From: Candidatus Thiothrix sulfatifontis
GTDB taxonomy: Bacteria > Pseudomonadota > Gammaproteobacteria > Thiotrichales > Thiotrichaceae
Direction of reading: 5' to 3'
Assembly: GCA_022828425.1 (NCBI GenBank)
Contig: CP094685.1
Location: 1,488,001 to 1,552,000, forward strand
DNA: 64,000 nucleotides
Shown here: positions 1-64,000 of the stretch, piece after piece
Layout of the letters: every line of letters begins with the position of its first letter
Position numbering within the stretch: position 1 is the stretch's first letter
Made by a program: the position numbers and the translations under genes
Notes under the pieces: generated by a model
What the model was told of the DNA's origin: nothing
The model's database searches: none
Seen by the model: only the letters and a program-made list of their open reading frames with translations

Positions 1-1
1 T

Positions 2-340
2 GACCCGTTCAATGGCCGTCAGAAAATGCACAAAGGCGTGGATTATGCGGGGCCGCTTGGAACCGAAATTTACGCGGTCGGCGGCGGTGTGGTGTCCTTC
101 GCAGGCAATCGCAATGACGGCTACGGCAATGTGGTCGAAATTGATCACGGTGACGGTTTGATCAGTCGCTATGCGCACTTAAGCACCCCCAAAGTTGCCG
201 AAGGCCAAGTGGTGAAAAAAGGCGACAATGTGGCTTGGATGGGTAGCACTGGGCGTTCCACGGGTTCGCACCTGCATCTGGAAGTTTTGAAGCACGGTGA
301 GCAGGTTGACCCGCGTGAATACTTGGGACACGAAGAATAA
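2..340 (+). CDS. M23-family metallopeptidase, C-terminal part (5' end outside window)
   Basis: The reading frame is open from the first bases of the window, so this is the 3' end of a longer gene. The 112 visible residues form the LytM/peptidase_M23 catalytic core. Zn-ligand motifs HKGVD and HLHLEV are present, separated by the usual glycine-rich beta strands and the SRYAHL motif. Family knowledge: M23 enzymes cleave peptidoglycan cross-bridges in the periplasm, or act as inactive LytM activators; the ligands seen here argue for an active enzyme. Its position immediately upstream of secA is common in gammaproteobacteria. The N-terminal signal and any coiled-coil or OapA-like domain cannot be seen. 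Confidence 0.9.
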   Translation, partial: DPFNGRQKMHKGVDYAGPLGTEIYAVGGGVVSFAGNRNDGYGNVVEIDHGDGLISRYAHLSTPKVAEGQVVKKGDNVAWMGSTGRSTGSHLHLEVLKHGEQVDPREYLGHEE

Positions 341-372
341 TTCACCGTACAGCCGGTTAAACCGTATATAAT
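341..372 (+). promoter_or_regulatory. possible secA promoter
   Basis: A consensus-like -10 hexamer TATAAT lies at 367-372, inside the small palindrome CGTATATAATACG. The best -35-like hexamer (TTCACC, 341-346) is 20 bp away, which is too far for a good sigma-70 promoter. The call therefore rests on the -10 box and the start of secA 85 bp downstream. Confidence 0.3.
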
Positions 373-457
373 ACGAAACAAACCGTCCGGTGTAATGCTG
401 TGTTTGCATGGCGTTCACCGGACTTTCTGTTTGGAAAGGATACAAGAGAGTAAACGT

Positions 458-3163
458 ATGCTGGGTTCTGTAGCCAAAAAGATTTTTGGCAGCCGCAATG
501 ACCGTCTGGTCAAGTCTTATTCCAAAGCCATCAAGAAAATCAATGCGCTGGAAGAACAGTACAAAGCGCTGTCTGATGCCCAATTAGCGGCAAAAACCAT
601 TGAGTTCCGCGAACGCCTGCAACAAGATGCAACGCTGGAAAGCTTGTTGCCGGAAGCGTTTGCCTTGGTGCGTGAAGCGGGGCATCGCGTCTTGGGAATG
701 CGCCATTACGACGTGCAAATGATCGGTGGCATGGTGTTGAATGACGGCAAAATCGCCGAAATGAAAACCGGCGAAGGTAAAACTTTGGTGGCAACACTGG
801 CGGCTTACTTGAATGCGTTGCCGGGTAATGGGATGCATGTCATCACCGTTAACGATTACTTGGCGCAACGTGACGCGGCGCAGATGGCGCAGTTGTACGG
901 TTTCTTGGGGCTGACCACGGGTGTCATTATCAATGGTTTGAGTTCTGAGCAACGCCGTGAAGCGTATGCGGCAGACATTACTTACGGCACGAATAACGAA
1001 TTCGGTTTCGATTACTTGCGTGACAATATGGCGTTCCGCAAGGAAGACCGGGTGCAGCGCGATTTGTATTACGCGATTGTGGATGAGGTTGACTCTATCC
1101 TGATTGATGAAGCGCGTACCCCGTTGATTATTTCCGGCCCCAGTCATGATGCTTCGCAGCTTTACTTGGCGATTGATCAGATTATTCCGACGTTGACCAA
1201 GCAATTGGAAGAGGAAGGTGCGGGCGATTATTCGGTCGACGAAAAAGCTCGCCAAGTGTATTTGACCGAAGCAGGGCAAGAACGTACCGAGCAATTGCTG
1301 TGGCAAGCCGGTGTTTTGCCGGAAGGTCAGGGGCTGTACGATACGATCAGCATCAGTGTGTTGCACCATGTGGGAGCGGCGTTGCGTGCGCACGCGTTGT
1401 TCCAGCGTAACGTGGATTACATTGTGCGTGACGGCAAAATCGTCATTGTCGATGAGTTCACCGGGCGTACCATGCCGGGCAGACGTTGGTCGGAAGGCTT
1501 GCATCAGGCGATTGAAGCCAAAGAAAAAGTCGAAATTCAGGCTGAAAATCAGACGCTGGCATCCATTACCTTCCAGAATTATTTCCGTTTGTATGAAAAG
1601 CTGTCGGGGATGACGGGAACCGCCGATACCGAGGCGTTTGAGTTACAGCAAATTTACGGTTTGGAAGTGGTGGTGATTCCCACGCATCGCCCGATGGTGC
1701 GCATTGATTCCAACGATTTGATTTACTTGACGGCTGAAGAAAAATACGACGCCATCATTAAGGAAATTGAAACCGAAGTGGCTAAAGGCCGCCCGGTATT
1801 GGTCGGTACAGCTTCGATCGAGACCTCGGAATTGGTTTCCAATAAGCTGAAAGAACTGCGTATTCCGCACGAAGTTTTGAACGCCAAGCAGCATGAGCGT
1901 GAAGCACACATTGTCGCGAATGCGGGTCGCCCCGGTGCGGTCACGATTGCGACCAATATGGCCGGTCGTGGTACCGACATCGTGCTCGGCGGCAGCATGG
2001 ACGAAGAAGTTAAGCAATTGGGTGAAAATCCTGACCCCGAAGCATTGCGCAAACTCCGTGAATTGTGGCAAAAACGCCATGATACGGTAGTCGCATCGGG
2101 CGGTTTGCACATCCTCGGTACCGAACGTCACGAATCCCGCCGCATTGATAACCAGTTGCGCGGGCGTTCCGGTCGGCAAGGCGACCCTGGCTCTTCCCGC
2201 TTCTTCCTGTCATTGGAAGATAACCTTATGCGTATTTTCGCCTCTGAGCGGGTGAAAAGCATGATGCAACGCTTGGGCATGGAGAAAGGTCAGGCGATTG
2301 AAGCCGGTTTGGTGTCTAAATCCATTGAAAATGCGCAGCGTAAAGTGGAAGCGCACAACTACGACATCCGCAAACATTTGCTGGAATACGATGACGTTGC
2401 TAACGATCAACGCAAGGTGATTTATTCCCAGCGCAACGATTTGCTGGAAGTGGATGACATTAAAGATACCATCGCCGCGCTGCGCGAAGATGTGGTCGCT
2501 GCGATGATGGCGGCGCACATTCCACCCGGCAGCATTGATGAGCAATGGGATGTGGAGGGGCTTTACAAGCAACTTTACACCGATTTCGGCGTGGATTTGC
2601 CACTCAAGGAATGGCTCGCGACTGAGAAAAACTTGCACGAAGACGGTTTGCGTGACCGGATTCAAGAACAAGTTGCGGCAGTGCTTCAGCAAAAAGAAGC
2701 CATGATCGGCGAACCCAATATGCGCCGGTTGGAACGTGATGTGATGTTGCACGTGTTGGACGGTGAGTGGAAAGAACATTTAGCGGCCATGGATTATTTA
2801 CGTCAAAGCGTGGGTTTGCGTGGCTACGCACAAAAAGATCCCAAGCAGGAATACAAGCGCGAAGCCTTTGAAATGTTTGAACAATTGCTGGATCGTGTCA
2901 AGCACGATGTGGTGGCGTTCCTGATGCGCATTCAATTGCAAGAACCGCAGCAAGCCCTCGCAGCGTTGGAAGAGCATGAACCACAGCCGATGGCATTTTC
3001 GCACCCTGATGCGGGCAATGCCTTGGAAGACGACGAGGTGGTGGATGCGGTAGTAGGCGGTAAGCCCGCTTACGAACGCGATGGCGTGAAAGTGGGGCGT
3101 AATGATCCTTGCCCGTGCGGTTCTGGCAAAAAGTATAAGAATTGCCACGGTCAATTAGTTTAA
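458..3163 (+). CDS. secA: preprotein translocase ATPase SecA
   Basis: SecA is the cytoplasmic ATPase that drives unfolded preproteins through SecYEG. The 901-aa product has the standard family length. Visible signatures: Walker A in [13 protein letters not shown], the Walker B/DEAD-like [11 protein letters not shown], the MAGRGTDI and [10 protein letters not shown] helicase motifs, and a C-terminal SEC-C zinc site ([14 protein letters not shown]) that binds SecB and lipids. The frame is open from 395, but the ATG at 458 is chosen because it gives the conserved start [11 protein letters not shown] and follows an AAGAGAG-type ribosome binding site. argJ starts 21 bp after the stop. Confidence 0.97.
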
Positions 3164-3184
3164 GTTTATTCGGGAGGCGTTCAG

Positions 3185-4393
3185 ATGGCAGTTAATTTAC
3201 AGGCACCTGATACCTTATTGCCGGTTGCTGGGGTGCGCTTGGCATCGGTTAATGCAGGCATTCGTTACAAAAACCGTAACGATGTGCTGCTGATTGAGTT
3301 GGAGCCGGGTAGCCATACGGCGGCGGTCTTCACACGCAATGCGTTTTGTGCCGCCCCGGTGCACGTGTGCCGTTACAATTTGCTGCATTCTAATCCGCGT
3401 TACTTGCTGATCAATGCCGGGAATGCGAATGCCGGAACGGGTGCGCAGGGAATGGACGCGGCGCGTGCGACGTGCGAGCAAGTGGCGCAACAGGGCGCGT
3501 GTTGGGCGGAGCAGGTGTTGCCGTTTTCGACCGGCGTGATTGGTCAGCAATTGCCGGTGGATAAAATCACTGCTGCCTTGCCGGAAGCCTTTGCTAAGCT
3601 GGATGCGGCGGGCTGGATGGAAGCCTCGCGCACCATTATGACGACGGATACGGTGGCGAAAGCCATCAGCCGTCAGGTGCAAATCTTCGGCGAAACCATC
3701 ACCATTACCGGGATTGCCAAAGGCGCGGGCATGATTCACCCCAATATGGCGACCATGTTGGCGTATGTGGCCACCGATGCATTGGTTGAAAAGAACATTT
3801 TGCAGGACTTGCTGAATGAAGTGGTGGAAGAAACCTTCAACTGCATCACGGTTGATGGTGATACCTCCACCAATGATTCCCTGATTGTGATGGCAACCGG
3901 CAGTTCGGGAGTGTACGTGGGGGGCGATGGCTTGCCCGCGTTCCGTCAAGCATTGCTGGAAATTTGTCTGTATTTGGCGCAAGCGATTGTGCGTGATGGC
4001 GAAGGTGCTACCAAATTCATCAGCATTGACGTGCAAGGGGCGGCAACCCGTGCCGAAGCGCGGGTGGTGGGTAACACGGTCGCGTTGTCACCACTGGTTA
4101 AAACGGCTTTGTTTGCCAGTGACCCGAACTGGGGGCGTATTCTCGCGGCTGTCGGGCGTAGCCAAGTTGACGCTTTGGATGTGAGCCGCATCAGCATTTG
4201 GTTGGGGGAAACCTTGCTGATCGAAAACGGCGAACCGGCTCCCACTTACTACGAGGAATTGGGCGCAGCAGAAACCAAGCGTGATGAAATTCCTATTCGC
4301 ATTCATTTAGGGCGTGGTGAAGCGGCGGCAACCACGTGGACGTGTGATTTTTCCTACGATTACGTCAAGATCAATGCCGAATACCGCAGTTAA
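3185..4393 (+). CDS. argJ: bifunctional glutamate N-acetyltransferase / N-acetylglutamate synthase ArgJ
   Basis: ArgJ transfers acetyl groups between N-acetylornithine and glutamate in cyclic arginine biosynthesis; bifunctional members can also use acetyl-CoA. The 402-aa protein shows the self-cleavage region GAGMIHPNMATML, in which the Thr of ATML becomes the nucleophile of the beta subunit. It also has the substrate motifs TVDGDTSTND and SDPNWGR. A GGGAGG ribosome binding site precedes the ATG. The gene follows secA and overlaps the next gene by 20 bp, an order seen in many gammaproteobacteria. Confidence 0.96.
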   Translation: MAVNLQAPDTLLPVAGVRLASVNAGIRYKNRNDVLLIELEPGSHTAAVFTRNAFCAAPVHVCRYNLLHSNPRYLLINAGNANAGTGAQGMDAARATCEQVAQQGACWAEQVLPFSTGVIGQQLPVDKITAALPEAFAKLDAAGWMEASRTIMTTDTVAKAISRQVQIFGETITITGIAKGAGMIHPNMATMLAYVATDALVEKNILQDLLNEVVEETFNCITVDGDTSTNDSLIVMATGSSGVYVGGDGLPAFRQALLEICLYLAQAIVRDGEGATKFISIDVQGAATRAEARVVGNTVALSPLVKTALFASDPNWGRILAAVGRSQVDALDVSRISIWLGETLLIENGEPAPTYYEELGAAETKRDEIPIRIHLGRGEAAATTWTCDFSYDYVKINAEYRS

Positions 4394-5333
4394 GTATTTG
4401 CACGTCGTCGCAGCGGTTATCCGTGACGCGGCGGGCAAGATTTTATTAGCGCAACGCCCTGCCCACAAACATCAGGGCGGCAAGTGGGAGTTTCCCGGCG
4501 GTAAAGTCGAATCCGGTGAAATTCCGTTACACGCCTTAAGCCGTGAGCTTGAGGAAGAACTCGGTATTCAGCTTCAATACGCACAGCCGCTCATTAAGAT
4601 TCGCCATGTGTATCCTGAACTGGCGGTGTTGTTGGATGTGTGGGAAGTGACAGCCTTTAGCGGCACTGCTCACGGGCGCGAAGGTCAACCCGTGGCGTGG
4701 TTTGATGCAGAACAATTGCCTGCATTGGAATGTCCGCCTGCGAATGCGCCGATTGTTACTGCGGCACGTTTGCCCGCACAGTGTTTGATCACCCCCGAAC
4801 CACACGATTCCACCGAATTTTTGCAGCAGTTGCAGCAATGTTTGCAGGCTGGGGTGCGTTTGGTGGTATTGCGGGCAAAGACATTGGCGGCTTCAGAATA
4901 CGTGGCTTTGGCGCATGAGGTTATCCGGTTGGGTCATGCGTTTGGTGCCAAGATTGTGTTGAATTCCCCGCCTGTTATGTTGGCGGAGGCAGATGGTTTG
5001 CATTTGACCAGTCGGCAATTGCTGGCAGTAAAAGCCGGTTTGCGTGACACATTATCGCCGGGACAATGGTTGTCGGCGTCTTGTCACAGTGCGGCAGAGT
5101 TGCAGCAGGCGGCGGCGTTAGGGGCGGATTTTGCGTTTCTCTCGCCAGTATTGCCGACACTTTCACATCCCGGGGATGCGCATTTGGGCTGGGAAGCGTT
5201 TGCTACGCTGTTAGAGCCGGTGAATCTGCCGGTGTACGCACTCGGTGGCATGACCCCCGATTACGCAATAATTGCCCGGCAGCATGGCGGACAAGGCATC
5301 GCTGCTATCCGCAGTTTGTGGTCAGGCGTTTAA
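4374..5333 (+). CDS. Nudix (MutT-type) hydrolase fused to a ThiE/TenI-like domain
   Basis: Residues about 5-135 are a Nudix domain with a complete Nudix box starting GGKVESGE and ending RELEEELGI, like MutT, which removes 8-oxo-dGTP. Residues about 140-319 form a thiamine-phosphate-synthase-like TIM barrel (VVLRAK, SCHSAAEL, FLSPVLPT, YALGGM). This fusion is common in gammaproteobacteria, where the ThiE-like half has no proven role. The frame is open from 4314, but the ATG at 4374 gives the usual MPNTAVKYLHVVAAV start and overlaps argJ by 20 bp, implying translational coupling. Catalytic activity of the ThiE half is not assumed. Confidence 0.88.
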   Translation: MPNTAVKYLHVVAAVIRDAAGKILLAQRPAHKHQGGKWEFPGGKVESGEIPLHALSRELEEELGIQLQYAQPLIKIRHVYPELAVLLDVWEVTAFSGTAHGREGQPVAWFDAEQLPALECPPANAPIVTAARLPAQCLITPEPHDSTEFLQQLQQCLQAGVRLVVLRAKTLAASEYVALAHEVIRLGHAFGAKIVLNSPPVMLAEADGLHLTSRQLLAVKAGLRDTLSPGQWLSASCHSAAELQQAAALGADFAFLSPVLPTLSHPGDAHLGWEAFATLLEPVNLPVYALGGMTPDYAIIARQHGGQGIAAIRSLWSGV

Positions 5334-5525
5334 ATCGGGAATCAACTGACTGTTGAGCCGCGCAATCATGTCTTTCAGCAGCAATTTGCGCTTTTTCAAG
5401 CGCGAAACTTTGAGTTGATCGGTGTTCGGTTCTTGCAGTGATGCTGCAATCATCTCATCCAATTCGCGGTGTTCTTGGGTGAGTTCTGCTAATTTGCGAT
5501 GCAGTTCTTCCGTGTTTTGCAACAT
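5322..5525 (-). CDS. DUF465 (YdcH-like) small coiled-coil protein
   Basis: This 67-aa, highly charged helical protein has the DUF465 pattern: EELHRKLAELTQEHRELDEMI followed by a basic SRLKKRKLLLKDMIARL segment. The family has no established biochemical function. Its stop overlaps the convergent Nudix gene by 12 bp. It lies 12 bp downstream of the DEAD-box-like gene on the same strand and may be its co-transcribed partner. Confidence 0.85.
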   Translation of the reverse strand: MLQNTEELHRKLAELTQEHRELDEMIAASLQEPNTDQLKVSRLKKRKLLLKDMIARLNSQLIPDLNA

Positions 5526-5537
5526 AATGACTCACCT

Positions 5538-7133
5538 TTATTTCGTCAAAATACGGCGTTTTTCCTTGTAACGGATAACGACTTGCTTATCGGTTTTGGG
5601 TTTGTCGTCTTGCGGGGCGTAGTTAGGTTTTTCCCAGCCGCCGATTTCGTAAGATCCCCCTTGTTCACGGCGTGGTACTGGGTTGCTGCTACCTGTGTAC
5701 GGAGGGCCACCGCCTTCGCGCTTGCGTTGCGCACCACCGTTTAGGCGACCGTAAGCGCCCTTGCGTTGCTGGCGATCGGCTGCATTGGCAGGCGATTGTT
5801 CTTGACCCGCAGCCGGGCGATTGTCACGCCGTGGTGCATTTTGTTGCTGATGGGGATTATTACTGCGTCCGCCTTGCCCTTGGTGAGCGGGGCGGTTTTG
5901 TGGTGAACGTCCTCGTTCGCCTTGATTGCCGCCAGTGCCATTGTGTTGGCGTTGTCCGCCGCTGTTATTGTTGCTGCGGTTGCTGCGCGGGGCACGCACG
6001 GATGGTGTGAAACCAGAGGTGTGTTCCAGCGGTGCCAGACCCGGCAAGGTGCATTGTTCGATCGAATCACCCAAGAAGGTTTCAATCAGTTTCAGATTAT
6101 CGCGTTCACGGGGTAATACCACGGCAATCACGGCTTCTTCGCGTTCTGGGCTAAGCCCTTGCAGACGCGTTTCGTAATCTTCTACCTTGTGCGGTAGCTC
6201 GAAGTTGATAATGTGTTCAGCGCCTTGCAGGTTAGGGTGCAAGCCGTCTTGATCGGCATAAATCAGAATCGGGGCGGAAGTGCCATTGCGTTCGGATTCG
6301 GGAAGGTCGGATGCAACCTCAGCGGTATGCCCGTGATTCGCAAGGCTTTCGGCGAGTGCTTTGGCAACTTTGGTGGTTATCGTGAAAATAACGGTAGGTT
6401 CGCCGGAAAACTCATCCAGCAAGTGATCCATCAAGGCAATTTTATGCGTGTAATCGTCTGCCAGATGCACCACTTGTGGAATCAGCAACAGCGGGTTGCG
6501 GTCATCATCGACTTCTATTTCTTCGGCGCCCGCTAACACGGCACGCGCATAGCCAGTAATGTCATTTTCGGGGCGTACAAACGCAATGACGGGGCAGGCG
6601 GTGGTACGTTCCGAGAGAATTTTGTTTACCAAGCCATGCAGACCTTTGTGATAAATCGCGCTAAGGTCATCAATGATCAGCATTTCCAGCTTGGAAAAAT
6701 CCGCTTTGTTATTGTCGACCAGATCATTCAAACGTCCAGGGGTGGCAATCATTAAGTCCAGTGGGCGGCGCAATAAGCGCATCTGCGGCTGATAAGGGCG
6801 ACCACTGACAATGAAACCGGAACGAATTTGCTGTTCATCACCCATCAAGCGTTTGATGGTGTAGTTGATCTGGTTCACCCGGTCGCGCCGCGAGGTCAGA
6901 ATTAACACGCGGGTGTGGCGCTGCTCTTCAATCGGGTGGGTCAACACGTAGTTGATGGCGGGAATCAGGAATGCGCCGGTCTTGCCGGAAGCCGATTGTG
7001 TCCACACAATGACACTTTTATTGTGGGCGATGAGAGGAATCAACTGCTTCTGTAAGTCAGTCGGATTCTCATAACCGGCAGCTTCAATTTTAGCCGCAAA
7101 CTCTGGATTTAAGCCTAATTCTGAAAAAGACAA
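5538..7133 (-). CDS. DEAD-box-family helicase-like protein with degenerate catalytic motifs
   Basis: This 531-aa protein aligns by eye with DEAD-box RNA helicases: a Q-motif region (SELGLNPEF...PTDLQKQ), Walker A SASGKTGAF and motif Ib ATPGR. Key motifs are changed. Motif II (DEAD) reads DDLS, motif III (SAT) reads VRP, and motif VI (HRxGRxGR) is replaced by HKVEDYETRLQGL. Residues about 370-531 are low complexity, rich in R, G, N, Q and P, like the RNA-binding tails of RhlE-type helicases. ATP binding may remain, but coupled unwinding is doubtful. It probably retains a structural role in RNA or ribosome assembly; this is inference. Confidence 0.85.
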   Translation of the reverse strand: MSFSELGLNPEFAAKIEAAGYENPTDLQKQLIPLIAHNKSVIVWTQSASGKTGAFLIPAINYVLTHPIEEQRHTRVLILTSRRDRVNQINYTIKRLMGDEQQIRSGFIVSGRPYQPQMRLLRRPLDLMIATPGRLNDLVDNNKADFSKLEMLIIDDLSAIYHKGLHGLVNKILSERTTACPVIAFVRPENDITGYARAVLAGAEEIEVDDDRNPLLLIPQVVHLADDYTHKIALMDHLLDEFSGEPTVIFTITTKVAKALAESLANHGHTAEVASDLPESERNGTSAPILIYADQDGLHPNLQGAEHIINFELPHKVEDYETRLQGLSPEREEAVIAVVLPRERDNLKLIETFLGDSIEQCTLPGLAPLEHTSGFTPSVRAPRSNRSNNNSGGQRQHNGTGGNQGERGRSPQNRPAHQGQGGRSNNPHQQQNAPRRDNRPAAGQEQSPANAADRQQRKGAYGRLNGGAQRKREGGGPPYTGSSNPVPRREQGGSYEIGGWEKPNYAPQDDKPKTDKQVVIRYKEKRRILTK

Positions 7134-7332
7134 GATGGATACTCCCCGTCTATGAATGTGGGTGAGAGTAATTAATAAATACTATCAAGCTGGAGAGGTA
7201 ACGTTAACGATAAAATATTTCTAGCGATTGCCCGTACCCGTGTCTGTAACGTTCTTATGACCCGAACCGAATAATAAAATTATTATATCTGTTGTTGGGA
7301 GTCAACAAATTATGCACGTTATTGTTGCGAAT

Positions 7333-8697
7333 TTACATCACAATTTCTATCGCTTTCTCCAATCTGGCAATGGCAACCACTTTCATGCCCTCAATCGGGT
7401 GACGTGGCTTGTTGCCTTTCGCTACGATAGCCTGTTTAAAACCGTGTTTGGCAGCCTCACGCAAACGCTCCTCACCGTTTGGAACCGGGCGAATTTCGCC
7501 TGCCAGCCCAACTTCTCCGAAAACCACCAGATCAGCAGGCAGAGGACGGTTGCGAAAACTTGAGAGTGCCGCTAACAACAATGATAAATCAGCAGCGGTT
7601 TCCGAAATCTTAACACCACCGACGACATTTATGAATACGTCTTGGTCAAACATTGAAATTCCGGCATGACGATGCAGCACTGCCAGCAACATGGCGAGGC
7701 GATTTTGTTCCAGTCCCAAGGTCACGCGGCGCGGTACTGCACCGTGACTTTGATCGACCAGCGCTTGCACTTCCACCATGAGCGGGCGTGTGCCTTCGCG
7801 TGTTACCATAATGACGCTGCCGGAAACAGGTTCTTCGTGACGTGACAGAAAAATGGCAGACGGATTGCTGACGCCTTTCAAGCCTTGTTCGGTCATGGCG
7901 AACACGCCAAGTTCGTTGACCGCGCCGAAACGGTTTTTGACGGCGCGAATAATGCGGTAACGTCCGCCGGGGTCGCCTTCAAAATACAGTACGGTATCGA
8001 CCATGTGTTCGAGGACACGCGGCCCTGCCAATGTGCCTTCTTTGGTGACATGACCGACCAGAAACATGGCGGTATTGGTTTGCTTGGCGAAACGCACCAG
8101 TTTAGCCGCTGATTCACGGATTTGGCTGACCGAGCCGGGGGCGGCTTGCAAACTGTCGGTAAACACGGTTTGGATAGAGTCAATCACCATCAACTGCGGT
8201 TTTTCTTGCACCACCAAACTGAGGATGGTTTCCACACAGGTTTCGGTGAGCAGGCGCAAGTGGTCGCTGGGTAGCCCTAAGCGTTTTGCACGTAAGCCCA
8301 CTTGTTGCAGCGATTCTTCGCCGGTCACGTACAGGGTTTTCATTTCGGTTAAAGTGGCAAGCGTTTGCAGCAAAATGGTGGATTTGCCAATGCCGGGGTC
8401 GCCTCCGATCAGTACCACCGAGCCGGATACCAGTCCGCCGCCGAGTACCCGATCGAGTTCGGGTTGGTGGGTTAGAATGCGGGGTGCTTCACTCAAGCTC
8501 ACTTCATTGAGGGAGCGGATCACGGCGGTTTCACCCGCGTAGCCCCCCGCCCGTTGATTAATTGCTGGTTTGCCTGTCGGTAGGCTTATGCTTTCTTCCA
8601 AGGTGTTCCATGCGCCGCACTCGCCGCATTGCCCGCTCCATTTGGGGTGCAGGCTGCCGCAGGCGGTGCAGTGGTATTGAAGCTTAACCTTACTCAT
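7333..8697 (-). CDS. radA: DNA repair protein RadA (Sms)
   Basis: RadA is a hexameric RecA-like, DnaB-type branch-migration helicase used in homologous recombination. The 454-aa product has all three hallmarks: an N-terminal C4 zinc finger (CTACGS...CGECGAW), Walker A GGDPGIGKSTIL with the RadA-specific KNRFGAVNE motif, and a C-terminal Lon-protease-like domain (FINVVGGVKI...VVFGEVGLAGEIRPV). Its ATG lies inside the last codons of the upstream CorC-like gene (8-bp overlap), so the two are co-transcribed. Confidence 0.96.
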   Translation of the reverse strand: MSKVKLQYHCTACGSLHPKWSGQCGECGAWNTLEESISLPTGKPAINQRAGGYAGETAVIRSLNEVSLSEAPRILTHQPELDRVLGGGLVSGSVVLIGGDPGIGKSTILLQTLATLTEMKTLYVTGEESLQQVGLRAKRLGLPSDHLRLLTETCVETILSLVVQEKPQLMVIDSIQTVFTDSLQAAPGSVSQIRESAAKLVRFAKQTNTAMFLVGHVTKEGTLAGPRVLEHMVDTVLYFEGDPGGRYRIIRAVKNRFGAVNELGVFAMTEQGLKGVSNPSAIFLSRHEEPVSGSVIMVTREGTRPLMVEVQALVDQSHGAVPRRVTLGLEQNRLAMLLAVLHRHAGISMFDQDVFINVVGGVKISETAADLSLLLAALSSFRNRPLPADLVVFGEVGLAGEIRPVPNGEERLREAAKHGFKQAIVAKGNKPRHPIEGMKVVAIARLEKAIEIVM

Positions 8698-9598
8698 CGT
8701 TATCGGCTGCTTTGCGCTGAATTTTGGGGTGAATGATCAGCGTTTTGACCGCATTGTTGCGGGTTTTGCGAATTTCCAAGGGGTAATCGTCAATCAGCAT
8801 GGTCATGCCGGGGACGGGAATGGATTCGAGGTATTCCAGAATTAAACCGTTGATGGTATTGGCTTCTGCCGAGGTGAAATTGCTGCCCACTTCGCGGTTG
8901 ATGTCGCGGATGGGAATGCTGCCATCCATCCAATAACTGCTGTCTGCCAAGCGGCGAATTTCGTGCGATTGATTGCTGGGAGCGCTTGAAAATTCACCGA
9001 CAATTTCTTCTAAAATGTCTTCAAGGGCAACCAAGCCCAGGATTTCGCCGTATTCGTCTACGACCAAGGCAATGCGGCGATTTTCGGTTTTGAAGTTGAT
9101 TAATTGTTGGGTTAATGGGGTGCTTTCTGGGATGAAGTACGCGGGGCGAATGCTGGCTTCAAAGCGTTCTTTGTCCAAATGCCCGTCACGGAACAGTGGC
9201 AAAAGTTTGCGTAGGTGCACAAAGCCAATAACGTTATCGAGACTTTCGCGATACACCAATAGGCGGGTGAAATTGCTATTGGTGATTTGTTCTTCGAGTT
9301 CGTTCCAATCGTCATCCAGATCCAAGCCGACCAGTTGGTTACGGGGAATCATAATGTCTTCCACCGTGGTGCTTTCCATGTCCATGACGCGTAATAGCAT
9401 GTCGAGGTGCGTTTGGGGAATATGAGCGCCAGCAGCGCTGACAACTGTCCGTAATTCTTTATGATTCAATGATTCAGCCGGTTGCAATTTCTTGATAGGT
9501 TTGCGCCGCCCTAGCAGTAGGCAGAAAACGGGGGCTAACATGACCGCTATCAGCAAGTTAAGCAATACCACACCGATGGGGGTGAGAGTGATGTTCAC
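8690..9598 (-). CDS. CorC/HlyC-family CBS-domain protein with truncated DUF21 membrane domain
   Basis: This is a relative of E. coli YfjD/CorB, a family linked to Mg/Co efflux and membrane resistance. The order is: one hydrophobic segment (residues about 5-28), the DUF21 tail LNHKELRTVV, a CBS pair (TTVEDIMIPR...VVDEYGEILGLVALEDILEEIVGE) and a C-terminal CorC_HlyC/TerC-associated domain. The chosen GTG at 9598 overlaps the ypjD stop as GTGA; the frame extends to 9748 but that part only mirrors ypjD. The 302-aa protein lacks about 120 N-terminal residues and the first membrane helices of canonical CorB. The ypjD-corB-type order matches E. coli. Confidence 0.85.
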   Translation of the reverse strand: MNITLTPIGVVLLNLLIAVMLAPVFCLLLGRRKPIKKLQPAESLNHKELRTVVSAAGAHIPQTHLDMLLRVMDMESTTVEDIMIPRNQLVGLDLDDDWNELEEQITNSNFTRLLVYRESLDNVIGFVHLRKLLPLFRDGHLDKERFEASIRPAYFIPESTPLTQQLINFKTENRRIALVVDEYGEILGLVALEDILEEIVGEFSSAPSNQSHEIRRLADSSYWMDGSIPIRDINREVGSNFTSAEANTINGLILEYLESIPVPGMTMLIDDYPLEIRKTRNNAVKTLIIHPKIQRKAADNDE

Positions 9599-10404
9599 GA
9601 TCGGTTTACCAAAAACTCTAATACAAATTTGCTGCCAAAAAACGCCAGCATGAGGATGAAAAAGCCACTGAGTGTCCAGCGGATGGCGATGCGCCCGCGC
9701 CAGCCATAGCGCCAATGACCCACCAGCAATGCGGTGAACATAACCCATGCCACGATGGAGAGAATGGTTTTATGCACCAAATGTTGCGCAAACAAGTTGT
9801 CGACGTATAAAGCGCCGCTCAGTAATCCCAGCGACAACAGCATGACCCCCAGCGAGATCAATTTGAACAGCAATACTTCCATATCCAATAGCGGTGGCAA
9901 GGTGCGAATCAGTCCACCCGGCTGATGGTTGTGCAAATGCTTATTTTGCAGTGCCAGCAGCAGGGCTTGTAACGCTGCCAGCGTCAACATGCTGTAAGCC
10001 AATAATGATGTGAAAATATGCACGCCTAAGCCATTGTTTAAACTGATGGTGACGCTTTGATTAGAACCGAACAACGGTAACAGCATGGCGCTTGCGGTGA
10101 ATGGCACGACGAAAATCCCCAAGGTTTCCAGTGGGCGCTTCAGCATGGTCATAAACAACAGGAGATTGCACAGCCACATAACAATTGAGCTGGCGGCAGC
10201 AAAACTGATGGATACGCCATTCACTTGCCAAATATGATTTACAATACTCCAACCGTGCAGACCCAGTGACAGCAACCACACTATCACCAGCAAGCGGCGG
10301 TAGTTAGGTGTGCGGGTTTGCAAGCGATCCCGCAGGCGCAGCCCAATCAGCAGCCATGTTGCCAGCCATGCCAGTGTAGCGAACAAGTTAAGTGTTATTG
10401 TCAT
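9595..10404 (-). CDS. ypjD: inner-membrane cytochrome-c-assembly-family protein YpjD
   Basis: The 269-aa product has about eight predicted membrane helices and the CcmC/CcsA-like core LPPLLDMEVLLFKLISLG...GALY, as in YpjD/HemX-like proteins. Members resemble heme-handling cytochrome c assembly proteins, but YpjD's role is not settled. It is divergent from ffh, 107 bp away, and translationally coupled (GTGA) to the CorC-like gene, the same neighbourhood as E. coli ffh-ypjD-yfjD. Confidence 0.88.
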   Translation of the reverse strand: MTITLNLFATLAWLATWLLIGLRLRDRLQTRTPNYRRLLVIVWLLSLGLHGWSIVNHIWQVNGVSISFAAASSIVMWLCNLLLFMTMLKRPLETLGIFVVPFTASAMLLPLFGSNQSVTISLNNGLGVHIFTSLLAYSMLTLAALQALLLALQNKHLHNHQPGGLIRTLPPLLDMEVLLFKLISLGVMLLSLGLLSGALYVDNLFAQHLVHKTILSIVAWVMFTALLVGHWRYGWRGRIAIRWTLSGFFILMLAFFGSKFVLEFLVNRS

Positions 10405-10461
10405 TACTCAAACGGATTTCGTGGGTTAGGTGGTTCGGGAACGCATTCGTTATTGCTTTAA

Positions 10462-10474
10462 TGCTATGATAGCA
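10462..10474. repeat. perfect 13-bp palindrome in the ypjD-ffh intergenic region
   Basis: TGCTATGATAGCA is a 6+1+6 perfect inverted repeat 38 bp upstream of the ffh ATG, in the divergent spacer. It could be an operator or simply overlap an extended -10 (TATGAT). No regulator can be assigned. Confidence 0.3.
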
Positions 10475-10511
10475 ACTTGTGCCTGAATGGGACTAGCAAG
10501 AAGTCAAAATC

Positions 10512-11894
10512 ATGTTCGAGAATTTAAGTGAACGTCTTTCGCAGACGGTAAAAAAACTACGCGGTCAGGCACGTCTGACCGACGACAATATTAAAGATGC
10601 CCTGCGTGATGTGCGGATGGCACTCTTAGAAGCTGACGTGGCGCTGCCGGTGGTGCGTGAATTCACCAATCGGGTGCGTGAACGGGCGATTGGGCAAGAG
10701 GTATTGGAAAGCCTTAGCCCCGGTCAAGCTTTGATCAAGGTGGTCAACGATGAGTTGGTTGCACTCATGGGCAAAGCCAACGAAACGCTGTCGCTGAATG
10801 CGCAACCACCTGCTGTTATTTTAATGGCAGGTTTGCAGGGTGCGGGTAAAACCACCACCGTCGGCAAATTGACCCGTTTCTTGAAAGAACGCCAGAACAA
10901 ATCGGTGATGGTGGCGAGTTGTGACGTTTACCGCCCAGCGGCGATCAAACAGCTTGAAACCATTGCGGGGCAGACGGGCGGAATTTTCTTTCCCAGTGAA
11001 AATGCTCAGAAGCCGGTGGACATCGCTAAAGCCGCTGTAGCGCAGGCAAAACTCAAATACATGGATGTGCTGATCATTGATACTGCCGGACGCTTGCACG
11101 TCGACGCGGAGATGATGGCGGAAATCCAAGCTATCCATTCCGCTGTGAATCCGGTAGAAACGCTGTTTGTGGTGGATAGCATGACCGGGCAGGATGCTGC
11201 CAATACTGCTAAAGCGTTTGGTGATGCATTGCCGCTGACGGGCGTGGTGTTGACCAAAGCGGATGGCGACGCACGCGGTGGTGCGGCTTTGTCGGTGCGC
11301 TATATCACGGGCAAACCGATTAAGTTTGTGGGGATGGGCGAAAAGCTGGATGCGTTAGAGCCGTTCCACCCCGAACGCATGGCCTCGCGCATTTTGGGCA
11401 TGGGTGATGTGCTGAGCTTGATTGAAGATGCGCAGCGTCAGGTTGATCATAAAAAAGCCGCAGAACTCGCCAAAAAGCTTAATAAGGGCAAATCGTTCGA
11501 TTTTGAAGATTTGCGTGACCAAATGTTACAAATGGAAAAGATGGGCGGTGTGGCTGGCTTGATGGACAAGTTGCCGGGCATGGGGAATTTACCCGCTAAT
11601 GTCAAAGAGCAGGGCAACGATAAAGAAGTGCGTCGCATGATTGCCATCATTAATTCTATGACGCTGGAAGAGCGCCGTAACCCGGATATTATTAAAGCAT
11701 CGCGCAAGCGTAGGATTGCTGCGGGTTGCGGGCTACAGGTTCAGGATGTAAATCGCTTAATGAAACAGCATTTGCAGATGAGCAAAATGATGAAGCAGTT
11801 TTCTAAGGGTGGTTTGCGCAAACTGATGACTGGCATGAAAGGCAAGTTGCCGATGGGCGGTGGTTTCCCACCCATGGGTGGCTTTTCCGGGTAG
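10512..11894 (+). CDS. ffh: signal recognition particle protein Ffh (SRP54)
   Basis: Ffh binds 4.5S RNA and the signal sequences of nascent membrane proteins and delivers ribosomes to FtsY. The 460-aa product has an NG domain with GLQGAGKTTT (G1), DTAGR (G3) and TKADGDARGG (G4 region). The M domain from about residue 300 is methionine-rich and ends KGKLPMGGGFPPMGGFSG. Length and motif order are standard. The 4.5S RNA gene itself is not in this window as far as can be seen. Confidence 0.97.
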   Translation: MFENLSERLSQTVKKLRGQARLTDDNIKDALRDVRMALLEADVALPVVREFTNRVRERAIGQEVLESLSPGQALIKVVNDELVALMGKANETLSLNAQPPAVILMAGLQGAGKTTTVGKLTRFLKERQNKSVMVASCDVYRPAAIKQLETIAGQTGGIFFPSENAQKPVDIAKAAVAQAKLKYMDVLIIDTAGRLHVDAEMMAEIQAIHSAVNPVETLFVVDSMTGQDAANTAKAFGDALPLTGVVLTKADGDARGGAALSVRYITGKPIKFVGMGEKLDALEPFHPERMASRILGMGDVLSLIEDAQRQVDHKKAAELAKKLNKGKSFDFEDLRDQMLQMEKMGGVAGLMDKLPGMGNLPANVKEQGNDKEVRRMIAIINSMTLEERRNPDIIKASRKRRIAAGCGLQVQDVNRLMKQHLQMSKMMKQFSKGGLRKLMTGMKGKLPMGGGFPPMGGFSG

Positions 11895-12091
11895 GTATAT
11901 TAGCTTTTTTCAATATTTCTGACGACCATTAAGGAAATTTACGCTAAGATGGGTTTGCCTACTGAATTGTCTAGTTGTATCATGCGCATCATCCAGAAAA
12001 TTCATGGCCTGGATTACGAATTATGCTGTTGTTGATTTTGGCGCAGCCTAGTTTTCCTTTACAAATTAATTATTTAGAGAGTTTTACTACT

Positions 12092-12367
12092 ATGAAAATC
12101 AAATCTCAAGTGGCTATCGCTGGTCTGTTGTTCGCTGGTTTACTGACAACTGGTTGCCAACAAATGGGTCAACAAACTTCACAGCAAGCAACTGAAGCGC
12201 CTGCTGTTGTTGCTCCTGCTGCTCCAGCACCTATTGCTGCTCCAGCTCCTGTTCGTCCAGCACCGGCTCCAATGGTTCCTAAAGTTAAAGCTAAAGGCAA
12301 CTACAAAGGTCCAGTCGCAATGGATCCAGCTTCTCAAGGTGCAATGCAGCAATATCAACAGCGTTAA
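12092..12367 (+). CDS. small Pro/Ala-rich lipoprotein (paralogue 1)
   Basis: The 91-aa product starts MKIKSQVAIAGLLFAGLLTTGC, a lipoprotein signal peptide with lipobox LTTGC, so it should be lipidated at Cys22. A Gln-rich stretch and a Pro/Ala/Val linker (residues about 35-65) follow, then the conserved tail PKVKAKGNYKGPVAMD...MQQYQQ. The ATG at 12092 is chosen over an upstream frame opening at 11975 because it begins the signal peptide, follows an AGAGAG ribosome binding site and matches the paralogue at 12721. Function unknown; it is probably anchored in the outer membrane. Confidence 0.8.
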   Translation: MKIKSQVAIAGLLFAGLLTTGCQQMGQQTSQQATEAPAVVAPAAPAPIAAPAPVRPAPAPMVPKVKAKGNYKGPVAMDPASQGAMQQYQQR

Positions 12368-12425
12368 TTCCACGCTGTTAGTATTTCGCATTAAAAATAC
12401 GGTACCGTTTCAGTAGATGTATTCC

Positions 12426-12460
12426 AAAAAGCCTCTTGTTTTGACAGGAGGCTTTTTTTT
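12426..12460 (+). terminator. Rho-independent terminator after lipoprotein 1
   Basis: A 10-bp perfect stem (AAAAAGCCTC / GAGGCTTTTT) with a 12-base loop is followed by a run of T. It ends the monocistronic lipoprotein transcript and separates it from paralogue 2. Confidence 0.9.
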
Positions 12461-12720
12461 GGAAAACGTTTATTGCAATAAAAATTTATTATGAATTCAT
12501 AATTATTTATTGGTTTGAACCTTTTTTGTATTTAATGCAACCTATTTGTCGGGCTTTGATAATGGCCTGCATGAATCCATCCCGTCGACAATCGAGCGTT
12601 TCTAAAGGTTTTTTGTGGTAATTCGTGCTAAATTCATTTCTGCGTGTGGTAAATAAGCCCTTGAGCCTTTGTTTGCTGCACAGTGTGTGCCTTCTTTAAA
12701 CAATGAAAGAGACTAAGACG
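12461..12720. other. AT-rich intergenic stretch between the two lipoprotein genes
   Basis: No convincing ORF or RNA is visible here. The stretch should hold the promoter and leader of the second lipoprotein gene, but no clean sigma-70 pair could be assigned by eye. Confidence 0.5.
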
Positions 12721-13080
12721 ATGAAAATCAAATCCCAACTGACACTGGCAACGTTGATCGTTGCGGCAATGTTTGCAACTGGTTGCCAACAAATGAGTCA
12801 ACAGACTGCGGAAACAGCGCCTGCTGCGACAACGGAAGCGCCAGCTACAACAGCTACTGCGCCAGCCGCTGGCGAACATTGCCACGACGAAGCGCCTTCT
12901 TGTGCTAATAAATGCCACAGCCACCCTGGTGCTGTGCCTGGCCATAAGCATGTTTACGGTTGCGTTGCAGGCCAAGGCAAACGCCCAATGATGCCAAAGG
13001 TTAAAGCCAAAGGTGATTACAAAGGCGCGGTTTCCATGGATCAGTCTTCTAAGTCTGTTATGCAGCAATACCAGAAGTAA
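12721..13080 (+). CDS. small Cys/His-rich lipoprotein (paralogue 2)
   Basis: The 119-aa product is a paralogue of the gene at 12092: the same MKIKSQ start, lipobox FATGC, Gln/Ala/Thr linker and closing PKVKAKGDYKGAVSMD...MQQYQK. It differs by an insert (residues about 57-90) with four Cys and six His, including EHCHDEAPSCANKCHSH and GHKHVYGC, which looks like a metal-binding segment. The ATG at 12721 aligns with the paralogue; an in-frame ATG at 12703 would add six residues. No named family is recognised; metal binding is inference. Confidence 0.8.
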   Translation: MKIKSQLTLATLIVAAMFATGCQQMSQQTAETAPAATTEAPATTATAPAAGEHCHDEAPSCANKCHSHPGAVPGHKHVYGCVAGQGKRPMMPKVKAKGDYKGAVSMDQSSKSVMQQYQK

Positions 13081-13132
13081 TGATGAGTGCGGGAGTGGCT
13101 GATGCGCAATCATTAGCCGCTTAAAGCGATCT

Positions 13133-13168
13133 AAAACGGCTTGATTATTTGATAATCGAGCCGTTTTT
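13133..13168 (+). terminator. Rho-independent terminator after lipoprotein 2
   Basis: A long stem (AAAACGGCTTGATTAT with its near-complement, one T-G wobble, 4-base loop) ends in five T. Confidence 0.9.
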
Positions 13169-13315
13169 ATTGAAATCCTTGATAAGCTGAACTACCCTAG
13201 CAATCTTTGGGAACTTATGGGCATTTTCCTATCCTAATTCAGGCATAGGCATAACCCGTTGGGCGTCTGTTTACTTTAGTGTTCTTTTGATGAACCATAT
13301 CAAGTTGTAAATTTC

Positions 13316-14551
13316 ATGAAAAAAGCGTTTATTCTGGCATGGTTACTGGCAGTGATTTCATTCATGCCTTCGTTTGCGGTTGCTGCTGTCTGGCCTAGTG
13401 AAAATGTGTGGGATGATGTGTGGGAAGAGCGTTATCACCAGTGGGTGCGCACTCAGTGGAAAGACGATATTTTCATGGATCCTGCTAAGCCGATTTACTA
13501 CAAGTTTGAAAACGATTGCGCGGATGCTGTATACGCGATGCGCCTCATTTTCGCGTTCGAGCACCGTTTGCCGTTTGTCATCGGTAATCGTGACAAAGCC
13601 GGACGTACCGTCAGTAATGACATGTCGACGTGGGATAATTTGCCACCTGATCTACGGGTTCGCAATTTCTTGGATTACGTTGCTGACATGACTAGCACCG
13701 TGTCATTGCGCAATGACACGTATCCGATCGCGCTGCATGATATTAAGCCCGGTGATATTTACGTGGCACCCGGCGTACATTCTTACCAAATCGTGGATGT
13801 TACCGATGCGGGTATTGCTGAAGTAATGGCTTCTACCACGCCGAAACAAGCGCGTTACTTGTTGCGGACGCCGTCTTTTCCGTTTTACGTGCCGGAAGAC
13901 AAGCAGTTCGGTGATGGCTATCGGCGTTTCAAGCAACCGCAAAATATTATGAAGTCAGCCATGCAACAGCCGGGTTACAGCGAAGAGCAGTTCAACCTGG
14001 CGAATGAAGTGGCTTACGATTACGTAAAATACACCGATGTTATCGCTGGCAAGCTGGCAAAGCGCCCGGAAACGTCGGATGAGAAATCGCAGCGTTTGTT
14101 ATTGGCATTGTGCATGTACGCGAATGACCGTGCGGTTTATGTTTATGATGCATTGTGGTACTTGCAAAAAATCCGGGGTGAAGGGCGTCGTTGCATGAAT
14201 GCACGCGAATACGATGACCATTCAACGCCGGGTCGTGATAAGCGTTTGGGTTTATTTTTCAGCTCCATTCGCAGCCATTTGGATCGGGTAGGGCGCTTTG
14301 ATCCGCGTTCGCAGCCTGCGCGTTGGGCAAAAGCAGTGTTTTCTAATGATCAACCACCACCGCAAGAGTTGAAGAGCCTTAACGATTTTTGCATGGTGCA
14401 GATGACGTTGGGTGAAGAATACTACATGACGTTGCGTGAATTGCGTCAGAATGTGGAGGCGGGAACTTTGGTGTCTGATCCACACGCGCCATTGCCGTTC
14501 CGTTGGGGTATTGTAAAAGAGCCGTACCGTGCAGATTGCCCCACTTATTAA
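13316..14551 (+). CDS. secreted protein of unknown function, possible NlpC/P60-like Cys-His hydrolase
   Basis: The 411-aa product has a clear Sec signal peptide (MKKAFILAWLLAVISFMPSFAVA, cleavage near AVA-AVW), so it is periplasmic or exported. The mature part is acidic and aromatic-rich. FENDCADAVYAMRL holds a Cys in a helix-start context, and KPGDIYVAPGVHSYQIVDV holds a His on a beta strand after a PGD motif. That layout resembles NlpC/P60-type Cys-His hydrolases and the DUF1287 protein encoded next door. No family name is recognised; the catalytic assignment is inference. Confidence 0.7.
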   Translation: MKKAFILAWLLAVISFMPSFAVAAVWPSENVWDDVWEERYHQWVRTQWKDDIFMDPAKPIYYKFENDCADAVYAMRLIFAFEHRLPFVIGNRDKAGRTVSNDMSTWDNLPPDLRVRNFLDYVADMTSTVSLRNDTYPIALHDIKPGDIYVAPGVHSYQIVDVTDAGIAEVMASTTPKQARYLLRTPSFPFYVPEDKQFGDGYRRFKQPQNIMKSAMQQPGYSEEQFNLANEVAYDYVKYTDVIAGKLAKRPETSDEKSQRLLLALCMYANDRAVYVYDALWYLQKIRGEGRRCMNAREYDDHSTPGRDKRLGLFFSSIRSHLDRVGRFDPRSQPARWAKAVFSNDQPPPQELKSLNDFCMVQMTLGEEYYMTLRELRQNVEAGTLVSDPHAPLPFRWGIVKEPYRADCPTY

Positions 14552-14673
14552 TGTTGGGTGTTCTTTCGTCGGGCTAAGCTAGTGTTTGGTCTGTTTATGT
14601 TATAAAAATAATGATGATGGGTTGTTTCAGTGAGTCTGTTTATTGGGGATGTTAGCATTTAAGGGTGGGGTCG

Positions 14674-15399
14674 ATGAGTAATTTTTTTGTTATACCGCGC
14701 TCGTCAAAATGGGGTTTGTGTGTCGTTTTGACGGGGGTAATTGTACTTTTTAGTGGGTTGACTGGTTGTTCGACGCAGCAGGCTGCTAAGCCAAAGTCAG
14801 TCGAGGTCAAGCGCTCGGTATCTGCGCGTAGCAATGTGGCAACGCCAGAGCGTTTATCTTATGCTGCATTGGATCGTTTGCGGCATCGCGTGGTGTACGA
14901 TGGGCGTTATATTCCAATCAGTTATCCTAATGGCGATGTGCCAGCCAACGTCGGGGTATGCACGGATACGGTGATCCGTTCTTACCGCAAGTTGGGGATT
15001 GATCTTCAGCGTTTGGTGCATGAGGATATGTCGCGTAATTTTTACAATTATCCGAATTTGTCAAAGTGGGGACTAAATCAGCCTGACCCCAATATTGACC
15101 ATCGACGTGTACATAATCTGAAAGCTTTTTTTCAACGCCACGGCGCAAGCGTGCCTGCGACAGGTAATCCGGTGGATTATCGCCCCGGTGACTTGGTAAC
15201 TTGGAGTTTGGGTGGCGATCAAGAGCACATTGGCATTGTCGTCAATCGCAAGTCACCCGCTGACTCGCGGCGCAATTTGGTGGTGCACAATATTGCTGAA
15301 GGTGAAAAGATAGAAGATGTGTTGTTTGCGATGCCAATTACGGGTCATTACCGTTATTTTCCCGGCAATTCTAATCTGAAGTACGTGTCTGCGCAGTAA
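14674..15399 (+). CDS. DUF1287-family lipoprotein (putative NlpC/P60-like hydrolase)
   Basis: The 241-aa product has an N-terminal hydrophobic segment ending LFSGLTGC, a lipobox-like signal. It then has a DUF1287 domain: RVVYDGRYIPISYPNGDVPxxxGVCTD, with the family's conserved Cys, and VDYRPGDLVTWSL...HIGIVVN with the conserved His. DUF1287 proteins are predicted Cys-His hydrolases of the cell envelope. The ATG at 14674 is preferred to a GTG at 14665, because the AAGGGTGGGG just upstream serves as ribosome binding site. A terminator follows 32 bp after the stop. Confidence 0.85.
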   Translation: MSNFFVIPRSSKWGLCVVLTGVIVLFSGLTGCSTQQAAKPKSVEVKRSVSARSNVATPERLSYAALDRLRHRVVYDGRYIPISYPNGDVPANVGVCTDTVIRSYRKLGIDLQRLVHEDMSRNFYNYPNLSKWGLNQPDPNIDHRRVHNLKAFFQRHGASVPATGNPVDYRPGDLVTWSLGGDQEHIGIVVNRKSPADSRRNLVVHNIAEGEKIEDVLFAMPITGHYRYFPGNSNLKYVSAQ

Positions 15400-15430
15400 G
15401 CGGGTTCACCTTACTAGCCGTTTTGTCAGC

Positions 15431-15456
15431 AAGCCCCCTGCATTGGGGGCTTTTTT
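15431..15456 (+). terminator. Rho-independent terminator
   Basis: The 8-bp stem AAGCCCCC/GGGGGCTT is followed by six T. It separates the DUF1287 gene from the rpsP operon. Confidence 0.9.
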
Positions 15457-15569
15457 GTGGGTAAGCCCTTAATCAATGCTTCACTTTTTCTGAAATTAAC
15501 GTAGAATTGCGCGTTTACTTCGAGCAGCCTCGATTGCTGCGTATTAACTGAATTTGGTAAGGTCTTTAT

Positions 15570-15824
15570 ATGGTCAATATTCGTCTGGCAAGAGGTGGTG
15601 CGAAAAAGCATCCATTTTACCACATCGTCGTTAGCGACAAGCGCAAGCCGCGCGACAGTGGTTACATTGAACGCATCGGTTATTTCAACCCGGTTGCGCG
15701 TGGTCAAGAAGTCCGTCTGCACATTGAGCAGGATCGGGTTGCTTACTGGGTGGCGTGTGGTGCACAGCCTACTGAACGGGTGACTAAGCTGCTGAAAGAA
15801 TCCGCAGAAACTGTGGCGGCGTAA
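15570..15824 (+). CDS. rpsP: 30S ribosomal protein S16
   Basis: The 84-aa protein begins [21 protein letters not shown] and contains the S16 signature [20 protein letters not shown]. It is the first gene of the classical rpsP-rimM-trmD-rplS operon, with rimM starting 6 bp after its stop. Confidence 0.98.
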
Positions 15825-15830
15825 GGCATT

Positions 15831-16337
15831 ATGTCCCAGCCGGATATGGTGACACTCGGCAAAATTTCTGCCGCGTTTGGCATTAAAGGTTGGGTCAAAG
15901 TTTATTCGCATACCCATCAACTGGACGGGATTTTAGGGTACGCCCCTTGGTCTTTGAAAGTAGCCGGTGAGTGGCAGCCTTGCAAATTGCTTAATGGGCA
16001 GATTCAAGGCAAAGGCATTGTCGCGCAATTGGAAGGGGTGAGCGACCGTAATCAAGCTGAAAAGCTAGTGGGTTGCGAGATTGGTGTGCCGCGTAGCCGC
16101 TTGCTGCCATTGGATGCCGATGAATACTACTGGGCTGATTTAATCGGCATGGAAGTTGTCACGGTAAATGGCGTGTTGCTGGGAACCGTGGATCATTTGT
16201 TTGAAACCGGCGCGAATGATGTGTTGGTGGTTCAAGGTGAGCGGGAACGTTTATTGCCTTGGGTGCTGGGTACATTTATTCAAGCGGTTTCCTTGGATGA
16301 AAAACGTATTGTGGTGGATTGGGATCCAGACTTTTAA
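15831..16337 (+). CDS. rimM: ribosome maturation factor RimM
   Basis: The 168-aa product has the N-terminal RimM barrel ([22 protein letters not shown]) and a C-terminal PRC-barrel ([16 protein letters not shown]...[13 protein letters not shown]). RimM binds S19 and aids 30S head assembly. Its stop overlaps the trmD start as TAATG. Confidence 0.97.
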
Positions 16338-17092
16338 TGCCTATGCGGTTTGATGTCATTACGTTGTTTCCTGAATTGGTTGAAGCGGTGACGAGCAGCG
16401 GTGTGACAGGTCGGGCAGCGGAACGTGGGATTATTTCACTGACACAGTGGAACCCGCGTGATTACGCAACGGATGTACACCGCACGGTGGATGACCGTCC
16501 TTACGGCGGCGGCCCTGGCATGGTGATGAAGGGCGATTGTCTGTTACAGGCGATTCGTGATGCGCGTCAAGTCAATCCGGGTAAAGTGATTTATCTGAGT
16601 CCTCAGGGTGTTACGCTCAACCAAACGGTGGTTAACGCGCTGGCAGCAGAACAGGGTTTAATTCTGTTATGCGGACGCTACGAAGGCATTGATGAGCGTG
16701 TTATTCGCTTGGAAGTGGATATGGAATGTTCAATTGGTGACTATGTGCTGAGCGGCGGTGAGCTGGGAGCCATGGTGCTGATTGATGCAGTGACTCGCTT
16801 ATTGCCGGGTACATTGGGGCATAACGAGTCGGCAGCTCAGGATTCCTTTTTTGATGGATTACTGGATTGCCCACACTATACCCGCCCGGAAGAATTGGAA
16901 GGACTGGCATTACCCGCCGTATTGAAAAGCGGTAATCATGCCCAGATTGCCCGTTGGCGCAAAAAACAAGCGCTGGGAAAAACATGGCGACGCAGGCCGG
17001 AATTGTTGCAGGCACGACAGTTGACCGACAGTGAGCGTGTGTTGCTGAACGAGTATATAAACGAGTTTGAAAGCAGTGAAGAGCTGCATTAG
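16337..17092 (+). CDS. trmD: tRNA (guanine-N1-)-methyltransferase TrmD
   Basis: TrmD makes m1G37 in tRNAs using S-adenosylmethionine through a trefoil knot. Signatures: [11 protein letters not shown] at the start, [22 protein letters not shown] and [11 protein letters not shown]. The ATG at 16337 shares a base with the rimM stop; a second ATG at 16343 gives MRFDVITLF and is equally possible. The 251-aa length is normal. Confidence 0.97.
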
Positions 17093-17101
17093 AGGATTAT
17101 C

Positions 17102-17446
17102 ATGAATACGATTATTCAACAACTTGAACAAGAGCAGATGACGAAGGTAATCCCGGATTTTAACCCCGGCGATACCGTTATTGTCAGTGTGCGTGTTAAG
17201 GACGGCGACAAAGAACGCCTACAGGCTTATGAAGGTGTGGTGATTGCGAAGAAAAATCGTGGTCTGAACTCTGCTTTCACGGTGCGTAAAATGTCTTACG
17301 GTGAAGGCGTCGAGCGCGTATTCCAAACATACAGCAATGGCATTGCCGGTATCGTGGTGAAGCGTAAAGGCGATGTACGCCGTGCGAAGTTGTACTACTT
17401 GCGTGGTCTGACTGGCAAATCTGCGCGTATCAAAGAAAAGCTCTAA
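17102..17446 (+). CDS. rplS: 50S ribosomal protein L19
   Basis: The 114-aa protein has the L19 pattern: [27 protein letters not shown] and the C-terminal [17 protein letters not shown]. It is the last gene of the rpsP operon, with a strong terminator 25 bp downstream. Confidence 0.98.
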
Positions 17447-17470
17447 GCATACGTGGCGTATGCCGATTAC

Positions 17471-17504
17471 AAAGCCGACAGTACTGAATCAGTCTGTCGG
17501 CTTT
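17471..17504 (+). terminator. hairpin terminator of the rpsP-rplS operon
   Basis: An 11-bp perfect stem (AAAGCCGACAG/CTGTCGGCTTT) with a 12-base loop. The T-tract is short, but the position right after rplS supports a terminator. Confidence 0.8.
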
Positions 17505-17614
17505 GTTGCGTCTACGCTTCGTCGCTGAACACTGTACATAAGCATGGTTTGCGCCTACTATCGACTGTGAATAATTGTTATAAAATAAATACGCTATAGT
17601 AGGTGGGGGCTTTT

Positions 17615-19426
17615 GTGGCCGATTTTGTTGATTTTGCATCTCACACTGTCATTTTGGGCGGGTTGCTTACCTGTGGTATAGCGGCTGCTTTGGCGTGGTG
17701 GTTTGTTGTGCGGCGTCAGTCCAACACTCAATTGCATTTGGCTCAGCAAAATATGCTGGTGTCATCTTTGTCTGACGTGCAAGAATCCGCCGTATTGGTG
17801 GATAGCAATGGCGTGGTGGATTTCGTTAATCCGGCGGCTGAAAGAATTCTAAATTATAAACTCCGTAGTGCGCGTGGCAAACATTACGGTGAATTGTTTA
17901 CGTTGGTTGATCCCTTGACGCGCAATCCGGTCAGTTGGTTGGATAGGGCGAAATCAAATGATCGCCCTTTATTGCGTTATGCATTGCTAAATACCACTAG
18001 CTTAAATGATATACAAGTCACCTATACAGTGCAGCCTGTGTTGTTTGAGGGCAATGACAAACCTTGTTACATGTTGCTAATTCGTGACCAGACTGAGCTG
18101 CACGCAATGCAATTGCGTCTGGATCACGTGGAAACGCACGACCAACAAACCTTGTTATTGAATCGCAAAAGCTTTGAATTGCGTCTGAAAGTGGCGATTG
18201 ATCAAGTGCGGCAACACGGGGTGAAACATTCATTCTGCTTGATTTCAATGGATCAATTTAAATTGGTCAATGATGCAATGGGACACACAGCGGGAGATGC
18301 GTTGATTGAGCGCATTTCGCGAATGTTAAAAGAAGAAATTGATGCGCGGCGTGATGTCTTGGCGCGTTTGGGCGGCGATGAGTTCGGGATTTTGTTTCAG
18401 GAAATCGAGCCTTCTGTGGCGATTCGGGCGGCGGAGCAGATTCGTATTAAATTGGAACAATACGATTTTGATTGGAACAAGATGCGCCAGAAAGTTACGG
18501 CGAGTATTGCATTTGTACCGCTTTATAAAGGTTTGAAAACCCCCAATCGTATTTTGGCGGAAGCGGATGCGGCGTGCCGTGTCGCTAAAGCCAAAGGTGG
18601 CAACCGTATTCATATTTTTAAACCCAACGATCAGGAAGTGACCAAACACCGTGGCAATATGGTGTGGCTGGGGCGGCTGAAGAAAGCCATTGATGCCAGT
18701 AATTTCAAGCTGGTGGCGCAGCCGATTCACCCGTTAAATCCGGTGGGTTTTAAAAAGCCATTTTGCCATTATGAAGTGCTGATTCGTTTGTATGACGAAA
18801 GCAATCAGCCGGTATCACCGGATGAATTCATTCCTGCGGCTGAATATTATTCGATGATGCCGCGTTTGGATCGCTGGGTGGTGCGCAAATTATTGCAAAC
18901 CTTGCGTGAAGTGACCCAGAAAGTGCCGCGTCCGGTATTCGCGGTGAATTTATCCGGGCAGAGTTTGGATGAGCCGGATTTTCTCAAGTTTGTGCTAGAA
19001 GAGATTCAAGCAGCAGAGATTAGCCCGGCGATGTTGTGCTTTGAAATTACCGAGCGGGTGGCTATTCATAACCTTGAATTGGCGCAACATTTTATTCAAA
19101 CCTTGAAAAATTTAGGGTGCAGTTTTTCGTTGGATGATTTCGGTACTGGGGTAAGTTCGTTCGGGTATTTAAAGTCCTTGCCGGTGGATTATTTGAAAAT
19201 TGATGGCAGTTTTATTAAAGACATTGCCCACGATGACGTGGCGCACGCCATGGTGCAGTCGGTGAATCAGGTCGGGCATTTGATGGGTTTGCAGGTGATT
19301 GCGGAGTACGTCGAAAATGAGCGCGTCATTCAGATATTGCGTGAGATTGGTGTAGACTACGGGCAAGGTTACGGCATTTCCAAACCGATTCCTTTGGAAG
19401 AAGCTGTGCGCAATCACATGAGTTAA
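17615..19426 (+). CDS. membrane-anchored PAS-GGDEF-EAL cyclic-di-GMP protein
   Basis: The order is: one N-terminal membrane helix (residues about 9-32), a PAS domain (about 50-165), GGDEF (about 175-340) and EAL (about 355-600). The GGDEF signature is intact (LARLGGDEFGILF). The EAL domain has EVL in place of EAL but keeps NLSGQSL, ITER, DDFGTGVSSF, LKIDGSFIKD and EYVEN, so phosphodiesterase activity is plausible. It may be bifunctional. The frame opens at GTG 17603, but GTG 17615 lies about 6 bp after AGGTGGGGG and is preferred. Confidence 0.9.
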   Translation: MADFVDFASHTVILGGLLTCGIAAALAWWFVVRRQSNTQLHLAQQNMLVSSLSDVQESAVLVDSNGVVDFVNPAAERILNYKLRSARGKHYGELFTLVDPLTRNPVSWLDRAKSNDRPLLRYALLNTTSLNDIQVTYTVQPVLFEGNDKPCYMLLIRDQTELHAMQLRLDHVETHDQQTLLLNRKSFELRLKVAIDQVRQHGVKHSFCLISMDQFKLVNDAMGHTAGDALIERISRMLKEEIDARRDVLARLGGDEFGILFQEIEPSVAIRAAEQIRIKLEQYDFDWNKMRQKVTASIAFVPLYKGLKTPNRILAEADAACRVAKAKGGNRIHIFKPNDQEVTKHRGNMVWLGRLKKAIDASNFKLVAQPIHPLNPVGFKKPFCHYEVLIRLYDESNQPVSPDEFIPAAEYYSMMPRLDRWVVRKLLQTLREVTQKVPRPVFAVNLSGQSLDEPDFLKFVLEEIQAAEISPAMLCFEITERVAIHNLELAQHFIQTLKNLGCSFSLDDFGTGVSSFGYLKSLPVDYLKIDGSFIKDIAHDDVAHAMVQSVNQVGHLMGLQVIAEYVENERVIQILREIGVDYGQGYGISKPIPLEEAVRNHMS

Positions 19427-19441
19427 GGTTAACAAATACGC

Positions 19442-20737
19442 ATGAAAATTCACATTTTGGGCATTTGCGGGACATTTATGGGCGGCATCGCGCTGTTGGC
19501 ACGCGCACAAGGGCATGAGGTGACGGGGGCTGATACCAATGTTTACCCGCCGATGAGCACGATGCTGGCAGAGCAGGGCGTTGATATTCTGCAAGGTTAT
19601 CAAGCGCAGGATTTCCCCGCCGATGCCGATGCCATTGTGGTGGGTAATGTGATGCGGCGCGGTTTGGAGGTGGTGGAGCATCTGCTGGATCACAATCTGC
19701 CGTACACGTCTGGCCCGCAATGGTTGGGTGAAAATATCCTGCGGGAACGTTGGGTGTTGGCGGTGGCGGGGACGCACGGCAAAACCACCACGGCGAGTAT
19801 GCTGGCATGGATTCTGGAATACGCGGGCTTGAAACCGGGGTTTCTCATCGGTGGTGTGCCGCAAAATTTCGGCGTGTCGGCTCGCTTGGGGGATTCGCCA
19901 TTTTTTGTGGTGGAAGCTGATGAATACGACACGGCGTTTTTCGACAAGCGTTCTAAGTTTGTGCATTACCACCCGCGTACCGTGATTCTGAATAATCTGG
20001 AATACGATCACGCCGATATTTTTCCCGATGTGCAGGCGATTAAAACCCAATTTCACCATTTAATGCGTACCGTGCCGGGCAGTGGTTTGGCGGTGGTGAA
20101 TGCGCAGGATGCGAATCTGAGCGACACGCTGGCGATGGGGTGCTGGACGCCGGTGGAAACGTTTGCGGATGGCGATTGGCGGGCGGACTATTTGCAAGCC
20201 GATGGCAGCGAATTCCGCGTGTTTTGCCAAGGGGTGGAACAAGGCGTGGTGCGTTGGGATTTGTTGGGCGAACACAATGTGAATAATGCGTTGGCGGCGA
20301 TTGCGGCGGCGCGTCATGCGGGCGTTCCAGCGGAACATGCGATTGCGGGTTTGGCGGAATTCCAAGGGGTGAAACGGCGGATGCAAGTGCGCGGTACGGT
20401 GCGTGGCGTGACGGTTTATGACGATTTCGCGCACCATCCGACGGCGATTACCACGACGTTGGCAGGTTTGCGGGCGAAAGTGGGCAATGCACGGATTATT
20501 GCGTTGCTGGAACCGCGTTCCAACACCATGCGCATGGGGACGCACGGGGCGGCGGTAGCTGCCGCTTTGCAAGTGGCGGATTATGCGTTTATTTATCAGT
20601 TGCCGGAATGGAATGATATTGATGCTTTGGCAGCAAGCGTGGCGCAATTGGCACAAGCGGGAGACCATGTTCTGGTTATGAGTAATGGCGGTTTCGGTGG
20701 GATTCATGACAAGCTATTAACCTTGTTGGCAAGTTAA
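19442..20737 (+). CDS. mpl: UDP-N-acetylmuramate:L-alanyl-gamma-D-glutamyl-meso-diaminopimelate ligase Mpl
   Basis: Mpl recycles murein tripeptide by ligating it to UDP-MurNAc. The 431-aa product belongs to the Mur ligase family: N-terminal [20 protein letters not shown] motif [15 protein letters not shown], central [16 protein letters not shown] and C-terminal [12 protein letters not shown]...[13 protein letters not shown]. The first motif (GICGTFMG) is characteristic of Mpl rather than MurC. It starts 15 bp after the GGDEF/EAL gene and is followed by ubiX, a frequent pairing. Confidence 0.95.
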
Positions 20738-20747
20738 GAGAACGCTT

Positions 20748-21356
20748 TTGACCATTACGTTGATTATGACAGGCGCATCGGGTGCGCAATACGGCTTGCG
20801 GTTGCTGGAATTTTTGCTGCAACACGGGCATCGGGTGTATTTGCTGTTGTCACGCCCTGCGCAGGTGGTGGTGAACATGGAAACCGGGCACCGTTTGCCG
20901 GGGCGAGCCAGCGAGATTCAAATTTATTTCAGCGAATTGTACGGCGCAGCGCCAGGGCAGTTGCAGGTGTTTGAGCGCGAACAATGGGCTGCGCCGATTG
21001 CCAGTGGCAGCGGGGTAGCGGATGCCACGGTGGTTTGCCCGTGTACCACGGGTACATTGTCAGCAATTGCGTGTGGCAGCAGCCGCAATTTGATTGAACG
21101 TGCGGCGGATGTGTGTTTGAAAGAGCGCAAAAAGCTGATTTTAGTGGTGCGCGAGACCCCATTTTCTGAGATTCATCTGGAAAACATGCTGAAACTGGCG
21201 CGGATGGGGGTTATTATCATGCCCGCCAATCCGGGCTTTTATCAACGCCCGACATCCGTGCAGGAATTGGTTGATTTCATGGTGGCGCGGGTACTGGATC
21301 ATTTGGGTATTTCCCATGCGTTGTTACCCCGTTGGGGCGATGCGCCGGTGGAGTAG
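20748..21356 (+). CDS. ubiX: flavin prenyltransferase UbiX (TTG start)
   Basis: UbiX makes prenylated FMN, the cofactor of UbiD in ubiquinone synthesis. The 202-aa product shows [20 protein letters not shown], the FMN-binding core [26 protein letters not shown] and [14 protein letters not shown]. The only start that keeps the first beta strand is TTG at 20748, preceded by AAGAGAA; an ATG at 20766 would remove it. Confidence 0.94.
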
Positions 21357-21394
21357 CCCTAACACTTTTTATTGTTACATACAGGAGCGATGCG

Positions 21395-21769
21395 ATGGCA
21401 ACTATGGAAATGACCGCGCAGGATTTTGAAGAAACCATCACCACCAATGACATCGTGGTCATTGATTTCTGGGCACCTTGGTGTGGGCCGTGCCGGTCTT
21501 TCGCCCCGATTTTTGAAAAAGTGTCTGATAACCACACTGACATTGTGTTTGCGAAAGTGAATACTGAGGAAGAACAGGAGTTGGCGGGGCATTTCCAGAT
21601 TCGTTCCATCCCGACGCTTATGATTTTCCGTGAACAGGTGATCTTGTTTGCAGAAGCGGGGATGTTGAGCGAACCGCAACTGGAGCAAGTGATTGCCAAG
21701 GTACGCGAGCTGGATATGGCGAAAGTTCAGGCAGATATTGCCGCTCAACAAGTGTCAGCGGCAGAATAA
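21395..21769 (+). CDS. thioredoxin-family protein
   Basis: The 124-aa cytosolic thioredoxin-fold protein has active site WCGPC in DFWAPWCGPCRSFAPIF and the cis-proline motif RSIPTLMIF. It carries about 15 extra C-terminal residues relative to E. coli TrxA. CAGGAGCG precedes the ATG at 21395; the frame is open from 21332 but without a better start. It resembles the YbbN-less short thioredoxins of sulfur bacteria; the specific partner is unknown. Confidence 0.92.
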   Translation: MATMEMTAQDFEETITTNDIVVIDFWAPWCGPCRSFAPIFEKVSDNHTDIVFAKVNTEEEQELAGHFQIRSIPTLMIFREQVILFAEAGMLSEPQLEQVIAKVRELDMAKVQADIAAQQVSAAE

Positions 21770-21779
21770 GCATCATCAC

Positions 21780-21807
21780 GTAGAGACGTAAAATCTTGCG
21801 TCTCTAC
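21780..21807. repeat. 28-bp palindromic repeat between convergent genes
   Basis: GTAGAGACG and CGTCTCTAC form a perfect 9-bp inverted repeat with a 10-base centre that pairs further. It lies between the thioredoxin gene and the convergent YdjM-like gene, touching the latter's stop codon. Similar GTAGAGACG palindromes are known as dispersed small repeats in cyanobacteria and some filamentous sulfur bacteria. It could also act as a bidirectional terminator. Confidence 0.7.
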
Positions 21808-22415
21808 TAAAATCCCCACAGTGCGAAAAAGCTAACAAACCCAATCGCCAAGATACTGTAAAATTCAACCGCATGACCCCGACCGATAGGCGTTAGCGCT
21901 GAACGTATTCCTGTTTGGGTTTCCACAAAGCGCGCATTGTCGAGATCATCCAACAATAAATGCAGCAAGTAACTGGTGCTAGAGGCTAGAAAAGCTGGCA
22001 GTGCCGCAGCGGTTCCGACCGTCAGGTAAGCAACCCAAGCCACGCCTAAGGAGAGGCACACGGCTGCAATGGCAGAATGCGTGTGCCCACCACGTTTCAT
22101 TATTTGGCTCAACACTTCCCAAAACCGTGACACCATGAATAGCGCGATGGGTATTGCTAACAGCATGTCAGTCGGACGGTAAACAAATTGAATCAGCGGC
22201 ACGATGATTGCGGCTAACCAACTCAAGCGTTGCACTGTTTTGAAATTGTTGGATTCAGCGTCGTCAATATCTGCCAACAAACCACCGACGTAACCACTGA
22301 GTGCGATAATGCCGATAACTTCCCAGCCTAGGTGTGGTGCAATGATGGAAGACGTTGCGGCGGCACCTATGCCGGTTGCTATTGCTGCTAAATGGTGTGT
22401 GCCGTTATCAGCCAT
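21807..22415 (-). CDS. YdjM-like membrane-bound metal-dependent hydrolase family protein
   Basis: The 202-aa protein has five or more hydrophobic helices and the polar signature of the YdjM/DUF457 family: HHLAA near the N-terminus, GGLLADIDDAES, RGGHTHS and LLHLLLDDL. Family members are predicted membrane hydrolases; YdjM is LexA-regulated in E. coli. The His/Asp ligands are all present. It is convergent with the thioredoxin gene. Confidence 0.8.
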   Translation of the reverse strand: MADNGTHHLAAIATGIGAAATSSIIAPHLGWEVIGIIALSGYVGGLLADIDDAESNNFKTVQRLSWLAAIIVPLIQFVYRPTDMLLAIPIALFMVSRFWEVLSQIMKRGGHTHSAIAAVCLSLGVAWVAYLTVGTAAALPAFLASSTSYLLHLLLDDLDNARFVETQTGIRSALTPIGRGHAVEFYSILAIGFVSFFALWGF

Positions 22416-22532
22416 ACTATTGCCCCGTATTATTCGAATTGTTGATGTTTGCCCGATGTTTCACGTCATCCCCATGGAATGAAACGGTCTGTATGCTTAG
22501 AAAGATTAGGTTGTAGAAGTTCCAGTCATTTT

Positions 22533-22561
22533 AAAAAAGAGGGGGGACATCGGCTCCCCCC
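22533..22561 (-). terminator. orphan Rho-independent terminator pointing left
   Basis: On the minus strand, a 7-bp G/C stem (GGGGGGA/TCCCCCC, 7-base loop, 22541-22561) is followed by TCTTTTTT. This is a textbook terminator for leftward transcription, yet no leftward gene ends here: the next gene to the right is aroC, on the plus strand. It may end a small RNA or antisense transcript from the aroC leader. Confidence 0.6.
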
Positions 22562-22702
22562 ATTCGGGCTTTTGCGTCGGTTTGACACTATAATTTTTAT
22601 GATGTGTTTGATGAATCTTATAACAGCTAAGCTGAATGGGAGATAAATGCGCAATAACAAAAGGGCTGCAAGGGTTTTTGAATAGCTGCTACAATCACGC
22701 CC

Positions 22703-23800
22703 ATGTCAGGAAATACTTTTGGAAAACTGTTTTCCGTGACCTCCTTCGGTGAGAGTCACGGCCCCGCAATCGGTTGCATCGTGGATGGCTGCCCGCCCGG
22801 ACTCGCCCTCACTGCAAGCGATATTCAAATTGACCTTGATCGGCGCAAGCCAGGGCAAAGTCGCCACACCACCCAGCGGCGCGAAGCCGATGCGGTGCAA
22901 ATCCTATCGGGCGTGTTTGAGGGTAAAACCACGGGTACGACGATTGCGCTGCTCATCCACAACACGGATCAGCGCTCGAAGGATTACGGCGACATTATGG
23001 ATCGCTTCCGCCCCGGTCATGCCGATTACACGTATTACAAAAAATACGGCTTCCGCGATTACCGTGGGGGAGGACGTTCATCTGCCCGCGAAACGGCGAT
23101 GCGTGTCGCTGCCGGGTCGATTGCCAAGAAGTGGTTGCTGGAACGTTACGGCGTGGTGATTCGCGGCTATTTGTCGCAACTCGGCCCCATCGTTGCAGAA
23201 ACCTTGGATTGGGACGAAATCGCCAATAATCCATTTTTCTGCCCCGATGCCAGCAAAGTGCAGCCGATGGAAGAGTACATGGATGCCTTGCGCAAAGAAG
23301 GCAATTCCGTCGGGGCGAAAATCACCACGGTCGCCTCCAACGTACCACCCGGTTGGGGTGAACCGATTTTCGATCGGCTGGATGCGGATATTGCCCACGC
23401 GATGATGTCGATCAATGCCGCAAAGGGCGTGGAAATCGGCGCAGGTTTCGACTGTGTGGCGCAAAAAGGCACGGAACACCGCGATGAAATTACGATGGAT
23501 GGTTTCCTCAGTAACCATTCCGGGGGTGTATTGGGCGGCATTTCGTCGGGGCAGGAGATCATTGTGCATACGGCGTTCAAACCAACGTCCAGTATGCGTT
23601 TGCCGGGGCGTACCGTGAATTTGGATGGCGAAGCGGTGGAAGTGATTACCAAAGGCCGCCATGACCCGTGTGTGGGGATTCGTGCGACGCCGATTTGCGA
23701 GGCGATGTTGGCGATCACCTTGATGGATCATGCGTTGCGGCATCGCGGGCAGAATGCGGATGTGACGACGGATTTACCGGATATTCCCGCTTCAGCATGA
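22703..23800 (+). CDS. aroC: chorismate synthase
   Basis: AroC converts EPSP to chorismate with reduced FMN. The 365-aa product carries the three family signatures: [38 protein letters not shown] and the C-terminal [18 protein letters not shown]. The stop overlaps the following MFS gene as ATGA. Confidence 0.97.
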
Positions 23801-24972
23801 AGAACCTCTCCCCCGGAGTAAAGCCGCCTTATGGGCGGCTTTCGGCTTTCTACTTCGCCTATTTTGCGGCACTCGGTGTGTTTGTGCCGTATTGGACGGT
23901 GTATCTGAAAAACATCGCCGGATTTTCACCGGCGCAAATCGGTGAATTAATGGCGGTGTTTATGGCAACCAAGATTGTTGCACCGTTCATTTGGGGCTGG
24001 TTGGCGGATCATACGGGGGAGCGCTTGCGAATTATTCGTGTGGCGAGTTTCCTGTCAGTCGTGTGTTTCACGGGGGTGTATTGGCAGCACAGTTTTGGTT
24101 GGATGGCAGTGGTCATGGCGAGTTTTGGGTTTTTCTGGAATGCGTCATTGCCGCAATTCGAGGCGTTGACCCTGAACCATTTGGGCAGTGATATTCAGCG
24201 TTACAGCCGGATTCGTTTGTGGGGGTCGGTGGGTTTCATTGTGATGGTGGCAAGTTTGCCGTCCGTGTTGGCGGGGCATAATGTGGCGTTGGTGGTGGAT
24301 GCGTTATTGCTGTTGTTCGTGGGCATTTGGTTGGCGACTTGGTTGGTGCAGGATAAGCCACACGCGGCGCATACCTTGCCAGTCAGTCGGTTGCGGGAAG
24401 TGTTGCGGCATCCGGCGGTGTGGGTATTGTTGCTGGCGTGTGCCTTGCAACAGGCGAGTCATGGGGCTTATTACACGTTTTTTAGCATTTATTTGGAAGA
24501 TCACGGCTATTCGCGCCAGTTTACCGGCTGGATGTGGGCATTGGGGGTGCTTGCCGAAGTTGGCTTGTTTGTGGTGATGCATCGGCTGATTGGGCAGTTT
24601 GGGGCAAGCCGGTTGTTTGTGCTGGCGTTGCTGCTGACGGCGTTACGTTGGGTGGTGTTGGGAACTTGGGCGGATAATGTGGCGGTGTTGATGGTGTCGC
24701 AGTTGTTTCATGCGGCAACTTATGGCTTGTTTCATGCGGCGGCTATCCACTTGGTGCATCATCAATTTCCGGGGAAATTACAGGGCAGGGGGCAAGCCTT
24801 GTATTCTGGGCTAAGTTATGGATTAGGGGGCGCAATGGGCAGTTTGTTCAGTGGTTATGCGTGGGAATATTGGGGCGCAGCACCTACGTTTTACGCCGCA
24901 GCAGGCATTGCGGCACTCAGTTGGTTATTGGCATTGATTTATGTGCGGGAGGAAGCCCATGTCACTCACTGA
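23797..24972 (+). CDS. MFS transporter (MFS_1-like, HcaT-related)
   Basis: The 391-aa protein has 12 predicted membrane helices and MFS loop motif [14 protein letters not shown] after helix 2. Resemblance is to the 3-phenylpropionate transporter-like group (PYWTVYLKN...[25 protein letters not shown]), which is often misannotated for substrate; no substrate is proposed. The ATG at 23797 gives ATGA coupling to aroC; the frame is open further upstream only as an aroC shadow. It overlaps birA by 14 bp. Confidence 0.88.
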
Positions 24973-25792
24973 ACCGTTTGAACCGTTTGAGCAGTTTGAA
25001 CCTCTTGATCCCTTTGAATCGTTACGTGCCAGTGAAATTCGCCGTCGGCTCAGCACCGGAGTGTTGTGGTCAATGGATGAGATTTACGTATTCTCTGAAT
25101 TGGAATCCACCAATGCTTGGGCATTGCAGCAGGGTGTTTGTGGGGATGTGTGTGTGGCTGATCAGCAAACCGCCGGGCGTGGTCGCCGTGGGCGCGAATG
25201 GCAATCCCCCGCTGGGATGAATGTGTATCTATCGGTGCGCTGGTGTTTTAAACCCGTGCCAGAACATTTGCCGCTGTTGAGTCTGGTCACGGGGTTGGCG
25301 GTCGCCGATGCGCTCGAAGATTGTGCAATTCACGGACACGGCCTGAAATGGCCGAACGATGTGTACTATGATGGCAAAAAGTTGGGTGGTATTTTGCTGG
25401 AAGCGGTTGGTTCGCTGGAAGAGGTGGTGATCGGCATTGGCTTGAATGTGAATATGTTGCCAGCATCCGGTGCGGCTATCGACCAGCCTTGGACAAGCTT
25501 GCAGCAGATTCGTGGTGAGCCGGTGGAGCGCCATGCCTTGATTGTGGCTATCTTGCAGCGCTTGATTCCGCGCTTGAAAGCCTTTCCCCGCTTGGATATG
25601 GCGCAATTTCAGCACGATTGGCAGCAACGTGATTTATTGCAAGGGCGCGAGGTGTTGGCGCAGAGCGGCACGGAAACCCTGCGAGGGCTTGCGTCCGGTG
25701 TCGATAATCGCGGACAATTGCGTATCACTTTACATGATGGATTAATAAAAAATCTATCATCGGCGGATGTCTCGGTGCGATTGGGAATGTAA
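24959..25792 (+). CDS. birA: biotin-[acetyl-CoA-carboxylase] ligase, class I (no HTH)
   Basis: BirA biotinylates the AccB carrier protein. Catalytic motifs: STNAWAL, QTAGRGRRGREWQSP, KWPNDVYYDGKKLGGILLE, IGIGLNVN and a C-terminal SH3-like domain. The N-terminal winged-helix DNA-binding domain of E. coli BirA is missing, so it should not repress biotin genes. In its place is a short repetitive acidic/Phe segment ([18 protein letters not shown]). GGGAGGA lies upstream of the ATG at 24959. It is coupled to coaX (TAATG). Confidence 0.93.
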   Translation: MSLTEPFEPFEQFEPLDPFESLRASEIRRRLSTGVLWSMDEIYVFSELESTNAWALQQGVCGDVCVADQQTAGRGRRGREWQSPAGMNVYLSVRWCFKPVPEHLPLLSLVTGLAVADALEDCAIHGHGLKWPNDVYYDGKKLGGILLEAVGSLEEVVIGIGLNVNMLPASGAAIDQPWTSLQQIRGEPVERHALIVAILQRLIPRLKAFPRLDMAQFQHDWQQRDLLQGREVLAQSGTETLRGLASGVDNRGQLRITLHDGLIKNLSSADVSVRLGM

Positions 25793-26556
25793 TGGTCATG
25801 GTGTTGCTGGTAGATGCAGGCAATTCACGCCTGAAATGGTCGGAGCTGGATGCGAGTGGAAACATTTCTGCGCAGCAAGCGCTGGCTTATGGCGAACGTC
25901 CTGCGTTGGCAGCGTTTTTGGATTTGCTGGATGCCTATCCCGCCGTGGGGCATATTACCTTGGTGCATGTATTGACGCATTTGTTTGCGGAGAGTGTGCA
26001 AGAAGCGTGTGCGCAGCGCGGTATTCATCTGCACAGTGTGCGTTCGGTGGCGTGTGCGTATGGCATTCGCAATGGCTATCAGCAAGCGGCGGCATTGGGA
26101 GCAGACCGTTTTGTCGGTTTGGTGGCAGCACAACACTTAGCGGCAGGTGAAGCTAGTATTGTGATTGATTGCGGGACGGCGATCACGCTGGATGCGTTGG
26201 AACAGGACGGGCGGCATTTGGGCGGTTTGATTTTGCCCGGTTTGCGCTTGTCAGCAGAGGCGTTGATTGCGCGGGCGCAAGGCAGGCTGTCGTTGTCGTT
26301 TGAACAACCGACGATTGTGGCGGACAGTACCGGCAGGGCGATTGGCAGCGGTTGTTTGTTTGGGGTAATCGGGGCGATTGAAGGCATTTGTACGCGGATG
26401 CAGCAAATCTTGTCTACTCCTGTGGTGCGGATTTTGACGGGTGGTGATGCGGAATATTTACGCTCATGGCTGCACGGGGATTATGTGTTGCAACCCGATT
26501 TGCTGATGCAGGGCTTGGCTTATATTACGGAGCAGGAAGCATGTACCAGTTGTTAA
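25792..26556 (+). CDS. coaX: type III pantothenate kinase
   Basis: CoaX phosphorylates pantothenate in coenzyme A synthesis. The 254-aa product has the ASKHA-fold motifs VDAGNSRLKW, GADRFVGLVAA, IVIDCGTAITLDAL and GGLILPGLRLS. It overlaps birA by one base and the next gene by 16 bp, the common birA-coaX-SPOR arrangement. Confidence 0.95.
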   Translation: MVMVLLVDAGNSRLKWSELDASGNISAQQALAYGERPALAAFLDLLDAYPAVGHITLVHVLTHLFAESVQEACAQRGIHLHSVRSVACAYGIRNGYQQAAALGADRFVGLVAAQHLAAGEASIVIDCGTAITLDALEQDGRHLGGLILPGLRLSAEALIARAQGRLSLSFEQPTIVADSTGRAIGSGCLFGVIGAIEGICTRMQQILSTPVVRILTGGDAEYLRSWLHGDYVLQPDLLMQGLAYITEQEACTSC

Positions 26557-27185
26557 TTGTGCTGTTATTGATGAACGCATCCGTGTTCACTTGGAATGCG
26601 GTGCTATCGCCGGATGCGCAGGAGGTTCGCCCGGCCTTGATTGAGCCAACCATCCCTGCGCTGGAATTGCGTCAAGATGTGGATGATGTGGTGTACAGTA
26701 GCGCCACCGCAGGCACGCAAAGCAGTTGTTACAGCATTGGTCCGTATAACAGCGAAAAAGCGGCGAAGTTGGTGGCGGATAAAGTGCTTGCTTTCGGGCT
26801 GGATGCGGCGATACGCAAAAAGAGTCGGATGCAGACCCTGAATTTTTTCGTGTACATTCCGCCATCACCTGATTACGCGCAAGCGGAACAAACTGCGCAA
26901 GATATTGCCAAAAATGATGTACGCGATGTGCAAATTATCACGCAAGGGCCGTATCAGAATGCCATTTCCCTCGGCTCTTTCACTAATTTAAACAAAGCGA
27001 AACGCCACGCCGAATACATCCGTTATTTGGGGTATGACGCGCAATACACCGAACAACAAGCCTCTCTCGACGTTTTTTGGGTGGATTATGACGAGCCATT
27101 CGGCAGCAATGCCCCGGTACAGGCGTGGAGTGTTGCCGTCGATTTAACCTCTGAAGTGCAACGCATCCCGCGTGCTTGCCGCTAA
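26541..27185 (+). CDS. SPOR-domain protein
   Basis: The 214-aa product begins with a short hydrophobic segment (MYQLLIVLLLMNASVFTWNAV) that should act as signal or membrane anchor. It has a C-terminal SPOR-like domain (YQNAISLGSFTNLNKAKRHAEYIRYLGYDAQY). SPOR domains bind denuded peptidoglycan at division sites. AGGAAGC precedes the ATG at 26541, inside coaX. Cysteines at SSCYSIGPY and the terminal RACR could pair. No enzymatic domain is seen. Confidence 0.8.
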   Translation: MYQLLIVLLLMNASVFTWNAVLSPDAQEVRPALIEPTIPALELRQDVDDVVYSSATAGTQSSCYSIGPYNSEKAAKLVADKVLAFGLDAAIRKKSRMQTLNFFVYIPPSPDYAQAEQTAQDIAKNDVRDVQIITQGPYQNAISLGSFTNLNKAKRHAEYIRYLGYDAQYTEQQASLDVFWVDYDEPFGSNAPVQAWSVAVDLTSEVQRIPRACR

Positions 27186-27313
27186 CCGGCGTTGCTGGCG
27201 GGTTTTGTCAGTAAAATTCGACCAGATGTAACGATGTTCCCGCACACTGCGCAAACTTGGCCTATATAAATGCTTTGGATAATTCTGAATCCTTTGCGTG
27301 AGTGGGGTGTGCG

Positions 27314-27664
27314 ATGCTTAGAGTGGAAACGCCGCAATATGCTACGTGGCAACGTTCCTTGTTTTGGTTGGGGTGGCTGTCATTACTGATACCGGGTTAT
27401 TTCATTAGCTACGGGTTTACTTTGGTGGGTTCGCTGGTATTGAGCGGTGATAACCAAACCGTGGATTTGGTACTGGTGTTGATCATGGGGACGGCGCTGC
27501 TGGAATTGTTGCTGATTGCGATTTACACCTTAACGCGCTTTTGGTTTCAGGAAACCTCTTTTGGGCGTTTGGCATTGTGGTTAGTGTTGGGTGCAGCGGG
27601 AATTCCGCTGGCAGCATTGCTGGGGTGCGTCTATGCTTATGCGAAACTGGTGTTGTCGATGTAA
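27314..27664 (+). CDS. small membrane protein of unknown function
   Basis: The 116-aa product has three clear hydrophobic helices (about residues 17-45, 50-75 and 90-113) and no recognised motif. The ATG at 27314 follows GTGGGGTG. It sits 26 bp upstream of the LprI-like gene and is probably co-transcribed. No family assigned. Confidence 0.65.
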   Translation: MLRVETPQYATWQRSLFWLGWLSLLIPGYFISYGFTLVGSLVLSGDNQTVDLVLVLIMGTALLELLLIAIYTLTRFWFQETSFGRLALWLVLGAAGIPLAALLGCVYAYAKLVLSM

Positions 27665-27689
27665 GCGCAATGCGCGTGGGAGAGATACG

Positions 27690-28106
27690 ATGCGATACGT
27701 GTTAGCGGTGGCAGTTACGGTAATGGTTGCCTTGCCGGTGCAAGCGAAAACGGCTCAGGATACGATTGAGCTGACCACGGAAAGTTGTCTGACCACCAAC
27801 GATTCCACCGCCGGGATGTTGGAATGTTTCAGCCGTGCTGAAAAAGAGTGGGATACGGAACTCAACCGCGTCTACAAAGCCTTGCAAAGTCAACTCAAGC
27901 CAGCAGCGCAAGATGCCCTCAAACAGGCTCAGCGGGCATGGATGGCGCAGCGTGATAAGGAATTCGAGCTAATCAATGCGATCCACCAGCAAATGGATGG
28001 CACAATGTGGATTGCGGTGATGGCAGGTAAACGCGCCGATGTGGTTAAAACACGGGCGTTGGCGTTGCAGGAATATCTGGATTTGCTGACTGAAGGGGCG
28101 CAATAA
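27690..28106 (+). CDS. LprI/DUF1311-family secreted protein
   Basis: The 138-aa product has a signal peptide (MRYVLAVAVTVMVALPVQAKT) and a DUF1311 domain: CLTTNDSTAGMLECFSRAEKEWDTELNRVYKAL...QRAWMAQRDKEFE. Two conserved Cys are present. LprI of M. tuberculosis inhibits lysozyme; in gammaproteobacteria the family role is not established. GGGAGAG lies upstream of the ATG. Confidence 0.82.
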   Translation: MRYVLAVAVTVMVALPVQAKTAQDTIELTTESCLTTNDSTAGMLECFSRAEKEWDTELNRVYKALQSQLKPAAQDALKQAQRAWMAQRDKEFELINAIHQQMDGTMWIAVMAGKRADVVKTRALALQEYLDLLTEGAQ

Positions 28107-28109
28107 GCG

Positions 28110-29159
28110 TTACAGCCAGTTGCGCCATTTGAATGCCGCGAGCATTCCGATAGCGAGTGCCAGCATAACTGCCCAGATGACGAAGTAGCCATACTCCCAC
28201 TGTAACTCTGGCATCACCCGAAAATTCATGCCGTAAACGCCGACGATGAAGGTTAGTGGGATGAAAATAGTCCCGACCACGGTGAGTACGCGCATAATGT
28301 CATTCATCCGGTTACTTAGGCTGGACAGGTAAATATCCAACATGCCACTGAGCATTTCGCGGTAGGTTTCGATCAGGTCGATGATTTGTACCGCGTGGTC
28401 GTAACAGTCGCTGAAATACGGGCGCAGGGTGGCATTCACTAATTCTGCATCGTGTTGAATCAAGCGGCTAAGGACTTCGCGTTGCGGCCATAAGGCGCGG
28501 CGTAATAGCAATAGGTCACGCTTGAGTTGGTGCAGGCTGTTGAGTATGGCTTTATCTGGGTTTTCCAATACCCGGTCTTCGAGTGCTTCAATTTGTTCCC
28601 CGATGTCTTCTAACAGTGGAAACGCGGAGTCGATCACCACGTCTACCAGTGTGTATAACAAATATTCTACGCTACGGGTACGAATGCGCCCAAAACCTTG
28701 CCGCAGGCGTTGGCGTACTGGTTCAAAAGCCGCTCCGTCGCCGCTGCAAAAACTCAGTAAATGCCCATTGCCAACGAATAGGCTGACTTGTTCCAATACA
28801 ATGTCATCATTAATCAGGTGGGGCAGGTTGAGGATCAGAAAAGCGTGTTGTTCGTGGAAGTCGATTTTGGGGCGTTGCCCGCTATTGAGAATATCTTCCA
28901 ACGCCAAGGGGTGTAGCCCAAAGGTTTCCCCTAGTTCGCGGATAGCCGTGGGATCGTTCACGCCGGTGACATCCAGCCAATCGACTAGGGTGTTTTGTTG
29001 TACGTCTTGGCATTGCTGCGGTGTGGGGGAAGGGGTTTCGCTGAAACTTTCAGCGCCGTATTCAAACAGGCGGATGTGGGTGGTGTCGCTGGTGCTGTGC
29101 CGGGTCAGCGTACCGGGCGGTGTGCCGGGTGGGTGATAGCGTTTGCCGAAGGTTTCCAT
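28110..29159 (-). CDS. corA: CorA-type divalent metal transporter
   Basis: The 349-aa product has a large cytoplasmic N-terminal domain and two C-terminal membrane helices. The first helix ends in the GMN selectivity motif (VGVYGMNFRVMPEL). The basic sphincter-like end KWRNWL is present. CorA forms pentameric Mg2+/Co2+ channels in the inner membrane. It is convergent with the LprI-like gene (3 bp gap). Confidence 0.93.
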   Translation of the reverse strand: METFGKRYHPPGTPPGTLTRHSTSDTTHIRLFEYGAESFSETPSPTPQQCQDVQQNTLVDWLDVTGVNDPTAIRELGETFGLHPLALEDILNSGQRPKIDFHEQHAFLILNLPHLINDDIVLEQVSLFVGNGHLLSFCSGDGAAFEPVRQRLRQGFGRIRTRSVEYLLYTLVDVVIDSAFPLLEDIGEQIEALEDRVLENPDKAILNSLHQLKRDLLLLRRALWPQREVLSRLIQHDAELVNATLRPYFSDCYDHAVQIIDLIETYREMLSGMLDIYLSSLSNRMNDIMRVLTVVGTIFIPLTFIVGVYGMNFRVMPELQWEYGYFVIWAVMLALAIGMLAAFKWRNWL

Positions 29160-29441
29160 GAGTCTCCCAGTGTATAATGATGGCTTAAGTTGCTGTGGAT
29201 CATATCGCAGTCAAGGGAGTTGCTATACTCTATGGCTGAATCAGTGTGAGCAACAGTCAAGATCATGACCCAGCACCTAAAACCCCTTAAATTGCCGATT
29301 GGCATTCAGGACTTCGCCGACATCCGTGAGGATGGCTATCGGTATGTGGATAAAACAGTGACGATTTTTGATCTGCTGACTAGGTTCTGTTGACATTGTG
29401 AGGGTTGAATTGGTTAAAATGCTGCTTTTCAAGGTATTCCA

Positions 29442-30196
29442 ATGAATCGCTACTATTTGACGGATGATCAATGGTCATTGCTGCATGAATTTCTGCGTGT
29501 TCATCCCCGTGTTTACGTGGGTGATTCTGAACGTTGTCGTCACTTTCTTAATGGTGTTTTATGGATACTCCGTTCGGGCAGCCAATGGCGTAGTTTGCCG
29601 CCCGAATACGGTCAGTGGAACAGTGTTTTCAAGCGGTATGACCGTTGGGTAACAGCGGGTATTTGGGATGAGATGTTCGCAGCGGTCAGCCTTGATGCGG
29701 ATTTACAGGAAGGTTTTATCGACAGCACGATTGTGCGTGCTCATGCCTGCGCAGCGGGCGCAAAAAAAGTGATGCCGAAGCTGAGGCTCTCGGACGTTCC
29801 AAAGGTGGATTTAGCTGTAAAATCCATGCGTTAACGGATGCGTTGGGTTATCCCTTGCGATTTATTCTAACCCCCGGTCAAGCGTCCGATATTGGTCAAG
29901 CAGAGGCGCTGGTCACGTCTATTCCCCTTAAAAGACTCATGGCTGATAAAGGTTATGATTCAAAAGCCTTCGTGGAATATTTGGAAAAACAAGGGATCGA
30001 AGCACTGATTCCTTCAAAATCCAATGCGCTTGAGCCTCGGAAATGTGATTGGGTCGCTTACAAAGAACGTCACTTGATCGAGTGCTTTTTCGGGAAGATG
30101 AAACACTATCGACGCGTCTTTTCACGGTTTGAAAAGAAAGCGCAAAATTTTCTGGGCTTCCTCGCGTTTGTCGCTGTATTAATTTGGACTCGATGA
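29442..30196 (+). CDS. IS5-family transposase, orfA/orfB joined by -1 frameshift
   Basis: orfA (29442-29834, 130 aa) contains the N-terminal DUF4096-like region (YYLTDDQWSLLHEFL) and the first catalytic Asp (DSTIVRAHA). orfB continues in the -1 phase and supplies MADKGYDS (second Asp) and ERHLIECFFGKMKHYRR (Glu plus the K/R signature). Read through a -1 slip at the A-run 29762-29768, the products fuse to a normal DDE transposase with the conserved KSDAEAEALGRSKGGFSCKIHA bridge split between the two frames. Intact DDE residues suggest the element may be active. Confidence 0.88.
29762..29768 (+). promoter_or_regulatory. programmed -1 frameshift slippery site in the IS5 transposase
   Basis: The heptamer A AAA AAA, followed by G, lies exactly in the orfA codon phase needed for -1 slippage. 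The orfB phase downstream encodes the conserved transposase continuation, while the orfA phase stops at 29834. Confidence 0.8.
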
Positions 30197-30401
30197 AATG
30201 TCAACAGAGCCTACGGGCAAGTATTACTTTTTGTCGCGTCAGCGCCGTTTTGGTAAGTCACTGACGCTTTCAGTTATCAAGTACCTCTACAGCGGGCGGC
30301 GTGAGCTGTTTGCGGACTTGTGGATTGAATCGCAGTGGGACTGGGACAAGACCCAGCCAGTGTTGCATTTTTCCTTTATCCACATTGACTATCAGGGGAG
30401 C

Positions 30402-30411
30402 GGTCTTGATG
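30402..30411 (+). repeat. left target-site duplication of the IS4-family element
   Basis: GGTCTTGATG occurs here and again at 31817-31826, directly flanking the IS50-like element. Ten bp fits the 9-12-bp duplications of the IS4 family. Keeping one copy rejoins the ATPase frame as SGLDEAIKQM. Confidence 0.9.
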
Positions 30412-31816
30412 CATCTCTTTATACACAAATCAGTCCTCCCCCAACTCACTAGCCATCTGAATCCCATAAATACAGTCCAGCACCCTTGAGTAGCCAAGCC
30501 AGATACTTTTAGCCCCCGGTTCGCCATCGCATTTTCTGCCCAAAAAGCCCCCCAGTTCCGCTAGATTGCGGATCACTTGATTGAGGGTAGGTATGCCATC
30601 GGGTAGTGCTTTTTTGCCGAGCCGGAAAGATACTTTCCATTCCAGCGGGTCAAACACCAGATCAGCCGGAAGTTCTGGGCAGGTACGCCCCAACCGCATC
30701 AGAAACATAATCCGCCAGGCCACCATGATGTAGAGCGCGAGGGCTTTTTCGATGCGCTCTTTAGTGTCCAGTTGCAGTTTTTCGACGCGACAGCCGACTT
30801 TCAGGACATCAAAAAACATCTCGATTTCCCAACGCGCCCGATACCAGTCGATGAGTTCACAGGCGGCATCGGCGGTCTCTACACAACGGTTGGTGACTAA
30901 ACGCCAAATGAGGGGCGATTTTCCGGCGGGTGGGTTGATTTCTTTGGCTTGAACCAAGGTCAATAGCATTGGATGCTTACTTTTGGGACGCAGGGTATAA
31001 CGTAACACCTTGATTTCTTGTACCACTTTGCGAGGCTTTTCACCCTGCTTGCGCGGTTTGGTAAAGGTGATACGAGTCAACGCCTGTTGTTGATCAATGG
31101 CATCCCACAGTTTGAGGTCATCCCCCAAGGCGCGGTTATGTTGCGCCCGTATCAGCAGGTCAGCCGGGTAATCCAAGGCTTGCGCCCGTTTGAGTAAGTC
31201 ATAAAAGTCGCTTTCACGGTCGCCCGTATAGATGAGGCGGTGTTCAGGGCAGCGTGCCGCCAGTTCGGCTACCCGTTCATACCCTTCAATCCAGCGACGG
31301 CTTTCTTTGATGCCGGGGTTGGCAAGATCCGCCGCTTTGCTCAAGCCCCGTGACCACATCCACGTATCGGTGATCCCCAATGGCAGACGGTCTGGGGTGA
31401 TACACAAGGTCGGATGCAGGTACATCCCGCGTTGCTTATCGTAGGATAAACGCCCCAAACCCTCGGTTTCCTGCCCATTGAAATCCAGTTCGGTGGTGTC
31501 TTGAATACACAGGATAATCCGCGAATCTTGCTGACGGATTCGACACTCGGTCGCTTCAAAGTGGGATGCCATCAAAGCATCATGGCTCACCGCTTCATTC
31601 CAGAAGAAACGGTACGTCGCCAAGGTGCTTGACCAACTTTGGCAAGCTTTCGGGATGCTCGATTGGGGGGCTTTGAGCATGGCGTTGAGGATATGGGCAG
31701 CGCGTGTTTCGAGACGCTTGTCTCCCAAATCAAGATCGGTGAGTTCGGTAGATGACCAGTTCATGGGTGAAAATTGCTTATCTTACATCAGTTTGGGGAC
31801 TTGTGTATAAGGAGAT
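30412..31816 (-). mobile_element. IS4-family, IS50/Tn5-like insertion sequence (about 1.4 kb)
   Basis: The ends carry inverted repeats ATCTCTTTATACACAA (left) and ATCTCCTTATACACAA (right, reverse complement). These share TTATACACAA with the Tn5/IS50 outside end. A 10-bp duplication flanks it. It carries a single transposase gene on the minus strand. It lies inside the same gene as the IS5 element, about 200 bp further along. Confidence 0.92.
30430..31764 (-). CDS. IS4-family (Tn5-like) transposase
   Basis: The 444-aa protein has the Tn5-type N-terminal region (ELTDLDLGDKRLETRAAHIL...KACQSWSSTLATYRFFWN) and DDE catalytic residues: CIQDTTELDF, TGDRESDFYDLL and the IS4 YREK signature in YRARWEIEMFFDVLKVGC. 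It is full length with no visible lesion, so the element may be mobile. The reading frame starts 52 bp inside the right end. Confidence 0.93.
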   Translation of the reverse strand: MNWSSTELTDLDLGDKRLETRAAHILNAMLKAPQSSIPKACQSWSSTLATYRFFWNEAVSHDALMASHFEATECRIRQQDSRIILCIQDTTELDFNGQETEGLGRLSYDKQRGMYLHPTLCITPDRLPLGITDTWMWSRGLSKAADLANPGIKESRRWIEGYERVAELAARCPEHRLIYTGDRESDFYDLLKRAQALDYPADLLIRAQHNRALGDDLKLWDAIDQQQALTRITFTKPRKQGEKPRKVVQEIKVLRYTLRPKSKHPMLLTLVQAKEINPPAGKSPLIWRLVTNRCVETADAACELIDWYRARWEIEMFFDVLKVGCRVEKLQLDTKERIEKALALYIMVAWRIMFLMRLGRTCPELPADLVFDPLEWKVSFRLGKKALPDGIPTLNQVIRNLAELGGFLGRKCDGEPGAKSIWLGYSRVLDCIYGIQMASELGED

Positions 31817-31826
31817 GGTCTTGATG
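31817..31826 (+). repeat. right target-site duplication of the IS4-family element
   Basis: This is the second copy of GGTCTTGATG, abutting the right inverted repeat. It is in frame with the third piece of the interrupted ATPase gene. Confidence 0.9.
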
Positions 31827-33108
31827 AGGCCATTAAACAAATGTTGCGACAAGCGGCACAAGAATATGGTATCGCACTAGAAAGCGATAGCATCAAAAAC
31901 CTGTTTGCTGAGCTTATCGAAAAACTGTGCCAAGCCAAGGGCAAAGTTGTGCTGCTGATTGATGAGTATGACAAGCCGCTGATTGACTATCTGGATAATC
32001 CAGACAAGGCAAAAGTACACCAGCAACTATTGAAAGCCTTTTATTCCATCCTGAAAGACAGTGGTAAATACATTGAGTTTTTGCTGATAACGGGTGTTTC
32101 CAAATTTAGCCAAGTGTCGATTTTCTCTGACCTCAATCACTTGAAAGATATTACCCTGCATCCGCATTTTGTCACCTTAACAGGTTATACCCAGCAGGAA
32201 GTTGGGCAGCATTTCGGTGAACGTATTGCTGAACTGGCTACAACGGCAAATCGTAGCATTGAAGAACAAACTGCCCTGATTCGGGACTGGTATAATGGCT
32301 ATAGTTGGGGGCAAGACCTTACGCTTTATAATCCGTTTTCACTGATGTCTTATTTGGATGCGGGGCAGTTCAATAATTATTGGTTTGCCACGGGTACGCC
32401 TACCTTTTTGCTTAAACTGATGCGGAAAAAATGGATTTACGACATTAATGCCGTTGAATTGAGCGAATTGGCTTTTTCCTCTTATGATGTTGAGGATTTG
32501 CAAGTTTATCCTATTCTGTTCCAGACGGGCTATTTAACCATTAAAGGCAGAAACGAATTTGGATTGTATCGCATGGGTTATCCAAACCGTGAAGTGCAAG
32601 AATCTATGCTGATGTACTTGATTTCTAGTGTGGCTCAAGATGAGTCATCCATGAGCAAAATAATGGTTTTGCAAATCCGTTCTGCCTTTTATCAGAACGA
32701 TATGGAAAGCCTGATTCGGCTAATCAACAGCATTTTCAAAAACATCCCTTCACACATCTTTATTGCAGAAGCCGAAGCTTATTACCATAGCCTGATTTTC
32801 TTGGTGTTTTTCTATCTGGGGCAATATGCAGAAAGCGAAGTTAACACTAATAACGGGCGGCTGGATTGTGTTGTGAAAACTGATAAGCATATTTATGTGA
32901 TTGAGTTCAAGCTGAATCAGAGTGCTAAAGTCGCTTTGCAGCAGATTAAGGATAAGGGGTATGCTGAGAAATATCTGGCAGATTCACGGCAGAAAGTGCT
33001 GCTGGGAATAAACTTCAGCAGCGATAGTAAAACAGTAAAGGATTGGCTTGCCGAATAAGAAATTCAATTAATAAATTTTTTATTGGCTCTTGTTATTAAT
33101 GGTGTTAA

Positions 33109-34953
33109 TTATATATCCTCTATCCCTAGATCATCATCTTCCTCTTCATTGATTTCGGCAGGCAGAATATAATGCTTTTCAACTCCCCATCTACTTATAA
33201 TCCAATCTTCTAGTGATTGCCGTCTTTTTTTGCAACTTTCAATATCCCATGTTGAAAATCCTGCTAATTTTCTTTCTTGACGAATATCTGAGTTCGCATA
33301 ACAATATCCTTGTCCGGCATGGCCTTTTTTTCTTTCAAAATCAAAGTTTAGATAATTAGAATTATTTCTTGTTAAAACTAAATTTGAAATATCGTGCAGA
33401 TAATGAGCAGCATCTTTTTTATTCCAAGTTGTATGCCATAATGAGTGTTCGTCTGGGTTTTGAGGTAAAATATGCTCTATTGTTGCATCAGATAAATCTT
33501 CCCATTTTAAGTCTGGAGATGTATTTTTTCCTTCATTTTCCAATAAATATAATTCATATTCGTATAGTGAATACTTTAGTAATCTTCTGCATGAATACCA
33601 ATTTGATATTTCTCGTATACGATTCCTGAAAATATTTTCATTAGAATACCAATTGGTATGTCCATATATCCACTCTGTGATATTAACGATCGAATGGGAT
33701 TCTGCAAATATCTCAAATCCCCACCTGTAAAATGCAGATAATCCAGTATTACTTCTCTTGCTTTCCCACAAGAATACTCTGTAAGCTGAGTTTTCTAATG
33801 CTTTTAATAAATTAATATAGTCATAAGATGATGCTTTGCCATCATTTAGTTTTATTCTTGCTGCAATTATTAACGGCAAAAAGTTCGCCATATTACCTAT
33901 GCGTCTGATTTTCGTTAACCATATGTATTCATCCATACTATTTTTTGGTGAAGGTTTTATTGCTTCAGCATAATGTTTGGATATTATTGCAAGCCCATTG
34001 ACAAAGCGATAAATATATTTTTTGGTATCATTTTTACTTTTTTTGGAAAAATCTCTTAGAGGAATAACATCATTGTCTTTGAAACCATCATAGCCTTTCC
34101 AGTTTTTTGGTGTATGATTTTGGTATAAAATCCATGAAATCCTTAAGCATTGATCTTCGTTGCCATTGCAGTTTGAAAGATTGACATAAACTTCTTTCCA
34201 TGCTTTATTAATGGTTTTTGTTAAGTCTTCTCGTTCACTTTCATTGCTAACATTTCGATAAACCCAATGCATTAAGTAATTTTTTAACAACTCAAGAGTA
34301 GATAGTTTCTTTCCGCGAGAGTTCATTAACTCAAATGTCATGCCGATTTCGCTTTCTACATCAATAGTATAAAAAGAAAAGTTCAACTTCCTAATAATTG
34401 CATCAAATAAATTACCTAAATATTCTTTTAAATTTTCTGGGCTTGAGTTGTCTTTTTTATGAATATGGCTTCTAAAGAATATACAAGCGTTATGTAGTTT
34501 CTGTTGGTGAATATTATTTGGTTTGGTATTTGGAGTTCCACGTGAGATTAAATCATAGTAAAAGTCGGATGACTCATTGTTTAAACGTAATTTACTTTTT
34601 GCGCCATTATATAAATAACTTGATATTTCTGAGGAAAATTCAACTTCACCTTGTATTATCAATTCTTTAAGTATGACAGATAGATACAAACTACAAGTGG
34701 TCAATCTTTGTTGCCCATCAACTACATCAACAAGCTCTAATTTTTTGTTCCCATAACTTTCGACTGGATTATCTTTTGATTTATATATAACAATTGTCCC
34801 TGTATAATGACTGTTAATATCTTCTTCTATTAATGCATCAATGTCTTGAACAAAATCCGACCAGTTTTCTACGTCCCAAGAGTATCCTCTTTGATAATCT
34901 GGTATCCGAAATATTTTATCTTCTAATAAAGTTGATAATTTTACTTTTTCCAT
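33109..34953 (-). CDS. DUF262/DUF1524 (GmrSD-like) protein, putative nucleic-acid defence enzyme
   Basis: The 614-aa product has an N-terminal DUF262 ParB/GmrS-like domain (FRIPDYQRGYSW, ELVDVVDGQQRLTTCSLYL). The C-terminal DUF1524 His-Me finger nuclease-like domain shows IEHILPQNP...HDISNLVLTRNNSNYLNFDFERK. The family includes the type IV restriction enzyme GmrSD, which cuts glucosylated hmC DNA, and SspE. Here both domains sit in one chain. The gene is much more AT-rich than its neighbours, which suggests recent transfer. It has no obvious partner gene; anti-phage function is inference from the family. Confidence 0.85.
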   Translation of the reverse strand: MEKVKLSTLLEDKIFRIPDYQRGYSWDVENWSDFVQDIDALIEEDINSHYTGTIVIYKSKDNPVESYGNKKLELVDVVDGQQRLTTCSLYLSVILKELIIQGEVEFSSEISSYLYNGAKSKLRLNNESSDFYYDLISRGTPNTKPNNIHQQKLHNACIFFRSHIHKKDNSSPENLKEYLGNLFDAIIRKLNFSFYTIDVESEIGMTFELMNSRGKKLSTLELLKNYLMHWVYRNVSNESEREDLTKTINKAWKEVYVNLSNCNGNEDQCLRISWILYQNHTPKNWKGYDGFKDNDVIPLRDFSKKSKNDTKKYIYRFVNGLAIISKHYAEAIKPSPKNSMDEYIWLTKIRRIGNMANFLPLIIAARIKLNDGKASSYDYINLLKALENSAYRVFLWESKRSNTGLSAFYRWGFEIFAESHSIVNITEWIYGHTNWYSNENIFRNRIREISNWYSCRRLLKYSLYEYELYLLENEGKNTSPDLKWEDLSDATIEHILPQNPDEHSLWHTTWNKKDAAHYLHDISNLVLTRNNSNYLNFDFERKKGHAGQGYCYANSDIRQERKLAGFSTWDIESCKKRRQSLEDWIISRWGVEKHYILPAEINEEEDDDLGIEDI

Positions 34954-35001
34954 GATAAATCTCTAAAATATATTGGCATAATAAAAACCATTTATTTTAG
35001 A

Positions 35002-35517
35002 TCAAAATACGATCAGGTGACAAGCAGAAGAACTATCAATCTCGCTCAATAACAACATCAGCATCCGCTCATCAATCGGTGAAGCCCTGAACCCGAAATG
35101 CTCGTAAAACCGTTTGGCATCATCAGTCAGCGCATGAACCAGCAAAACCCGTGCGCCAATGTAACCAGCCGCCGCATGGCAACGTAACAATGCATCCTGC
35201 AAAAGCGAATAGCCCAAACCTTGTCCTTGCCAGTCCTTATCAATGGCTAACCGTGCTAGCACTACCGTTGGTATCGGCTCAGGCATATTGCGCCTGACTT
35301 TGCTGGAAACCATTGAATGCGTGACAGAGCCAGCCGCCAAAGCATAATACCCAACCACGCGCTGCTCGACACAAGCCACAAAGGTACGGGATGCGCCCAA
35401 GGTTTCATTTTTCAACGCCCGCCGTTGCAGCCATTCGTCCAGTACCTCTTCACCACAGCAGAAGCTGTCTACTTCATGCTGCGCCCGTAGCGGTTCTGGC
35501 GGGCGTATCACGCTCAT
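35002..35517 (-). CDS. tacT: GNAT-family acetyltransferase toxin (TacT-like)
   Basis: The 171-aa product matches the TacT/AtaT toxin type: VDSFCCGEEVLDEWLQRRALKNE, an acetyl-CoA loop (LARLAIDKDWQGQGLGYSLL) and FYEHFGFRASP. These toxins acetylate the amino group of charged tRNAs and stop translation. The ATG at 35517 overlaps the antitoxin stop as ATGA; an ATG at 35526 would add three residues. The catalytic Tyr in FYEHFGF is present. Confidence 0.9.
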   Translation of the reverse strand: MSVIRPPEPLRAQHEVDSFCCGEEVLDEWLQRRALKNETLGASRTFVACVEQRVVGYYALAAGSVTHSMVSSKVRRNMPEPIPTVVLARLAIDKDWQGQGLGYSLLQDALLRCHAAAGYIGARVLLVHALTDDAKRFYEHFGFRASPIDERMLMLLLSEIDSSSACHLIVF

Positions 35518-35801
35518 TTCGCCCATACAGGTTGGCGTGACATCAAGTCTTGCAGGCGTGGATTGCTGGCAGGGGGTGTATCAAGGGCTGCATTGAATTT
35601 TGCCCAAGCATCAGCGTTGAGATAGAAAACGGTTTTGTCCAGCAGGGCATTGGTCGCTTCACGCAAGGCGGCATCGCGCACAAAATCTGACACCGTTTTA
35701 TCCAGTGCTGCTGCTGCCCGCTCAATCAGGCTACGTTGTTCCTGTCGGATGCGGATGTTAAGCGGGGTCGCTTTGCTGTCAGGTAAGGTTGCTACTGTCA
35801 T
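35514..35801 (-). CDS. tacA: DUF1778 ribbon-helix-helix antitoxin (TacA-like)
   Basis: The 95-aa product has an N-terminal RHH DNA-binding domain (LNIRIRQEQRSLIERAAAALDKTVSDFVRDAAL) and a C-terminal neutralising helix (FYLNADAWAKFNAALDTPPASNPRL). It binds TacT and autoregulates the operon. The ATG at 35801 is chosen over an in-frame start at 35861 because the RHH domain begins right after it and GAGGCC lies upstream. Confidence 0.92.
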   Translation of the reverse strand: MTVATLPDSKATPLNIRIRQEQRSLIERAAAALDKTVSDFVRDAALREATNALLDKTVFYLNADAWAKFNAALDTPPASNPRLQDLMSRQPVWAK

Positions 35802-35826
35802 GATGGGTGGCCTCTGAATTTTCCTG

Positions 35827-35856
35827 ATTATAGGCACTATGTCCTCACAGTGTAAA
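35827..35856 (-). promoter_or_regulatory. tacAT promoter with overlapping inverted-repeat operator
   Basis: On the minus strand TTTACA (35856-35851) and TATAAT (35832-35827) are 18 bp apart. The spacer contains the inverted repeat CACTATG-N4-CACAGTG (35835-35852, 6 of 7 matching), a likely TacA RHH operator that would block RNA polymerase. Confidence 0.7.
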
Positions 35857-35876
35857 TACAAGAATGGTATGCAGTA

Positions 35877-37253
35877 TTAGCTTAGTCCCGCAACCACCAC
35901 CCCCAACCTCTCCACCAAATACAACGGCAACGACACCAGTGTGTAACTAACGTCCTTGCGCTGATTATCGCTGTTCACCACCGCATTGACGGTACTAACC
36001 GCAGGCAAACCCGCATCAAACCGCACGGCAAACGGTGCTTGTTTCTCTGCCATGAACTGGTGCAGCGATTTCATGCTGCCATTCGCACCCGCCTTGACTT
36101 CAACCGGGATAATTTGCCCCTCCAGTGCCACCACAAAATCCAGTTCGGCATTGGCAGAGCGACCTTCCCGTAGCCAGTAAGTCAATTCCCTATTGGGCGA
36201 TTCTGCCAGCAATGCCTGCAAGTGTTGACCGACGAATTGTTCGGCAATCGCCCCTTCGTTGACCAGTTTGAGGTCATCGAATTGGGACAGCGTGCGCCAA
36301 TTGAGGCCGCAAATGGCATTCATCAAACCAACATCCAGAAACAGCAGTTTGTAAACCTTTTCTTCAAGGCTGGCTTGTAGCGGCAACCCTGAACAATGGC
36401 TGTGAACGACCTTGCTGATGACCCGCGCCATGCACAGCAATTCCAGATCTTTTTTGAGGACGGTACTCTGATCCTCGCGCGAGATATTGCTGTATTTAAC
36501 TTTTACACCCACGTTACGAGCGGCGAAGTTAAAAACATCCAGCATCCGGTTCTGGTCACGACTTTTGCCGTACTTGGGGAAATCGTCACGGTAGGTTTCA
36601 ATAATCGAGTTATGAACGTCACTCACTGATTGGTAGCTGCGCGTTTCCGCAAATGCAGCGACCGCTTCCGGCATCCCACCCACAAAATAATAGCTGCGCA
36701 ACAGTTGCAATAGCCGTTGGTGCGCCATTTCACCGATCTCGTTACCCGGTTGGTATTCCGTCACCACTTGATACAGCTTGTCTTCGCCTAATGCCAGCAG
36801 GAATTCGGAAAACGTCATTGGCCCCATGTGCAGGTATTGCACCCTGCCCACTGGCATCGAAAACTGGTGTGCCGCTAACACAAATTCCAGCAGCGAACCC
36901 GCGCATACGACAGGTAATTGCGGACGGTCTTCGTAGAAGTAACGCAAGGCAGGAATGGCTTCCGGCACTGCTTGAAGTTCATCCAGAAACAGCAATGCTT
37001 GGGCATCGACAGCAGGCATACGCGGTAAGGCTTCGATTTGTTGCAGGATTTTTTCGGGGTCATTACTGGCAAAGGTGTTTGCCAATGCTGGGTAGCGTTC
37101 CAGATTAGTCGCTAATAGCGTCATGCCATGCTGTTCGGCGAACAATTGCACCAAGGTGGATTTTCCGACTTGTCGTGCTCCCCGAATGATCAGGGGTTTG
37201 CGGTGGTGATTGTGTAACCAGCGTGTTAGGAAGGATAGCTGTTGGCGTTGCAT
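35877..37253 (-). CDS. AAA_14 / DUF4143 ATPase
   Basis: The 458-aa product has Walker A RGARQVGKSTLVQLF, Walker B ALLFLDELQAVP and an Arg-rich AAA_14 core, then a DUF4143 domain with a PD-(D/E)XK-like C-terminus (NAELDFVVALEGQIIPVEVKAG). This family is widespread and patchily distributed in bacteria and archaea, with no settled role. The ATG at 37253 (MQRQQLSFLTRWL) is preferred to a TTG at 37271. It ends 20 bp from the tacAT promoter. Confidence 0.88.
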   Translation of the reverse strand: MQRQQLSFLTRWLHNHHRKPLIIRGARQVGKSTLVQLFAEQHGMTLLATNLERYPALANTFASNDPEKILQQIEALPRMPAVDAQALLFLDELQAVPEAIPALRYFYEDRPQLPVVCAGSLLEFVLAAHQFSMPVGRVQYLHMGPMTFSEFLLALGEDKLYQVVTEYQPGNEIGEMAHQRLLQLLRSYYFVGGMPEAVAAFAETRSYQSVSDVHNSIIETYRDDFPKYGKSRDQNRMLDVFNFAARNVGVKVKYSNISREDQSTVLKKDLELLCMARVISKVVHSHCSGLPLQASLEEKVYKLLFLDVGLMNAICGLNWRTLSQFDDLKLVNEGAIAEQFVGQHLQALLAESPNRELTYWLREGRSANAELDFVVALEGQIIPVEVKAGANGSMKSLHQFMAEKQAPFAVRFDAGLPAVSTVNAVVNSDNQRKDVSYTLVSLPLYLVERLGVVVAGLS

Positions 37254-37312
37254 GAAAACGTTTCCAGTCAAGCAAATGAGCTTTCACTATAGCATAAATC
37301 CACACGGATTAT

Positions 37313-37364
37313 GATTTTAGGGGTGTGTTTTCATACAGTGTGTACGATTTTAGGGGTGTGTTTT
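37313..37364. repeat. 19-bp direct repeat at the 3' end of def
   Basis: GATTTTAGGGGTGTGTTTT occurs at 37313-37331 and 37346-37364 (33-bp period). The right copy contains the def stop codon and last codons; the left copy is noncoding. It looks like a small tandem duplication. Confidence 0.85.
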
Positions 37365-37898
37365 AGCATTTTGTAACGTTTGAAACACAGTCTCGCTGAT
37401 TGTTTCACTGGGATCTTCCAAACGCTCTGGGAATAAAATGCCATCCAGATGATCGCATTCGTGCTGAATAATGCGTGCTACGAAGCCGCTGTATGCCGCT
37501 TCCACCCGTTCGCCCGTGCGTGTTAGATAGCGGATGCGTAAGCGTTCGGCACGTTTTACCTGCGCCCGTGTGTCGGGTACGCTCAAACAGCCTTCCCAGC
37601 CGCTGCAAGTGGTGTCGGATTGCCAGAGGATTTCCGGGTTGAGCATGGCGATGGGCGGCATCAATGGCGCATCGGGGTAACGTGAGTTCGGGCGTGATGC
37701 CACGATAATAATCCGTAAGGGGGCGAATACTTGCGGGGCTGCAATGCCTACCCCATTAGCGGCTTGCAACGTTACCAGCATGTCATCCAGCAAGCGTTGG
37801 ATGGCGGGATCGCTTACCTCGGCTACGGCGTGGGCGGGCTGATGCAAGATCGGTTCATCAGCGCTGGCAATCGGTAACATGCGGGTGGTTTCTGGCAT
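37350..37898 (-). CDS. def: peptide deformylase
   Basis: The enzyme removes the N-formyl group from nascent proteins. All three motifs are present in the 182-aa product: GVGIAAPQV, EGCLSVP and the metal site QHECDHLDGILF. It belongs to the longer class with an N-terminal extension (MPETTRMLPIASADEPILHQPA). It is divergent from the PerM-type transporter gene and not linked to fmt here, so it may be a second copy. Confidence 0.94.
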   Translation of the reverse strand: MPETTRMLPIASADEPILHQPAHAVAEVSDPAIQRLLDDMLVTLQAANGVGIAAPQVFAPLRIIIVASRPNSRYPDAPLMPPIAMLNPEILWQSDTTCSGWEGCLSVPDTRAQVKRAERLRIRYLTRTGERVEAAYSGFVARIIQHECDHLDGILFPERLEDPSETISETVFQTLQNAKTHP

Positions 37899-37990
37899 AA
37901 TCGGTTGAAGCAGTTGGTAGCGTTACATTACGATACTTTAGCACGATAGTGATACACTGCATTATTCTAACCTTTACCGAGAATCGATGG

Positions 37991-39271
37991 ATGCTACCCA
38001 ATAATGACAACAGTAATGTAGGGTTGTTGCCTAGCCCGATGCCCCGTCATGCGCCCGTGCACTGGGAACATGTGCTGCCGCTGCTGACGCGTTTGGTGGT
38101 GTGGGGGATTATTCTCGGTTTACTGACCTTGCTCAGTTCTTTTTTTGCGCTGATTTTTCTGACATTTGTATTTGCGTACTTGCAATCGGGCATTGTGGAC
38201 GTGCTAACCCGCCGAATGCGTTGGCTGCGCGTGCCGGTGGTGGTGTTGGTGGGGGGTCTGTTTTTGGGAGCCATCATCACCGTTAGTTTATTCTTGGCGC
38301 CGAAGGTTTACCAACAAGCGACTGGCTTCGCGCAAGGCTTTTTTGTGTACATGGAGCGCATTGACACCGAAGTGCTGAATCTGGCAGACCGCTACCCGCT
38401 ATTGCAAGAGGCTATCCCGGAACTGCGTCGCCCACCTGCTTTGGGGCAACCGAGTGCGAGTGCCGCTCCCGAATGGGCTGCGCCAATACCGCCAGTGCCA
38501 CCGCTGCAAAATGGGGTGGCAGCCACTGGTACGTTAGAGCCGCCGCTTGCCCAGCGGACGTTTGTGGATTCACCGACAGGTTTACTAGTGGGATTACTGA
38601 CGGGTAAGGAAAAGTCAGTGGATAGCCGCGAAGCGGTGAAGGTGGCGCTGGATCAGTTGACCAATATCAGCCGCCAAGCCTTGGCGATTTTGACAACGTT
38701 TCTGCTGGCTTTGCTGTTTGCGTTTTTGATTGTGTTGGATCTGCCACATTTGGTGGCGAGTGTGCGCGATTTGGAAAATACCCGTCTGCGTTTCATTTAT
38801 GTAGAGGTTGCTGACAATATCTACCAATTTGGCAAGGTGCTTGGTCACGCGATGCAGGCACAGTTTTACATTGCGTGCGTGAATACGGTGTTGACGGCGA
38901 TTGGTTTGTACGTGTTGGGCATGGGCGAACACATGGCGTTTTTGTCGGTGTTGGTGTTCTTGTTTAGTTTTGTGCCGGTGGCGGGTGTATTCATTAGTTC
39001 AGTTCCCATCTGTTTGATTGCTTTGAATATGGGGGGCGTGAACTTAATGTTGTTGAGTGTAGCGATGATCACCATTATTCATTTGATTGAAGGGTACGTG
39101 CTGAATCCGTTGATTTACGGGGCGCGGTTGCGGGTGAATCCGGTGATTGTGCTGATTATTCTTACGGTGGGCGGTAAATTATTCCACATTTGGGGGCTGA
39201 TCTTGGGCTTGCCGGTGTGTATTTATTTATTTGGTCATGCGATTCGCTACCGGAAATCGTCACTTTCCTAA
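37991..39271 (+). CDS. AI-2E/PerM-family membrane protein
   Basis: The 426-aa product has about eight predicted membrane helices in the AI-2E_transport arrangement: two pairs before a Pro/Ala-rich extracytoplasmic or cytoplasmic loop (residues about 150-215), then the conserved GLYVLGMGEHMAFLSVLVFLFSFVPVAGVFISSVP and EGYVLNPLIYGARLRVNP. Substrates vary in this family (quorum signals, Na+/H+) and none is proposed. The ATG at 37991 is chosen; the frame is open from 37949. Confidence 0.88.
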   Translation: MLPNNDNSNVGLLPSPMPRHAPVHWEHVLPLLTRLVVWGIILGLLTLLSSFFALIFLTFVFAYLQSGIVDVLTRRMRWLRVPVVVLVGGLFLGAIITVSLFLAPKVYQQATGFAQGFFVYMERIDTEVLNLADRYPLLQEAIPELRRPPALGQPSASAAPEWAAPIPPVPPLQNGVAATGTLEPPLAQRTFVDSPTGLLVGLLTGKEKSVDSREAVKVALDQLTNISRQALAILTTFLLALLFAFLIVLDLPHLVASVRDLENTRLRFIYVEVADNIYQFGKVLGHAMQAQFYIACVNTVLTAIGLYVLGMGEHMAFLSVLVFLFSFVPVAGVFISSVPICLIALNMGGVNLMLLSVAMITIIHLIEGYVLNPLIYGARLRVNPVIVLIILTVGGKLFHIWGLILGLPVCIYLFGHAIRYRKSSLS

Positions 39272-39393
39272 TTAAAGTCAAGGTTTGGTCTGCTGCTTGG
39301 CCGGATACTGATTTGTATTGATTAATGTCAAACTTGGTTTATTCAAAGTCTGCACAATAGTGATGATGGCAACGGAATAATAAGTGGTTAATT

Positions 39394-39906
39394 ATGTTGG
39401 TATTAGGCATTGGCAACAGTCTGCTGCAAGACGAAGGCATTGGAATTCACCTGCTGCGTTTTATGCAGAAGCATTTTTCGGCATTCCCGGATGTCACGTA
39501 CCTGGATGGTGGAACGTTAAGCTTTACCTTAGCCAGTGAGATTGAGGAGCACGATCACTTGTTGGTGTTGGATGCGGTAGAACTACACGCCAAGCCCGGT
39601 ACGTTGTGTTGCTATGAAAATGAGGCGATGGATCATTTTCTAGGCACAAGCAAACGCAGTGCGCACGAGGTCGGTTTATTGGATTTGATGGATATTGCCC
39701 GCCTAACCGAGCATCTGCCACACCACCGCGCTTTGATTGGCATTCAATACCAAACGTTCGGGTGGGGCGAGCAACCTACCGCCAAAGTCAAACACAATAT
39801 TCCACTGGCCGGTCGTCTTGCCGCCAATGTTTTACAGAAGTGGGAGTTCGCTGCCCATCCGCCCTGCGGCCTTCCGCTCGCTACACTTGTGGGGAGCGCG
39901 TCATGA
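39394..39906 (+). CDS. hynD: [NiFe]-hydrogenase maturation protease (HyaD/HupD family)
   Basis: This endopeptidase removes the C-terminal extension of the hydrogenase large subunit after nickel insertion. Its three conserved Ni-sensing positions are visible: GNSLLQDEGIG (acidic residue), LVLDAVE (Asp) and SAHEVGLLD (His). At 170 aa it is family length. It opens the hydrogenase operon, and its stop overlaps the next gene as ATGA. Its substrate is presumably the large subunit encoded at 43799. Confidence 0.92.
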   Translation: MLVLGIGNSLLQDEGIGIHLLRFMQKHFSAFPDVTYLDGGTLSFTLASEIEEHDHLLVLDAVELHAKPGTLCCYENEAMDHFLGTSKRSAHEVGLLDLMDIARLTEHLPHHRALIGIQYQTFGWGEQPTAKVKHNIPLAGRLAANVLQKWEFAAHPPCGLPLATLVGSAS

Positions 39907-40328
39907 ATTTAAACGGCATTCCTATTCGTTCCACCAGCCCTGTGACTGGAAACCTGCGCCCTGTATTGCACGAAATTCGCCATGCGCTTGGCGAGTTCAT
40001 CGCGCACGGCACACACGGCATGATCGACTTGTATAGCTTGCCGTTCTCCCCACAGGAATACACAGAACTCGACGCATTTTTAGGGGAGGGCGAAGTTGAT
40101 CTTACCCTGAATGTGCTGGGCAAAACCCGCCTACGCGAAAGCGGTTACGCGGGCATCTGGCGCATTGAACACTTTGACGGCAACGACAAACGTATCGGTT
40201 ATTTCATCGAAATAGGGCATGTGCCGGAAATCCTGCGTTCCCAATGCGACGACATTAAGGAAGGCTTGGCGGCAATGACCACAATTCTGGCGATGGAGGA
40301 AGACAATAATGAGGATGCAAACACCTAG
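39903..40328 (+). CDS. HupH/HyaF-type hydrogenase expression/formation protein
   Basis: The 141-aa product matches the C-terminal domain of HupH/HyaF: LRPVLHEIRHALGEFIAHGTHGMIDLYSLPFSP...GEGEVDLTLNVLGKTRLRESGYAGIWRIEHF. HyaF-type proteins assist maturation or Fe-S assembly of the small subunit. It is a short version of the 280-aa HyaF, carrying one domain. It overlaps the preceding protease gene by 4 bp and the small-subunit gene by 20 bp. Confidence 0.85.
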   Translation: MNLNGIPIRSTSPVTGNLRPVLHEIRHALGEFIAHGTHGMIDLYSLPFSPQEYTELDAFLGEGEVDLTLNVLGKTRLRESGYAGIWRIEHFDGNDKRIGYFIEIGHVPEILRSQCDDIKEGLAAMTTILAMEEDNNEDANT

Positions 40329-41421
40329 TCCTTATGATCAAACCCTAGGCGAACACCTGCGCTCGCAGGGCATTTCGCGGCGGAGTTTCCTGAAGTTTTG
40401 CGGTCTGCTGGCTTCCAGCATGGCGCTTGCCCCTAGCATGATCCCGAAAATCGCCGAGGCGTTGGAACAAGCCAAACGCCCCTCGGTGATCTGGCTTTCT
40501 TTCCAAGAATGCACGGGTTGCACCGAATCCCTGACACGTTCGCACAGCCCCAGTCTCGAAGGGCTGATCTTTGACGCGATTTCGCTGGATTACCACCATA
40601 CCCTGCAAGCCGCTTCGGGCGACGCTGCTGAACACGCGCGTGAAGAGGCGATGAAAGAGCATTACGGCAAGTATGTGTTGGTGGTGGATGGCTCGATTCC
40701 ACTGGATAACCCTGGCTATTCCACCATTGCAGGCATCAGCAATCTGGATATGCTCAAAGAAGCCGCTGCCGGTGCAGCCGCGATTGTGGCAGTCGGCACA
40801 TGCGCTGCCTACGGTGGTTTGCCAAAAGCTGATCCGAACCCGACGGGCGCGGTGTCCGTATCCGACATTATCAAAGACAAACCCATCATCAACGTCCCCG
40901 GTTGCCCGCCGATTCCGGTGGTGATTACCGGCGTGATTGCCCATTTCCTAACCTTCGGGCTTCCCGAACTGGATAGCTTGGGTCGTCCGAAGGCTTTTTA
41001 CGGGCAAAGCATCCACGACCGTTGCTACCGCCGTCCGTTTTACGAGCGCGGTTTGTTTGCTGAAACCTTTGACGACGAAGGGGCGAAAGCAGGCTGGTGT
41101 TTGTACAAACTCGGTTGCAAAGGCCCTGTGACCTACAACGCTTGCGCCACCACCAAATGGAACGATGGCACGAGCTTCCCGATTGAATCGGGGCATGGTT
41201 GTATCGGCTGTTCCGAACCCAATTTCTGGGATTTCGGCGGTTTTTACAAGGCGCTGTCCATTCCGACGGGCGTATCGGGGCAGAACGTGGTGTATGCCGC
41301 CGCAGCGGGTATTGCTGCTGGGGTTGCCATCGGTGCGATGAACAAAAAATCCAAGACGGAGGCGGCAAGTTCACACCAAACCGTCACCGTTGAGGAATTG
41401 AATCAGGAGTCAGGATCATGA
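40309..41421 (+). CDS. hynS: [NiFe]-hydrogenase small subunit (Isp-type, group 1e-like)
   Basis: This subunit carries the Fe-S relay from the NiFe site. The 370-aa precursor has a twin-arginine signal (SRRSFLKFCGLLASSMAL), so the enzyme is exported folded. Proximal-cluster Cys are in FQECTGCTES, VGTCAAYGG and GCPPIP; medial/distal cluster ligands are in HDRCYRR, GWCLYKLGCKGPVTYNAC and HGCIGCSEP. A hydrophobic C-terminal segment (VVYAAAAGIAAGVAIGA) suggests membrane anchoring. The Isp1/Isp2 neighbours match the hynS-isp1-isp2-hynL clusters of Thiocapsa and Allochromatium. GGAGGA precedes the ATG. Confidence 0.95.
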   Translation: MRMQTPSPYDQTLGEHLRSQGISRRSFLKFCGLLASSMALAPSMIPKIAEALEQAKRPSVIWLSFQECTGCTESLTRSHSPSLEGLIFDAISLDYHHTLQAASGDAAEHAREEAMKEHYGKYVLVVDGSIPLDNPGYSTIAGISNLDMLKEAAAGAAAIVAVGTCAAYGGLPKADPNPTGAVSVSDIIKDKPIINVPGCPPIPVVITGVIAHFLTFGLPELDSLGRPKAFYGQSIHDRCYRRPFYERGLFAETFDDEGAKAGWCLYKLGCKGPVTYNACATTKWNDGTSFPIESGHGCIGCSEPNFWDFGGFYKALSIPTGVSGQNVVYAAAAGIAAGVAIGAMNKKSKTEAASSHQTVTVEELNQESGS

Positions 41422-42077
41422 ACGAAGTTGATTTCCTGCTATGGGTCAAAGGCTCGGCCTTCAACATTGCTCTGTTTATCTTTGTGGCGGGGCTAGTGCT
41501 ACGCCTGTTTGAAATCCTGTCATTGGGCAGGAAAGTGAATTACGCCGTGCCGAAAGGCGACCCGATGCAAGGCGGGTTGCGTGAGATTTTCCGCCGCTTC
41601 GGGACGGACAAAGCAACGTTTCAGCGTTCGATGATTACCATTGTCGCGGGTTATGTGTTCCACATCGGCTTGTTCGTGGTGATCTTTTTGCTGGCAGCGC
41701 ATGTGGAAGTGTTCAAAAGCGTGATCGGCTTTGGTTGGCCTAACTTGTCCACGCCCGTGGTGGATGCATTTGCGGTTGTCACCATGATTGCGTTGGTGGT
41801 GGTGTTGATTCATCGCTTGCAGCATCCGGTGAAACGCTTCCTCTCCACCCCCGGCGATTATGTGGCGTGGGCAGTGACATTTGTGCCGTTACTGACCGGT
41901 TATATGGCTTACCACCATTTGTTGCTGTCGCCACAGATGATGTTGGGGCTGCATATTTTGAGCGTGGAAGTTCTGCTGATCGTGTTCCCGTTCACCAAGC
42001 TGATGCACACGTTCACGGTGTTCCTGTCGCGCTGGTATAACGGGGCTTCGATGGGCTTGCGGGGGGTGAAATCATGA
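41418..42077 (+). CDS. isp1: Isp1, NarI-like b-type cytochrome subunit of the hydrogenase
   Basis: The 219-aa product has five predicted membrane helices with His residues suited to heme b ligation (VFHIGLFVVIFLLAAH, GYMAYHHLL, LGLHILSVEVLL, KLMHTFTVFLSRW), resembling NarI/DsrM. It should pass electrons from the periplasmic hydrogenase through the membrane to Isp2 or quinone. ATGA overlaps on both sides show coupled translation. Confidence 0.9.
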   Translation: MNEVDFLLWVKGSAFNIALFIFVAGLVLRLFEILSLGRKVNYAVPKGDPMQGGLREIFRRFGTDKATFQRSMITIVAGYVFHIGLFVVIFLLAAHVEVFKSVIGFGWPNLSTPVVDAFAVVTMIALVVVLIHRLQHPVKRFLSTPGDYVAWAVTFVPLLTGYMAYHHLLLSPQMMLGLHILSVEVLLIVFPFTKLMHTFTVFLSRWYNGASMGLRGVKS

Positions 42078-43351
42078 GCGCATTAACACTCGAACGCGGC
42101 ATTAATGCCTTCAAAGCGCAAATTGATGCGCCCATGGCCAGTTTCTTCAGCTCCTGCGTGTCGTGCGGGATGTGTGCCGATGCTTGTCTGTTCTACACCG
42201 AAAACCCTGAGCCGCGCTTCACGCCAATCTACAAGCTCGAACCGTTGCGGCGCGTGTGGGAACAGGAATACACCCTGATCGGCAAGCTCAAAGCCAAGCT
42301 GGGTCTGAGCAAACCTGTCACCGATGCGGAACTCGCCGAATGGCAGGAACTGGTTTACAACAACTGCTCCTTGTGCGGACGTTGTACCCTGATTTGTCCG
42401 GTCGGCAATGACATTACCTACATGATCCGCCGGATGCGCGAAGGCATGGTGGCTTCGGGTCACGCACCCGAAGGCTTGATTGGCGCATCCACCCGTGCGG
42501 TGCAAATCGGCAGCCCGATGGGGGTCAAACTCCCTGCCTTGCAAGCCCAAGTCCGCCATCTGGAAAAATCCAGCGGTCTGGAAGTGCCATTCGACAAGGA
42601 AGGTGCGGAATACCTGCTGATGCTGTCGTCGATGGAAATCATGAACTACCCCGAATACTTGGGGGCAGTTGCCAAAATCCTCACCAATGCAGGCAAAACG
42701 TGGACGCTGAGTAGCGAATGCTTTGAAGCCACCAATTCCGGCATCCAAATCGGCTCATCCGACATTGCGAGGGAACTGGTAAGCCGTGTCGTCGCTGCTG
42801 CCGAAAAGCTCAAAGTGAAAACCGTGATCAGCCCCGAATGTGGTCACGCTTACACCGCATTGCGTTGGGAAGGGCCTAACCTGATTGGGCGACCTTACAC
42901 TTTTGCCGCCAAACACATCGTCGAAGTGCTGGACGAATTACGTGCCGAAGGCTTGCTGCAAACCGAAGGCTTCGAGGAATCCAAACTCACTTTCCACGAC
43001 CCGTGCCAATTGGTACGCCGTGGCGGTGTGGTCGAACAGCCGCGCAATCTGCTCAATATGGTGGCGAAAAACTTCGTGGAAATGGCGGATCATGGCACGC
43101 TTAACTGGTGTTGCGGCGCAGGCGGTGGCGTGAGTGCCAACGAAGATGCTGAAGAAGTGAAAATGAAAGCCTTCCAGCGCAAGAAAAAGCAACTGGACGA
43201 ATTGCATGTGGATACGCTGGTAACGGCGTGCGCTAACTGCCGCATCCAGTTGGAAGAGGGCATGGAAGTCAACCAAATGGACATCCCGGTGTTGGGCTTG
43301 ACCGAAATGATTGCCGAACACTTGGTGGAACGTAAGGGAGGTGCAGCATGA
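42074..43351 (+). CDS. isp2: Isp2, HdrD-like Fe-S subunit of the hydrogenase
   Basis: The 425-aa product has two [4Fe-4S] motifs (CVSCGMCADACLFY and CSLCGRCTLICPVG). Two CCG domains follow, as in heterodisulfide reductase HdrD and DsrK (SPECGHAYT, HDPCQLVRRGG, NWCCGAGGG, TACANCRIQL). No signal peptide is present, so it lies on the cytoplasmic face. It probably exchanges electrons with quinone or a thiol/disulfide partner. It is coupled to isp1 and to the next ORF by ATGA overlaps. Confidence 0.92.
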   Translation: MSALTLERGINAFKAQIDAPMASFFSSCVSCGMCADACLFYTENPEPRFTPIYKLEPLRRVWEQEYTLIGKLKAKLGLSKPVTDAELAEWQELVYNNCSLCGRCTLICPVGNDITYMIRRMREGMVASGHAPEGLIGASTRAVQIGSPMGVKLPALQAQVRHLEKSSGLEVPFDKEGAEYLLMLSSMEIMNYPEYLGAVAKILTNAGKTWTLSSECFEATNSGIQIGSSDIARELVSRVVAAAEKLKVKTVISPECGHAYTALRWEGPNLIGRPYTFAAKHIVEVLDELRAEGLLQTEGFEESKLTFHDPCQLVRRGGVVEQPRNLLNMVAKNFVEMADHGTLNWCCGAGGGVSANEDAEEVKMKAFQRKKKQLDELHVDTLVTACANCRIQLEEGMEVNQMDIPVLGLTEMIAEHLVERKGGAA

Positions 43352-43788
43352 TCACCCAAGATACCGATTTCAAACAGGCACTCGATAAGTTGGGGCTGGC
43401 GCAGCAACGCCGTGTTGGTGCAGCTTTCGTGCGCAATGTGTTGGCACTCAACCCCGCTGTAACCAAAGTGGTGGATGCTGCTGCCAACGAAGATGCCACG
43501 GCTGATGAACTCGCTGTGGCATTCAAGCAAGCCAAAGCTGCCGCACTCGACAGCCATACCCGCTGCGGTTCTGACAGCGATTGGCAAGCACAAGCAGGCT
43601 ATTTCGTCGCCCGCGCCGCTACCGCGTTAGTTGCCCCCGACAAGCAGGCTAAAGCCACCGCGTGGGAAGCCGCCGTCAATGCGCGAATGGCACGCACTTG
43701 TGGGCACATTGATGCCTCCGACGAATCCATGCACGAGGAAAGCGAAGCACAGTATCGTCTCCTTGAGCAATTCCTGAACGACATTTGA
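43348..43788 (+). CDS. unknown protein within the hydrogenase operon
   Basis: This 146-aa, Ala-rich, probably all-helical protein has no signal peptide or membrane segment. Two Cys sit in the C-terminal half (HTRCGSDSD and ARTCGHIDASDESM). It starts inside the isp2 stop (ATGA) and ends 10 bp before the large subunit, so it is part of the operon between isp2 and hynL, a position without an extra gene in the described hynS-isp1-isp2-hynL order. No family recognised; a hydrogenase-specific accessory role is inferred from context. Confidence 0.8.
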   Translation: MITQDTDFKQALDKLGLAQQRRVGAAFVRNVLALNPAVTKVVDAAANEDATADELAVAFKQAKAAALDSHTRCGSDSDWQAQAGYFVARAATALVAPDKQAKATAWEAAVNARMARTCGHIDASDESMHEESEAQYRLLEQFLNDI

Positions 43789-43798
43789 GGATACTAAA

Positions 43799-45520
43799 AT
43801 GACTGAACGTGTCGTTGTAGACCCCATCACCCGCATCGAAGGCCACTTACGTATCGAAGCGCAAATGAACGGCAACACCATCGAACAGGCGTATTCCGCC
43901 GGGACAATGGTACGCGGTATCGAAATCATCCTGCGCGGACGCGATCCGCGTGATGCTTGGGCGTATGCGCAACGCATCTGCGGCGTGTGTACGCTGGTGC
44001 ATGGTATTGCCTCAGTGCGTTCGGTGGAAAACGCGCTGAATTACAGCATTCCGCCGAATGCGCAACTGATCCGCAACCTGATGATCGCGGCGCAATACGT
44101 GCATGACCACGTAATGCACTTCTACCATTTGCACGCGCTCGACTGGGTGGATGTGGTATCTGCACTTAGTGCCGATCCGAAAGCCACGTCTGAGTTGGCA
44201 CAAAAGATTTCCCCAAGCTGGCCGAATTCTTCTGCCGGTTATTTCGCTGACCAGCAAGCCAAGCTGAAAAAGTTTGTCGAAGCGGGGCAGTTGGGTATTT
44301 TCGCCAAGGCGTATTGGGGACATCCGGCTTACAAACTGCCGCCCGAAGCCAACTTGATGGCAGTATCGCATTACCTTGAAGCCCTTGCATGGCAACGCGA
44401 TGTGGTGAAACTGCACGCTATTTTTGGCGGCAAGAATCCGCACCCTAACTTCCTCGTTGGTGGTGTGCCTTGCCCGATTGACCTGAATTCCGATTCCGCG
44501 CTCAATATGAAACGCCTGTCGCAAGTGCAGGACATCATTAAGAAAATGCAGGTATTCGTCGATCAGGTTTACGTGCCGGATACGCTGGCGATTGCCAGTT
44601 TCTACAAGGATTGGTTCAAGCAGGGCGAAGGCTTGGGCAATTTCATGACCTACGGCGACTTTCCTGAAAAAGGCATGGATGACCCAGCGTCGTTCCTGAT
44701 TCCTTCCGGCGTAATTCTTAACCGCGATTTGTCGAAAATCCATCCGGTGGATTTGAATGCGGAAGACCAGATTCAGGAATTCGTGGCGCACTCGTGGTAC
44801 GACTACAGCGAGGGTAAGGACAAAGGTTTGCATCCTTACGCAGGCGAAACCGAGCTGAATTACACCGGCCCTAAACCGCCGTACAAGCAACTGGAAGTCG
44901 ATCAGTCGTATTCGTGGATGAAATCACCGCGCTGGAAAGGGCAGGCGGTCGAAGTGGGGCCATTGGCGCGTGTGTTGATGTTGTATGCCACCGGGCATGA
45001 ACAGACCAAATCGCTAGTCGATTACACCCTGAAATACTTGGATGCGCCGATTGAAGCCTTGTATTCCACCTTGGGGCGCACGGCTGCCCGCACGTTGGAA
45101 ACCAAGATCATTGCTGACAAAATGCAGACTTGGTTCGATCATTTGATTGCCAATATTAAGGCGGGTGACACCAAAACCTTCAACGAAACTTTGTGGGAGC
45201 CGTCAAGCTGGCCTTCCAAAGCGCAAGGCGTGGGTTACATGGAAGCCCCGCGTGGCGCACTGGCGCATTGGATCGTAATCAAGGATCAGAAGATAGCCAA
45301 CTATCAGGCTGTCGTGCCGAGTACGTGGAATGCGGGGCCGCGTGATGTGCAGAATCAGGCGGGGGCGTATGAAGCGTCGCTGAAGGGGCATGTGTTGCAT
45401 GACCCGAAACAGCCGGTGGAGATTTTGCGTACCATCCACAGTTTCGACCCGTGCATTGCGTGTGCGGTGCATGTGACTGACCCGGATGGCGAGGAGTTGA
45501 TTAAGGTGAATGTGCAGTAA
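43799..45520 (+). CDS. hynL: [NiFe]-hydrogenase large subunit
   Basis: The catalytic subunit holds the NiFe(CN)2CO centre. N-terminal motif RICGVCTLVHG supplies Cys61 and Cys64, and C-terminal DPCIACAVH supplies Cys552 and Cys555. Residues after His558 (15 aa, starting VTDPDGEE) are the extension removed by the maturation protease at 39394. RIEGHLRIE near the start is also conserved. At 573 aa it is normal for group 1 enzymes. GAGGA precedes the ATG. No hyp genes are in the window, so the metal-centre assembly genes must lie elsewhere. Confidence 0.96.
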   Translation: MTERVVVDPITRIEGHLRIEAQMNGNTIEQAYSAGTMVRGIEIILRGRDPRDAWAYAQRICGVCTLVHGIASVRSVENALNYSIPPNAQLIRNLMIAAQYVHDHVMHFYHLHALDWVDVVSALSADPKATSELAQKISPSWPNSSAGYFADQQAKLKKFVEAGQLGIFAKAYWGHPAYKLPPEANLMAVSHYLEALAWQRDVVKLHAIFGGKNPHPNFLVGGVPCPIDLNSDSALNMKRLSQVQDIIKKMQVFVDQVYVPDTLAIASFYKDWFKQGEGLGNFMTYGDFPEKGMDDPASFLIPSGVILNRDLSKIHPVDLNAEDQIQEFVAHSWYDYSEGKDKGLHPYAGETELNYTGPKPPYKQLEVDQSYSWMKSPRWKGQAVEVGPLARVLMLYATGHEQTKSLVDYTLKYLDAPIEALYSTLGRTAARTLETKIIADKMQTWFDHLIANIKAGDTKTFNETLWEPSSWPSKAQGVGYMEAPRGALAHWIVIKDQKIANYQAVVPSTWNAGPRDVQNQAGAYEASLKGHVLHDPKQPVEILRTIHSFDPCIACAVHVTDPDGEELIKVNVQ

Positions 45521-45585
45521 GAATACCGTTGGTCGGTGTTACGAGAACGCCGATAGATTAGGGCAGTAAGTGCACAAAAAAATAG

Positions 45586-45614
45586 TTGCATCGTCTGAAA
45601 CGGTTCTGTATTAT
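45586..45614 (+). promoter_or_regulatory. sigma-70 promoter of tRNA-Thr
   Basis: TTGCAT (45586-45591) and TATTAT (45609-45614) are separated by exactly 17 bp. The expected start is about 6-7 bp before the mature tRNA 5' end. It drives the intact left copy after integration. Confidence 0.75.
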
Positions 45615-45627
45615 TCGCGTCTTCAAA

Positions 45628-45705
<78 letters not shown>

Positions 45706-45711
45706 CAAAAC

Positions 45712-45746
45712 AAAGGGTTGCACCGATTAAGATGCAGCCCTTTTTT
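45712..45746 (+). terminator. tRNA-Thr terminator supplied by the element
   Basis: An 11-bp stem (AAAGGGTTGCA with TGCAGCCCTTT, one T-G pair) is followed by six T. It lies just outside attL, inside the element, and takes the place of the chromosomal terminator now at 58693. Confidence 0.88.
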
Positions 45747-45767
45747 GTTTCTGCTATTTTTTGCCGT

Positions 45768-45812
45768 TTCGGAGTCCACTAGGGAGTCCAGTGATTGCAT
45801 GGCTAGGATTGA
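45768..45812 (+). repeat. left subterminal repeat of the element (integrase arm-site candidate)
   Basis: This 45-bp stretch matches 58475-58519 at nearly all positions. It contains GGAGTCCA twice, 12 bp apart (45771 and 45783), and then GTGATT...GGCTAGGA. Its place near both ends suggests arm-type binding sites for the integrase. Confidence 0.7.
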
Positions 45813-45827
45813 ACAACCCTCTTTCCC

Positions 45828-46115
45828 CTATCGCCACAGTGACATAAACAAGGCGATACCCCACACGAACCCACCGATCATGAATTGCTGCCAGTCACTA
45901 CTCAATTCTTCAAAGTGTTTCGCTTTTGGGAATATCAAACCCGCTGCAATGGCAAAGAGCGATACTTGCAACCAGCCCAGCCATTCAGGAAGATCGTTCA
46001 TGAATTGCCAGTTGGCGAATTGAACAAGCTGCTTTGCGTCGATTAGCCAACTCACCAATAATATGGTTAGCAGTGCGAATCCTGCACGCGCCCATTGCTT
46101 CCAGTCTTGATACAT
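45828..46115 (-). CDS. small membrane protein of the element
   Basis: The 95-aa product has three hydrophobic stretches (about residues 9-25, 45-62 and 77-94). AAGGTGA lies at a good distance from its ATG. It is the last gene before attL, downstream of the 718-aa membrane protein on the same strand. No family recognised; one rival plus-strand frame over the same region has no ribosome binding site. Confidence 0.65.
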   Translation of the reverse strand: MYQDWKQWARAGFALLTILLVSWLIDAKQLVQFANWQFMNDLPEWLGWLQVSLFAIAAGLIFPKAKHFEELSSDWQQFMIGGFVWGIALFMSLWR

Positions 46116-46206
46116 TGCATCACCTTACGTTTGCATTGAAACCGTGCATCATGCCACAAATGCAAAAAGCCGGAACTAGTCCGGCTCTTGGTGAATGAAT
46201 CGCGGG

Positions 46207-48363
46207 TTACGCTAACAGGTATTTAGTAAATGGCGGTTTGCCGGTGTATCGAGGATTCAGCAGCAACACGCCCTCTTTCGCTGCCCTCGCTTGCCAGATG
46301 ACAATGAGCGCGTTCATTCCTTCGGGTGTAATCGTGCGTTTTTTGCCTTGGCACAAATGAGCGTTCACGAATGAACGTCCGTCTCTGGTAGTCAGTTTTG
46401 TTTCACCTGACAGAATCGCGGCTTTCCATTGTTCATACAACCCGTAGCCCTCTTTCAGAATGTCGGCTTCGATCTTGCCTTGTGCGTCCTTCATGGCTTC
46501 CAGTAGCTCTTTTTCCGCATCATACGAATGAGCGCGTTCATTGGTTGAATGAACAGGTTCATTGCTTGCAGTACGTTCATTGCCCGAATGAGCGCGTTCA
46601 TTGGTTGGAATGAACGTAGGGGAATGAGCGTGTTGATTAGCACCACGTTCATTGCGTGCATCAATGATCTGTTCATTCGCGGAATGAGCGCGTTCATTGG
46701 TTGCGGGTGTTGCCTTGGCAATTTTGCCAACAACTTTCAGCAAGTCGCCATCATCCAAGTCAGCCGGATTAAATAGCTTTGAATAACCATCGAATACCGC
46801 CGCCTGAATATCGGCCTCAGTTGTTGCGCCTGACTTTTTAACCGCATCCACTAACGCATGGATAGTTTCCGCCACGGATTGGCGCTTGATTGCCGGGGTA
46901 GGGGATTGGTTAAACACTTCGCCCGCTTCATGCTTTGCCGTTTCTGCCTGATACAATCGGCTGACATTCGCGGCTTGATCGGCTGATTGTTTAAAGCCTG
47001 TTACCGATTTAATCACTGGCGCGTCGGATTGCCATTTTAGATTCTCGGCTTCGATCTTTTTTTCAAACGCTTCAGCCTCCTTTTCGGTTTCAAAATAGGT
47101 TTGATGCAATCCCAGCATGGTGATGGGGTTGCCATCTTCACCAATGCCAGTTTTATTTAAACGCTGCCATTCTTTAAGCGCTGCATCGGCTTCGTGTGCT
47201 TTAAAAACTTTATCCATTTTTCGCCCATTTGCCAGCGTGCAATACAGGTGATGACGCTCAGCAACTTCAGGTTTTTTAGCCAATGATTCGTCTATCTTGT
47301 TCCCAACGGCCTGCAATTTGTCGCCCACCATTGCGGCTGATTGTTCGCGGGCATGTTGCGCACGCGCATATTCCGTTGCGATGATTTCAGGGGATGCCTT
47401 TAAACCTTCCTCAATTTTCGCTGCGTATTCGCCCACGGTTTGTTTGGCAGAGTTCGCGGCTCCGTTAAGCGCTGCCATGGGTGCGGATTCGGATTTATCG
47501 GAGTAGGTGCTGATGCTGCCATCAAATTTGCGCGGTGGTTGGCGTAGGTTGCGGGTAACGTCATAGCCATGTGCCATGAGGTATTCACGCGCCGCCGCGA
47601 ACTGCCCACCCAGATAGTGAAATGCGTACTCGAAAAAGGCTATCAGGGTGAGGGAAACCAGAAACGAACCAACTGTACCGGATGCGCCGAAGGTTTCGCG
47701 TAACAGGTTCACTAGGGGATGGTAATTGCTTTCGTCTTTTTCCATGGTTTTTGCGGTTGCAGCGAGGGCTAGGGCTTGTGATTGGCTTGCCGTTGCATGG
47801 TTGGCTATCATCTTATTGACGGCCTCCACACGCGCTGCGGATTTCGTGCAATCTGCCCATATTCCGCCTTTACCTGCATCCCGATTCTGAATGCATGTTG
47901 CCAGCTTCATTTCTGCATTTTGCAGGTCGGCAGAGTAGGGCGATGCACTGGCACTGCCACCAATCGCGCCCACAATGGCCTTGTAGGTCGGGGATTCTTG
48001 GCTTTTGGTTTCCATGCGAATGTTGTCACGTTCCATGCCTTGCCCGACCTCAGAGAGCATTGAGAAGGACACCGCCACCACGACAGCTAGAATGGTCGCT
48101 TTTTTGCCGCCTGCGACGTTGCCCGCGCCGTAAAGGATAAATTGGTAGCCGGTCATAACCGCCGTAATGCCGATAGCAACTAAGCCATTCATCCACTGCG
48201 AGCCATCCCATTCTAATACGCGCAAATGCCCGGCAAGGTAGCCGACCACAAAGTAGGAACTCATGGCAAAAGCGACAAAGGCCGCCAGCATGTAGAACAG
48301 TTTGCGGGTTTTGTAATCGCTGTAAGCCAAACCCGCGTTAAAGTTTTCGTTAGCATTTTTCAT
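46207..48363 (-). CDS. 718-aa membrane protein of the element with repetitive C-terminal linker
   Basis: The ATG at 48363 starts MKNANENFNAGLAYSDYKTRK. Four membrane helices are likely (residues about 22-45, 58-79, 88-106 and 228-250), with Cys157 and Cys172 in the loop between helices 3 and 4. A long soluble, Ala/Glu-rich helical region follows. A repetitive linker rich in NERAHS-like units precedes a folded C-terminal domain (EKELLEAMKDAQGK...GKPPFTKYLLA). No P-loop is present, so it is not a Zot/pI ATPase. Function unknown; its place next to the replicase suggests a membrane-associated replication, transfer or extrusion role, which is inference. Confidence 0.8.
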   Translation of the reverse strand: MKNANENFNAGLAYSDYKTRKLFYMLAAFVAFAMSSYFVVGYLAGHLRVLEWDGSQWMNGLVAIGITAVMTGYQFILYGAGNVAGGKKATILAVVVAVSFSMLSEVGQGMERDNIRMETKSQESPTYKAIVGAIGGSASASPYSADLQNAEMKLATCIQNRDAGKGGIWADCTKSAARVEAVNKMIANHATASQSQALALAATAKTMEKDESNYHPLVNLLRETFGASGTVGSFLVSLTLIAFFEYAFHYLGGQFAAAREYLMAHGYDVTRNLRQPPRKFDGSISTYSDKSESAPMAALNGAANSAKQTVGEYAAKIEEGLKASPEIIATEYARAQHAREQSAAMVGDKLQAVGNKIDESLAKKPEVAERHHLYCTLANGRKMDKVFKAHEADAALKEWQRLNKTGIGEDGNPITMLGLHQTYFETEKEAEAFEKKIEAENLKWQSDAPVIKSVTGFKQSADQAANVSRLYQAETAKHEAGEVFNQSPTPAIKRQSVAETIHALVDAVKKSGATTEADIQAAVFDGYSKLFNPADLDDGDLLKVVGKIAKATPATNERAHSANEQIIDARNERGANQHAHSPTFIPTNERAHSGNERTASNEPVHSTNERAHSYDAEKELLEAMKDAQGKIEADILKEGYGLYEQWKAAILSGETKLTTRDGRSFVNAHLCQGKKRTITPEGMNALIVIWQARAAKEGVLLLNPRYTGKPPFTKYLLA
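46303..46698. repeat. cluster of 16-bp near-palindromes inside the 718-aa gene
   Basis: AATGAGCGCGTTCATT occurs exactly four times (46303-46318, 46527-46542, 46587-46602, 46683-46698). Variants lie between them: AATGAACAGGTTCATT (46548-46563, a perfect 7+2+7 palindrome), AATGAGCGTGTTGATT (46623-46638), AATGATCTGTTCATT (46663-46677), and several GTTCATT/AATGAAC half sites. The copy at 46303 is read in another codon phase (MNALI) than the rest (NERAHS), so the DNA rather than the peptide is conserved. Confidence 0.9.
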
Positions 48364-48365
48364 GA

Positions 48366-48530
48366 TTAGACCACCCATTGAAAGTTAGATAAAACAAAGC
48401 CTGCGACGATTTCGTGTTTTCCATCCCTGCGCACAATCATCATGCTGCCGTTTTTGTACCGCTGTAGAATTGCGACTTGCTCTTTTTTGCCGTCAAGACG
48501 TTGCATTGCGGCTGTACCTATCATTTTCAT
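48366..48530 (-). CDS. 54-aa protein of the element
   Basis: A short ORF starts MKMIGTAAMQRLDGKKEQVA and ends VAGFVLSNFQWVV. It has an excellent AAGGAG ribosome binding site and sits 2 bp before the 718-aa gene. It is basic in the middle (QRYKNGSMMIVRRDGKHE). Compact gene packing on both sides supports it being real. No family recognised. Confidence 0.7.
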   Translation of the reverse strand: MKMIGTAAMQRLDGKKEQVAILQRYKNGSMMIVRRDGKHEIVAGFVLSNFQWVV

Positions 48531-48541
48531 TTGAAATCTCC

Positions 48542-48892
48542 TTAAAACCAGTAACTAAGCAACAAAACGGCAAATGCGAACAGGATAGCCCGTGCGCCGT
48601 GTTTGACTTGTGCAGCGACGAAACAGGCCATGCAGAGCGTCAAGCCCATTAGCACGTATAGCCAATTGTTTGCAGCGGGGAACATGCCCGCGTAATGCAG
48701 GCCGAATGCCGTCGGAATCAGCAGGAACATTGCCCAAACAGCCACGGCAAATAGAAAGGCCATCCACGGAATGAGTGCGTGGAGGCGTTCCCAGTTGATC
48801 GGGGTGCGGTCAAAGTCATCAGGGAAGTGCTGATGGTTGCGCCCGGTGTCGAGGTGCGTTTGCTCAGCGGGTGTCAGTAGTGGCTTGCTCAT
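48542..48892 (-). CDS. three-helix membrane protein of the element
   Basis: The 116-aa product has a polar N-terminus (MSKPLLTPAEQTHLDTGRNH) and three hydrophobic helices (about residues 42-62, 72-92 and 97-115). It overlaps the stop of the 69-aa gene upstream (ATGA). It may partner with the 718-aa membrane protein; no family recognised. Confidence 0.75.
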   Translation of the reverse strand: MSKPLLTPAEQTHLDTGRNHQHFPDDFDRTPINWERLHALIPWMAFLFAVAVWAMFLLIPTAFGLHYAGMFPAANNWLYVLMGLTLCMACFVAAQVKHGARAILFAFAVLLLSYWF

Positions 48893-49098
48893 GACTTCAC
48901 CTCATGAATTTTAAAACCGCTATGCAGGTTGTTGTGCTTAAACTGCAACGCACTAAATGCAAGTCTGGCGCTTTGTAGGGTGCTGAACTGGTGAGCCTTG
49001 AACAAATCACCCACCACGATGGATAAGCCTGCTCCGGGAGTCGAACGAATCACTACCAGCCGATCAAAGCGGCTTTCGATGGTGTATTGAGTGCTCAT
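48889..49098 (-). CDS. 69-aa protein of the element
   Basis: A small soluble alpha/beta-looking protein (MSTQYTIESRFDRLVVIRST...LHSGFKIHEVKS). It is coupled by 4-bp overlaps to the replicase upstream and the membrane protein downstream. In ssDNA replicons this position is often held by ssDNA-binding or replication accessory proteins, but no motif proves that here. Confidence 0.7.
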   Translation of the reverse strand: MSTQYTIESRFDRLVVIRSTPGAGLSIVVGDLFKAHQFSTLQSARLAFSALQFKHNNLHSGFKIHEVKS

Positions 49099-50786
49099 GC
49101 TGCCACCTCATATCTACAATTATTTTCCAGAACTCCAAGGGGCGAATTTTCAGCGATTGCCAGAAATTCAAAGCGGTCAACATCATCACTCTCTGATTCT
49201 TCAACACGTCTAACAACTTCCCATTTATGGTTGTGCGTGATGACTTCGATAGAATCAGGTGTGTATTCCAAACCGATTACGCGGCTTGTGATTTCTCCGT
49301 AAAGGTTAGGCTTAGGGTTGTCTACCCTGATTGTGGAAAGTGGCTGTAATGCCTTTTGTGATTGGATTGTGAGGAATGCCAGATAGTCGGAATGGTCAGC
49401 AGCAACACGCGCTAATTCCACAATGCCGTCTTGACCGTCTTTAATGCGCCGTAGTTCGCGCCAGATACCCACTTGACCGAATCCACGGGAGAATTGAAAT
49501 GCACGGATAATATGCGTTGTACGCCACGCATGAACCCGCACTGATGATTCAGCAGCATCAAGCCCACTTTCAAAGTCTTCGGTAACAGATGCGCCGTCGA
49601 TGTTCTTTGAAATGTATTTTGCAATGTAAGAAGCCGCCCGTCCTTTTTTCGGGTCAATTCGCACGATGTCAACACGGTATTTCTTTGCACCCGCTTCGTC
49701 TGCATCTTCACGCAACCATTTTGACCATAGCAGTTTGGTGAAAGCTGGCACGTTGGATTCAGCGACAAAGGCGATGCAATGCCAATGTGTAGCACCATCA
49801 TGGTGAGGTTCGGTAACGCGCATAAAATCGCACTGAATCGCCTTGTGTTTGAGTGCAGCGCGTAACCTTGCCCAACTCACCGACAACCATTCATGCCCCA
49901 AACGCGGGGTATTGATGCGGCTTTCAATGGTGGCGGATTTGCCCCGACCACGCCGCCATTCAATCACCTCTTGATACTTCGGATTCTGGACAATTTGACC
50001 GCCGATCTTGTGCTTAACGCCCATTGAATCGGTTTTGATGTAACCCGCTTTACGGGTGAATTGATGGAACTTTGATGGTGCAGTCAGGGTAAGGAATAGG
50101 GCGATTTTGCCTTGTGCAGCAAAGAACTTTTCGCCGTCACTGATGCGTAACATCATTTCATTGCGACGGTTGTTAGGATCGGATATGCCAGCGTCAACGG
50201 CTTGCATCATGGGCATGACTTCGCCGGTATCCACGTCAATTAGATCGCAGGATTCTAGCCATTCACGATTGCGCTCTTGACGCATCAAAGCGCGGCTTAG
50301 TGAGTGATTGCTGATATAAACTTGCTTTCCAGCATTCACAAAGCCTAAGCGGATAGCCTGTAGTTCCTGTTGTTGCGCCTGTTGATTGCGCAATTTACGC
50401 AACCACCATTTTTCTGAACAGAGACGCGCTCTAATGCCTTCGGTAACGGCTTTCTCTCCCGTTGTACCATCGTGTCTGACTGTCTGCTTAGAAACGATTG
50501 GCGGGGCGATACCACGGCTTTTCAGGTAGTCGAATGCGCGTTTTAGTGGCGTTCCTTCAGGGGCAAGCTGTTTGCATTTTGACGCTGCCAACATCGCAGA
50601 AAAGCGTAAGCCGTCTTCGTCTTTGTCGCTGGCAGGTGAACGGCTGGCAATGGCTTGTTGCTGGTGCAAATAGTTTTCACCAGTAGCGGATTCAGCATGG
50701 TGGTGTTGCCATTCGGCTTCAATGTCTTTGATGAAAGCGGGGTTGAAGCTGGCGAAAGCGGGGTTAGTTTGGGCGACGTGCATCAT
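49095..50786 (-). CDS. phage P2 gpA-type HUH replication endonuclease
   Basis: The 563-aa product matches Phage_GPA replication initiators. Motif 1 is FLTLTAPSKFH (residues 231-241), the metal-binding HUH motif is HWH (334-336) in GATHWHCIAFV, and the paired catalytic tyrosines are Y387 and Y391 in YIAKYISKN. Two tyrosines indicate rolling-circle replication in which the protein nicks and rejoins without turnover loss. In P2 the nick site lies within the gene itself. The ATG at 50786 overlaps the upstream stop (ATGA). This gene shows that the element can replicate outside the chromosome. Confidence 0.9.
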   Translation of the reverse strand: MMHVAQTNPAFASFNPAFIKDIEAEWQHHHAESATGENYLHQQQAIASRSPASDKDEDGLRFSAMLAASKCKQLAPEGTPLKRAFDYLKSRGIAPPIVSKQTVRHDGTTGEKAVTEGIRARLCSEKWWLRKLRNQQAQQQELQAIRLGFVNAGKQVYISNHSLSRALMRQERNREWLESCDLIDVDTGEVMPMMQAVDAGISDPNNRRNEMMLRISDGEKFFAAQGKIALFLTLTAPSKFHQFTRKAGYIKTDSMGVKHKIGGQIVQNPKYQEVIEWRRGRGKSATIESRINTPRLGHEWLSVSWARLRAALKHKAIQCDFMRVTEPHHDGATHWHCIAFVAESNVPAFTKLLWSKWLREDADEAGAKKYRVDIVRIDPKKGRAASYIAKYISKNIDGASVTEDFESGLDAAESSVRVHAWRTTHIIRAFQFSRGFGQVGIWRELRRIKDGQDGIVELARVAADHSDYLAFLTIQSQKALQPLSTIRVDNPKPNLYGEITSRVIGLEYTPDSIEVITHNHKWEVVRRVEESESDDVDRFEFLAIAENSPLGVLENNCRYEVAA

Positions 50787-51127
50787 GATTGCACCTCTAA
50801 ATCAGCTTTCACCAATTCCCAAAGAACCAGCATGTTGGATATTTCTGTATCCATGCCTTCGAGTGCGGTTTTCTTTGTCGTAGGTCTAACGAAGAATTGC
50901 CCCAAAATGGCGGCATGGCTTTTCATGCGGGTTGTGATGCCGAAAAGCTCTTGAATGCGCTCTTGCGCGGTGAGTTGTGCGTATGGTGAGATTTCAGGCT
51001 GTGTGCCAATCATCGTATCAACGAATTTCAGCAAAATACGCTTGTTCTCGATGTTCATTGAGCGCATCAACTCAATGACGCGGGCTTGACTGTAATCTAC
51101 AGTTTGGTTTGTGTTAATATCGTCCAT
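50783..51127 (-). CDS. unknown 114-aa protein upstream of the replicase
   Basis: A helical, moderately charged protein (MDDINTNQTVDYSQARVIELMRSMNIENKRILLKFVD...). It is coupled to the replicase by ATGA. CAGGAGTTCC-like sequence precedes the ATG. There is no recognised domain; it is possibly a replication accessory or copy-control protein by position only. Confidence 0.7.
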   Translation of the reverse strand: MDDINTNQTVDYSQARVIELMRSMNIENKRILLKFVDTMIGTQPEISPYAQLTAQERIQELFGITTRMKSHAAILGQFFVRPTTKKTALEGMDTEISNMLVLWELVKADLEVQS

Positions 51128-51251
51128 TACTGGAACTCCTGAGTTATTGAATTGTATCGGTTTTCAGTAAATCGACTGATTGGTGGTGGTACACCTATTA
51201 GTCACTAAGCCTCTGGGTGGTGGTACACCTAGGGGCTTCTTACTTTCTGGC

Positions 51252-51407
51252 TTATGCTGGCTTTTGCTTTTCCTCTACCTCCTTCATTTTTTCCAATAAA
51301 TCATTTACTTGACCGCTCATAGAACGGTGGTTTTTGTCTGCTTGCTTCTTCAACCATGCGTATAGGCTTGCAGATAAGCCGATACTGAAACGCTTGTTGT
51401 CTTTCAT
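51252..51407 (-). CDS. 51-aa ribbon-helix-helix (Arc-like) regulator
   Basis: A short ORF with GAGGTG ribosome binding site. It reads MKDNKRFSIGLSASLYAWLK then KQADKNHRSMSGQVNDLLEKMKEVEEKQ, the beta-strand plus two-helix pattern of Arc/MetJ-like DNA-binding proteins. It is divergent from another RHH gene at 51499 across a repeat-rich operator region, and probably represses the replicase operon to its left. Confidence 0.75.
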   Translation of the reverse strand: MKDNKRFSIGLSASLYAWLKKQADKNHRSMSGQVNDLLEKMKEVEEKQKPA

Positions 51408-51422
51408 TTACACCTCAAATAA

Positions 51423-51488
51423 TGAACCCCAAGGGTTTAACCATATTGAACCATACGGGTGCATTGTTGTAAACACCCCAATGGTTCA
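51423..51488. promoter_or_regulatory. operator array between divergent RHH genes
   Basis: TGAACCAT (51447-51454) and its exact complement ATGGTTCA (51481-51488) form an 8-bp inverted repeat. Related sites TGAACCCC (51423-51430) and TTAACCAT (51437-51444) lie beside them. Spaced short repeats of this kind are typical operators for RHH dimers. Confidence 0.6.
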
Positions 51489-51498
51489 TAATCTGAAA

Positions 51499-51777
51499 AT
51501 GGTCAAAGTACATGATTACCCTCAAATGAAAATCCGGCTTTCTCCCGATTTGAAAGCCCGAATTGATGAAGCTGCTAAAGCGAACAATCGGACGCTGAAT
51601 GCAGAGATAACCGCACGTCTGGAAATTACCTTTGCAGAGGGTTCGCCCTCTTGTTGTTTCAGCGAGTCGCGTATGCGGGAATTGATACGGGATGAATTGA
51701 GCAAAGCGGGATTAGTGCCAGATGCACCAGAACACGAAACGGGTTTTTCCATCCCAATGCAGCGACGCAAAGCCTAA
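51499..51777 (+). CDS. Arc-family ribbon-helix-helix regulator (plus strand)
   Basis: The 92-aa product has an N-terminal Arc-like domain (PQMKIRLSPDLKARIDEAAKANNRTLNAEITARLEITF) and a C-terminal helical tail. It is the only well-supported plus-strand gene in the element. Start choice is uncertain: ATG 51499 is used because an earlier ATG (51481) lies inside an operator repeat; the frame is open from 51334. It is divergent from the 51-aa RHH gene, forming a likely two-repressor switch. Confidence 0.75.
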   Translation: MVKVHDYPQMKIRLSPDLKARIDEAAKANNRTLNAEITARLEITFAEGSPSCCFSESRMRELIRDELSKAGLVPDAPEHETGFSIPMQRRKA

Positions 51778-52090
51778 GTTGTCGCCTTACCTGTTACGCA
51801 CCAGTCACACACCTGTCACAGTGACAAGATGCGGATGTCCTACGGATGTCCCACGGGACATTGCCTGACTGTTATCCCAGTGGGATTCCTTGCGGGATTC
51901 CCAGTAGGATTCTATTAAGGGACTCGATAAATACGCTGAAAGCCGCATCACATCTAGGCTTGTGTGAATTTATGGGATTTCCTACCCGCTTTTTTACCCG
52001 CTTTGGTGAGAATTTATGGTTAGCCGCTACTGCTATTTGTGAGGGAGGCTCACATTTAGTCCAGGAATTGCATAAGCAAACGCTAATATT
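51778..52090. other. noncoding stretch with three consecutive short palindromes
   Basis: TGTCACAGTGACA (51814-51826), ATGTCCCACGGGACAT (51846-51861) and ATCCCAGTGGGAT (51874-51886) are perfect small inverted repeats within 73 bp. GGGATTCC/AGGATTC direct repeats follow. A frame from 51846 to 52094 has no ribosome binding site and begins inside a palindrome, so it is not called. The stretch may be an origin or structured regulatory region. Confidence 0.6.
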
Positions 52091-52480
52091 CTAGGGTGTC
52101 GTTTTCTGAAACGCGCCCCTAGCCGCCCGTTCGTCTAAAATTTGCTGCCAAATCCGTTCGCCTCTTCCTCGCAGTGATTCAGCAACTTTTTCAGCTTCAA
52201 TGCCCATCGTGATTTTGATTAGGTAATCGGAATAGACGGTGTGTCGTTCGCCATTTTCGCGCCGTTTACCAGTACGAACATGCTTCCCTTCTGACAAGGA
52301 TTCGGCATGGCGACGTTCAAAGCCTTCGATACCCTCATTTTTGAAAAGCAGGTCGAAAATTTTCTCGTATCGTCTATGCCGCCGCCATCCCGCGTCATAA
52401 TCCGAATAAAATGGTGGTGCTGGTGGCTGTCTTGCCTGTTCAATCGCGTTTAAACGCTCTGTAATAGATTTAATCGTCAT
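52091..52480 (-). CDS. unknown 129-aa protein of the element
   Basis: A charged, helical protein with a basic centre (AGWRRHRRYEKIFDLLF, HVRTGKRRENGERH). It overlaps the upstream gene by 11 bp. No family recognised; possibly DNA-associated from its charge. Confidence 0.65.
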   Translation of the reverse strand: MTIKSITERLNAIEQARQPPAPPFYSDYDAGWRRHRRYEKIFDLLFKNEGIEGFERRHAESLSEGKHVRTGKRRENGERHTVYSDYLIKITMGIEAEKVAESLRGRGERIWQQILDERAARGAFQKTTP

Positions 52481-52880
52481 TGGTTAAGTATCCTTGCGGT
52501 TGTGCCTCTAACGCGCTTATGCGCTGTTCTAAATCGCCTATCGTTGAAATTCGCGCTACGCTTTCCAGCACGGCAATAGCGGCTTGTGCCTGACTTGCCG
52601 TAATGTCTCCCGCTAACATCGCGTCACAAACGATTCTGGCGCGTTCTAGTAGGCGTGTTTCATCTTTCGGAATGGTCAGGCTTATTGGTGATTCACGCGC
52701 ATCAGGCAAACTCTTTGCCAACAATTTGAAAAAACCGTTTAGCTTGGAATTGTTCACTGTCACATCTTCGGGCAACCATTCGCTTTCCAATAAATCATGG
52801 ATGCGCCGCAAATATTCGCGGGATTTTAATTCTTCCCGCAAACTTTCGCGCCGTGCCTTCTTATTCTTGGTTATCGCCAT
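52470..52880 (-). CDS. unknown 136-aa protein of the element
   Basis: The N-terminus is very basic (MAITKNKKARRESLREELKSREYLRR) and the rest helical, ending in a possible short coiled coil (IGDLEQRISALEAQ). It is in one operon with the genes at 52909 and 52091. No family recognised. Confidence 0.65.
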   Translation of the reverse strand: MAITKNKKARRESLREELKSREYLRRIHDLLESEWLPEDVTVNNSKLNGFFKLLAKSLPDARESPISLTIPKDETRLLERARIVCDAMLAGDITASQAQAAIAVLESVARISTIGDLEQRISALEAQPQGYLTNDD

Positions 52881-52908
52881 AGAATCAACCTCTTGCGCTA
52901 TATACCCC

Positions 52909-53589
52909 TCACCCTTCCATCGCGCTAATCGGGCGACCGACTACGCTACAACCACGGGGAACATATTCCTGATAGCTACCAAAAAGCTCTAGCATTTCAA
53001 CCGCGTTTTCTGGCAAATGCTCTGGTAATCCGGTTTCTGAAAACTTGCGCCACGCATCATGAATAGCGCGGCGTTTCTCAATTTCTGCCAGTCGTTCGGT
53101 AGCGTCAAAATCAGGCACAAATGCGACTGAATCCGCCTCACTCATTCCCGCTTGCTGGAATTTAATGCGACGATCTAAAACATCCTGCTTACCGCGCTCT
53201 AGCATCAACGCGATATTTTCCGGCTTAGACGCAAATTTGATAGCCACGTCAAAGCAAACCTTTTCAAATTTCTTTTTAAAAGCAATGCGCTTTTGATATT
53301 CGTCAAGGTAGCTTTGTTTCGAGTGTTTCAGGGAATCAACCACACGCACAATATCCGGCATTGAATCGCTAATTTCTGCAACTTGCTTCAGTGCAGAAAT
53401 ACAGCCTTCGAGCTTCACAAGTGCATTGTGTGATTTTTCAATCTGCTTTCCGAGTTCGTTGATAGTCATTTGCTGCATGGGTTTTGTTCCTTTTGCGTCT
53501 GGTAATTTAATGTCAATTCGTAAAAACTGTGGATGCTTGTTTTTAGCTCCCAATGGTCTACCTGCTTTTCGTGTTTCGGTCATATCCAA
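52909..53589 (-). CDS. unknown 226-aa protein with AT-hook-like N-terminus
   Basis: It begins MDMTETRKAGRPLGAKNKHP; the GRP core within basic residues resembles an AT-hook or the GRPxGxKNK start seen in many phage DNA-binding proteins. Long amphipathic helices follow (KSHNALVKLEGCISALKQVAE, SYLDEYQKRIAFKKKFEKV). It is the first gene of a three-gene minus-strand group. DNA binding is likely; the function is unknown. Confidence 0.7.
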   Translation of the reverse strand: MDMTETRKAGRPLGAKNKHPQFLRIDIKLPDAKGTKPMQQMTINELGKQIEKSHNALVKLEGCISALKQVAEISDSMPDIVRVVDSLKHSKQSYLDEYQKRIAFKKKFEKVCFDVAIKFASKPENIALMLERGKQDVLDRRIKFQQAGMSEADSVAFVPDFDATERLAEIEKRRAIHDAWRKFSETGLPEHLPENAVEMLELFGSYQEYVPRGCSVVGRPISAMEG

Positions 53590-54121
53590 TAATCCTGTTA
53601 AGCAATTTCCATAATATTAAATTAGGTGCTTTGGTGTTTTGGGTGAGGTTTCCGTAAAAAACATAAAAAACCAATGCTAAAAACCTGCGGTTTTACAGTA
53701 GGTTTTAATGCCTTCGGCGACGCTTCGCGGATGTTCGCCACATGGCAAGGGTTGCAGCCACTTCGTTTAGCTGCACCCATGCCGATAGCTTGTCTTTTTC
53801 AGCAGCCGTATTAAATACCGTCATGCGCTCCCTTCGTTCGCGGGAACTATCGTGGTAGCAAGTCTTCCCTTCGGCTACGTGAAAAAAAGCTAACGCTTTT
53901 TCCGCTTCGCTTTCACTTCGGACTTGACGGGTTAAGTGTTTTTTTTGGCGCGATTACGGTTTTACCCTTAAATAATTGCTTTAACACTGGGATTTTATAG
54001 CCGTATCCGTTGGTAACTATATGTACCCCTGTTTTTTTAGCAGAGGCACATACGCTGCATAGGATGGAATCAATCACTTAGCTATTTTCTGCCCTTGTTT
54101 TTTTAGCAGAGAATCCAGTGA
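53590..54121. other. 532-bp noncoding region of the element
   Basis: There is no ORF with a ribosome binding site on either strand. The region contains many CTTCG/TTCGG-rich inverted segments (about 53700-53930) and two of the three CCTGTTTTTTTAGCAGAG-type repeats (54026, 54092). It separates the regulator group from the 226-aa gene group and should hold the latter's promoter. It is a candidate for origin, partition or small-RNA functions; nothing specific could be recognised. Confidence 0.5.
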
Positions 54122-54187
54122 TTAGCCTACTGAAACCCTCCTCTGCTCAAAATTCATGGGCAACACTGCCCCTGTTTTTTTAGTCGA
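54026..54187. repeat. three direct repeats of a T-tract motif
   Basis: CCCCTGTTTTTTTAGCAGAG (54026-54045), CCCTTGTTTTTTTAGCAGAG (54092-54111) and CCCCTGTTTTTTTAG-CGAG-like (54169-54187) lie 66 and 77 bp apart. The third lies within the 3' part of the wHTH gene. On the minus strand each reads CTAAAAAAACAGGGG. Confidence 0.8.
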
Positions 54188-54583
54188 GGATTTTTTTTGC
54201 TTCGTCGGCAATGGGCAAAGATTCGCGCCCTGTTCCCATTGCATCCAATCATTGCGCGGCTCGTGGTTGTTGACTTGCAGCATGGTTAATTCCCATTCAC
54301 GCGCTTTACGTTCCATCCAGTTTTCATGATTCTTCAAGCGGATAAAGCCATGTGTTGCCAATTCCTCAAAGGCTTTTATTGCCGTTGGTTCTGACACATT
54401 TAGGCGCGTTACTGCATCACGGGTTGAGATGGACAAACGCCCGTTTCTGGATGGTCGGTATATCCTCAAAAATTCGATCAGCAAAGCCCGTGCAGGTGGC
54501 TTTAGGTCAAGATATGCAGGACTATCGAGAAGCGAGTCATACAAGCGTAGGTGATGCTCTTTAGATGCTTGTTTAGCTGCCAT
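54122..54583 (-). CDS. winged-helix DNA-binding protein of the element
   Basis: The 153-aa product has a helix-turn-helix (STRDAVTRLNVSEPTAIKAFEELATHGFI) after an N-terminal helical region (LKPPARALLIEFLRIYRP), the layout of replication-initiator-like or plasmid wHTH regulators. The C-terminal tail is polar and low complexity (KQKKSSTKKTGA), and its codons include one copy of the T-tract repeat. It overlaps the upstream gene by 11 bp. Confidence 0.75.
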   Translation of the reverse strand: MAAKQASKEHHLRLYDSLLDSPAYLDLKPPARALLIEFLRIYRPSRNGRLSISTRDAVTRLNVSEPTAIKAFEELATHGFIRLKNHENWMERKAREWELTMLQVNNHEPRNDWMQWEQGANLCPLPTKQKKSSTKKTGAVLPMNFEQRRVSVG

Positions 54584-54830
54584 GTGCCGCCCTCTTTGTG
54601 AGTTTTGTTACCTCACGCTTAGGCACATGGCGACCACCGAAAACCCAACGACCACCAGCTTTATCGACTTCCGCAATGATTCGCCCGTCCTCTGCGGGTC
54701 GAGCTTTGATGATGGCAATTACTGATGCAGGACTTTTTGCAATGCGGTTAAATGCCCATTGCAGGCAGGCATTAAGCCCGCCATCTTGGGTCATCCCGCT
54801 GCTCTTGTCGTGCGCGAGATAGCTAACCAT
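54573..54830 (-). CDS. unknown 85-aa protein of the element
   Basis: A compact protein (MVSYLAHDKSSGMTQDGGLNACLQWAFNRI...ARPAEDGRIIAEVDKAGGRWVFGGRHVP). The ATG at 54830 shares a base with the previous stop (TAATG). Gly-rich beta segments suggest a small beta-sheet fold. No family recognised. Confidence 0.65.
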   Translation of the reverse strand: MVSYLAHDKSSGMTQDGGLNACLQWAFNRIAKSPASVIAIIKARPAEDGRIIAEVDKAGGRWVFGGRHVPKREVTKLTKRAAHGS

Positions 54831-55222
54831 TAGTTGCCCGCCTTGCGGCTTATTGCCGCCGCCCATCGCTGCATTTGCGTAGCGTCAAGCATGTAATAGC
54901 CCGGTGCATTGCCATACGTGCCGTCACGCGCATCAGGCACGCTTACCGTAGTAATGCAGTCCATACCATTGACTTTGCGCAATCTGCATACGCGCTGCAA
55001 TGGGTTTTTTTGACGTGTCATGTCCCTTATTGCGTCAGTCCCGGTAATATTGAGTCGCTGCAAATCATCCGCCGCAAAAAAATACGGTGTCATTTGTTTG
55101 GCAATCGCGTCAATAACATCTAGCTCTTTGGCTGATGTTATGTGGTATTGATTTGTGCTATTATCGGCGTGTGTATTTTGTAAGGTCGCTCCTGTGGCGG
55201 GAGCGGCTGTCTTATTGTCCAT
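54830..55222 (-). CDS. unknown 130-aa protein of the element
   Basis: The start MDNKTAAPATGATLQNTH at 55222 follows GGTGGAGGG and overlaps the AlpA-like gene by 11 bp; the frame is open to 55252 without a better signal. It contains a possible winged-helix-like region (YFFAADDLQRLNITGTDAIRDMTRQKN) followed by VCRLRKVNG. No named family. Confidence 0.65.
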   Translation of the reverse strand: MDNKTAAPATGATLQNTHADNSTNQYHITSAKELDVIDAIAKQMTPYFFAADDLQRLNITGTDAIRDMTRQKNPLQRVCRLRKVNGMDCITTVSVPDARDGTYGNAPGYYMLDATQMQRWAAAISRKAGN

Positions 55223-55427
55223 CAGTTGCGCCCTCCACCTCTGCGGAATCAATCCACGCCTTTACCTCGCTCCACATCGTGCCCAATTGCCCGTCTGGAT
55301 ATTTGCGACGCTTTGGGATTTTGCCGTCACGCTCATGCTTAATAAATGTTGTGCGGGACAAGTATCCGTACACCTGCATTAATGCGCGGGTATCGAGCCG
55401 ATAATCAGGTAATTGATTTGCTGTCAT
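55212..55427 (-). CDS. AlpA/excisionase-like MerR-type small HTH protein
   Basis: The 71-aa product has a helix-turn-helix with a wing (VYGYLSRTTFIKHERDGKIPKRRKYPDGQLGTMWSEVKAWI), the pattern of AlpA-type activators and tyrosine-recombinase excisionases. In P4-like and other integrative elements such proteins control excision. It is a good candidate for the recombination directionality factor of this element. Confidence 0.8.
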   Translation of the reverse strand: MTANQLPDYRLDTRALMQVYGYLSRTTFIKHERDGKIPKRRKYPDGQLGTMWSEVKAWIDSAEVEGATDGQ

Positions 55428-55504
55428 GTGTCACCATTTGGATTTAATTGAACATGACTAGGCATTATCCCCATTTTTTTACGCCGCGCATCAACAGCAA
55501 CTAC

Positions 55505-56188
55505 TTACTGTTGGTCTTTCTCTTTATCCCATACGCGAGCCCAATCAGTAAGTGTTTGCAATCTGGTAAATCGCTTCGCCCCGTTCGCGTTTAAATAATC
55601 ACGTTGAATTTTTCGCGCCCAATCATATACATGGTGGTCGTCTTTTTTTATCTTTTTCCATTTCAAATAATTTTCGCGTATTTCTGGCTTAATATCGTCA
55701 TACCTTCCTTTTTTTCCGCCTTCAATTTTTGGCTGCTGCTCTGAAACGCGGCAGATTTTCATTGTTTCAAGCCCTATTTTTATAAAACCTTCATTGGAAG
55801 ACTTCTTAATCATTTCCATGCTTTGAAGTGAGCGGATTGCTACGCTACTAGGACGCAGCCTTAACAGCAGAGGCAACACACCACTTATCCAAGTCTCTTC
55901 ACTAAAACCGACTGATTCTTTTATGGATTTTTGAACATCTGGATATGCAATAAGGTCACTCCACCGATAATCAGGATGGAATGATTCAATAACACGCATT
56001 TCAAGTTTTATAAGTGCTAGTCGCTTTTCAGATGTTGCCTGTAATATCGCTGCAATCAGCTTCTTTTCCGAAGTTGAATAGCCAAAGTCGGAAAATTCTG
56101 GAAGTGCATCCTCTGAATTAGCCGTATCCATCCAATCGCCAACTTTACGCCATATCAGCTTGCGCCGTTCGATCTCACCAACAAGCAT
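55505..56188 (-). CDS. unknown 227-aa protein of the element
   Basis: A mostly helical soluble protein (MLVGEIERRKLIWRKVGDWM...). The C-terminal half is rich in Lys, Trp and Tyr (NYLKWKKIKKDDHHVYDWARKIQRDYL). It is more AT-rich than the surrounding core genes. No family recognised; it sits between the toxin-antitoxin group and the AlpA-like gene. Confidence 0.7.
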   Translation of the reverse strand: MLVGEIERRKLIWRKVGDWMDTANSEDALPEFSDFGYSTSEKKLIAAILQATSEKRLALIKLEMRVIESFHPDYRWSDLIAYPDVQKSIKESVGFSEETWISGVLPLLLRLRPSSVAIRSLQSMEMIKKSSNEGFIKIGLETMKICRVSEQQPKIEGGKKGRYDDIKPEIRENYLKWKKIKKDDHHVYDWARKIQRDYLNANGAKRFTRLQTLTDWARVWDKEKDQQ

Positions 56189-56221
56189 TACACACCTTCA
56201 CCGTGCATCCTTCAAATGAAA

Positions 56222-56277
56222 TCCAGCATCGGCGGTTGAAGGTATCCGCTTTTCGCCCCGTCGAGCTAGATGCTGGA
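56222..56277. repeat. 9-bp inverted repeat enclosing 38 bp in a gene junction
   Basis: TCCAGCATC (56222-56230) and GATGCTGGA (56269-56277) are exact complements around a GC-rich loop. It lies in the 96-bp gap between the TacA-like fragment and the 227-aa gene. No T-run follows, so it is not a plain terminator. Confidence 0.6.
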
Positions 56278-56284
56278 AGAAACT

Positions 56285-56467
56285 TTATGACTTCGTGTCA
56301 GCGTCCTTTTCAGCATGGTATGCACACCATGCCTTTTTCAGTTCTGCACTTGGTTCAGGAGGATTCTCTAACACCCCTATGAATGCCTCCCAGTCTGCTG
56401 CATTCAGCATGATGCTGGTCATAGGTCGATCTTTATTTTGCATCACATAGCGCGTTTCGTCTGTCAT
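56285..56467 (-). CDS. 60-aa TacA-C-terminus-like protein, third gene of a HigBA-type operon
   Basis: Residues about 16-46 (SIMLNAADWEAFIGVLENPP and following) match the toxin-neutralising tail of DUF1778 antitoxins; compare FYLNADAWAKFNAALDTPP in the TacA at 35514. The DNA-binding RHH part is absent. The ATG overlaps the HigA-like stop as ATGA, so it is translated together with that pair. No GNAT toxin gene is adjacent. It might guard against TacT-type toxins; this is inference. Confidence 0.7.
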   Translation of the reverse strand: MTDETRYVMQNKDRPMTSIMLNAADWEAFIGVLENPPEPSAELKKAWCAYHAEKDADTKS

Positions 56468-56754
56468 GCCGCCGCCTTCATGCTAACTTCAACAGACCGC
56501 CCAACACGCGCCAGTAGGTTAATCAGCATATCCACAGTGAACCGCTGGATTTTCCCACGGTATAGGTCACTGATTCGCGCTTGTGTCACATCCAAAGCCG
56601 CCGCCGCCTCTGTTTGTGTGCTGAAACGTGACTGCAAAACTTTAATCAGTTCATCCAGCAATTGCGCACGGATAAGCAGGTTTGCCGCTTGTGCAGCCGG
56701 AAATAGGTCATAAAAAACGCTTTGCCCTGCTGGGGTAGTGTGTCCTTCGTTCAT
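56464..56754 (-). CDS. XRE-family antitoxin (HigA-like)
   Basis: The 96-aa product carries a lambda-repressor-type HTH of the HTH_37 kind (FSTQTEAAAALDVTQARISDLYRGKIQRFTVDMLINLLARVG). It is coupled by ATGA to the RelE/HigB-like toxin upstream and to the 60-aa gene downstream. The toxin-first gene order is typical of higBA. Confidence 0.88.
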   Translation of the reverse strand: MNEGHTTPAGQSVFYDLFPAAQAANLLIRAQLLDELIKVLQSRFSTQTEAAAALDVTQARISDLYRGKIQRFTVDMLINLLARVGRSVEVSMKAAA

Positions 56755-57080
56755 TGTGTACGCCTCCTAATCATTTCTTTGAAACGTTCCCGTGCCAGTT
56801 CAACATCATGTTGCGCCGTTTTCTGTGTCTTTTTCTGAAAGGCATGAAGCACATAAACAGCCTCTTCAAATTTCGCCACGTAGATCACGCGGAAAGCATC
56901 AGAATCTTCCTTGATGCGAATTTCCTGCACTCCCTGTCCTATGGCTTGCATGGGCTTCCAATCTAAGGGCATTTGCCCTGTTTGCAGCCTATGAAGCTGA
57001 TACCCCGCTTCGTGCATCGCATCCTCTGGGAAGTCGCATAAATCACCGTAGCTACTGCCTATCCATTGAAGTATTTTCAT
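56751..57080 (-). CDS. RelE/HigB-type toxin (phage Gp49-like)
   Basis: The 109-aa product begins MKILQWIGSSYGDLCDFPED and has the Gp49/HigB core: AGYQLHRLQTGQ, EIRIKEDSDAFRVIYVAKFEEAVYVLHAFQKKTQKT. Such toxins cleave mRNA on the ribosome. The ATG at 57080 is preferred over 57092 because family members start at this position. The gene follows the integrase by 45 bp. Confidence 0.88.
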   Translation of the reverse strand: MKILQWIGSSYGDLCDFPEDAMHEAGYQLHRLQTGQMPLDWKPMQAIGQGVQEIRIKEDSDAFRVIYVAKFEEAVYVLHAFQKKTQKTAQHDVELARERFKEMIRRRTQ

Positions 57081-57125
57081 TGACAAATCCATTATATAAA
57101 ATTTGGCATGTTTTGAAAGTATTAC

Positions 57126-58436
57126 TCATTCACCGACTACCCGCAACTGCACCACGTTTGCTTGTGGTGAACCTGCAAGGATGTTTTGCAAATACGCATC
57201 CCATACCGCGCTGGTTTGTCGGTGTTCGGCAAGGTAGTTGTAGCGGTCATAGTGCTTGCTGGATACGTCGGTTAATGCGTGATTCTGGAAGCGGTCACGC
57301 GCTTCTTTGCTGATACCTGCAAAGCCCATCAACGTTTTTGCAGTGCGCCGTATGTCCTTAGGCTGGAAATGTTCTAGGTTGATTCGCCGACATAGCTTGG
57401 TGATTGCATGAGAAAGCGTAGTCGAGTCGATAGGTTCCTCACGTTTGCTTTTAATCTTACCAAACAGTTCCCCGCCTGCATTGGTATCGAGCATTCGTTC
57501 TTTCAGTAAGGGTTCTGCCACATCACCAAATGGGATTACATGGGTAGTACCGTTTTTCGTATCACGGAATGTTACTAGCCTATTCACAAAATCCACATCA
57601 TCCTCGGTGAGGAACAATACATCTTCGACACGTTGACCACCGAGCGCGAAAAGCAAGCGTATCGCCCCAATGGTTTTCGGGTGAAAATCTGAGTCGCCTA
57701 ATGCCTCCCATACCTGCTTCACCTCAAATTCTGACAATGCCCGATCACGGGGTTTTTCTGATTTCAGAGGTTTTGGCACATCACGAACAGGGTTTGTCTT
57801 AATGCCGAAACGTAATGACTCAAAATGCCGCCGAGAATCATTGTCCCATGAAATGCCAAACGCGAAAGCAGCCGATAAATAAGCACGTACCCTGTTTGCC
57901 ATTACTAGCGCATCACGCTGAATGATTTCCGCTAACACTGCGCGGATGTCATCGGGTAGCACGTCTTTTGCTTTGGTGGTTGCCGGAATGTGTTGATAGA
58001 CGTTCGTTTCAAATACCCGTTCAGTTTCAGACCATGAGCGCTTACCGTTGGTTTTTAGATCATTGGTGTAGGCTTCAAGCAATTGCCTGACACTGCCTTG
58101 CATGGCTTCATGTTTGCGTTGCAATGCGGTTGCTTTGCGGTTTTCCTCTTCTCGCTCTAATTGTTCCGCTTGAACTGTTTTCGGGTCACGCCCTGAATCG
58201 TAAATAGCCCGCCAGTGTGACCATAGTTCCCTTGCTTGCGCGAGTGTGGTTTGAGGGTGATAGCCTAGCACCATTGGCACGTCGCGCCCGTCTGTGGCTT
58301 TGTAACGGAATATGAAGCTGATTTTTCCCGATGGTGAGACTTTCACCCCAAAGCCCGCGTAACCATCATCCATCTTGCGGTATGCCGTACCAGTAGCTTT
58401 TAGTGATTTGATGAAATTAACTGTCAGTTTTGCCAC
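57126..58436 (-). CDS. int: tyrosine-recombinase integrase of the element
   Basis: The 436-aa product has the order DUF4102 arm-binding domain (TAYRKMDDGYAGFGVKVSPSGKISFIFRYK), core-binding SAM-like domain and a catalytic domain. The catalytic domain shows Arg in LGGQRVEDVLFL, PKDIRRTAKTLMGF (box II, with Lys where His is usual), NHALTD and the nucleophile Tyr in SSKHYDRYNYL. It lies next to attR and is read inwards. Integrases of this kind use tRNA 3' ends, as seen here. Confidence 0.93.
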   Translation of the reverse strand: MAKLTVNFIKSLKATGTAYRKMDDGYAGFGVKVSPSGKISFIFRYKATDGRDVPMVLGYHPQTTLAQARELWSHWRAIYDSGRDPKTVQAEQLEREEENRKATALQRKHEAMQGSVRQLLEAYTNDLKTNGKRSWSETERVFETNVYQHIPATTKAKDVLPDDIRAVLAEIIQRDALVMANRVRAYLSAAFAFGISWDNDSRRHFESLRFGIKTNPVRDVPKPLKSEKPRDRALSEFEVKQVWEALGDSDFHPKTIGAIRLLFALGGQRVEDVLFLTEDDVDFVNRLVTFRDTKNGTTHVIPFGDVAEPLLKERMLDTNAGGELFGKIKSKREEPIDSTTLSHAITKLCRRINLEHFQPKDIRRTAKTLMGFAGISKEARDRFQNHALTDVSSKHYDRYNYLAEHRQTSAVWDAYLQNILAGSPQANVVQLRVVGE

Positions 58437-58474
58437 GTCACTGGACTCCGGGTGAATTTGTCCAATGATGTTAG

Positions 58475-58519
58475 TTCGGAGTCCACCACGGAGTCCAGTG
58501 ATTTGCTGGCTAGGACTGA
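58475..58519 (+). repeat. right subterminal repeat of the element (integrase arm-site candidate)
   Basis: This is a near copy of 45768-45812, with GGAGTCCA at 58478 and 58490, again 12 bp apart. A reverse-oriented copy (TGGACTCC, 58442-58449) lies next to the integrase start. Confidence 0.7.
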
Positions 58520-58636
58520 TGCATATTGAGCAAAAATGAACAGTGATTTTTCTCTAAACCCTCTGTAACCCGCATTCTTGCTTGATTCTGCTTGTTCAAT
58601 GTTGACCAATGTAAGTCATTGAAATTTGAAATACTG

Positions 58637-58687
58637 CTGACTTGTAATCAGTAGGTCCCGCGTTCGATTCGTGGTGCCGGCACCAAA
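58637..58687 (+). repeat. attR: 51-bp direct repeat (tRNA-Thr 3' fragment)
   Basis: Identical to attL. It is not a functional tRNA because the acceptor 5' strand and D-arm are missing. Confidence 0.95.
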
Positions 58688-58692
58688 TTAGG

Positions 58693-58723
58693 AAAGGGTT
58701 ACATATTATGTAACCCTTTTTTT
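58693..58723 (+). terminator. original tRNA-Thr terminator, now displaced
   Basis: A 12-bp perfect stem (AAAGGGTTACAT/ATGTAACCCTTT) with a three-base loop and T-run directly follows the attR copy of the tRNA end. Confidence 0.88.
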
Positions 58724-58743
58724 ATGGCATGACACTTCACACA

Positions 58744-60048
58744 CTATGCTGTCGATTGTAGAGAGGCAAGGTTTTGTGTCCCCCCGCTGGTGGTTGCTTC
58801 AGGCTCATGGTATTCCAGCACAATATCTGCCTCATTATTCACCACATCTTCTGTCACCACGCACCGCGCCACGTTCTCCTCGGATGGCAGCGTAAACATC
58901 AGCTTGCGCAACAGCGTTTCCAACACCCCGCGCAAACCCCGTGCGCCCGTGCCGTGGGCAATCGCCTTTTGCGCAATCGCCCGCAACGCATCGTTGGTGA
59001 ATTCCAATTCCGCATTATCCAGCGCGAACAGTTGCTGATATTGCTTGGTGAGGGCGTTTTGCGGTTCGGTGAGGATGCGTACCAGTGCGTCTTCGTCGAG
59101 TTCGTGCAGCGCGGTGATGACCGGGAAACGTCCGATGAATTCGGGGATCAGCCCAAAATGGCGCAAGTCTTCCGGTTGCACTTCGCTGAACAGGCGCAGC
59201 TTGTCGGCTTTGGGGTCATCCGGCGTATGCGTGGAGTGGAAACCGATGCCTTTTGCGCCCGGTTTCAGGCGTTTTTCCAGCAGCTTTTCCAAGCCGGAGA
59301 ATGCGCCGCCGACGATGAACAGGATATTGCGCGTGTCGAGCATGACCGGAGCTTGGTCTTTGCGGCCTTTGGCGGGGACTTTGACGGTGGTGCCTTCGAC
59401 CAGTTTGAGCAGGGCTTGTTGCACGCCTTCGCCGCCCACGTCGCGTGTGCCGTGCGAGTTTTCACCGCTGCGGGCGAGTTTGTCGATTTCGTCGATGTAA
59501 ACGATGCCCCATTCCGCCAGTTCCTTGTTGCCGTCGGCACTGTCGAGCAGGCGGGCAATGATGCTTTCCACATCTTCACCCACGTAACCCGCTTGCGTCA
59601 GGGTGGTGGCGTCGGCAATCACGAACGGTACGCCGACGATCCGCGCCAAGGTGCTTGCCAGCAGGGTTTTGCCCGTGCCGGATGACCCCAGCAACAGGAT
59701 GTTGGATTTGTCGAGTTCCACTACCGATTTGTCGGTGCGGGTGCAAATGCGCGGCTTGTCGGTTTCCAGATTCAGGCGTTTGAAATGGTTGTAAACCGCG
59801 ACGGCGAGGGTTTCTTTGGCGGTGTCTTGCCCGATCACGTAGCCATCGAGGATCGCCTTGATTTGCAGCGGTTTCGGTGGGGTTTTGAGCGGTTCGCTCA
59901 TGCTGCGCTTGCGGCTCCAGGTGCTGATGACTTGGTGGGCAAGGCGCACGCAGGCTTCGCAAATGTGTCCGTTCATCCCGGCAATCAGCGGGATGTGCGC
60001 GGTTTGCTCTTGTCCGCAGAAGGAACAGGCGGCTGTTTTATCGCTCAT
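58744..60048 (-). CDS. clpX: nif-linked ClpX, ATP-dependent unfoldase
   Basis: The 434-aa AAA+ unfoldase has an N-terminal C4 zinc-binding domain (CSFCGQ...HICEACV), Walker A GSSGTGKT, pore loop AGYVGED, Walker B IVYIDEIDKL, a ClpP-docking IGF loop (KGIGFHS) and sensor 2 GARGLR. It sits last in nifWZM-clpX, the order known from Azotobacter vinelandii, and no clpP is adjacent, so it is probably a second clpX. The ATG at 60048 overlaps the nifM stop (ATGA); the frame runs on to 60336 only as a shadow of nifM. Confidence 0.94.
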   Translation of the reverse strand: MSDKTAACSFCGQEQTAHIPLIAGMNGHICEACVRLAHQVISTWSRKRSMSEPLKTPPKPLQIKAILDGYVIGQDTAKETLAVAVYNHFKRLNLETDKPRICTRTDKSVVELDKSNILLLGSSGTGKTLLASTLARIVGVPFVIADATTLTQAGYVGEDVESIIARLLDSADGNKELAEWGIVYIDEIDKLARSGENSHGTRDVGGEGVQQALLKLVEGTTVKVPAKGRKDQAPVMLDTRNILFIVGGAFSGLEKLLEKRLKPGAKGIGFHSTHTPDDPKADKLRLFSEVQPEDLRHFGLIPEFIGRFPVITALHELDEDALVRILTEPQNALTKQYQQLFALDNAELEFTNDALRAIAQKAIAHGTGARGLRGVLETLLRKLMFTLPSEENVARCVVTEDVVNNEADIVLEYHEPEATTSGGTQNLASLQSTA

Positions 60049-60926
60049 GAGGATACCTCCGGGGTGGTGGCTTGCAATTGCTTTAACCATTCTTTCTGGC
60101 AGTTGCGTTGGGCACGTTCTTGCAACTGGGTACGGATTTGCGCTTTGGCTTTGGTCAGGGAAACTTGTTGCGCGGGGTAGATGTGTTCGCACAGCAATAG
60201 GTGGAAACCGAGTTCGGTTTCGATGGGGGCGCTGACTTGCCCCGCATTCAGGGCGAACAGCGCGGCATCGAGTTGCGGGTAGAGTTTGCCGTAGGGCAGG
60301 TTGCCGAGTTTGCCGCCTTCCATTGCGGTTGGGCATTCGGAATATTGGCGTGCCAGCTTGCCGAATTGTTTGGCGTTGCCTGTGGCTTGTGCGGCGATGC
60401 TGCGGATGCGTTGCAGCACGGTGTCGTACTGGTTTTCGGCGTAGTCGTTATTGACGGTGATGAGGATTTGCCGCACCAGCCGTGTTTCCGGCTGCATGAA
60501 ACGCTCGCGGTTCATCTCGTAGTAGAGCTGCACGTCGATGTCGCCGACGGTGATGCTGCGGGCAGCGATTTTTTGCAGGATGCCGTCGAACAGCAGTTCG
60601 CGTTGCAGGGCTTGGCGCAGGGTGTCGGGGGTTAGCCCGTTCTGGCTGAGGTCGATGGTGAAATCTTCGTCGTTGGGGTAGCGGTCGGCGATTTCTTGCA
60701 GTGCCATATCGACCCGTTCGGGCTGGATGAGGAGTTGGCTGGCTTCGGGGCTTTGTAAGGCTAGCGATTCGAGGTGAAAACTGCGGTCGGCGCGTTGGCA
60801 GACGCGGTTGAATTCCTTTTCGTCCAGATGCGGCAGGTTTTTCTGGAAGGCTTCCAGTGCATTGCGCAGCAGGTGGTAGCGGTAGGCGGGCGGCTTGCCC
60901 ATGATGGCGAAACTTAAGTTAGGCAT
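60045..60926 (-). CDS. nifM: nitrogenase maturation protein NifM (parvulin-type PPIase)
   Basis: NifM is needed for maturation of the Fe protein NifH. The 293-aa product has the NifM N-terminal helical part (YRYHLLRNALEAF) and a C-terminal rotamase domain (RLVRQILITVN, KQFGKLARQYSECPTAMEGGKLGNLPYGKLYPQLDAALFAL). It has no signal peptide, unlike SurA/PpiC. The ATG at 60926 lies within the end of nifZ. It is coupled to clpX. Confidence 0.93.
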   Translation of the reverse strand: MPNLSFAIMGKPPAYRYHLLRNALEAFQKNLPHLDEKEFNRVCQRADRSFHLESLALQSPEASQLLIQPERVDMALQEIADRYPNDEDFTIDLSQNGLTPDTLRQALQRELLFDGILQKIAARSITVGDIDVQLYYEMNRERFMQPETRLVRQILITVNNDYAENQYDTVLQRIRSIAAQATGNAKQFGKLARQYSECPTAMEGGKLGNLPYGKLYPQLDAALFALNAGQVSAPIETELGFHLLLCEHIYPAQQVSLTKAKAQIRTQLQERAQRNCQKEWLKQLQATTPEVSS

Positions 60927-61359
60927 CGGGGACTTCCTCCAGCAGCTTTTCGGGGACTTGCAGTGTCCTGCCGGGGAAGCGTACGTGGTAGGCGAAACCC
61001 GTGGGTAAGCCACTGATCACTTTGAGGATTTCGCCGACATCGCCGGGGTTGGCGATGACTTCGCCCTCAATGGCGAGGGTGACTTTGGTGGTCACTTTGT
61101 CGCGGAATTGGTAGAGGCTGGGTTCCCACGGGTCGTCGCCGTCGATCAGTTCTTCTTCGCGGCAACCGACGGTTTTTTGTTCGTCGAGGAAATGCACCGA
61201 GTAGATGATCTGGTCTTGCAGGAACGTGCCGACATCGCGCACGTAGCCGACACTGCCACGCTTTACCAGCATATTGCCGATGGTTGCGCCGTAAAACGTG
61301 CCGTCGTCACGCACGTTGCGGATCACGCGCACTTTTGCGCCGTATTCGTATTGGGGCAT
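60919..61359 (-). CDS. nifZ: NifZ
   Basis: NifZ helps assemble the second P-cluster of the MoFe protein. The 146-aa product shows the NifZ domain start YEYGAKVRVIRNVRDDGTF and GSVGYVRDVGTFLQDQIIYSVHF. A second related unit follows (KVTLAIEGEVIANPGDVGEILKVISG...YHVRFPGRTLQVPEKLLEEV). It starts 4 bp after nifW ends and overlaps nifM by 8 bp. Confidence 0.93.
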   Translation of the reverse strand: MPQYEYGAKVRVIRNVRDDGTFYGATIGNMLVKRGSVGYVRDVGTFLQDQIIYSVHFLDEQKTVGCREEELIDGDDPWEPSLYQFRDKVTTKVTLAIEGEVIANPGDVGEILKVISGLPTGFAYHVRFPGRTLQVPEKLLEEVPDA

Positions 61360-61363
61360 GGCG

Positions 61364-61687
61364 TTACCCCTTCCCGAACAGGCTTTCCAGCGGGACGAAA
61401 GCGGTTTGCGGCTCGTTCATACGGTAGATTTTCAGCACTTTTTCGGTCTTGGCATCAGAACCCACGAAGTCGGTATATGCCTTGGTTAGCAGGCGGGTGT
61501 ATTGCTCGCGCAAGGTGTCGTCGTCGCTGGCGGGCGGCTCTTTCGTCAGGTAGTTGTGGAAGCGTTGCAGGATGTGCAGGCGGTTGACATGCACCACGGT
61601 CTGGTCAAACGCGATGTCGAAGTAGTTGAGGAAGTCTTCCGCGCTGACCAGTTCTTCGAGGTCGAGGGTGAGGTCGGTATCGGTCAT
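61364..61687 (-). CDS. nifW: NifW, nitrogenase-stabilising/protective protein
   Basis: The 107-aa product has the NifW pattern: LEELVSAEDFLNYFDIAFD, NRLHILQRFHNYL and YRMNEPQTAFVPLESLFG. It interacts with the MoFe protein during maturation. AAGGAG precedes the ATG at 61687. It is the first gene of the operon and is preceded by a sigma-54 promoter. Confidence 0.94.
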   Translation of the reverse strand: MTDTDLTLDLEELVSAEDFLNYFDIAFDQTVVHVNRLHILQRFHNYLTKEPPASDDDTLREQYTRLLTKAYTDFVGSDAKTEKVLKIYRMNEPQTAFVPLESLFGKG

Positions 61688-61719
61688 GTCGTGCTCCTTG
61701 TGCCAAATGAGGAAGATCA

Positions 61720-61735
61720 AGCAAAGGGCGTGCCA
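61720..61735 (-). promoter_or_regulatory. sigma-54 (-24/-12) promoter of nifWZM-clpX
   Basis: On the minus strand TGGCACG-CCCT-TTGCT matches the RpoN consensus (TGGCACG-N4-TTGCW) at every defined position. Transcription would start about 12 bp downstream, near 61708, leaving a short leader before the nifW ATG at 61687. Confidence 0.92.
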
Positions 61736-61787
61736 TGTGGGGTAATTGTTTGTTATTCAGTAGCTTGGGTGTTATTGGTGTGGGGTA

Positions 61788-61803
61788 TGTCGGGTTTGGT
61801 ACA
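61788..61803 (-). promoter_or_regulatory. NifA upstream activator sequence
   Basis: TGT-N10-ACA, the NifA binding consensus, lies 53 bp upstream of the -24 box, i.e. about 80-95 bp before the predicted start. That is the usual distance for NifA activation through DNA looping. Confidence 0.8.
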
Positions 61804-61915
61804 GGGATGGGAGGTGGGGGATTGTGGGAAAGGGGACATTGCCGCATTAATAGCAAACTGCTGGGGAATGCCAATGCTATAATCAACGTTCAGTTCACAG
61901 GCAACCGGGATCAGT

Positions 61916-62134
61916 ATGGAACAAGCCGCACCCGCTCCGCGCATGATTAGGAAAGTGGTATGCATCACCACCAATAAAGACCAACCGTCTGACTACCAGT
62001 ATTGGGTCACGCGCCCGATTGCAGAACGCATTGATGCCATTGAAATGCTCCGCCAATCTTATTTGAGTTTCCGTCAAGATGTTCCACCGCGACTTCAAAG
62101 AGTTTATCGAGTTACTGAACAATCACGGGGTTGA
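61916..62134 (+). CDS. small partner protein of a nucleotidyltransferase pair
   Basis: The 72-aa product (MEQAAPAPRMIRKVVCITTN...WVTRPIAERIDAIEMLRQSYL...PPRLQRVYRVTEQ) has the pattern of small proteins often encoded just before DUF6036-type nucleotidyltransferases: an x-RP-xxERIxxIExLRQxY helix and a closing PRLQRVxRV. It overlaps the next gene by 56 bp in another frame. The pair looks like a toxin-antitoxin or defence unit, without proof. Confidence 0.7.
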   Translation: MEQAAPAPRMIRKVVCITTNKDQPSDYQYWVTRPIAERIDAIEMLRQSYLSFRQDVPPRLQRVYRVTEQSRG

Positions 62135-62516
62135 ATACCTGTTGGTTGGCGGCTATGCACTGGGTATTCACGGCTATCCGCGCTATACCGGCGACATGGA
62201 TATTTGGGTAAAACCTGAGCAGGTTAACGCCGAAAAAGTCATGGCAGTGTTGGAGGCGTTTGGCTTCGGCGAACTTGATTTGAGTACCGATGATTTCACC
62301 AAATTGGGTAATGTCATCCAGCTTGGTTATCCGCCTTTGCGTATTGATCTGCTTACCCAACCGGAAGGCGTGGATTTCTCCAGCAGCTACTCCCAGCGTT
62401 TGGATGTTGAATATGGTGGTTTGACTGTTCACGTCATCAGTCTTGAAGATTTCAAGAAAAATAAGGCGGCGAGTGGCAGACCGAAAGACCTTGAGGATTT
62501 GCGTAATCTGACGTAA
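62079..62516 (+). CDS. nucleotidyltransferase-fold protein (DUF6036/AbiEii-related)
   Basis: The 145-aa product contains the nucleotidyltransferase signature VEYLLVGGYALGIHGYPRYTGDMDIWV (GG-x-A followed by D-x-D) and a distal RIDLLT Asp. The C-terminal VISLEDFKKNKAASGRPKDLEDL is typical of small DUF6036-like proteins. Such enzymes transfer NMP to proteins or tRNA in some toxin-antitoxin systems; the substrate here is unknown. Confidence 0.82.
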   Translation: MFHRDFKEFIELLNNHGVEYLLVGGYALGIHGYPRYTGDMDIWVKPEQVNAEKVMAVLEAFGFGELDLSTDDFTKLGNVIQLGYPPLRIDLLTQPEGVDFSSSYSQRLDVEYGGLTVHVISLEDFKKNKAASGRPKDLEDLRNLT

Positions 62517-62600
62517 CGGACAGCGTGTTTAAGTTGCTGAATTCTTTCCCTATCCGTGCCAAAATGCCCACATTTTCACTTTCCGTCAAAAAGTGGTTAC

Positions 62601-64000
62601 ATGCCTAAAATTTTTATCAGTTATGCTCGTGATGGTAGTCACGGTGAAAACCTAGCAGTCGAAGTTCAGCAGAGACTACTTGAGCATGGATTTGATACTT
62701 TCATTGATATTATTGGGTTACGCCCCGGTGATCGTTGGCAAGAAAAGCTGAAGTATGAGTTAAAATCAAGCGATTTGGTTGTCTTGGTGCTGTCGGAGAG
62801 GTCACGCACATCAGAATGGATACATGCCGAATTTAATTTTGCTGAAGATAGTGGGATTCCAGTAATTCCTGTTTTAGCAGAAAAGATAAGCCTGCCCCGG
62901 TGGGTACGCCATATTCAGGTATTAGATTTTAGTGGTCATCGTGATTGGCAGTCGCTTATATCTGCATGTGGAGTTATATCCGCGTATTCTCGAACTGAGT
63001 TCGATTCTCATCGCATTCTCACAAGGATTGACGAACTATCATCGCAAGCAAGCCAGAAAATTTATGCAGCGCGAGCATTGTTATTGGGAGAGGGCGGTGC
63101 AGGCAAAAGCTCATTGAAAGATCGTTTACAAGGAAATCCTGTTGAAATAACAAAAGGGGTGACGGTTGGTGTTGATTATCTTCAACATCGGGCACTTAAC
63201 TTGCAAGAGTCTTTCCCAAAGTTTGAGCTTGATGGAAAAGATCTGGATTTATTCTTGTGGGACTTTGGTGGACAAACTATTTTCTACGGGCTTCACAGCG
63301 CATTTCTCCACGAAAACTGTGTCTACGTGTTGGTAGTGGATAGCCGTCACGAACAAGCGCCGGACGAATGGCTACAACAAATTCGCCATTTGGCAGGCTC
63401 ACAAGCTAAAGTGTTGCTTGTCACCAATTGGTATGAACAATGCGAAACTTACCAGAATAAAACCCGTTTGCTACGCGAGTTCCCGGACTTGTTGACGGCG
63501 GATAGCTTCTTCTACTTCTCCTGCATCGACAAAGATGCGCCGGATTTCAAACGCTTCGTACAATCCTTGGTAAAAGCCAGTCTCGACAGCCAGAAAATGG
63601 TGTTGAAAGAAACACTAGACGTGCAGCGGGCATTAGATGAGCAATACAAGGATGGCGACACGGTTTTTGTGCGTGAAAGCAAATTGCGCGAACTGATTGC
63701 GGCTAATATTCAAGATGCAAAAAATACCGATAGCACCCTAAATCAGTTGCAACAACTTGGTTTTTTGGTTCGGGTTGAAAAGGGCAATAGCCGCTACTGC
63801 CTCAAACCCGCATGGGCTGTGGACAACGCCTACCAACTGCTTTATTCCCCCATACTGCGCCAAGCCAACGGCATTCTGAACTTGACCGAGTTGGAACAAG
63901 TATTTGCAGGCAAGGTAGATGAAGACCATGTGGAATATCTAGTCAGCTTTCTCAATGAACGTTCTCTGTGCATTCGTTTACAGGATAACGGCAAGTATTT
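62601..64000 (+). CDS. TIR-domain / Roc-like GTPase protein (3' end outside window)
   Basis: The frame is open from ATG 62601 to the window end (466 codons). Residues about 2-135 are a TIR domain (KIFISYARDG, GFDTFIDIIGLRPGDRW, and SEWIHAEFNFAE, which holds the likely catalytic Glu of TIR NADases). Residues about 165-340 are a Roc-type GTPase: G1 GEGGAGKSS, G3 WDFGGQ, and VLLVTNW at the G4 position. A winged-helix/COR-like region follows (KLRELIAANI...LNQLQQLGFLVRVEKGNSRYCL). This is a bacterial TIR-Roc(-COR) architecture, a candidate NAD-depleting immune effector by family analogy. No clear ribosome binding site is visible. Confidence 0.88.
   Translation, partial: MPKIFISYARDGSHGENLAVEVQQRLLEHGFDTFIDIIGLRPGDRWQEKLKYELKSSDLVVLVLSERSRTSEWIHAEFNFAEDSGIPVIPVLAEKISLPRWVRHIQVLDFSGHRDWQSLISACGVISAYSRTEFDSHRILTRIDELSSQASQKIYAARALLLGEGGAGKSSLKDRLQGNPVEITKGVTVGVDYLQHRALNLQESFPKFELDGKDLDLFLWDFGGQTIFYGLHSAFLHENCVYVLVVDSRHEQAPDEWLQQIRHLAGSQAKVLLVTNWYEQCETYQNKTRLLREFPDLLTADSFFYFSCIDKDAPDFKRFVQSLVKASLDSQKMVLKETLDVQRALDEQYKDGDTVFVRESKLRELIAANIQDAKNTDSTLNQLQQLGFLVRVEKGNSRYCLKPAWAVDNAYQLLYSPILRQANGILNLTELEQVFAGKVDEDHVEYLVSFLNERSLCIRLQDNGKY

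What the first reader, a model, noticed from the sequence alone, without database searches (positions are those of the whole stretch)
46303..46698. A 16-bp near-palindrome repeated in two reading frames inside the 718-aa gene
AATGAGCGCGTTCATT occurs exactly four times within 396 bp, with at least three close variants and several half sites between them. Three exact copies encode NERAHS-like units in one phase, but the copy at 46303 (224 bp away, not a multiple of three) is read in another phase as MNALI. Exact identity across different phases means selection on DNA: a binding array, replication origin, resolution site or packaging hairpin of the gpA-type replicon, embedded in coding sequence.
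Basis: seen in the sequence. Interest (0 to 1): 0.7.

Follow-up and report, generated by a model that had tools for sequence, protein, structure and literature searches.

The report
Membrane protein with self-addressed DNA sites
A gene on a mobile DNA element of a Thiothrix-type sulfur bacterium carries four exact copies of a 16-letter near-palindrome inside its own coding sequence; they are likely docking sites for the predicted DNA-binding tail of the predicted membrane protein the gene encodes, which would tie the element to the cell membrane, and in related genes the palindrome and the tail change together.

Summary
In detail: four exact AATGAGCGCGTTCATT copies lie at 46303-46698, in two reading phases, and nowhere else in the 3.69-Mb genome. 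The gene belongs to an unnamed family found, as far as searched, in one bacterial family (Thiothrix and kin). Most examined members are predicted to have four membrane spans, a linker and a small, usually winged-helix-like, C-terminal domain. In 29 of 41 members the 3' part holds a recurring near-palindrome of its own type, usually 16 bp. Copies lie in different coding phases and, in three members, also outside the gene. The palindrome follows the C-terminal domain (Mantel r 0.82) and, once the domain is accounted for, not the N-terminal part. It does not follow the replication protein: near-identical Reps beside different domains have different sites; Reps of different families beside similar domains have similar sites. 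A replication initiator of one of four Pfam families lies upstream in 24 of 40 genes. Best reading: a membrane-anchored protein likely binds an array inside its own gene and would tether the replicon for maintenance. Binding and tethering are untested.

The parts
46207..48378 (-). 723-aa gene: predicted four-span membrane protein, linker, C-terminal winged-helix-like domain
   Evidence: no Pfam match above cutoff, no PHROG or NCBIfam match
48043..48300 (-). predicted membrane spans 1-3 (residues 27-45, 65-83, 94-112)
   Evidence: hydropathy
47635..47691 (-). predicted membrane span 4 (residues 230-248), after a loop holding a conserved pair of Cys
   Evidence: hydropathy; both Cys invariant in the 43 sequences of alignment A2
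46525..46704 (-). linker carrying the palindrome array
46683..46698 (-). site copy 1, exact (AATGAACGCGCTCATT on the gene strand), read NERAHS
46623..46638 (-). variant site, 2 mismatches
46587..46602 (-). site copy 2, exact, read NERAHS
46548..46563 (-). variant site, 3 mismatches, AATGAACCTGTTCATT on the gene strand
46527..46542 (-). site copy 3, exact, read NERAHS
46303..46318 (-). site copy 4, exact, other phase (MNALI), inside the C-terminal domain
46210..46524 (-). C-terminal 105 aa, predicted winged-helix-like DNA-binding domain
   Evidence: AlphaFold2 mean pLDDT 84.3; family alignment
48542..48892 (-). 116-aa small protein, hydrophobic by eye, conserved neighbour between Rep and the gene in several loci
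49095..50786 (-). Phage_GPA-type replication initiator
   Evidence: PF05840 E 1.6e-61; phrog_91
45828..46115 (-). 95-aa small protein, hydrophobic by eye, conserved downstream neighbour in several loci
57126..58436 (-). integrase of the element
   Evidence: PF00589
45655..45705 (+). att-like repeat, left (3' part of tRNA-Thr)
   Evidence: exact 51-bp repeat; tRNA
58637..58687 (+). att-like repeat, right
   Evidence: exact 51-bp repeat

Best explanation
The palindromes are likely binding sites for the predicted DNA-binding C-terminal domain of the very protein whose gene contains them, and, because that protein is predicted to sit in the membrane, the array would tether the mobile replicon to the membrane and so help keep it in the cell line. 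Shown by sequence: private palindrome arrays, DNA-level constraint, joint change of site and domain, and frequent proximity to a replication initiator. Predicted: four membrane spans with linker and domain in the cytoplasm, and a winged-helix-like domain. Inferred: a dimer of the domain binds each 16-bp dyad. Inferred and less certain: the result is partition-like positioning or origin anchoring rather than, for example, autoregulation. Different arrays would let several such replicons live in one cell without sharing an anchor.
For: 22 of 41 members have a recurring 16-bp near-palindrome (score 24 or more) in the 3' end plus 400 bp downstream, against 0 of 98 control ORFs and 0 of 40 N-terminal control regions. 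Copies (up to 2 mismatches) in more than one coding phase in 13 of 29 genes, after leaving out two shift artefacts; five of the 13 share one such copy by descent. Copies outside the gene: between it and the next gene in L084 and L088, inside the next 99-aa ORF in L106; in L088 the array is repeated there with the same spacing. 11 of 12 NERAHS units use AAT GAA CGC GCT CAT although GCT is 15-26% of Ala codons in these genes, while the third base of the following Ser codon, outside the site, varies. Synonymous shuffles in the window gene: 78 direct 8-mer pairs against 12.6 expected, 12 inverted against 1.7. Site against domain r 0.82, with N-terminus held constant 0.79; site against N-terminus with domain held constant -0.12 (24 genes). 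In 6 of 8 related site pairs that I chose, a change on one arm is matched on the other; 12 of 19 changed positions in all. Four different sites in this genome, each found only in its own gene. None of 13 site strings tested occurs in a locus of another site type. Rep dissociation. 24 of 40 genes have a replication initiator in the held upstream DNA. No site was found in the held DNA upstream of any of the 29 genes.
Confidence: 0.62

Rival explanations
1. Autoregulation: the protein binds sites inside its own gene and blocks transcription, controlling its own level; the membrane part has another job. This could also act alongside tethering.
For: Sites are overwhelmingly inside the gene: 77 of 87 rows.
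Against: No site in the held DNA upstream of the gene, where repressor operators usually are (recalled); extra arrays behind the stop in L084, L088 and L106 would not serve a roadblock within the gene; it does not explain the membrane spans or the frequent Rep neighbour.
Confidence: 0.17
2. Replication control: the array is part of an origin or copy-control site, and the protein is a replication accessory that brings the origin to the membrane, as lambda O binds iterons inside its own gene.
For: A replication initiator of one of four Pfam families lies upstream in 24 of 40 genes; [quoted passage not shown]
Against: Those replicons already have their own initiator; sites do not follow the Rep.
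Confidence: 0.2
3. Binding array or nick or resolution site of the gpA-type replicase.
For: The GPA gene lies about 0.7 kb upstream in the window.
Against: Arrays of the same kind sit beside Rep_trans, Rep3 and Phage_rep_O; the Rep dissociation.
Confidence: 0.04
4. Protein-level repeat: NERAHS is a functional peptide and the DNA identity is a by-product.
For: The linker copies in the N-type genes are in one phase.
Against: Other phases, copies outside the gene, codon lock, excess over synonymous shuffles.
Confidence: 0.02
5. RNA hairpins in the mRNA rather than a DNA site.
For: The linker RNA folds better than shuffles, z -3.24 and -2.23 in two of three stretches, with a 5-bp stem inside one copy and stems between neighbouring copies. 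Mirrored changes would fit stems too.
Against: Any repeated palindrome would fold so; the third stretch (MNALI copy) has z -0.79; it does not explain why the site follows the domain.
Confidence: 0.04

Closest known systems
Phage lambda O protein and ori-lambda
   Same: Cognate repeats of a DNA-binding protein lie inside its own gene; related phages vary in repeat number (PMC7466680, passages)
   Different: O is a replication initiator, and its iterons were almost the same in the phages compared there; here sites are private dyads that differ by domain type, and a separate initiator gene is often next door
StbA-stbDR of plasmid R388
   Same: DNA-binding protein needed for plasmid stability, without need of the ATPase StbB, with repeats next to its gene (PMC3098194, passages)
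   Different: stbDRs are 9-bp direct repeats upstream of the stb operon; no membrane spans are described in the passages seen
Phage phi29 p16.7
   Same: Integral membrane protein that organises phage DNA replication at the membrane (PMC4974454, passages)
   Different: It acts through the terminal protein and ssDNA; no in-gene site array is described in the passages seen
ParB-parS of type I partition systems
   Same: Site-specific DNA-binding protein with palindromic sites near its own gene (recalled)
   Different: ParB is soluble and works with the ATPase ParA (recalled); here the same polypeptide is the predicted membrane anchor
FtsK gamma domain

Membership tests
In-gene binding array (lambda O type) | Cognate repeats located inside the coding sequence of the binding protein | tested here: met
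   77 of 87 site rows in linker or domain of the gene; that they are cognate is inferred from joint change
In-gene binding array (lambda O type) | The protein is the replicon's initiator | tested here: not met
   A separate initiator gene lies upstream in the window and in 24 of 40 genes
ParABS type I partition | ParA ATPase partner beside the gene | tested here: inconclusive
   No ParA among the window element proteins searched, but not every ORF was searched; pTunz1 and pTunz3 carry a ParA elsewhere
ParABS type I partition | ParB-family DNA-binding protein | tested here: not met
   No ParB match among Pfam, PHROGs or NCBIfam for the 723-aa protein
StbA-like | Repeats upstream of the gene | tested here: not met
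   No site in the held upstream DNA of 29 genes; held upstream lengths differ, about 0.4 to 4.5 kb
Membrane DNA anchor (p16.7-like) | Membrane spans plus DNA-binding domain in one polypeptide | tested here: inconclusive
   Four spans by hydropathy in 8 of 11 members examined, three in L078, five in L111, none in L089; domain predicted only
Dispersed selfish palindromic repeat | Many copies across unrelated genes of the genome | tested here: not met
   Each of four site types only in its own gene in G000
Site-specific dyad bound by own C-terminal domain | Physical binding | not testable with these tools
   Needs gel shift or DAP-seq

The most novel reading that the evidence does not exclude
A new, NTPase-free way of keeping replicons: a membrane-spanning protein carries its private centromere inside its own gene, address and reader are exchanged as one cassette, and this cassette has been coupled to replication initiators of at least four families. 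That would be a molecular form of the old proposal (recalled) that replicons segregate by being attached to the membrane.
Probability: 0.42. Interest if true: 0.9.

Novelty: new variant of a known kind. Interest (0 to 1): 0.78.

Why it matters
If the sites are bound as inferred, the family offers many natural pairs of DNA-binding domain and 16-bp address, readable directly from sequence, and a small, testable case of DNA-to-membrane tethering next to replication genes. It also warns that repeats read as protein repeats can be DNA elements.

Tried and rejected

Rows dropped: the site-domain correlation used 24 of 41 genes; left out were the 12 without a clear palindrome, the zinc-type L076, and L093, L100, L107, L112. 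For L092, L103 and L110 the 16-mer was extended or assigned by eye and each copy has 1 mismatch. L083 is a 241-aa 3' fragment of an interrupted gene, so its N-terminal score means nothing. The 98 control ORFs exclude those holding family-like words, and two of their nine sources, L089 and L147, are the same plasmid. The 12 Rep seeds come from the same loci. Of the 87 rows, 4 are one-base shifts (L093, L100) and 4 count the neighbouring gene's sites (L108). The p-value floor is 0.016 and 0.0005. The ten paper searches showed no description of this gene family in the listings seen; the Thiothrix genome paper PMC8570282 (passages) lists the plasmids and holds neither 'partition' nor 'palindrom' in its main text.

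Full report
The observation. Four exact copies of AATGAGCGCGTTCATT lie at 46303, 46527, 46587 and 46683, with variants at 46548 and 46623; none of 100 shuffles of the window gave as many matches. All lie in one gene on the minus strand, 46207-48378. Three are read NERAHS; the one at 46303 is read MNALI in another phase. The whole genome, 3.69 Mb in one contig, has the 16-mer at these four places only, even with one mismatch allowed.

The element. The gene lies in an element of about 13 kb bounded by an exact 51-bp repeat of the 3' part of tRNA-Thr (45655-45705 and 58637-58687; tRNA), with an integrase at the far end and a GPA-type initiator upstream of the gene. Named relatives are mostly Thiothrix.

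The gene family. A protein search gave 63 relatives. By eye, linker repeats and C-terminal ends differ together: NERAHS with one kind of end, TVPARS with another, HAPHARVGG with a zinc-type end. By hydropathy the window protein has spans at residues 27-45, 65-83, 94-112 and 230-248; a loop between spans 3 and 4 holds a Cys pair invariant in the alignment, so linker and domain would be cytoplasmic if the N-terminus is. Of 11 members examined 8 have four such spans, L078 three, L111 five and L089 none; the layout appears in members with quite different N-terminal sequences. The C-terminal 105 residues are modelled as helices followed by two short strands, mean pLDDT 84.3; structural matches are weak. 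With the domain profile, 3 of 369 genomes of the class match, the own one included, all in the window's own family.

Arrays in the family. I looked at the last 190 codons plus 400 bp of 41 genes for recurring 16-bp near-palindromes. 22 genes score 24 or more; one more (L100) passes its own shuffle test at score 16. The same test gave 0 of 98 on control ORFs and 0 of 40 on N-terminal regions of the family. Other lengths or imperfect dyads added L092, L093, L100, L103, L107, L110 and L112, 29 of 41 in all. Twelve have no clear site: L027, L079, L085, L089, L098, L101, L102, L104, L111, L113, L114 and L115.

Selection on DNA. In 13 of 29 genes copies lie in more than one coding phase (one search lists 15; two are one-base-shift artefacts). 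In L106 the exact site ACCCTGTGCGCAGGGT occurs in two phases of the gene and twice more inside the next ORF, 99 aa. In L088 the coding array is repeated with the same spacing between the stop codon and the next gene, and L084 likewise has two copies there; whether the open frames that overlap these copies are translated is unknown. In five N-type genes, 11 of 12 NERAHS units use the same five codons while the third base of the next codon, outside the site, varies. Synonymous shuffling lowers direct repeats from 78 to 12.6 and inverted ones from 12 to 1.7 in the window gene; across 45 ORFs examined, inverted repeats exceed shuffles at p 0.05 or less in 22 and do not in 23.

What the site follows. 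For 24 genes with a winged-helix-type domain and a curated 16-mer, site similarity follows domain similarity (r 0.82) also with the N-terminus held constant (0.79), and not the N-terminus with the domain held constant (-0.12). Linkage of neighbours contributes to this, so I also compared replication proteins. L078 and L080 have Rep_trans-type proteins 96% identical over 367 residues, no domain alignment, and different sites. L108 (GPA type) and L109 (Rep_trans) have Reps without significant similarity, C-terminal ends 70% identical over 105 aligned residues, and sites differing by one mirrored pair. In this genome four family genes carry four different sites, each found only in its own gene; a fifth member (L079) has no clear site and a sixth (near 3061802) was not examined. 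ACCGTGCCCGCACGGT occurs exactly only in family genes, five genes in four of 57 genomes; all other hits have one mismatch, as has one of the two copies in one of those five genes.

Function. 24 of 40 genes of 400 aa or more have a replication initiator in the held upstream DNA, often under 2 kb long: GPA, Rep_trans, Rep3 or Phage_rep_O type (Pfam and PHROG matches for those submitted). On T. unzii plasmids pTunz1 and pTunz3 the order is Rep, a protein of about 115 aa, then this gene; pTunz1 has two such cassettes, only one of them with a clear 16-bp site by my criteria. No site was found in the held DNA upstream of the 29 genes. I therefore prefer replicon tethering over autoregulation, with replication control as the main rival; the rivals do not exclude each other. 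Against it: ParA genes on pTunz1 and pTunz3, a member without spans on pTunz6, members without arrays, and same-site pairs within G007, G010 and G057.

Standing. Joint change of site and domain is shown; binding is inferred; membrane position is predicted; tethering and maintenance are inferred and untested.

Noticed in passing
window 56209-56276, minus strand: Match to the known int-alpA RNA family RF02996 (61.7 bits, cutoff 35.8), between the integrase and the AlpA-like gene.
   Followed up: no
L079 (G000:C1 near 403316) and counterparts in other same-genus genomes: A relative of about 500 aa matching the N-terminal half occurs in many of the same-genus genomes searched; the own-genome copy has no clear palindrome array. 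Possibly the host version.
   Followed up: partly
L089, L090 (T. unzii pTunz6, pTunz5): Both records look like head-to-tail dimers (units of about 7.16 and 7.42 kb) and carry a 217-aa member without spans whose start resembles by eye that of the 114-aa protein of pTunz3.
   Followed up: partly
L083 (G009:C2 3276557-3280146): The relative in G009 is in two pieces, 494 and 241 aa, about 1.4 kb apart, yet keeps the array in the second piece.
   Followed up: no
L146 (pTunz1): One plasmid holds two Rep cassettes with two family members and a Tn3-family transposase gene, as in a fusion of two replicons.
   Followed up: partly
L085, L098, L102: Members with DYQKG/DYLKG repeats share an imperfect ACTACC-N5-GGNAGT dyad (one copy in L102 departs) that my palindrome criteria missed.
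   Followed up: no
L084, L088, L106, just downstream of the family gene: A small downstream ORF with an (A)YW-G-W-like start recurs in all three (by eye); in L106 it holds two copies of the palindrome.
   Followed up: no
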